A stretch of DNA of 24,364 bases, from IMG/VR virus record IMGVR_UViG_3300025280_000163, positions 1 through 24,364 of that record; one strand, 5' to 3'. Of this stretch, positions 1 through 24,364 are shown piece after piece (position 1 is the first letter of the stretch; each line of letters begins with the position of its first letter). Source of the DNA: a virus. The translations under genes were made by a program, and so were the position numbers. Below the pieces are notes generated by a model, which was not told where the DNA came from, ran no database searches, and saw nothing but the letters and a program-made list of their open reading frames with translations.

Positions 1-1158
1 ACTGTATTCTATTTCTCCAGATACACCTCCAACACCTAAAAATTGTGTTGCAAATTTACCAAGCCATCCTAATGATTTTGTTAAACCTGCTAAACCAAAA
101 CTTGTACCTAATATTGCTGAAGTAGCTGCTGCGGAACGCCCTAACACATCGCCTAAAAAATCGCCTTTTTGAGAAAGATTTAAATCATTATAAAAAGCAT
201 CCCACGCTCTAGGGTCATTTTGATCATCCCCCATACCCTCTTCCATAACCCATTTAAAAGCATCACTTACTTCTATTTCATTTGATTTTTTAGTTAAAGA
301 AGAAAGTGTTTGTGTTTGTTCATTAATATAACTTTCTAAACCTTGTTCTTTTTTTCTTTGTTGATCAACTGCGTATCTTTGTCCGAGAGGAGAGTCTCCA
401 CCAAAACCCATTTGTCCGTAATAATCGCTTATAGTATATTCAGATACTGGTTTAACGCCTACTCCATAAACTTCATTGTATATTTCTTGATATTCTTTTG
501 TTTCTTCAGGGTTTAAATTATCTAAACCTTTATCTTCATACGCTTTTAAATTAACTTTTAAAGAATCTAATATATTTGATAATTCAGCAATATTTGAAAC
601 AGAAGCTGTTCCTTTAAATACTTCTATTTGTGCAATAAGAGAAGACATAGCACCGCCAACAACTTGACTATCTCCACTTAAATTTTCACTTAAACTTAAA
701 TCTGTTGAAAACAATGCAGGATCACCTTCATCGTAACTTTCTTCTGGTCTTAAATTGGGGGCAATATCAGCGTATGTACTTTTACCTTTAAGTCTATTTT
801 GTTTAAGTCGTTTTTCAAGTTCTGTTAATTTTTTATCATAAGCAAAACTTGATTGACCTATATCTAACGCATTTTGTCTATTTGCCTTTGTACTTTCTAT
901 ATTTTTATTTATTTCTAATTCTAATTCTTCATCAAAAGTATTAATTGTTAAAGGATTAAGTATTGTTGATTCGATTAAAGTATCTTCTACAGGTTTATCT
1001 ATTTCATCTGTAATAGGAGTAGTCGCTACAGTTTCTTCTTTAACTGTAGGAAGGGGAAATTTAGAAATATAAGCATTTATACGTTCTTGTATTTCTTCTT
1101 CTGTAATGTCGTCTGGTAGAAATAAATTTCTTCCATCGCCAGTATCAAAAAAAGCCAT
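1..1158 (-). CDS. Large internal virion/ejection-type protein, C-terminus beyond window
   Basis: An open frame of 386 codons runs from an ATG at 1158 to the left window edge without a stop, so the C-terminus is missing. It begins MAFFDTGDGRNLFLPDD and is acidic and helical, with a coiled-coil-like stretch rich in Glu, Lys and Leu at about residues 80-125. Residues ~334-386 (positions 1-159) are rich in Gly, Ala and Leu with few charges, like the amphipathic or membrane-active segments of phage internal proteins. The start follows the upstream stop by one base (TAA-A-ATG), so translation is probably coupled. No enzymatic motif is visible in the part present. Position at the end of a row of similar proteins suggests an ejection (internal core) protein that leaves the head with DNA. 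This is inference from context and composition; a lytic transglycosylase or other domain could lie beyond the edge. Confidence 0.6.
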   Translation of the reverse strand, partial: MAFFDTGDGRNLFLPDDITEEEIQERINAYISKFPLPTVKEETVATTPITDEIDKPVEDTLIESTILNPLTINTFDEELELEINKNIESTKANRQNALDIGQSSFAYDKKLTELEKRLKQNRLKGKSTYADIAPNLRPEESYDEGDPALFSTDLSLSENLSGDSQVVGGAMSSLIAQIEVFKGTASVSNIAELSNILDSLKVNLKAYEDKGLDNLNPEETKEYQEIYNEVYGVGVKPVSEYTISDYYGQMGFGGDSPLGQRYAVDQQRKKEQGLESYINEQTQTLSSLTKKSNEIEVSDAFKWVMEEGMGDDQNDPRAWDAFYNDLNLSQKGDFLGDVLGRSAAATSAILGTSFGLAGLTKSLGWLGKFATQFLGVGGVSGEIEYS

Positions 1159-1159
1159 T

Positions 1160-2380
1160 TTAGAACCTACTGCTTAAATCTAACATAGGAGGGTCTTGAG
1201 GTAAGGCAGGTACTTGTCCGCCACCAGCTAATTCAATTTCATCTAAGTAAATTCCTTGTTTAGCTAATTGTATATATCTAAGTTTTGCTCTTTTTTCTGC
1301 TTCGTCTGTGTCTATACCAGTATCTTCTAATCTTTCAACAAACCTTCTTCCTGCAAGTCCTGCAACCCAACCATCAGCACCTTCATTTATTTCTACCTCT
1401 GTTCTTAAACGAGCTGCTCCAAGTGGTCCAGAAGCTTTAATTTTTCCTGCTTCTCTTAAAGCTGCAACATTTGCGTCACCTGAATATAAAGGTTTATTAT
1501 TTTCATCTACACCTGTTTGTACGCCAAATATATCAGGAGCAGCATTAGCTAAATTTTTTCCTATTGCTATTATAGCGTCTTCTTTAGCACCCATTCTATC
1601 GTAATAACCACCTAATCTTTCTGCTTGTTCAGATTTGTATGCAAGTTCAGCTATTCCTGTTTCTCTTTCCCTGTCTTGTTTACCTATGTCTGCTTCAAAC
1701 TTAGCTCGCATTAAACCTTCTTTGTTTCTTGCGTCTAAATTAGTTTGAGCACTTGCAATTACTGGATCAAGATTTTTACTTAATTGTTCTGGTGTAGCAG
1801 AACCGCTTACTGCCAATCCTGCTCTAACAAGATTAAGACCTTGATTTGTTTTATTTCTTTTCTTTGCTTCTTCAGGATCAAAATAAGCTCTCATTAATTC
1901 TTGATAATCTAATTCAGCTTGTGTTGGTTGCATTCTTTCTTTATAAAAATCATAAAATTGTCCAACTCCTTCAGGATTATACATTGAATAAGGAACAGTT
2001 TGCCCCGGAAACATTTTTACAACTCCACCTGCTGCCATGCCTTTCATGTTGCTAGGCATAATTTGTCCTATGCCTTGATCTTGAGGAGGCAATTGAGGGG
2101 TGTTTTGAGGCATTCCTTGCATACTTTGCATGTTAGGGGGGGTGATACTACCAATTCCTTGATTGTTTATCCCCATGCTCGCTTCTGACATAATTTTATC
2201 CGCTACTGTACCTTGATCACTTTGAGCTGCCATTTTGCCTCTGTAATCATCTCGCATTTCTTTTCTGCGTTTTAATTCAGACAATACTAAATACTGTGGA
2301 AAGCTTCCTGTTTGCATAGCATCCATTAAGCTTTGATCGGGTAATGATTTTATGTCGTCTTCTATTTGTAGTATGTTCAT
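1160..2380 (-). CDS. Putative internal virion / ejection protein
   Basis: 406 residues from an ATG at 2380 with an AGGA Shine-Dalgarno six bases upstream. The N-terminus (residues ~8-45, containing LPDQSLMDAMQTGSFPQYLV) is a helical segment I recognise from proteins in this position of marine podovirus genomes. A Met-, Gln- and Pro-rich linker at about 70-115 repeats the motif GIGxIxPxNMxxM twice, and two GGV/GGGQVP patches follow (about 118 and 387). The rest is charged and helical (about 145-380). No signal peptide, membrane segment or catalytic motif is visible. It lies between two other Ala/Gln/Gly-rich proteins of the same character, which supports a role in the internal core or DNA ejection. 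The exact function is unknown. Confidence 0.5.
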   Translation of the reverse strand: MNILQIEDDIKSLPDQSLMDAMQTGSFPQYLVLSELKRRKEMRDDYRGKMAAQSDQGTVADKIMSEASMGINNQGIGSITPPNMQSMQGMPQNTPQLPPQDQGIGQIMPSNMKGMAAGGVVKMFPGQTVPYSMYNPEGVGQFYDFYKERMQPTQAELDYQELMRAYFDPEEAKKRNKTNQGLNLVRAGLAVSGSATPEQLSKNLDPVIASAQTNLDARNKEGLMRAKFEADIGKQDRERETGIAELAYKSEQAERLGGYYDRMGAKEDAIIAIGKNLANAAPDIFGVQTGVDENNKPLYSGDANVAALREAGKIKASGPLGAARLRTEVEINEGADGWVAGLAGRRFVERLEDTGIDTDEAEKRAKLRYIQLAKQGIYLDEIELAGGGQVPALPQDPPMLDLSSRF

Positions 2381-2392
2381 GTTATGTCCTAT

Positions 2393-2418
2393 TTAAGTAT
2401 TGAACGTTCAATACTTAA
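2393..2418. repeat. Perfect 26-bp palindrome between two virion genes
   Basis: TTAAGTATTGAAC is followed immediately by its exact reverse complement, with no spacer. It contains the TAA stop of the upstream gene (2415-2417) and ends 12 bases before the next ATG, just ahead of that gene's AGGA ribosome-binding site. In RNA it could form a hairpin of about 11 pairs with a four-base loop. No T-run follows on the minus strand, so it is not a classic intrinsic terminator. It could be an RNA processing or stability hairpin, a translational control hairpin, or a dimeric protein operator. Confidence 0.75.
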
Positions 2419-3440
2419 CCTCCCATTCCTCCCATTGCTTGATAAAGACCTAAACCACCGAGACCCATTCCTAACATTTGTGATGCTGCGGAAGGAGTCG
2501 GTGCATAGGTAGACACTTGTTGACCCGGAGTTATTGGCATTCCACGCAATGCTTGTTGATAAAACGAAATGTTTTGTCTTGGATAAGCTAATTGATCTTG
2601 GAACTCTTGATAACCAGAATCATAAATCTGTTGTTGCATGGCTTGTCTAGCAGTACCAGCCTGTCCTAATTGATCCATTCTTTGTATTTCAGCTTCTTGT
2701 CCAGCAAGTCCTAAATTACCTAATTGTTGAGCAGCACCTAATTGTCCTTGTCTAGTTGCTTGGTCTATTCCAATAGCACCTAATCTGGCATTTCTGTCTT
2801 GATTATAAGCAGCTTGTGCTTGTGCGTAATTTTCTGCTGATCCCATAGCTTGTATATCAGCTATTTGTTTGGTTAAAGCACTTTCTCTTTCTGATTGCAT
2901 AATGGCTTCACGATAACCTCCTAAACCTCCAGAAGCAGCAGCTTCTCCAGCTATAAGATTACCAGCTTTTGTAGATTGATCTCTGGCTGCGTCTTGAGCT
3001 ATATCAATAACAGATTGTTGGTAAGGGTTCATGTAATCATCTATATTTCCATACACAGGATTACCGCTTACATCAACACCAGTTTGTTGATTAAATCTTT
3101 GATCTGCAAGAGCTTGTCCTGAACCAATAGCTGTTCCAAATGTTCCATCTGGACGCATTATTCTATTTCTTGCTAAATTTTCTGTTATGCCAGATGCTGT
3201 AGTAAATTGTTCTGGGTCTCCAGCTATAGCTAAACCAGCTTTACCAGTCATAGCTAATTCTTGTTCAGGAGTAAAAGCAGCAAGTCTTTGTCCTTCATAT
3301 GTTGTATAAGGAGCAAGAGATTCTTCTTCTGCTCGTTGCATTAATCTTGTTATGTATGGCTCTGCATACTCAGGAAGATTAGTTTGTGTTACTGTTGATG
3401 TGGTTTCATTAACACCACCTCCGCCACCGCCTTTACTCAT
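2415..3440 (-). CDS. Putative internal virion protein, Gly/Ala/Gln-rich
   Basis: 341 residues from the ATG at 3440 (MSKGGGGGGVNETTS). An upstream in-frame TTG would add six residues, but AGAGG sits seven bases before the ATG, so the ATG is preferred. It overlaps the end of the GNAT-like gene by eight bases. The middle (about 85-290) is Ala/Gln/Gly-rich and helical, and the C-terminus is a Gly/Met-rich tail (LGMGLGGLGLY). A PEYAEPYITRLM segment near residue 25 resembles the N-terminus of structural proteins in this genomic position in marine podoviruses. There are no Cys residues, no signal peptide and no enzymatic motif. I read it as a component of the internal core or ejection apparatus on context and composition; the function is not proven. 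Confidence 0.5.
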   Translation of the reverse strand: MSKGGGGGGVNETTSTVTQTNLPEYAEPYITRLMQRAEEESLAPYTTYEGQRLAAFTPEQELAMTGKAGLAIAGDPEQFTTASGITENLARNRIMRPDGTFGTAIGSGQALADQRFNQQTGVDVSGNPVYGNIDDYMNPYQQSVIDIAQDAARDQSTKAGNLIAGEAAASGGLGGYREAIMQSERESALTKQIADIQAMGSAENYAQAQAAYNQDRNARLGAIGIDQATRQGQLGAAQQLGNLGLAGQEAEIQRMDQLGQAGTARQAMQQQIYDSGYQEFQDQLAYPRQNISFYQQALRGMPITPGQQVSTYAPTPSAASQMLGMGLGGLGLYQAMGGMGG

Positions 3441-3930
3441 TGTCGAACCTCTTTTCAAATATTGTATAAGCTTTCTTCCAATTAGACCTGCTTAACCATT
3501 TCCAAAATCCAAACCTAGCTGTTCCTTCAATACCGTCACAACCTGAGTCTTTAGCCCAAGCTTCCAGTTTTTTGCAGAGCAACCAAGCCCAGTGTTTAAA
3601 TTCATCACCACCAATGTACTGAATAGCACACATTAAACTGGCGGGATATCTTACAAATTGTGTTGTAGCAACTCCTAATAATTTATTATTTTTATCTAAA
3701 GTTACCCACAGTTGTTGTTCATCTCTTAATAGTGCTTCATACACATAATCTACAGTCCATCTTCCGCCAGAACGTTTTACAGCTTTTTCTAAATGAGGTT
3801 TAGCATCATCCCAAACTGTATAAAGTAAATTAACAGGAATTAAACTAATAACGTAATCAGGATATTCTTCTTTAATATCAACGTAATTAATATCTGATTC
3901 ATCTAAAGGCATTGTATTTAAATTGTTCAT
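3433..3930 (-). CDS. GNAT-fold-like protein next to internal virion genes
   Basis: 165 residues from an ATG at 3930 that overlaps the upstream stop (ATGA). The layout fits a reduced GNAT (N-acetyltransferase) fold. A beta/alpha N-terminus reads ISLIPVNLLYTVWDDAKPHL, followed by a strand-turn-strand pair (LWVTLD, then LLGVATTQFVRYP), a YIGG segment where the acetyl-CoA loop would be, and the helix-strand LEAWAKDSGCDGIEG. I do not see the canonical R/QxxGxG/A acetyl-CoA loop. T7 internal protein gp13 belongs to a GNAT-like family, and similar small proteins occur beside internal proteins in podoviruses. A virion assembly role may therefore be likelier than enzymatic acetylation. The fold is inferred from pattern only. 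Confidence 0.5.
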   Translation of the reverse strand: MNNLNTMPLDESDINYVDIKEEYPDYVISLIPVNLLYTVWDDAKPHLEKAVKRSGGRWTVDYVYEALLRDEQQLWVTLDKNNKLLGVATTQFVRYPASLMCAIQYIGGDEFKHWAWLLCKKLEAWAKDSGCDGIEGTARFGFWKWLSRSNWKKAYTIFEKRFDNE

Positions 3931-6860
3931 ATTGACATTACCTTTTTATTGCCTAATGGTTTAGCTTGATTTTTAGTTCCTGTTTTAGTTATTCTAACTT
4001 TTGAAAGCATATCATCAAGCTTATCGGAACCATTATCACTACTTCCATCACCTAACATTGAAACAACATCAGCAGGAATTATGTATTCACCGGGCGATAC
4101 TGCTACAGCAGATTGGTTTCCTATTTGACCCATAACTAAATCATCCATTCCTCCTCCTTCTCCTTGTATCATACCCTCTGTTTGAGCATTAGGTACTTGT
4201 TGTTTTAATATTTGATCTCTTAATTGTAAAAAAGCATCAACGCCAAATTGTTGTATAAAAGCTTGTATAACCGAATCTGGATCGGAATGTTGCCCTAATA
4301 CAGCAGCTATAACTTGTTCTTGCAATTCTTGTTGTTGAGGTATTTGTTCAACAGAAGGAATTTCCATTCCTGCTTGCATTTCTATTAATCCACCTTCGGC
4401 TCTTGACATTGAAAAAGGTAGTTTTGGAGAAACAAAAGTTTCTCCTAATTTATCTATTACTGATTGTGCAGATTCTGGAATTTCAATAACATTAGGAATT
4501 GTTGTTTCTGGTGCAGCAGTTGATGTTACTTCTGTTTCTGTTTCTTCTTCTGTTTCTTCTTCTGCTTCTGCTTCTGCTTCTGCTTCTGCTTCTAATTGAG
4601 CTAAATATTCTTCATAACCTTCAGGATAAAGTGCATCTTCAGGAGCAGGTATATCTCCTCTTGCAATAGCATCACCTACCGCTTGTTGGTATTTATCTAA
4701 TGCTGCATCTTTTTGCTCTTTTGTTAAAGTTTTATAAGAAAATTGTGGAGCAAATACAGCAGGGTCTCTTTCGTATTTACCTCCCATGTCATAAGATTCT
4801 GCAAAAACACCTACTGTTGCATAATTAGTAACTCCATTATTAGGATCATTAACAACGGTATAACCATTATTTAATTCAATTACACTACCATCGCCCGGAT
4901 TAGTAAATGTGCTTAAATCAGTTATGTCTGTTCTAGTTCCATCTGGACTAATAAGAATTCCAGCAGTTGCTTCTCTTTTTTCACCCAAATAAAAATTATC
5001 AGAACTGTCTACTATACCTTTAAGCGGATCGGTATTTGTATATACAAAAGTACCATCTTCTAATGAACCCGGTTTTCCATAACCATTTGAACCTACAATA
5101 ACAGTATCGTCTGTTATTACTGGATTAGGATTTTCAACTGTAGGTATTACTATGTCGGCAGCAGGAACACCTGCTTCTATAGCAGCATTATAAGCTTGAT
5201 ATATTCCAGTTTCTGTTGCTGAATCTAATAAAGTTTCTCTATTTTCTTCTACTTGTTCATATGTTGTTGCTGCTTCACCTAAATAAGGATTAAATCCAGT
5301 TGGACCACCGCCTGTTCCTTTGTCATAAGTAGCTTCAGAATAATCATCACTATCAGGGTCAACATATCCTTCATCACCTTCTGTTAATTCTGTTCCAGTT
5401 ACAGGATCAGTATTACTTGTAACAGTAATAGCTTCAGTATAAGGATTATTAGCTACTTCTGTAGTTGTTCCGTCTTTAAAAGTTACAGTTGATGTGCCAT
5501 CGTTATTATCTGTTACTGTGCTTCCTGAATTATTGGTTAAATCATCATCCGTGTCATTAGTTTTTCCGCCACCAACATCATAAACTTCATCAGTATTAGT
5601 AGTAGTTCCAGTTGTATCATATGCTATAGGATTTGCAGCTTGTGTAACACCTTCTAATCCTACATTACGAAAAGGACTAAGTAATTGTGTAGTAGCAGGT
5701 AATCCTGCTGCTCTGGCTTGATTAACTCTTTGTAAAACACTTCCTGCTGCTGGGTCTTCATAATTTGGCAATACCATTGGTTGATATACACTGGCTCTAG
5801 GATTAGGCATAACAGCCATTTCTGCTTCTTTTGCTGCTGCTTGTGCAGCACTTATAGCAGAAGAAGGTATTACTCTATTTGGAAAATAATTAAATTCTGA
5901 ATCTATGCCCGGCATATAAGTATTAGAAGGTGTAAATTGTCCTTCTGGACCTATTCCAGCAATAGTTTCTCCGTTTGCGTATGAAGGTATTTGACCACCT
6001 GTATTGCTGTTATATATAGAATAATAAGGATTTCTTCTGTGTATTTGTTCAGGATTATTAGCAAGTAATTCTTTTCTTCTTTTTTCTTTATCTAATCTGT
6101 ATTGTTCCATGTCTTCAAGATATTGATCTTGAGCATTTTGTGCTGCTAAAGAACCTCCACCTACAGCTATAGGAAGATAATTGCTTGATATTGAATCTAA
6201 TGTATCAGTAGAAAAAAGATTACTACCCATATTTGATAATCTTTCTCCGCCTGTCATGTTGCCGTAACCTGCTTCAGCAAATTTTGCTGCGTCTGCATTA
6301 ATATTTGCTAATTGAGAAGGATTTAAACCTTGTTGTATTGCTTGTTTACTTGCATTTTCTCCTATTTGTTTAGCTAATTCAGGAGTTAAAACTGTACCTT
6401 GTGTTTGTGCTGCTAATTGTGCTTGTAATACAGCTTGTTCTGATGCTAAATTTCCTACATTAGATATAGCTATATCTTTACCTGCGTCAACACCTGCTGC
6501 TTCAAGTCCAGAACCAGCAACATCTCCCATAATATTACCAACACCATATCCTAATACGGCTGATGCTATGCCTTTTTCTAAATCTCCTGTTTCTGCCCAA
6601 GTTCCTAAACCAGAACCTATTGCAGCTCCTCCAGCAGCAGTTAACCATGTACCACCTGCAAGTCCGGGAAGAAAAGCACCACCTAACAAACTGCCTAATA
6701 TAGCTCCTATAAACGCTTCTGGTTGCCCAGTTTCAGGATTAATGGTTATAGGCATAATAGACGCTAATCCTTCTACTTCTTTAGGATTAACGTGCATAAG
6801 CATGGTATCGCCATAGCGACCCATACTTGCTAATTCTTGTGCTTGTTTTCTAGCATCCAT
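3927..6860 (-). CDS. Very large virion protein, putative internal/ejection protein
   Basis: 977 residues from the ATG at 6860 (MDARKQAQELAS). A longer frame would use TTG at 6890, but AGAGG lies about ten bases before the ATG and the previous stop is one base away, so the ATG is favoured. Residues ~50-112 are Gly/Ala-rich and hydrophobic with LGSLLGGAFL and GGAAIGSGLG stretches, resembling the membrane-active parts of ejection proteins. The middle (about 280-700) is Thr/Asn/Asp-rich, probably extended beta structure. An Ala/Glu run follows, encoded by a TCTGCT hexamer array at 4561-4590. The C-terminal domain, about residues 915-977 with VSPGEYIIPADVVSMLG, is a pattern I recognise from large structural proteins of marine podoviruses. 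Function is inferred, but the virion assignment is fairly safe. It overlaps the GNAT-like gene by four bases. Confidence 0.6.
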   Translation of the reverse strand: MDARKQAQELASMGRYGDTMLMHVNPKEVEGLASIMPITINPETGQPEAFIGAILGSLLGGAFLPGLAGGTWLTAAGGAAIGSGLGTWAETGDLEKGIASAVLGYGVGNIMGDVAGSGLEAAGVDAGKDIAISNVGNLASEQAVLQAQLAAQTQGTVLTPELAKQIGENASKQAIQQGLNPSQLANINADAAKFAEAGYGNMTGGERLSNMGSNLFSTDTLDSISSNYLPIAVGGGSLAAQNAQDQYLEDMEQYRLDKEKRRKELLANNPEQIHRRNPYYSIYNSNTGGQIPSYANGETIAGIGPEGQFTPSNTYMPGIDSEFNYFPNRVIPSSAISAAQAAAKEAEMAVMPNPRASVYQPMVLPNYEDPAAGSVLQRVNQARAAGLPATTQLLSPFRNVGLEGVTQAANPIAYDTTGTTTNTDEVYDVGGGKTNDTDDDLTNNSGSTVTDNNDGTSTVTFKDGTTTEVANNPYTEAITVTSNTDPVTGTELTEGDEGYVDPDSDDYSEATYDKGTGGGPTGFNPYLGEAATTYEQVEENRETLLDSATETGIYQAYNAAIEAGVPAADIVIPTVENPNPVITDDTVIVGSNGYGKPGSLEDGTFVYTNTDPLKGIVDSSDNFYLGEKREATAGILISPDGTRTDITDLSTFTNPGDGSVIELNNGYTVVNDPNNGVTNYATVGVFAESYDMGGKYERDPAVFAPQFSYKTLTKEQKDAALDKYQQAVGDAIARGDIPAPEDALYPEGYEEYLAQLEAEAEAEAEAEEETEEETETEVTSTAAPETTIPNVIEIPESAQSVIDKLGETFVSPKLPFSMSRAEGGLIEMQAGMEIPSVEQIPQQQELQEQVIAAVLGQHSDPDSVIQAFIQQFGVDAFLQLRDQILKQQVPNAQTEGMIQGEGGGMDDLVMGQIGNQSAVAVSPGEYIIPADVVSMLGDGSSDNGSDKLDDMLSKVRITKTGTKNQAKPLGNKKVMSI
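4558..4593. repeat. In-frame hexamer microsatellite (TCTGCT)x5
   Basis: Five perfect copies of TCTGCT at 4561-4590, flanked by imperfect TCT-rich units, encode alternating Ala and Glu on the minus strand. Because the unit is six bases, slippage would change the length of the Glu/Ala linker without breaking the frame. Confidence 0.8.
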
Positions 6861-6861
6861 T

Positions 6862-7200
6862 TTATCTTTCCTCTTTTGTTTCGCATCCAAACATATTAAA
6901 ACTCATATCCACTGCACTTGTGTAAACTTTAACAACATCTGTTTGATTTAATGTTATACCTATTACTATTGTTAAGGAATCATTAGCTGCAACTGATTTG
7001 TCGTAATATAAATATTGTTTATCGTCAGCTCCAGCACCAGCCACATGAACACTTAGTCTAAAAGTAATAGCAGAACCTGTGCGATTTGCTGCCACAATAG
7101 AACTAACCGTTGTTTGTGTCATATCTGGTACTGTATAAAGCACAGTAACTGTAGTTGCAGCAGGGTCTACTTGACCTAATACTTTTAAATTATCGCTCAC
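6862..7200 (-). CDS. Small beta-rich virion structural protein
   Basis: 112 residues from a GTG at 7200. GGGAG lies seven bases upstream, and the GTG overlaps the previous stop as GTGA, so this start is well supported. Alternating hydrophobic strands (TVTVLYTVP, ITFRLSVHV, DSLTIVIGITL, VVKVYTS) predict a single beta-sandwich domain. The sequence pattern from VLGQVDPAATTVTVLYTVP to a final VYxSxxxxSFNxFG is one I recognise in tail or virion proteins of many phages that infect marine bacteria. It has one Cys, no signal peptide and no membrane segment. A fibre-attachment or tail-decorating role is possible, but the exact place in the virion cannot be read from the sequence. Confidence 0.6.
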   Translation of the reverse strand: MSDNLKVLGQVDPAATTVTVLYTVPDMTQTTVSSIVAANRTGSAITFRLSVHVAGAGADDKQYLYYDKSVAANDSLTIVIGITLNQTDVVKVYTSAVDMSFNMFGCETKEER

Positions 7201-7397
7201 TGACCAACTCCCATTAATAAAAATTGATGTCTTCTAATGGATTTACTTGTAACGCTTTCTTGCATTGCTTTTAATAAAGTTAAAGCATCTTCAGTAGATT
7301 GAATAGCTTGTTCTATTTGTTGTCTTGTTAATGATTCATTTGAAAAATTATATTCAAGAGGTGCTAATGGCAAAGGTGCTGTGGTTTTTTGACTCAT
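7197..7397 (-). CDS. Small helical conserved phage protein
   Basis: 66 residues from an ATG at 7397 that shares one base with the stop of the nozzle-like gene (TAATG). The N-terminus is Pro-rich (TAPLPLAPLEY) and is followed by one helix of about 35 residues (LTRQQIEQAIQSTEDALTLL). It ends RRHQFLLMGVGQ, and the GGGAGTT of those last codons doubles as the ribosome-binding site of the next gene. Short proteins with an (R)RxQFLLMG ending occur in this position in other marine phages. The function is unknown; a small structural or assembly protein is likely from its place between nozzle and internal protein genes. Confidence 0.5.
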   Translation of the reverse strand: MSQKTTAPLPLAPLEYNFSNESLTRQQIEQAIQSTEDALTLLKAMQESVTSKSIRRHQFLLMGVGQ

Positions 7398-9259
7398 TAT
7401 CTTTTTCCGTCTGGTCTCATATCTATTCTAAAAGAACCTAGTCTCCATCCGTAACCAGTACCTGTACTTTCAAATCTAAGTATAGCTTGTCTTGTTCTTG
7501 CTCTTATAAAAGCTTGTTGTGTAGATGAATTAACACTGCTTGTTGTTAAAGTAGTTGGAGTATCTAATGGAAAATTTACACCTTTAACAGAAACAGATAA
7601 CGTATCATCCGTGCTAGTAGAATTTTTAAATTTTAAATCAGGTATTATTCTTGATAAAAACATAAAGTTTTCTCCATCTGGTTCTAAATCAAAATCAGAT
7701 GTTTCTATAAATGCTGTCATGGCACTGCCATCAGCATCATTTCCTATTTCTTGATCATATAAGTAATTAATATTACTACCTGTAGTTTTTTCTGTAGCTA
7801 CTGGATTATCTAAAGAAGGTGCTTCTATCCATGCTGTTCTTGTAAATGAATCTGTATTAGTTCCAATACTCCAAAGATTTTCTAAATAATTAAAAATTAC
7901 ATAACGATCTATTTCATTAGAGTTGGCAGAAGGATAAAACCAAATTATTTCATTTTTATCTACATTTGATGTTCCAAATACTTTGTAAGATTGTCCTAAA
8001 TTTATATCTGAAAATATATAATCTTGTACCGCACAAGGTAACGTACTAACACTTCCGGTATAAACGTAAAAACTACCCCTATCCATAAAAAAAACTTTAT
8101 TATCTGCATTTATAGCAGCATTAGGAGAAATCATAGATGGACCTTGAGCAATTTCACTAAATGTAAATATAAAAGGTGCTCCACTGTAACGCATACTTTG
8201 TATGTTTTTATCAGTCCATATAAGTATTTCTTGTCTAGTTTGCAATGCTCCTATTATAGTTGAACCAGACGATAATCTTTGCCCTCCTGCTGTATTAATA
8301 GAACTTGGTGTCCAATCAATAGAACTTTCTTGATCTGACCATCTAACAAATAAAGGATCAAGTGTTGTTGAACCTATTGGATTTGCACCAAAACATATAA
8401 TGTGTCTATCTATTTCAGATACCATTATTTGCAAAGCAGTTACGGGAGCACCACTTGCATTTGTTAAATCTGAAAATGCTACTGCCCTAGAACTTGTTCC
8501 TCCTGATTCATCCCAATAAAAAATACCACCTAACCTTATGCAACCAACTAAATCATCACCAAAATTATCTTGTGACCAATTTCTTAACTGACTTGTACTA
8601 TCAATATTAGAAGCAGAACCAAAAGTGCCTGCTCCCCATGTTTCAACACCCCAACCTGTTGACTTTACATAAGTATCAAGACCTACATTTATTTGATATG
8701 CTCCGTCTACTCCTGAACCTCCATTTCCCGAATCACTTGAATTTGCAGTAACGGTATTTCCGTCTGTATCTTTAGCCGTAAACGTATATGTATTTACAGA
8801 AGGAGTTGTTACTATTTCATATTCTTGATTTAAAACAGCAGCCGTTATTAAACCACCTAAAGTTGCTGCTCCTGAAATTGTTACAAAATCACCAATAATA
8901 GCTCCGTGACTAGAATCCGTAGCTGTTATTGTAGAAGAACCATCTGTAGCTGCAAAAGTAATGCCGTTAGTAGTAGTAGCTCTAATCGGAGTTACATCAT
9001 AAAAAGAATCTCCTTCTTTTACATACAATTTTAAATGCGTACCTAAACCTATGTAATCTGTTTGTTCTTTATCTCTCCAAGAGTGCATATTTCTGCACGT
9101 TCCTAAAAAAGTATTATTTGTATTTTTTTGCCAACCACCTATTTTTTCAGGTCTGCCACTACGAAATCTAATTTTATCAGAATTAAACCAACCACCTTCT
9201 TCTGCATAAGAAGTTCCTTCTTTATTTATTCCCGGTTTAAATACATATTTTTTTAACAT
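7397..9259 (-). CDS. Tail nozzle / stopper-like structural protein (P22 gp10 / T7 gp12 type)
   Basis: 620 residues from an ATG at 9259, overlapping the endolysin stop by one base. The chain is almost all beta, with many aromatic and Gly residues. The N-terminus (YAEEGGWFNSDKIRFRSGRP with IGGW) and C-terminus (YGWRLGSFRIDMRPDGKR) are typical of the beta-propeller proteins that form the distal tube of podovirus tails. Examples are P22 gp10 (packaged DNA stabilisation) and T7 gp12 (tail tubular protein B), both about 470-800 residues. An inserted Thr/Ser/Gly-rich domain spans about residues 95-185. The repeated blade-like segments include FYWDESGG, FVRWSDQESS, ILIWTDKNIQSM and KVFFMDRGSFYVY. The assignment rests on recognition and context; the family call is fairly secure, the precise homologue less so. 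Confidence 0.65.
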   Translation of the reverse strand: MLKKYVFKPGINKEGTSYAEEGGWFNSDKIRFRSGRPEKIGGWQKNTNNTFLGTCRNMHSWRDKEQTDYIGLGTHLKLYVKEGDSFYDVTPIRATTTNGITFAATDGSSTITATDSSHGAIIGDFVTISGAATLGGLITAAVLNQEYEIVTTPSVNTYTFTAKDTDGNTVTANSSDSGNGGSGVDGAYQINVGLDTYVKSTGWGVETWGAGTFGSASNIDSTSQLRNWSQDNFGDDLVGCIRLGGIFYWDESGGTSSRAVAFSDLTNASGAPVTALQIMVSEIDRHIICFGANPIGSTTLDPLFVRWSDQESSIDWTPSSINTAGGQRLSSGSTIIGALQTRQEILIWTDKNIQSMRYSGAPFIFTFSEIAQGPSMISPNAAINADNKVFFMDRGSFYVYTGSVSTLPCAVQDYIFSDINLGQSYKVFGTSNVDKNEIIWFYPSANSNEIDRYVIFNYLENLWSIGTNTDSFTRTAWIEAPSLDNPVATEKTTGSNINYLYDQEIGNDADGSAMTAFIETSDFDLEPDGENFMFLSRIIPDLKFKNSTSTDDTLSVSVKGVNFPLDTPTTLTTSSVNSSTQQAFIRARTRQAILRFESTGTGYGWRLGSFRIDMRPDGKR

Positions 9260-9702
9260 TAGTTTTCTAAAACTCGTTGTTTTAATCTTTCAGCTCTATC
9301 ACCTACTTGTGTAGCCCATTTGCTATCCATCATTTCTTTTGCAGCTGTTTCAAAATCATTATCTTCCATAGCAGCAAGAAATTTTTTAAATTTACTTAAT
9401 CTTGGATAACCTAAGTTAAAACACATATTTACCATTACTCGTTGTTTATTGTCATTTAAACCTTTCCACCAATGCAAATTACGATCTAATTCATTACAAA
9501 CTATATCTATATCATTATTTAAACAACTTTTAATTCTTTCTTCAGAAACAGGTGTTCCTATTGGTTGATTAATTTCAGGATCACTATCTAAAACTAAATG
9601 ACCAACGCCTAATGTAAGATATCCAAGATGATCTTCATAAGTTTCTTTTTTATATCCTTCGTCAAGAATAAGTTCTTGAATTAATTTATTTCTATCCATC
9701 AT
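9259..9702 (-). CDS. Endolysin, T4-lysozyme-type muramidase (GH24)
   Basis: 147 residues that hydrolyse the beta-1,4 bond between MurNAc and GlcNAc in peptidoglycan. The catalytic triad spacing of T4 lysozyme (Glu11-x8-Asp20-x5-Thr26) is matched exactly by Glu15, Asp24 and Thr30 in DEGYKKETYEDHLGYLTLGV. The second lobe shows NMCFNLGYPRLSKFKKFLAA and W-ATQVGDRAERLKQR, typical of the family, and the length is close to T4 lysozyme (164). There is no signal peptide or signal-anchor, so release to the cell wall would depend on a holin. The start is one of two adjacent ATGs (9702 or 9699) with no good ribosome-binding site. It follows a 76-base structured gap and the spanin genes, completing the lysis cassette. 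Confidence 0.92.
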   Translation of the reverse strand: MMDRNKLIQELILDEGYKKETYEDHLGYLTLGVGHLVLDSDPEINQPIGTPVSEERIKSCLNNDIDIVCNELDRNLHWWKGLNDNKQRVMVNMCFNLGYPRLSKFKKFLAAMEDNDFETAAKEMMDSKWATQVGDRAERLKQRVLEN

Positions 9703-9778
9703 ATTATTATATATTGATTAAACCTTCCCCTACTAAAAAAGAACAGGAGCAGACTTGCTCTAAATTAATAGGGGTCGG
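9703..9778 (-). other. Longest intergenic gap; nested inverted repeats before endolysin
   Basis: This is the longest gene-free stretch in the window. On the minus strand it holds an outer inverted repeat CCCCTA/TAGGGG (9769-9774 with 9727-9732) enclosing an inner hairpin GAGCA-AGTC-TGCTC (9747-9760). A short T-run follows the inner hairpin at 9735-9740 (read on the minus strand). The last bases before the endolysin ATG are AT-only and include TATAAT, but I see no convincing -35 element and no ribosome-binding site at normal distance; GGGGAAGG is about 20 bases upstream. It may be a weak terminator, a translational control element or a late promoter. Confidence 0.35.
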
Positions 9779-10147
9779 CTATTCTTCTTTTTCTTCTTCT
9801 TTATCATAATTTCGATAAAATTTAACTATTCCCAGTATTTCTGTGATGTATCTAGTGATATCTGCCATGTCCATACTTAAATGTTCGTATTCTTTGCTGG
9901 ACAGTGTATAAAATGCCCTTCTTGGTGCTTCATTTTTTTCTAAATTGTCTAAATATAACTGCATACTGTCTGGCGTAAGTATTTCCCAATCTACAGGGTC
10001 CATTTGTACTTCCATTGGCAAAGGTGGATGGTACATCGGTTGTTGTTTAGCAATAGTGGTAACAGAAACAGGCTTAACCTTATCTCCCATTAGAGAACAG
10101 CCTGAAGCTATTAAAGCTACGCTAACTATTAGTATTATCTTTTTCAT
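9779..10147 (-). CDS. o-spanin, outer-membrane lipoprotein (Rz1-like)
   Basis: 122 residues from the ATG at 10147; an adjacent in-frame TTG at 10150 would add one residue. The N-terminus is a lipoprotein signal: MKKIILIVSVALIASGCS with lipobox I-A-S-G-Cys17, so the mature protein should be lipid-anchored by Cys17 in the outer membrane. A Pro-rich patch (YHPPLPMEVQMDPVDW, about 39-54) follows, as in Rz1-type proteins. It ends in an acidic Glu/Lys tail. The start lies inside the preceding i-spanin gene (26-base overlap), the classic Rz/Rz1 arrangement. Together the pair would span the periplasm and fuse inner and outer membranes at the end of lysis. It is longer than lambda Rz1 and has extra C-terminal helix. 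Confidence 0.8.
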   Translation of the reverse strand: MKKIILIVSVALIASGCSLMGDKVKPVSVTTIAKQQPMYHPPLPMEVQMDPVDWEILTPDSMQLYLDNLEKNEAPRRAFYTLSSKEYEHLSMDMADITRYITEILGIVKFYRNYDKEEEKEE

Positions 10148-10523
10148 CAAATTGATTTGGGTCGGTTAATTTTTCTAAGTTTTCTAAAACTCGTTTAGAA
10201 GCCCTATTTATTTTGCCTTGCATAAGTTCTGGTTTTGCTAACGTCAATTCATCTAGGTCATGTTTAGCAAATGTTTTTCTTAATTTATTAACATTACGCA
10301 TCGCTTCTTGTTTTTCTTTTTCTAAAGAAGCCATAAGAGTTTGTGCTTTTTTTTGGTTGTTTAAAGCAGTTTCAATAGCTTCATTTTGTTCTTGAATTTT
10401 GGTTTCTAAGACAAGTTGATTGCCTTTTAACGTACCTATATTATCTTGTAATCTATCAATATACCAAGCTGAACTTGCTATGGTAGCAAGTAATAGTCCA
10501 CCCATTATTAAACCTATTTTCAT
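10122..10523 (-). CDS. i-spanin, inner-membrane coiled-coil protein (Rz-like)
   Basis: 133 residues from an ATG at 10523, two bases after the upstream stop. An N-terminal membrane helix (about 2-21, IGLIMGGLLLATIASSAWYI) is followed by a long coiled coil (about 24-95) rich in Gln, Lys, Glu and Leu, and a C-terminal part with PNQFDEKDNTNS. This is the layout of class-I i-spanins: anchored in the inner membrane with the coiled coil in the periplasm. The lipoprotein gene starts within its last codons, supporting the assignment. The pair is thought to act after the endolysin has degraded peptidoglycan. Confidence 0.8.
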   Translation of the reverse strand: MKIGLIMGGLLLATIASSAWYIDRLQDNIGTLKGNQLVLETKIQEQNEAIETALNNQKKAQTLMASLEKEKQEAMRNVNKLRKTFAKHDLDELTLAKPELMQGKINRASKRVLENLEKLTDPNQFDEKDNTNS

Positions 10524-10525
10524 GG

Positions 10526-10885
10526 TTAATTTGCTAAAGGATTTTTATTGTTATTTTCTAACTTTTCAATATCAGCGAGTATTCTTTCTACGTCGTTAGT
10601 TAAACTAGCAATAGATGCTTTCATATTAGAAAGTTTATCGTTGTTATCAGGAATCTCTATACCATCAATTTCTTTTTCTAAATACTCTACTGCGGTTTCA
10701 ATAGTTGCAAACCTTTGTTCTATAACTTGTTGAGCATCTTCCGTTTCACCTAAACCGCCTATTTTCTTTTCCAAGTTTTCCAGTCTATTAACATAACCTG
10801 CACCTGCATAACCAAATCCTGCTAGAGTGCTTACAATAGTTGCTAAAGCTATTAATTGCCCTGCTTTTGATTTAAACCATTCCAT
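10526..10885 (-). CDS. Membrane-anchored coiled-coil protein in lysis cassette
   Basis: 119 residues from an ATG at 10885 with AGGAG about six bases upstream. Residues ~9-31 (GQLIALATIVSTLAGFGYAGAGY) form a single Gly/Ala-rich membrane helix after a short basic N-terminus (MEWFKSKAG). Residues 32-115 are heptad-like, with repeated NxLEKxIxxL patterns. It is directly upstream of the spanin pair. Single-helix proteins of this kind could be a holin partner, an antiholin or a third envelope-spanning coiled-coil component. I cannot choose between these from sequence alone. Confidence 0.55.
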   Translation of the reverse strand: MEWFKSKAGQLIALATIVSTLAGFGYAGAGYVNRLENLEKKIGGLGETEDAQQVIEQRFATIETAVEYLEKEIDGIEIPDNNDKLSNMKASIASLTNDVERILADIEKLENNNKNPLAN

Positions 10886-10894
10886 ATTTTTCTC

Positions 10895-13366
10895 CTATAA
10901 ATTAGGTTGTTGATTAATTAAACTTTGCATTGTATTAATGTTTGTTCTTGCTAATCCATAAAACGCTTCTATATTATCTGAAATTGTGACATCTTCATAG
11001 ATTGCCTTTGGCTCATACCAAGTTTTTTGTTGTGGAATTTGTACTTCTTTATAAGCATCAAAACCTGAAACATAACCCATAAAAGCTACTAAAGTAGACT
11101 GATCTCCGTATTCTCCTGTTTCTTCTTGGGTAGTTTGTCCTGCTTCTTGTTGTTCTTTTATATTATCAGCAATTATTTGATCTGCTATTTGATCTGCTTC
11201 CGATGCGGTCATTACACCTCCGACAGCAGTATCAATTTCACCTTGCATATCGGTTACTTGCACATCTGCCATAACTACTTGTGGAGTTGAATCAAATATT
11301 GGCATAGGAGTTATTACTGTAGTCACATTACTTACTGTCTGAGTGCTTCCGCCTGTTCCGCTAGTTGAACTCATATCCTGACTTAAACTTAAAACTGTAT
11401 TGGTTTGAACTTGTGCCGTTTGTATTTGATCTGAAATACTAGGAGAACTGCTGGTAGAAAATCCACCCCCTGAAGCTGCACTGGCTACTGCTGTTGTGGT
11501 TGTATTACCTGCGGTACTGCTAACAACAGAACTTCCGCTAGTGGTTGTGCTATTTGATCCACCTGCGCTAGTGCCCCAACTTGATCCACGAGTCGATGTA
11601 CGAGCCGTAGTACCTGAAACACTATTAGTAGCTGTTTGAATAGTGCTGGCTACTACGCTTAGTTGAGTAGCAGTGATTCCACCACTTCTTTCTTCTCTTT
11701 CTTCTAATATCTCTTCTTCTGCTTCAGCTAATCTTTCTTCTTCTATTTCTTCAAAAAGTTCTTCTACCACTTCTTCTTCAAATATTTCTTCTTCTAATAC
11801 TTCTTCTACTTCTTCTATAGTTTCTTCTTCAGCCAGTAATTCTTCTTCTATTCTTTCTTCCTCTATTTGTTCCAGTTCTTCTTCGTACCATTCATCAAGT
11901 TCTTCAACGCTTTCAAATTCTATGTAAGTATCTAAATCCTCGTAGTCCTCTACCAATACAGTTTCATGGAGAATAAAATCTTCTATAAGTTCTTCACTGG
12001 TATCAAAAGGCAAAGGATCGTATTCAATTTCATCGTAAGAAACTAAATAAAGTTCTTCTTCTGCCCATGTTGTTTCTTGTTCTAAATCATATACATCCAT
12101 ACCATCGTCAATGGCTGTCCAATAGTCTTCTTCATTCACAGTTCCGTATTCAATGAAACCATCATTAGAAAACTCTACATCGTTTCCGTACCATTCATCT
12201 ACTTGTTCTTGACCAAACTGCTCTATGTCAAGTGCGTACCAATCTGCATCGGTAAAGTCTATGCAGTTATTTTCGTAACAAGGATCATCTGAGTTTAACC
12301 ACTCATTGTATTCTTCGTCATACCACATATCATCTTGGGTATATCCATAGTCTGTCTCTTCTACATAATAAGCAACAGAGGCTTCTTGTGTGTAACCTGC
12401 ACAAGAGGGGGAGTATTGAGGATCATCTTCGCATTGTTGATCATCATAAGCACTCCAATAAGAAGGACACTCCTGACTGTAAAGCTGAGTTATATTACAT
12501 TGTTGCGTTAAAAAAGCTGCTGTATAACCAGTACAATCCTCATCATATAAAGAATTTAATGCACATTGTTGAGCCAGATAAGCTGCTGCATAACCAGAAC
12601 AGTTAACTGAAGTCAAAGGAGTAGTTGCACATAATGCTTGATTAGTGCCATCACCGTATAAAGAACCACCACCTTCAAGTAAAGTATTGCTGGCTGTATT
12701 ATTCCAATTAGTGTTAACACATGTACCTGCTACGTTAGTTGTGCCTGTGCTACATTCATCGTGAAAAAGATATGTATAAGTTTGTGAGGCACTACCTTGT
12801 TCTCCTATTAAAACATCATGGTTAATGATCTCAAGTTCGCCATAGCGAAACTCATAAGTATTATTAGGGTATAACCAGACTTCAAAACTGTTATCGGAAT
12901 TAGCACGATTGTACTCCCTCATGTTATACCAACCAAAAATAGTATAATCATCAAAGGCTTTGGCTCTCATAGCTGAACCATTATCTTTTATTAGATCGGT
13001 CCAAAAAGGGTAAAGAGTGTAGGTTACTTCTGGTAATGGGTCTGGTGTGTAGTCATTGCAGTAAGCACCACTTGTTTTAAAGTGCAGACAACCATTAGTT
13101 GCCATTCTAGCTTGAGTAAAGGGCTGTCCATAAAAATCAAAAGTAAACCCTATATTAAATGCTCCAGATACTGCATCGTCATTTGAACCTAATCCTGTTG
13201 AACCTGTTGTGTTAGTTTGTAAATCGTATAAAGATTGGTTAGCTTCATAAATGTAATCGGCTTTGGCATTAAAAGATAAAAATAAAACTGTAATTCCTAA
13301 AATTACCATACTTAATACAACAAACCATTCTGCTTTATATTCTGGGTCTGGTTTTTTAGCCCACAT
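10895..13366 (-). CDS. Exported multidomain protein with nidogen-like domain
   Basis: 823 residues from an ATG at 13366, overlapping the upstream gene by 11 bases. A long n-region and hydrophobic helix (about 14-32) end in Ala-Lys-Ala (34-36), a signal-peptidase-I-like site, so the protein is probably exported or anchored. Residues ~37-205 resemble a nidogen-type beta domain: GFTFDFYG, MATNGCLHF, YPFWTDL and FEVWLYPNNTYEFRYG. Then come four 22-residue Cys repeats (246-333), an acidic aromatic Asp/Glu/Tyr region (334-483), a Glu-rich helix (484-559), a Ser/Thr/Gly linker and a C-terminal domain (about 680-823) with ITPMPIFDSTPQVVMADV and KTWYEPKAIYEDV. Proteins of similar architecture occur in uncultured marine phages, but I know of no assigned function. 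Its place between holin and spanin genes suggests envelope or cell-surface action. Confidence 0.6.
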   Translation of the reverse strand: MWAKKPDPEYKAEWFVVLSMVILGITVLFLSFNAKADYIYEANQSLYDLQTNTTGSTGLGSNDDAVSGAFNIGFTFDFYGQPFTQARMATNGCLHFKTSGAYCNDYTPDPLPEVTYTLYPFWTDLIKDNGSAMRAKAFDDYTIFGWYNMREYNRANSDNSFEVWLYPNNTYEFRYGELEIINHDVLIGEQGSASQTYTYLFHDECSTGTTNVAGTCVNTNWNNTASNTLLEGGGSLYGDGTNQALCATTPLTSVNCSGYAAAYLAQQCALNSLYDEDCTGYTAAFLTQQCNITQLYSQECPSYWSAYDDQQCEDDPQYSPSCAGYTQEASVAYYVEETDYGYTQDDMWYDEEYNEWLNSDDPCYENNCIDFTDADWYALDIEQFGQEQVDEWYGNDVEFSNDGFIEYGTVNEEDYWTAIDDGMDVYDLEQETTWAEEELYLVSYDEIEYDPLPFDTSEELIEDFILHETVLVEDYEDLDTYIEFESVEELDEWYEEELEQIEEERIEEELLAEEETIEEVEEVLEEEIFEEEVVEELFEEIEEERLAEAEEEILEEREERSGGITATQLSVVASTIQTATNSVSGTTARTSTRGSSWGTSAGGSNSTTTSGSSVVSSTAGNTTTTAVASAASGGGFSTSSSPSISDQIQTAQVQTNTVLSLSQDMSSTSGTGGSTQTVSNVTTVITPMPIFDSTPQVVMADVQVTDMQGEIDTAVGGVMTASEADQIADQIIADNIKEQQEAGQTTQEETGEYGDQSTLVAFMGYVSGFDAYKEVQIPQQKTWYEPKAIYEDVTISDNIEAFYGLARTNINTMQSLINQQPNL
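11690..11917. repeat. Glu-rich low-complexity tract in the 823-residue protein
   Basis: About 76 codons dominated by GAA/GAG (plus strand TTC/CTT repeats) encode residues ~484-559, rich in Glu with regularly placed Ile, Leu and Val. This predicts a long single alpha helix or coiled coil. The complementary plus-strand frame is a Ser-rich shadow. Confidence 0.75.
12368..12631 (-). repeat. Four 22-residue Cys-pair repeats
   Basis: Cys residues 246, 268, 290 and 312 are exactly 22 residues apart. Each is followed ten residues later by Cys 256, 278, 300 and 322. Most units read C-x9-C-x-G/S-Y-x-x-A. The strict period implies tandem modules, perhaps each with one disulfide, which would need an oxidising compartment such as the periplasm. 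Confidence 0.85.
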
Positions 13367-14564
13367 TATTCCATTCTTTTTTACATTGCTTTGTGGTCTT
13401 AGTGCTTTTCGTTAAAACTTTTCTTACTCCACTTACAACATCTTTGTTGTAGTTTGTATCATTAGGGTTTAGTCCTTTTTTACATTGTTTAATCCAGTCA
13501 GATTTGTATTCTTTAGCGTCTGGTCTTTTGGAAGGATTAGATTTCCAACCATTTGCAGCCTCTTTGCCTATTTTACCCATGTAAGGGCAGGGAGTGCCTG
13601 CCATTTCCATTGCTTGAAACACTCTTTTGTCTTGGCAAAGCACAGAAACTGCTGCAACTTTCATACCCATATCATAGATATATTTACTTAACTTTAACCT
13701 TTCACAATTTTGATCTGTAACTGTTCTGCCACCAGATATACCAAACACTTGTCCTTGAAATGCTCCTGACCGCCCTACGGTACATAAGTCTTGTGAATAA
13801 GACATAATACTTGGTGCGATTGCAGAAGCTGGTGGAGCTTTAGTTTCTATTTCCTGCTTAATTGTTTGTGTGGTATTGGATTCATTGATGTTCCTATTGG
13901 TATTGTCGCTAACGCTGTTGTTGTTATTCGTGTTCGTGTTATCCGTTTCTACCTTTGAATCACTTGTAGATTGATTCACATTAGTATTGGTATTGGTATT
14001 AGTATTGTCCGAAGTGCTGGTGTTGTTATTCGTATTAGTGTTGTTATTCGTACTGGTACTGGTGTTGTTATTCGTATTATTTGTTGTACTCGTACTATTA
14101 GAATCTACTGTACTGTTGACTGTACTGTTACTGGTGTTGGTATTTACATTAGTATTAGTCGCTGTTGAATTATTCGTGTTCGTATTAGTAGCAGTCGAAG
14201 TATTGTTGTTTGTATTGGTTGCGGAACTGGTGTTTACGTTAGTGTTATTACTGGTATTCGTGTTGACGTTAGTGTTGGCATTTGTATTTGTTGCTGTTGT
14301 CGTTGTCGTGTTAGTGTTGACATTAGTATTGGCATTCGTGTTATTTGCTGTACTGGTAGTCGTTGTGGTATTGGTATTGGTGTTTGTATTAGTATTCGTA
14401 TTAACGTTAGTATTGCTGGTTGTGGTGTTGTTAGTTGTGTCTAACGAATTTTGCTCACAATATTGAGTTCCAGCAGTACAATCTGGGTTTTCAGGTTCAT
14501 TATCTGCTGCCCCTAAAAACCCTATAAAAAGCAAAACCGCTGTAAAAGTTATTTTTTTTTTCAT
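13356..14564 (-). CDS. Exported protein with Asn/Thr repeat linker and Cys-containing C-domain
   Basis: 402 residues from an ATG at 14564 (TAATG overlap with the holin-like gene). MKKKITFTAVLLFIGFLGAAD is a clear signal peptide, with likely cleavage after Ala20. A short segment has Cys29 and Cys36. Residues ~43-235 are almost pure Asn/Thr with Ser and Val (NTNVNTNTN units). The C-terminal domain (about 243-402) begins ASAIAPSIMSYSQDLC and contains VLCQDKRVFQAMEMAGTPCP, with several Cys that could form disulfides. I have seen this C-domain in uncultured marine phage genomes, usually near a nidogen-like protein, but no function is known to me. The Asn/Thr linker resembles flexible stalks. The gene overlaps the next exported protein by 11 bases, suggesting coordinated synthesis. 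Confidence 0.6.
   Translation of the reverse strand: MKKKITFTAVLLFIGFLGAADNEPENPDCTAGTQYCEQNSLDTTNNTTTSNTNVNTNTNTNTNTNTTTTTSTANNTNANTNVNTNTTTTTATNTNANTNVNTNTSNNTNVNTSSATNTNNNTSTATNTNTNNSTATNTNVNTNTSNSTVNSTVDSNSTSTTNNTNNNTSTSTNNNTNTNNNTSTSDNTNTNTNTNVNQSTSDSKVETDNTNTNNNNSVSDNTNRNINESNTTQTIKQEIETKAPPASAIAPSIMSYSQDLCTVGRSGAFQGQVFGISGGRTVTDQNCERLKLSKYIYDMGMKVAAVSVLCQDKRVFQAMEMAGTPCPYMGKIGKEAANGWKSNPSKRPDAKEYKSDWIKQCKKGLNPNDTNYNKDVVSGVRKVLTKSTKTTKQCKKEWNNVG
13860..14438. repeat. Asn/Thr-encoding degenerate tandem repeat
   Basis: About 190 codons of AAT/AAC and ACT/ACG (GTATTG, GTGTTC and ATTAGT units on the plus strand) form a degenerate repeat with a base unit of six bases and longer units of 12-30 bases. 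Codon choice varies between copies, so protein composition seems conserved rather than DNA sequence. The hydrophobic Leu/Val plus-strand frame here is a shadow. Confidence 0.8.
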
Positions 14565-14950
14565 TATTTATCTTCGCCTTTAAAAGACTTACTTGACCCT
14601 GAAGTACCTGCGTATAGACCAAACCACGCTGCACCTGCACCTACCACAATAGAAATTAATCCTGATTGCTCAAAACTGGGTGATTCTAAATCCATGAACC
14701 AAAAGGTAGTAAAGTACAGTAAGTACATATAAACGCTTAAAAAAGCTCTTGGAAATATACGCCAACTGTCTACAGCTTGTGCCAAAAATATCCACTTTTG
14801 ATGCGGATTTTTAGTTCCTTCATCTTCTAATTCCCTTATTCTGTCTTTTAAAGTAGATTGTTCTTGCAACAAAGCCATAAACTTACTGAGGTCAATTTCA
14901 ACCTCATTTCTGTCCATGTCTCCACCAAATCTACCTGAACCATCATTCAT
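14564..14950 (-). CDS. Putative holin, two membrane helices
   Basis: 128 residues from an ATG at 14950 with AAAGGAG about seven bases upstream. A charged N-terminal coiled coil (about 13-45, LSKFMALLQEQSTLKDRIRE) is followed by two membrane helices: about 68-87 (RAFLSVYMYLLYFTTFWFM) and 96-114 (SGLISIVVGAGAAWFGLYAG). The tail is hydrophilic, with Ser, Lys and Asp. The AGAAWFGLY ending is one I recognise from holin-annotated proteins of marine phages. A holin would form the inner-membrane lesions that let the cytoplasmic endolysin reach the wall. It precedes two exported proteins, a membrane coiled-coil protein, spanins and the endolysin, which fits a lysis block. Other small membrane proteins at 16541-16890 compete for the holin role. 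Confidence 0.65.
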   Translation of the reverse strand: MNDGSGRFGGDMDRNEVEIDLSKFMALLQEQSTLKDRIRELEDEGTKNPHQKWIFLAQAVDSWRIFPRAFLSVYMYLLYFTTFWFMDLESPSFEQSGLISIVVGAGAAWFGLYAGTSGSSKSFKGEDK

Positions 14951-14964
14951 TTTTTTCTCCTTTA

Positions 14965-15384
14965 TTAAACAGGTTTAAACAATCCTAATTCTATTAATTT
15001 TGTTCTATTTGCATCATGTATTGCTTCGATATCTTCTTTGCTTTGTCCAAAGTAAGCTGCTGCATGATAATTATCTATCATTAACTGATTAATATTTATT
15101 CCATCAACAATTATATTACCTAAAACTCTGCCAAATTTACCTCTAGAATCTTTTAATTTAGTTTGTATAACTACTTTTTTACCAGTATCTATTGCATTTT
15201 TTAAGAAAGCCCCAGCCATTTTTCCTCTAGCCTTCTCATCCAAATTACGAGTGCGTGACTCGGGAGTATCAATGCCATATAAACGAATACGAGACTTATA
15301 CATAATGTCAAAACCAAGGTTAAGAACAACATCCACAGTATCGCCATCAACAACTCTTTTAACCTTACAAGAATATTCATACAT
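14965..15384 (-). CDS. Thermonuclease-fold nuclease (SNase family)
   Basis: 139 residues from an ATG at 15384 (TAATG overlap). The OB-fold nuclease signature is clear: VKRVVDGDTVDVVL, then RIRLYGIDTPES, and GKFGRVLGNIIVDG. Residues matching the catalytic set of staphylococcal nuclease (Arg35, Glu43, Arg87) are Arg34, Glu42 and Arg86, with Asp15 and Asp39 as likely calcium ligands, so the enzyme should be active. These enzymes cut DNA and RNA to 3'-phosphate ends using calcium. No signal peptide is seen, so it is cytoplasmic unless carried in the virion. The length is close to the minimal domain. It sits beside a set of tiny basic proteins and an HNH-like protein, suggesting a nucleic-acid-related module inside the late operon. 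Host or competitor DNA breakdown and nucleotide recycling are possible roles. Confidence 0.88.
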   Translation of the reverse strand: MYEYSCKVKRVVDGDTVDVVLNLGFDIMYKSRIRLYGIDTPESRTRNLDEKARGKMAGAFLKNAIDTGKKVVIQTKLKDSRGKFGRVLGNIIVDGININQLMIDNYHAAAYFGQSKEDIEAIHDANRTKLIELGLFKPV

Positions 15385-15626
15385 TATCTTTTTTTCCCTT
15401 TATGCAATCCATGCTTTGCATGTTGTTTTCCTTTTTTAGTAGCTGCTCTTTTCTTTTTATTAGCTGCTGCTAATTTTTTTTTTCCTTTTGTAGTTGATTT
15501 AAGTTTTTTTATTGTAGCTGTAGGAGCATAAACTTCCCCAGTTTCTGAAGATTTTTTACCACTAGGAGTTCTCCATTTTTGTTTAGTCCAACGCTTTAAA
15601 GACTTTTGAGACTTTTTAAGTGCCAC
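15384..15626 (-). CDS. Small, extremely basic protein (WTKQKWRT type)
   Basis: 80 residues from a GTG at 15626. Support for GTG is strong: GGAGG lies nine bases upstream (inside the Gly codons of the previous gene) and GTG overlaps the previous stop as TAGTG. The signature SLKRWTKQKWRTPSGKKSS near the N-terminus, then YAPTATIKKL and a Lys/Arg-rich tail (ANKKKRAATKKGKQHAKHG), is familiar from small phage and large-virus proteins that carry a DUF name. I am not certain of the number. The high Lys/Arg content suggests nucleic-acid binding, possibly packaged with DNA. The function is unknown. Confidence 0.6.
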   Translation of the reverse strand: MALKKSQKSLKRWTKQKWRTPSGKKSSETGEVYAPTATIKKLKSTTKGKKKLAAANKKKRAATKKGKQHAKHGLHKGKKR

Positions 15627-15847
15627 TACTTATAGCCTCCGCCTTTAGATTTGTATTCTTTAGCTAACATTTGAGCCTTACGAGCACTCCATTGACCTGC
15701 TTTACCACCTTTAGTTCCTGATTTAATCTTATTAAAAAGATTCTTACGCATGGTAGGTTTGGTATAGTTACCTGCTTTATTAACTGTAGATTTCTTTTTT
15801 TTATTACCTTTTAAAGTTTTAGATGTTTGTGCTCTTGAAATAGCCAT
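15626..15847 (-). CDS. Small basic protein with GQWSARKAQ motif
   Basis: 73 residues from an ATG at 15847 (TAATG overlap with the 57-residue gene). After a basic N-terminus (MAISRAQTSKTLKG) comes the conserved block NYTKPTMRKNLFNKIK, then GGKAGQWSARKAQMLAKEY and a final GGGYK. This block recurs in small proteins of marine phages and some giant viruses; I believe it is a DUF5872-like domain but cannot verify the number. It is Lys/Arg-rich and probably binds nucleic acid. It lies between other basic proteins in an unbroken chain of one-base overlaps, which suggests they are made in fixed ratio and act together. Confidence 0.6.
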   Translation of the reverse strand: MAISRAQTSKTLKGNKKKKSTVNKAGNYTKPTMRKNLFNKIKSGTKGGKAGQWSARKAQMLAKEYKSKGGGYK

Positions 15848-16020
15848 TATTTTTTGTTTTTAGCTTTTTTCTTTGCTGTTTTACTTAAATCTTTAAAATG
15901 AAAAAGTTTTACACTTGTTTTAGTGTGTGTTTTATTAGTATGTAAAGTACCGTTAGCCATTTTATGAGAATTGCCTTTGTGTTCAGTTCCATCTTTTTTA
16001 TAATGTTTTACGCCTTTCAT
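15847..16020 (-). CDS. 57-residue basic protein, easily overlooked
   Basis: An ATG at 16020, five bases after the preceding stop, opens a 57-codon frame ending TAA at 15847, where it shares an A with the next ATG (TAATG). The protein begins MKGVKHYKKDGTEHKGNSHK, continues with MANGTLHTNKTHTKTSVKLF and ends in a Lys/Ala tail with LSKTAKKKAK. The KHYKKDGTxxKGxxHKMxNGxLHxxxxHxxTS(V)KLFHxxDLSKxA pattern is one I recognise from marine phage proteins of unknown function. It fills a gap that would otherwise be empty, and its overlap with the neighbour is of the same kind used throughout the operon, so I regard it as a real gene. His and Lys are abundant; a metal- or nucleic-acid-binding role is only a guess. 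Confidence 0.75.
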   Translation of the reverse strand: MKGVKHYKKDGTEHKGNSHKMANGTLHTNKTHTKTSVKLFHFKDLSKTAKKKAKNKK

Positions 16021-16024
16021 AGTA

Positions 16025-16315
16025 TTACCATTTTACTTTGTTTGCCCAATAAGCTGCTGACATTTTACCTTTAGCTATATTTTTGCCATGTCTTGCTTTA
16101 AAAGACTTACGTCTAGCTTTTTGTTTAGAAGACTCACCTTTTTTTGGTTTACCAGCAGTAGAAACACCTTGTTGACCAAAACGTATAGTTTTAATTTTAT
16201 CGCCTTGTTTGGCTACAACTATATGAGATTTTTTTGGATGACTAGGAGTTCTTTTAGGTTTATTAAAACCTGATACTCCTGCTCTTGCTAATCTACCGTC
16301 TTTTTTTTGTGGCAT
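16025..16315 (-). CDS. Small basic protein, DUF6321-like
   Basis: 96 residues from the ATG at 16315 (MPQKKDGRLARAGVSG). A frame extension to TTG at 16330 exists, but GAGGA lies seven bases before the ATG, so the ATG is chosen. It overlaps the end of the HNH-like gene by 23 bases. The conserved block SGFNKPKRTPSHPKKSHIVV, then KTIRFGQQGV and RRKSFKARHGKNI, ending SAAYWANKVKW, matches the small domain I know as DUF6321, found in phages and large viruses of aquatic samples. The DUF number is from memory. It is strongly basic, with no Cys. Function unknown; context suggests a nucleic-acid-associated role. Confidence 0.65.
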   Translation of the reverse strand: MPQKKDGRLARAGVSGFNKPKRTPSHPKKSHIVVAKQGDKIKTIRFGQQGVSTAGKPKKGESSKQKARRKSFKARHGKNIAKGKMSAAYWANKVKW

Positions 16316-16541
16316 CTTTATTCCTCGCAAATGATCTATTTTTTGTTTTACTTGTAACTTTTAAATTACTACGAGAACTATTTTTAGGATTACCATCAAC
16401 ATGATGAACATCTTTACCATCGCCTTTTTTTACTTTTTTAGCTTTAGTTAAAATTCTTCGAGCTTTGTTTCTATTTGCTCTATTTTTTTTTTGTTTAGGT
16501 TTTCCTTGATAATTGTCGTATTCTTTTCTGTAATTACGCAT
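16293..16541 (-). CDS. HNH-like endonuclease, small
   Basis: 82 residues from an ATG at 16541 (TAATG overlap). The core is VHHVDGNPKNSSRSNLKV (about 45-62), with His46/His47, Asp49, Asn51, Asn54 and Asn59-Leu60, which matches the beta-beta-alpha metal site of HNH nucleases. The N-terminal part (KEYDNYQGKPKQKKNRANRN) and the Lys/Arg-rich remainder are typical of short phage HNH proteins. There are no zinc-knuckle Cys pairs. Small HNH proteins usually sit beside terminase genes and help packaging, but here the neighbours are basic DUF proteins and small membrane proteins. It may nick DNA with the adjacent thermonuclease-fold enzyme, or be a degenerate DNA-binding form. Nuclease family fairly sure, activity not shown. 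Confidence 0.75.
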   Translation of the reverse strand: MRNYRKEYDNYQGKPKQKKNRANRNKARRILTKAKKVKKGDGKDVHHVDGNPKNSSRSNLKVTSKTKNRSFARNKDATKKRR

Positions 16542-16729
16542 TATTTTATAAATTCAATATATCCAGCAAAACTGAGTATAATTCCGTATATACCTAATAA
16601 CATTTTATCTATTTTATCAAAACGTTTATTACCAGATTCTAATCTTTGCTCAATATTGTCGTACCGTAAAGAACACAAATCTTCATGCCCTTTTAAACGA
16701 ACTTCAAATAATTCAGCAGATTCTTGCAT
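16541..16729 (-). CDS. Small coiled-coil plus C-terminal membrane helix protein (XhlA/holin-like)
   Basis: 62 residues from an ATG at 16729 that shares its A with the previous stop (TAATG). The first two thirds are a charged helix with heptads (ALxx-type spacing in HEDLCSLRYDNIEQRLESGN and KRFDKIDKM). The C-terminus is one membrane helix (about 44-60, LLGIYGIILSFAGYIEF). This is the XhlA-like topology, and phage proteins with an E-x-C-x-L-R-Y-x-N-I-E-x-R-L motif are common in marine phages near holin genes. It may work with the 53-residue membrane protein encoded just upstream, or regulate the holin at 14564-14950. Function inferred. Confidence 0.6.
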   Translation of the reverse strand: MQESAELFEVRLKGHEDLCSLRYDNIEQRLESGNKRFDKIDKMLLGIYGIILSFAGYIEFIK

Positions 16730-16890
16730 TATTTGTCTTTAGCCTTGCCTATGTTTAAAGCTAAAAAATCAATAACTTTATAAAGTTTTGCTAAAAACTT
16801 ATCTCCTTTTGGAGTAGGGGTTATAGCAGCCACAAGTGAAGCTATTGCGACAATAGCGGTTATCCATACAAATATATTTATATATACCAT
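16729..16890 (-). CDS. 53-residue membrane protein, easily overlooked holin candidate
   Basis: An ATG at 16890, directly after the previous stop (TAA-ATG), opens 53 codons ending TAA at 16729-16731, where the A is shared with the next ATG. GAGG lies eight bases upstream. The protein begins MVYINIFVWITAIVAIASLV and continues AAITPTPKGDKFLAKLYKVI, ending with LALNIGKAKDK. Residues ~5-24 form a membrane helix; a second amphipathic or membrane helix may span about 33-46. The IASLVAAITPTPK to LYKVIDxLALNIGKAK pattern is familiar from small phage membrane proteins. It is short for a holin, but pinholin-size proteins exist. Its stop/start overlap with the 62-residue membrane protein suggests the two work as a pair. 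Confidence 0.75.
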   Translation of the reverse strand: MVYINIFVWITAIVAIASLVAAITPTPKGDKFLAKLYKVIDFLALNIGKAKDK

Positions 16891-17133
16891 TTAATTTACC
16901 TCTTCGGTTGTTGATGATTCTTCTAAAACTTCTTCAGCGACTTTTTTAGAAGCTTGAACAAAAGCATTTTGAAATACTGACATACTGGCAGCTACTTGGT
17001 CTAATTGAAATTTAAGACTTGCTTCTTTGTTTTTTAAATCCAGTAATTGCGAGTGCAAGTATTTCTGTTGATCGGACAGCTCAGATACTTTTATCTCTTT
17101 ATCGTCTATAAAGACTACGGCTTCTTCGGTCAT
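16891..17133 (-). CDS. Small helical protein, DUF6447-like
   Basis: 80 residues from an ATG at 17133 with AGGAG five bases upstream. A short beta segment (AVVFIDDKEIKVSEL) precedes a long helix (about 20-68, LSDQQKYLHSQLLDLKNKEA and beyond) and an acidic tail (EEVLEESSTTEEVN). The layout of a strand pair followed by a helix with a [D]xKEIxVSxLSDxxK start resembles the small domain I know as DUF6447 in cyanophages; this is from memory. It directly follows the fibre-region hypothetical, so it may help fibre folding or assembly. No membrane segment or Cys. Confidence 0.5.
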   Translation of the reverse strand: MTEEAVVFIDDKEIKVSELSDQQKYLHSQLLDLKNKEASLKFQLDQVAASMSVFQNAFVQASKKVAEEVLEESSTTEEVN

Positions 17134-17141
17134 ATTATCTC

Positions 17142-17429
17142 CTAGTCGTTTGCTGCTATGTAATTCGTGCCCGTTGTAACGGCTGCAACGTGTGTAGTTT
17201 TTTTACTATCTGCTGCTCCTTTTACATTTGGGGTATTATCATCTGAATCTACAGGTTCATAAAGCAAGATAATTGAAAGATGGTCAACATTTTGTTGTAC
17301 TATTCCATTTATCTCGGCTTGTGTCATGCCTGCAACTAAAGGTTCTGCTGAAGCGTCTGTATTAATACTGTTGATTAATGTTACGCTGTCTGAACCTGCT
17401 GCTAAGACTTCTGTTACTGTTTGTGACAT
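17142..17429 (-). CDS. Hypothetical protein downstream of tail fibre
   Basis: 95 residues from an ATG at 17429 with AAGGAG seven bases upstream, starting three bases after the fibre stop. The sequence is mixed alpha/beta: SVTLINSINTDASAEPLVAG, a helical segment (TQAEINGIVQQNVDHL), then the hydrophobic strand SIILLYEPV and a Thr/Ala/Asn-rich C-terminus. Similar short proteins follow fibre genes in other marine phages. A fibre-associated or assembly role is plausible, but no family is recognised with confidence. Confidence 0.5.
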   Translation of the reverse strand: MSQTVTEVLAAGSDSVTLINSINTDASAEPLVAGMTQAEINGIVQQNVDHLSIILLYEPVDSDDNTPNVKGAADSKKTTHVAAVTTGTNYIAAND

Positions 17430-17432
17430 TTT

Positions 17433-20120
17433 TTACTCCTTATTATTAAGTTGTTTTTCTAAATCTTCCACTTTTGCAGAAAGTTCTTGTAGTGCTTTAG
17501 TTAATACAGGAATTAACTTTCCTTGTTTAACTTCAAGTCTTTCTGGGTTTTCTTCGTACACTAAATCTAATATTTCATTACTGTCGTCTTCCATAGCTTC
17601 TTGTAATTCTTGGGAAATAAAACCAATTCTAGTTTTACCATTGTGTATACTTTCCAAATCTCCTTGAACTAAATTTCTTCTATCCCAAGTAAATTGTACT
17701 GGTCTAATTTTATTGATAAATTCTAAACCATAAGAAGAATCTATAATGTCTTTTTTGTCTCGTCTGTCTGATAGAGAAGATATAGAAGTATCAGCACACC
17801 TTAAAGAACTGACACTAGCATTACCTAAAGTAAATTCGTTAGAGACAGTTGCTCCTGTTGGGTCTGCCTGATTACCGAGACAAGTATTATTAGCACCAGT
17901 TGTAATAAGGTCACCTGCATCATGACCAATCGCTGTGTTATTTGATCCAGTGCTTACTAATGTTAAAGCCCGATCCCCTACAGCCGTATTGTCGGCTGCT
18001 GTCGTATTTGTTGTTAAAGCAGTATATCCAACGGCTGTGTTACCAGCACCTGTCGAGTTTGCATTTAAAGCTTGATAACCAACGGCTGTATTATCTCCTC
18101 CTGTGCTGTTTGATGCTAAAGCACTTCTACCAAGTGCTGTGTTATTTCCTCCTGTCGAATTTGTTGTTAAAGCAATCCAACCAACTGCTACATTATTTGC
18201 TCCTGTGGTATTTGTTGTTAAAGCACTTGTACCAACAGCTGTATTACCTGAAGCTGTGGTGTTTGTAAATCCTGCTCTAAAACCTATAAAAGTATTGTTG
18301 TCTGAAGTCGTAGAAGCATAACCTGCTTGCATACCAAAGAAAGCATTACTTTCACTGTCTGTAAGAGCCTGCCCAGTTTCATAACCCATTATGGTATTAG
18401 ACTGTCCAGTTGTAATAGTATCTCCTGCTTTATACCCCATTGCTGTGTTGTAACTACCTGTGGTAGCTGCTGCTAAAGCACTTTTACCTACAGCAGTGTT
18501 AGCCGTTGCTGTGGTGTTTGCTAACAAAGCACTGTGTCCTACTGCTGTGTTATCATTTGCTGTTGTAAGTGCTCCTAAAGCATCATATCCAATCGCTACA
18601 CTAGCATCGGCAGTTGTAGCAGCATCCATGGCACGTCTACCGACTGCAACATTTTCTGCTCCTGAAGTATTTATATACAGTGCCCTGTTACCGATTGCTG
18701 TATTACCAGACCCTGTTCCAACAGCACCATAAGCATCAGCACCTACAGCAGTTGTATAATCTCCTGAAGTTGTTGCATCCCCAGACCTTGCTCCTAAAAA
18801 TGTATTATAAGAACCTGTGATTGTTTGACCTGCTCCTGAACCAAGTGCTGTATTGTACCCATCAGAACTTGAGTGATTTGTTTCTAATGCTCTAAAACCA
18901 ATACCTGTATTATGACCGTGTGTGGTGTTTCCTTCCCCTGCTTCTGCACCTATATAAGTATTACTAGCACCTGTGGTAACGGCTGTTCCTGCATTATGTC
19001 CTATTGCTGTATTAGAACTTGCTGAAGTATTTGCGTCTAAAGCAAAAGCACCCATTGCTACATTATTTGCACCAGTCGTGTTAGCTACCATCGAACTTTT
19101 ACCAACTGCTGTGTTATAAGTACCAGTGGTAGTTGCTACCATAGATTCTGCACCAACGGCTGTATTGTCTCCTATCGTAGTTACTGCTAAAGCGTTATAT
19201 CCTATGGCAGTATTATTGTTTACAGTAACAGCATCATTTAAAGCATTTACACCAAGTGCTACGTTTTGTACACCTGTAGTGTTTGTTTTTAAAGTCTCTT
19301 CTCCAACTGCTGTATTACTTGAACCTGTAGTGTTAGCTGTTAAAGCTGAAAAACCAATGGCTGTATTATTATCACCAGTAGTAATCGCAGTACCTGCTTC
19401 ATCGCCAACTGTTACGTTGTAGTTACCACCACTTTCAATACTGTTACCTGCGTTGACACCTGCTCTGAAGTTACTTGTTCCTGCTGATGGTGTTGAAATA
19501 TCGCCAGCAACAGAAAGTCCTGCTGCTCCTACTAACATTAAATCATCTGCGGATTCATCCCAGAGCATGTACGCTCCAGATGTTGCTCCGAAGAATTTAA
19601 CGTCATAACCCGTATCGTCTACGCCTACTGTTACTGTTCCTTGGTTGGATAACGCACCAGCATTCGTTAATGCTGCGGTTTTAGTTGTTCCTGCTAAGTT
19701 TACATCCGTTAATACGTCATAAACTACAGCACCAGAACCAGCTCCGTCAGTGGCTATCATTTTTGTTTCACCTGCTAAGATTGCTACGTTAGCCCCACTA
19801 CCTTGCGTAAAGGTAAGTGTATAACTTGTAACATTATCTATTATCCAAATTTTAGACGCTGTATTAGGTGCTAGTGTAACAGTACACGCTTGCCCACCAC
19901 CCGTGAGTTTAAGATACATTCTTCTTGGCTCACTACTTGTTTCTGTTCCATCAGGTATAGTCAATGTAGCTGTTGAAGCATTAGCAACTGCTAAAGTAGC
20001 GTACCCAAAGGCTTCTCCAATAAGTGTTAAATTTGTATTTGTTGTTGTGCCCCAAGTTCCACTACCGTCACCAGTAGCCATTTCGTTGAGTCTTAGGTTA
20101 TTAACGTATGTACTAGCCAT
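17433..20120 (-). CDS. Tail fibre/spike with YadA-like repeats and S74 chaperone domain
   Basis: 895 residues from an ATG at 20120 with AAGAGG about eight bases upstream. The N-terminus (MASTYVNNLRLNEMATGDGS, then WGTTTNTNLTLI) is the usual virion-attachment start of such fibres. Residues ~130-230 form a beta linker. Residues ~234-760 hold about 31 tandem 17-residue units with consensus NTAVGxxALxxNTTGxx, like the NxAxG coils of the trimeric YadA head, so a trimeric beta-roll shaft is expected. The C-terminus is a peptidase S74 intramolecular chaperone. SLSDRRDKKDI gives Ser784 and Lys789, with the Ser-Lys spacing of five of the endosialidase chaperone (Ser911/Lys916), so autocleavage before Ser784 is predicted, leaving 783 residues. 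The final helix (KALQELSAKVEDLEKQL) is a coiled coil. It is probably the receptor-binding fibre. Confidence 0.88.
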   Translation of the reverse strand: MASTYVNNLRLNEMATGDGSGTWGTTTNTNLTLIGEAFGYATLAVANASTATLTIPDGTETSSEPRRMYLKLTGGGQACTVTLAPNTASKIWIIDNVTSYTLTFTQGSGANVAILAGETKMIATDGAGSGAVVYDVLTDVNLAGTTKTAALTNAGALSNQGTVTVGVDDTGYDVKFFGATSGAYMLWDESADDLMLVGAAGLSVAGDISTPSAGTSNFRAGVNAGNSIESGGNYNVTVGDEAGTAITTGDNNTAIGFSALTANTTGSSNTAVGEETLKTNTTGVQNVALGVNALNDAVTVNNNTAIGYNALAVTTIGDNTAVGAESMVATTTGTYNTAVGKSSMVANTTGANNVAMGAFALDANTSASSNTAIGHNAGTAVTTGASNTYIGAEAGEGNTTHGHNTGIGFRALETNHSSSDGYNTALGSGAGQTITGSYNTFLGARSGDATTSGDYTTAVGADAYGAVGTGSGNTAIGNRALYINTSGAENVAVGRRAMDAATTADASVAIGYDALGALTTANDNTAVGHSALLANTTATANTAVGKSALAAATTGSYNTAMGYKAGDTITTGQSNTIMGYETGQALTDSESNAFFGMQAGYASTTSDNNTFIGFRAGFTNTTASGNTAVGTSALTTNTTGANNVAVGWIALTTNSTGGNNTALGRSALASNSTGGDNTAVGYQALNANSTGAGNTAVGYTALTTNTTAADNTAVGDRALTLVSTGSNNTAIGHDAGDLITTGANNTCLGNQADPTGATVSNEFTLGNASVSSLRCADTSISSLSDRRDKKDIIDSSYGLEFINKIRPVQFTWDRRNLVQGDLESIHNGKTRIGFISQELQEAMEDDSNEILDLVYEENPERLEVKQGKLIPVLTKALQELSAKVEDLEKQLNNKE
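17841..19424 (-). repeat. About 31 tandem 51-base (17-codon) repeats in the fibre gene
   Basis: In-frame tandem array encoding NTA(V/I)GxxALxxNTTGxx units. Position 1-5 (N-T-A-x-G) is nearly invariant; positions 6-7 and 16-17 vary most, as expected if those side chains are exposed. A few units differ by one or two residues (for example ETNHSSSDGY and TITGSY). DNA of the copies has diverged at synonymous sites, so the array is old rather than freshly amplified. Confidence 0.85.
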
Positions 20121-20150
20121 CTATTTTCCTCTTGTAAAAATTATATATTA

Positions 20151-20819
20151 TTATGCAACTTCACTCCAATTAGGAGTTTGAGTTGTAGAAATTGTTGAAT
20201 AATTAGGTGTTTGATTAGGAATTATTTTTCCCCAAACATTTAATCCACTTATTGCACCTGTTCCTGTAACTGTAGTTGGATAAACATTAGAATTACCTGT
20301 TACAGTTTCAGCACCTAATGCACTTGTCGCTGCATCCATTGTAACTGCAATTATATTTACAGTTACTAGGCTTATACTGCCTAAAGCTGTTGTTCCTACT
20401 ACATTTGTAGGATAAACATTGGCATCACCTGTTACAGTTTCATCACCAAGACCAATAGTAGATGCAGTACCGCTAACACCAGTAATTGCAAAACCAGCAG
20501 CAATAACAGTTCCAACTGCACCTGTTCCTGCTAAACCAGTTTCTGTTACATTTGCATCACCAGAAACAGACTCATTTCCTAATGCAGTAGTTCCTATTAC
20601 ATTTGTAGGATAAACATTGGCTACTGCATTTACAGTTTCATTACCTAATGCAGTAGTTCCTACTACATTAGTGGGATAAACATTAGCAACACCTGTTACA
20701 GTTTCTGTGCCTAACGCAGAAGTTCCTGCAAGCCCCGTAAGATTTACAGTTACATTAACTGCTGCAGGCTGACCCCAAGGACCTGCACCCCATGTACTTC
20801 TACCCCACCCGACTGCCAT
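20151..20819 (-). CDS. Repeat protein with 22-residue beta units, structural
   Basis: 222 residues from an ATG at 20819 (ribosome-binding site weak). The N-terminus WGRSTWGAGPWGQPA is Trp/Gly-rich, a start seen in phage tail proteins. Residues ~20-190 are tandem 22-residue units of the type NVYPTNVVGTTALGNETVNAVA, about seven or eight copies with some degenerate, all built from small and beta-forming residues. The C-terminus (VWGKIIPNQTPNYSTISTTQ and then TPNWSEVA) repeats TPNxS twice. No Cys, Lys-poor. It could be a fibre shaft, an adhesin-like decoration or a fibre adaptor, since it precedes the main fibre gene. I do not know a named family. Confidence 0.6.
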   Translation of the reverse strand: MAVGWGRSTWGAGPWGQPAAVNVTVNLTGLAGTSALGTETVTGVANVYPTNVVGTTALGNETVNAVANVYPTNVIGTTALGNESVSGDANVTETGLAGTGAVGTVIAAGFAITGVSGTASTIGLGDETVTGDANVYPTNVVGTTALGSISLVTVNIIAVTMDAATSALGAETVTGNSNVYPTTVTGTGAISGLNVWGKIIPNQTPNYSTISTTQTPNWSEVA

Positions 20820-20833
20820 ATTGAATTACTTTA

Positions 20834-21262
20834 TTAAGCTATTCTTATCACCGCATTACTTGCATCAGCCGTAGGAAACGTAATTGTAAATGATCCTGCT
20901 GTAGATGTTTTATCTGCACCAAAATCAAATACTGCTACTGCTGGATCGCCTGATTGAGTATCGTTAAAAATCATACAACCTCTAGCAGTTATAGTTGCCG
21001 TTCCAAAAGTTAAATCAGCAAAATCTGTTATTGCTGTAGTTCCACTATTTGTTGGTTCTACTTTAGTTAAAGTTCCGCCTTTAGCTGTGTAGTTAGTTCC
21101 ACTAGCTTCATTAGTTGTTGTATATGCAGTAGTAGCTGCACTCATTGTTGCACTACTTGTATATAAAGCTAATTTAAAGGTATTGCCACCTGTTGAAAAA
21201 TTGTGCTTTGCTTGTAAAAGTTCTTTTTTAAAAGTTGTGCACATTGCTTGTGTTATTGCCAT
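20834..21262 (-). CDS. Beta-rich virion structural protein
   Basis: 142 residues from an ATG at 21262; AAGGAG lies in the last codons of the preceding gene and the stop/start overlap is TAATG. The pattern FKLALYTSSATMSAATTAYT, then GTNYTAKGGTL and DFADLTFGTATITARGCMIF, recurs in structural proteins of marine phages of several morphotypes. The final part (AVFDFGADKTSTAGSFTITF) completes an Ig- or jelly-roll-like beta domain. It has two Cys. A tail or decoration role is likely; a major tail protein is less likely given the podovirus-like context. Confidence 0.6.
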   Translation of the reverse strand: MAITQAMCTTFKKELLQAKHNFSTGGNTFKLALYTSSATMSAATTAYTTTNEASGTNYTAKGGTLTKVEPTNSGTTAITDFADLTFGTATITARGCMIFNDTQSGDPAVAVFDFGADKTSTAGSFTITFPTADASNAVIRIA

Positions 21263-21552
21263 TATAGTCTCCTTATAATATTTGCTAGGTCTTTATGACC
21301 TTGTTTTTCTAATTGATTGCATATTGTACAAATATGATTTTTTACAGCTTCATTCATGTAATAAGAAATTACTTTTTGTGTAGCATCTTTAAATAAATGA
21401 GCTTGTGATTTTATAGGTTCTGGTGCGGTATCACTTATTGATACTAATCTTTCAGTTGCCATAGAAGCAACTTCTTCTACTGTATGTCCACGATTATTTG
21501 TAGTGGTTACACCTAATGTTCCTAAAGAACTTTCAAATGGGTCTGTATTCAT
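21262..21552 (-). CDS. Small helical conserved hypothetical
   Basis: 96 residues from an ATG at 21552, sharing a base with both neighbours' codons (TAATG at each end). After a disordered start (MNTDPFESSLGTLGVTTTNN) the protein is helical: EEVASMATERLVSIS, then PIKSQAHLFKDATQKVISYY and a C-terminal helix with CTIC near residue 76 and LANIIRRL. The CxxC pair alone is too little for a zinc site. Similar short helical proteins sit between adaptor and tail genes of marine phages; the function is unknown. Confidence 0.5.
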   Translation of the reverse strand: MNTDPFESSLGTLGVTTTNNRGHTVEEVASMATERLVSISDTAPEPIKSQAHLFKDATQKVISYYMNEAVKNHICTICNQLEKQGHKDLANIIRRL

Positions 21553-22298
21553 TATGGTTTATTTGGTTCTACTAAATCATTAAAGTTAGTTTCTGGGTCT
21601 TCTCGTCCTGAAATTCCATAAGGAACCATTTGTTGTTTTATTACTTCTGAATATTTGCAAACTTTCATTTTATTATTTTCAACGTAACTTACTACAGGAT
21701 CATTTAAACGATGATAGCCATACAGTTTATCTTTAGTTTCTACATTAGCATCTAATAAATTAGACCTCAATGCTATTGATACTTCTATTTTTTGTTCCAT
21801 ACATTTAGCTAACCAAAATTCACAACAAGCTCTTCCCATTTCAGCAAAATAAACTAATTTTTTATAAGTAAAATCAGCTCCAAACATGCTTATAGAACCA
21901 ACTTTATTCCAATACGCAAAAGCTATTGCGTAAGCTACTGTATTATTTAAATATCCGCATTCTGTGTCTTGAATAATAGCTTCTATTGGATAAAGCTCTA
22001 CAGACGGTGTTCTTTTATCTAATTCAACAGAATAAACAGGACAATTAATTGTAGACAATGTTTTTCTCATTAACTTAGTTTGACCACCTGCATCTTCAGT
22101 ATCAAAAAATCTGCTCATTGGGTCCATTGCAAATACCCTATCTGGATTAGGAATAATTCCTGCCATTGCATTAATAGCCCATACTTCATCAAATTCTTGA
22201 CTGTGTGTTCTTGCTATATGAAAATCTAATTGACTTTCTCCCATAGCTACAATAGCTATATTTTTACCTTTTAAGGCTTTTATTGGTTTTTTTAACAT
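21552..22298 (-). CDS. Rossmann-type protein, glycosyltransferase-like (DUF115/GT42-like)
   Basis: 248 residues from an ATG at 22298 with AAGGAG six bases upstream. The N-terminal beta-alpha unit IAIVAMGESQLD (14-25) is followed by VWAINAMAG (39-47) and FAMDP (56-60), then NNTVAYAIAFAYW and ISMFGADF (118-143). The order G-x-S-L near the start, N-x(A/Q) next, then a D/N-P pair, resembles CMP-sialic-acid-using GT42 enzymes and DUF115-type proteins. In Cst-II the corresponding motifs are GNGPSL, RCNQF and FYNP. This is a weak similarity from memory. It would make the protein a nucleotide-sugar-binding transferase that might modify fibre or host surface glycans, but a nonenzymatic Rossmann protein is equally possible. 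It lies between adaptor and tail genes, unusual for a metabolic enzyme. Confidence 0.5.
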   Translation of the reverse strand: MLKKPIKALKGKNIAIVAMGESQLDFHIARTHSQEFDEVWAINAMAGIIPNPDRVFAMDPMSRFFDTEDAGGQTKLMRKTLSTINCPVYSVELDKRTPSVELYPIEAIIQDTECGYLNNTVAYAIAFAYWNKVGSISMFGADFTYKKLVYFAEMGRACCEFWLAKCMEQKIEVSIALRSNLLDANVETKDKLYGYHRLNDPVVSYVENNKMKVCKYSEVIKQQMVPYGISGREDPETNFNDLVEPNKP

Positions 22299-22315
22299 TA
22301 TCTGCTCCTTAATGT

Positions 22316-22957
22316 TTAAGTTTGTTGAATTTTATATGTTCCTTCTCTATAACTGTCGGTAGTATTTCTGCCTTCTGCTAAAATCTTTAATCTTGCCAAA
22401 GCTTCATCGTATCTTGTTTTATAAAGATTCATTAGGTCGGCATCTCCCTTCATGTAAGTATAGCCTTCCAATAAAGACCCATATAATAAAACATTAATAG
22501 CATTAGTAGACAACCAAGTTGTACCGCTATCTGATCCTGCTGTTATAGAAGTAGGACGATAAAAATAATGCAATTCAACGTTAAAATCAGCGTTTGGAGT
22601 TGGTCCAATAATATAAGTGTTGTTGTCAAAAAGAGCATAATGTTTAGGCTCTCCTTTTGTTGTAGTTGTAGGATAAGCTTCTCTTATAAAACTTACATCT
22701 GTTCTTATTAAATAATTGTAAGTATTTGAACTTATAGTTGCTAAAGAAAAAGTGTCCATAAAATCAGTTGGAGTTGTAAGATATTGATTACCATCCGTCA
22801 AATTACCTTGTACATTTTTTCTAAATACAGGCAAACGAACTAATTTTAATATTCTTTCTTCAGCTTGTTTAATTATTGTAGGTAAATCATTTACAAAAGT
22901 TGTTTCTGAATTTTGTAAATAATCTTGTATAGCTGTTTTTAATTCTGAATAAGTCAT
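22316..22957 (-). CDS. Head-tail adaptor protein (SU10/gp11-type adaptor-like)
   Basis: 213 residues from an ATG at 22957. The N-terminus MTYSELKTAIQDYLQNSETT, then FVNDLPTIIKQAEERILK, is the hallmark of the phage adaptor family, as in the adaptor of podovirus SU10 and comparable to T7 gp11 and P22 gp4 in role. A beta part follows (QYLTTPTDFMDTFSLA, then PKHYALFDNNTYIIGPTP and VELHYFYRP). A C-terminal helix bundle (LYGSLLEGYTYMKGDADLMN, then YKTRYDEALARLKILAEG) completes the fold. Such adaptors form a 12-fold ring below the portal and link it to the tail nozzle. The nearby nozzle and fibre genes agree with this. Ribosome-binding site is weak; coupling to the previous gene is likely (two-base gap). 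Confidence 0.75.
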   Translation of the reverse strand: MTYSELKTAIQDYLQNSETTFVNDLPTIIKQAEERILKLVRLPVFRKNVQGNLTDGNQYLTTPTDFMDTFSLATISSNTYNYLIRTDVSFIREAYPTTTTKGEPKHYALFDNNTYIIGPTPNADFNVELHYFYRPTSITAGSDSGTTWLSTNAINVLLYGSLLEGYTYMKGDADLMNLYKTRYDEALARLKILAEGRNTTDSYREGTYKIQQT

Positions 22958-22959
22958 AA

Positions 22960-23304
22960 TTAACTCGTTGTTACTGTTAAATTTCCTATTTTTCCAAACA
23001 TATCTAAGCCAACTGTAGAAGAACCAAATTCAGTCATTCCTCCTCCTATTGGATCAAATGCTGAAAGTCTTCTACTTGCTGCTAAACTTTTATCAGGTCT
23101 AGGATTGCGTAATGCTTGTGGATCATCTTTAGCATATTTACCTAATTGTAATTGCGGTTGATCAACATCCAGACATTCATTGCAAACTCTATACCCAGTT
23201 CGTTTTTGATCATATATTTCAAACTTTAATTCGTTATAAGGATATTCAAAACTACAACGATCACAATATGCTATAGCTTTTTTGCCTGAAGCAAAATTAC
23301 TCAT
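22960..23304 (-). CDS. Four-Cys zinc-finger-like conserved phage protein
   Basis: 114 residues from an ATG at 23304 (TAATG overlap). Cys14-x2-Cys17 and Cys41-x2-Cys44 are separated by 23 residues (CDRCSFEYPYNELKFEIYDQ, then RTGYRVCNECLD), which predicts one zinc ribbon. The remainder is Pro/Gly/Arg-rich (DPQALRNPRPDKSLAASRRL), ending with VGLDMFGKIGNLTVTTS. The same arrangement, a zinc ribbon followed by an unstructured tail, is common among proteins next to adaptor genes of marine phages. It is probably a virion component or a morphogenesis factor; function unknown. Confidence 0.6.
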   Translation of the reverse strand: MSNFASGKKAIAYCDRCSFEYPYNELKFEIYDQKRTGYRVCNECLDVDQPQLQLGKYAKDDPQALRNPRPDKSLAASRRLSAFDPIGGGMTEFGSSTVGLDMFGKIGNLTVTTS

Positions 23305-23996
23305 TAATTTTGCCCAATAAAAGGAACAAAACGAACAGATGATTTTTCTCTATCTTCTTCTGCTGCAAATCTCCATTGTTCTTCATATAGTCCTTTTAAT
23401 GCAATAACTCTTTCAGGTTGTTCTGCGTGTTTAATTGATAAGTAATAAGCTAAACCAGCAGTAGCACAGGGCAAAAATCTTGCTGGTAAATCTAAAGTGT
23501 TAGATGCTGGAGCACCTACGTCTTCAATTCTAGCAATCCTGTAATAAAACAATGTGTAAGTTTCCGCACTATCTGGAACAGGATATAAATGCACAACTGG
23601 AGCTGCTTGTTGTCTATCTATGTATATTTGAATAGGCAAGCCTTGAGATAATTTATTAGGAATTGCTGCATAAGTAGACACAGAAATACGATTCAAACGT
23701 GAATCGCTTTGTGTGCTTGTATTACCAGAATCTGTTCTAATAAAATATTCAATTAAATCAATAGTATCGGCTGGCATAGTATAACTACCTGTTCCAGCAG
23801 TAAGCGTTTGTGTTCCACTTTCAACTGTCCATAAGTTAATACCACGATTTGCCCATTCAAGAAACATGGTATTTAAGGAGCGTCTAGCACTCCTTAAATG
23901 ATACCCAGAACGCATTTCTACTCCAGCCATATCATAGGCTTCTTCTGCTAGTTCTGTAAAATCTGGATTAAATGTAGCTGACCCACTTGTAGCCAT
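23304..23996 (-). CDS. Head-tail connector / tail accessory protein (gp4-like adaptor)
   Basis: 230 residues from an ATG at 23996, immediately after the previous stop (TAA-ATG). An N-terminal helical region (FTELAEEAYDMAGVEMRSGY, then LRSARRSLNTMFLEWANRG) leads to a beta part (LTAGTGSYTMPADTIDLIEY, PIQIYIDRQQAAPVVHLYPV) and a C-terminal helical region (RFLPCATAGLAYYLSIKHAE, then RVIALKGLYEEQWRFAAEED). This helix-beta-helix layout is that of head-to-tail joining proteins such as P22 gp4 and T7 gp11, which bind the portal and accept the nozzle. It is one of two adaptor-like genes in the window, so one may act as a head-closure ring and the other as the adaptor ring. Virion role fairly sure, exact homologue not. 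Confidence 0.65.
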   Translation of the reverse strand: MATSGSATFNPDFTELAEEAYDMAGVEMRSGYHLRSARRSLNTMFLEWANRGINLWTVESGTQTLTAGTGSYTMPADTIDLIEYFIRTDSGNTSTQSDSRLNRISVSTYAAIPNKLSQGLPIQIYIDRQQAAPVVHLYPVPDSAETYTLFYYRIARIEDVGAPASNTLDLPARFLPCATAGLAYYLSIKHAEQPERVIALKGLYEEQWRFAAEEDREKSSVRFVPFIGQN

Positions 23997-24364
23997 TTAC
24001 ACTTTTCCGCCATATTTCTTTTTAACCAAGTCTTGATACATTGGTATTTTACTACCTGCCTTATACATTGGTACTTTTTTACCTGCCTTCATTGCAACTC
24101 TTCCTCTACCTAAGTTTTCTTTTTCAGGTCCACCTACTCTTGCTGCGGGTGTTGGTGGTTTTTTAGGAACTCTTGGTCTTGGTGGCATAGGAGTTTTATT
24201 ATGTGATAACGCAGGCATTGGGTTATTTTCTGTACCTGCTTTTAACATGTACGTTTCTGCTATATCAACTGACAAACTAATAACTGGTCCTAAATCAAAA
24301 GCTTTTTTAGCTTTAACAATTAAAGAACCTATTATGTCACCAATTTTTAAATCAGAAACTTCAG
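23997..24364 (-). CDS. Partial Lys/Gly/Pro-rich protein, start beyond window
   Basis: The frame is open from the right edge to a TAA at 23997, so at least 122 residues are present and the N-terminus is missing. A TTG at 24275 is in frame but is not needed as a start, because 29 codons before it are also open (EVSDLKIGDIIGSLIVKAKK and onwards). The C-terminal half is basic and Pro-rich (TPMPPRPRVPKKPPTP). It has a duplicated motif KAGKKVPMY / KAGSKIPMY before the end QDLVKKKYGGKV. Such tails appear in small virion proteins of marine phages. The function is unknown; it precedes the connector gene with no gap. Confidence 0.5.
   Translation of the reverse strand, partial: EVSDLKIGDIIGSLIVKAKKAFDLGPVISLSVDIAETYMLKAGTENNPMPALSHNKTPMPPRPRVPKKPPTPAARVGGPEKENLGRGRVAMKAGKKVPMYKAGSKIPMYQDLVKKKYGGKV

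Follow-up and report, generated by a model that had tools for sequence, protein, structure and literature searches.

The stretch of DNA analyzed here, hereafter the window, comprises the 24,364 nucleotides of IMG/VR virus record IMGVR_UViG_3300025280_000163 and contains a train of genes in the order holin candidate, A, B, C, Rz, Rz1 and lysozyme, all on the minus strand. The first gene of the train (14564..14950) overlaps A by 1 nt and belongs to a family conserved directly upstream of A. Its sole PHROG match is phrog_10198, of unknown function, and its holin-like sequence, with two transmembrane (TM) segments and the motif DxWRI(F/I)PR...AAWFGLY, qualifies it as a holin candidate. The train ends with an Rz-like inner-membrane spanin (10122..10523; phrog_739, E 8e-10), an Rz1-like outer-membrane lipoprotein spanin (9779..10150; phrog_812, E 6e-14, with a lipobox in the sequence) and an endolysin of the phage lysozyme type (9259..9702; PF00959, E 1e-12). 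The window also encodes its own S74 tailspike, separate from A and B. A promoter scan returned site numbers equal to or below those of shuffled sequences and was uninformative. An earlier note had located A (13356..14564) and B (10895..13366) exactly, including their 11-nt overlap, and its estimate that they occupy about 15% of the window agrees with the computed 15.1%. It had set both genes between a holin candidate and the spanins; the spanins were supported by their family matches and the lipobox, while the holin is still a candidate and gene C, between B and Rz, had escaped notice.

Protein A (402 aa; phrog_20531, function unknown, E 2e-15) is predicted to be exported. A signal peptide (aa 1–20; 14505..14564) is followed by an N-terminal module conserved among nidogen-type relatives (aa 26–45, NPDCTAGTQYCEQNSLDTTN; 14430..14489), a linker of Asn, Thr and Ser whose length is matched to B (aa 43–244; 13833..14438), and a C-terminal domain with a beta-hairpin, helices and four cysteines (aa 245–350; 13515..13832). 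The low-complexity character previously noticed in the linker was borne out by the A linker set, which consists of 39% N, 30% T and 14% S in strict two-residue alternation. The four Thr codons are evenly used in the linker (17/17/16/15), which excludes a DNA microsatellite of recent origin. The C-terminal domain belongs to phrog_20531 (E 2.3e-15), as it also does in 52 of 52 aligned homologues; for this family PHROGs v4 records no function, structure or partner genes. Within the domain C261 and C287 are invariant, and C310 and C326 disappear only jointly, which suggests that the latter two form a disulfide. Foldseek comparison of the A model with the PDB gave no match, leaving A without a known fold, and at E ≤ 0.001 the only matches in BFVD were uncharacterised phage proteins.

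Protein B (823 aa), also predicted to be exported, begins with a signal sequence or N-terminal anchor (aa 1–36, AKA-D; 13259..13366), modelled by AF2 as a helix at residues 8–31. A RemA/nidogen-like head follows (aa 37–240; 12647..13258), for which AF2 predicts a beta-sandwich at aa 38–240 with pLDDT mostly between 80 and 95, and then Cys-rich helical-hairpin repeats (aa 241–345; 12332..12646). Beyond them lie a partly helical acidic stalk with a net charge of about −87 (aa 346–562; 11681..12331), a disordered stretch rich in Ser, Thr and Gly whose length covaries with the A linker (aa 563–720; 11207..11680), and a conserved C-terminal region with the motif WYxxxxIYxxxxIxDN (aa 721–823; 10898..11206). 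By a simple rule combining hydrophobicity and an A-x-A site, signal-like N-termini were found in 95% of the homologues of each protein (137/144 for A, 132/139 for B), whereas the rule picked out 17% of the 953 further ORFs at these loci. Both the export signals and the Cys-rich modules reported earlier are upheld, most cysteines of the B head and repeat region being kept in 46–50 of 50 relatives.

The nidogen-like assignment of the B head proved only loosely right. Pfam NIDO gave nothing with window B at E ≤ 0.5 and matched one of 50 relatives weakly (E 0.027), short of its cut-off, whereas the B family profile found the Flavobacterium gliding adhesin RemA (RemA/RemZ, a type 9 secretion substrate; 8gl6 chain D) at E 3.2e-11 over RemA residues 9–170, so that the N-terminal ~160 aa of RemA are homologous to the head. 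Because the B model drew no PDB match from Foldseek, the kinship with RemA is a sequence-based one. Significant alignment is confined to the head, with no match to the remainder of RemA or its C-terminal domain for type 9 secretion, and B further differs from RemA in its architecture of Cys repeats, acidic stalk and tail and in being encoded beside A and C in a phage operon. The Cys repeats resemble CPW_WPC weakly (16.4 bits against a cut-off of 23; the best of 50 relatives reaching E 0.0037). Among other B heads there is a weak likeness to CBM4_9 carbohydrate-binding modules (E 0.009), and the acidic stalk is present in almost all head types tested. Homology between the tails of nidogen-type and CBM-type B proteins was not supported (profile–profile probability 3%), and a (F/W)Y..IY..D..DN likeness seen by eye is only suggestive.

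Protein C (119 aa; 10526..10885) has one TM helix, a coiled coil and a C-terminal NPLAN, part of a tail (NPL[A/S]x) conserved in its family. It is predicted to reside in the inner membrane, with the coiled coil and the NPL tail. C adjoins Rz and resembles it in its predicted topology of an N-terminal TM helix, a periplasmic coiled coil and a conserved tip; however, true Rz and Rz1 are also present in the window, the tip of C is NPL, and A and B are far larger than Rz and Rz1 and lack a consistent lipobox.

The three genes are inseparable. A lies upstream in 68 of 68 B loci with room for it, mostly overlapping by 10–62 nt, so that independent occurrence of A and B, when looked for, was not found. 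The two are linked, as first proposed, but as part of a trio rather than a pair, C following B in 62 of 64 loci. The order A-B-C is kept in every one of the 11 INPHARED records that contain A and in divergent loci, and cultured pelagiphages and roseophages (HTVC033P, HTVC023P, Baldr EXVC032P and the T4-like Mosig EXVC030M; SAR11 phages are among the carriers) show it with quite different B heads. Matches to A occur in at least 599 viral contig stretches; conservation across hundreds of contigs implies that A and B are not chance ORFs. A tblastn search of 50,697 phage records with window B gave no match at E<1e-3, which leaves uncultured phages as the sole known source of the window type of B; homologues do occur, as stated earlier, in uncultured marine phages, where they have no known function. 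A literature search found no paper describing the trio. The lysis-region setting is common rather than universal: 35 of 55 trio loci with flanks have a holin, spanin or lysozyme of the window type within ~3.5 kb, and several of the remaining loci adjoin unrelated endolysins, namely GH19 (L152, L180), an amidase (L004) or an M15 peptidase (L006), but the trio at L140 is not adjacent to known lysis genes, and in HTVC202P and MedDCM it immediately precedes the terminase gene, away from such genes.

The lengths of A and B vary in concert. Phylogenetically independent contrasts (PIC) of A linker length and whole-B length gave r 0.77–0.81 on two independent trees, a correlation reached by none of 20,000 sign permutations; PIC r was 0.59 when L092, which is truncated at its start, and further outliers with short linkers were included, and 0.79 after their removal. 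Against the middle of B (aa 240–720) the phylogeny-corrected r rose to 0.88. No correlation was found with B aa 1–240 or 720–823, nor with the lengths of C, Rz, Rz1, the holin or SNase (for Rz a weak test, n=20). That the A linker tracks the middle of B, and neither its folded ends nor the neighbouring genes, suggests that A and B are probably arranged alongside each other within a single elongated complex. Mirror-tree comparison of distance matrices for parts of A, B and C was weak and uninformative, the holin correlating equally well. The match could also reflect shared mutational pressure, with slippage-prone lineages lengthening low-complexity stretches in both genes in the absence of contact. 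The variable parts of both proteins are indeed of low complexity, and tandem repeats were called in the A linker and in the acidic region of B. Yet the A linker codons are fully mixed, B aa 345–487, which is neither of low complexity nor Ser/Thr-rich, covaries with the linker (PIC r 0.75), and the repeat-rich acidic run at aa 487–562 does not (0.17), making slippage an improbable source of the match.

Invariant synteny and length covariation support the earlier proposal that A and B act together. That A, B and C do so is very likely on these grounds, and contact between A and B over their length is likely, although held less firmly. We propose that the trio would constitute one phage-made cell-envelope complex, expressed late with the lysis genes. 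A and B would run side by side in the periplasm, the small N-terminal Cys module of A gripping one end of B and its C-terminal domain the other, an arrangement that would force the lengths to match. C would tether the A-B pair to the inner membrane, and the exchangeable B head would bind a host-specific part of the envelope, be it peptidoglycan, LPS or an outer-membrane protein. The complex would then aid or time envelope opening alongside holin, endolysin and spanins.

Such a late role in the envelope, at or near lysis, is put forward tentatively. The gene train of the window, from holin to lysozyme, argues for it; the trios at L140, HTVC202P and MedDCM, and the ordinary spanins already present in the window, argue against it. 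In a weak test (n=20) A linker length did not track Rz length, so that the periplasm is only a candidate for the gap being spanned. Among lysis control, superinfection exclusion, aggregation and adhesion, the functions listed initially, the evidence singles out none.

The most credible of the other functions, though an unlikely one, would place A and B at the surface of the infected cell as an adhesin or fibre, the head binding glycans or neighbouring cells and leading to aggregation or 'sibling capture'. The homology of the head to the N-terminal domain of a gliding adhesin (E 3e-11), the weak CBM4_9 likeness of other heads, and the swapping of heads on a common acidic stalk, typical of ligand binders, all fit this role. 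A precedent exists in the curli (type VIII secretion) of pelagiphages, a multi-gene exported envelope module moving between marine myo- and podophages (PMC9599517, PMC7029224) and proposed to serve these same functions (PMC9599517). Curli are patchy, however, whereas the trio is always whole, and no sequence relation between the two was found. An outer-membrane export route was not found either: the CsgG pore was detected in 0 of 27 trio phage records, with control genomes positive, and the RemA profile match is limited to the N-terminal part, without the type 9 secretion region. A late, lysis-linked position would also allow little time for action.

Protection against superinfection, with the trio acting in the periplasm on the tail lysozyme or DNA of an incoming phage, is less probable still. 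T4 Spackle, a precedent (PMC7677548), and RI-type proteins are phage products exported to act in the periplasm, as is proposed for the trio, and targeting to the periplasm, domains stabilised by Cys and a head that changes fast would suit an arms race. But Spackle and RI-type proteins are small and single-domain, Spackle is an early gene product while the trio sits with late genes, and the size and three-part make-up of the trio are unlike any known exclusion factor; no sequence relation between the trio and these proteins is known. Virion appendages, whether tail fibres or decoration, are very unlikely: in some phages the trio has tail, terminase or internal-virion genes nearby and its elongated, low-complexity, head-bearing proteins look fibre-like, but the Sec signals borne by about 95% of homologues, which make ordinary tail fibres unlikely, together with disulfides and an inner-membrane partner, sit poorly with cytoplasmic virion assembly, an S74 tailspike is already encoded in the window, and neither A nor B has a recognisable fibre domain.

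Returning to the envelope complex, the trio may, though we hold this in its full form to be doubtful, represent an undescribed envelope machine in which a length-matched, ruler-like A-B rod, a C tether and a plug-in, host-adapting head would add a layer to holin, endolysin and spanins at cell opening, spread over podo-, myo- and autographivirus lineages of marine bacteria. The length match yields a sharp prediction, namely lengthwise binding of A to B. Marine phage contigs with the trio in their late region number at least in the hundreds and include cultured phages of SAR11; should the trio make up an envelope complex, the commonest bacteria of the ocean would be lysed with the help of parts that are missing from the E. 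coli textbook set.

The window is an IMG/VR virus record of 24,364 bases, itself a fragment, whose minus strand carries a single long gene train. Here a holin candidate (14564-14950) heads a local order continuing with A, B, C, Rz, Rz1 and lysozyme; overlaps or very short gaps link these genes as far as the spanins. The earlier note had described two exported proteins, A (13356-14564, minus strand) and B (10895-13366, minus strand). ORFs in the window bore out both positions and the 11-nt overlap, but the entry had omitted a third gene, C (10526-10885, minus strand), whose product has one transmembrane (TM) helix, a coiled coil and NPLAN at its C-terminus. Elsewhere in the window, positions 17433-20120 encode an 895-aa tailspike or fibre that contains an S74 chaperone and numerous NTAxGxxAL repeats, its nearest named relative being that of methylophage Venkman (43% identity).

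Conservation of the trio was surveyed in contig scans, which took the best 80 matches and so over-represent near relatives; when viral contigs were queried with B (151 relatives, 79 loci retained), A was immediately upstream in 68 of 68 loci having upstream room, mostly with overlaps of 10-62 nt, and a C protein with NPL or NPM at its C-terminus was downstream in 62 of 64 having downstream room, the exceptions being a broken locus (L048) and one with C on the opposite strand (L086). The A-domain query matched at least 599 stretches in viral contigs and 20 contigs within prokaryote assemblies. An exported protein in the B position and a C protein followed A in every contig extending far enough, the sole unclear case being L186, where the A reading frame itself is damaged. 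The less biased sample consists of these 20 assembly contigs and 11 named records, the latter being all carriers of A among 50,697 records of an annotated phage collection: pelagiphages HTVC115P, HTVC033P, HTVC202P, HTVC023P, Baldr and T4-like Mosig, roseophages CRP-207 and CRP-810, one MedDCM autographivirus and two Manatee Spring phages. The order A, B-position, C was kept in all 11.

Variants of this arrangement were also observed. At L145:8398-8799 another small exported ORF separates A from B, which therefore do not overlap as they usually do, and some phages have two C-like proteins, one apart from B (L001:9917-10279 and 10622-11050; L187:6368-6826 and 10300-10611). CRP-207 gp73 (L008:3292-3873) and CRP-810 gp51 (L009:9162-9584) are annotated as lysozyme, yet are C proteins with a TM helix, coil and NPL tail; that annotation looks wrong.

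A window-type holin candidate, spanin or lysozyme homologue occurred within about 3.5 kb in 35 of the 55 trio loci with enough flank. Several other loci adjoin unrelated cell-wall enzymes, namely GH19 (L152, L180), amidase (L004) and M15 (L006), and like company was found at L083 (SleB-type hydrolase), L011 (GH19) and in Mosig (GTA-type holin). At L140, by contrast, the trio is flanked by a helicase gene and a large-protein gene, and in HTVC202P and MedDCM it precedes the terminase gene. Given these frequent lysis neighbours and their exceptions, the trio is a module of the late region, complete in itself, that lies in the lysis block in many phages but not in all.

Protein A starts with a signal peptide and a conserved module, GxCTAGxQYCEQNSLDTTN. 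Its linker (39% Asn, 30% Thr, 14% Ser) alternates strictly with a two-residue period and is followed by NTNRNINESNSTQTINQN...APPASAIAPS and the C-terminal domain. Because linker codons are mixed (Thr 17/17/16/15, Asn 40/31), the pattern is maintained at the protein level. The C-terminal domain belongs to phrog_20531, a catalogued PHROGs family of unknown function, and has no family in Pfam. An AlphaFold2 model (pLDDT 78 overall, 88-96 in the core) shows a beta-hairpin followed by helices; it had no match in a PDB fold search, and its matches in a viral structure library were all uncharacterised proteins. Cys310 and Cys326 probably form a disulfide, since they are lost only jointly, in six sequences (L072:4906-5424 and relatives, LAQD...TPAP). 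Some relatives (L001, L169, L173, L177) have a hydrophobic helix at their C-terminus. A lipoprotein of 71-86 aa was observed immediately upstream of A in CRP-207 (L008:1725-1940), CRP-810 (L009:7558-7818) and a Manatee Spring phage (L011:886-1101); it resembles a miniature paralogue of the A helical domain, by A profile in the first two (E ~5e-5) and by eye in the third.

In protein B a signal and a head are followed by Cys-rich hairpins of helices, then by an acidic stalk and a stretch rich in Ser, Thr and Gly; the C-terminal region is conserved. The head (aa 38-240) is predicted to be a beta-sandwich (pLDDT mostly 80-95). A profile from 50 relatives matched the N-terminal domain of RemA, a Flavobacterium gliding adhesin (E 3.2e-11); the motifs FxFxFYG..FTQ...NG.L.F and P.FW.D are conserved. 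Pfam NIDO weakly matched one relative. This window-type head matched none of the annotated phage records, all of which were searched. Different heads occupy the same position in other phages, among them, in pelagiphages, a jelly roll with a weak likeness to CBM4_9, and all records matching a query with this CBM-type B also carry A. The stalk (aa 346-562) has a net charge of about -87, and a strongly acidic middle is common: of 14 further loci tested, 13 have a net charge of -15 to -34 per 100 residues and L180 has -5. The Cys-hairpin repeat (window 12332-12646; C..GY..AY..QQC....LY..(D/E)C) differs in copy number among relatives and has a weak likeness to CPW_WPC, a domain found in surface proteins of Plasmodium.

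The lengths of the A linker and of B were correlated across 67 non-redundant loci with nidogen-type (window-like) B heads. Independent contrasts on two trees from different parts gave a phylogeny-corrected r of 0.77-0.81, equalled in 0 of 20,000 sign permutations, with a slope of about 1.4 B residues per A residue. In 40 aligned sequences the signal mapped to B aa 240-720 (r 0.88), most strongly to 345-487, 562-645 and 645-720, and no covariation was seen for the folded ends of B or for its acidic run (487-562). Lengths of C, Rz, Rz1, the holin candidate and SNase, which vary little, did not track the linker (n=20-63). The most economical interpretation has A anchored at both ends of B. The main alternative is parallel slippage in the two genes, which is made less likely by the mixed linker codons and by the lack of coupling in the acidic run.

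The nearest published idea is the pelagiphage curli module (PMC9599517), likewise a set of several genes for exported products that passes from one phage family to another, but different from the trio in every gene. The trio was not described in the papers searched on phages carrying it, and no known family shows all its defining features. As a unit the module thus matched no known kind, and its parts include one known domain, the RemA head, and one catalogued family of unknown function.

Conservation, export signals, synteny and length matching are established. A CsgG outer-membrane route was found in none of the 27 trio phages tested, which somewhat favours the periplasm over the cell surface as the site of the trio. 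Early superinfection exclusion is somewhat disfavoured by its late placement, and a virion role by the signal peptides of A and B. A and B would pack side by side and C would tether them; the B head may bind a part of the host envelope, and the trio may act at lysis.
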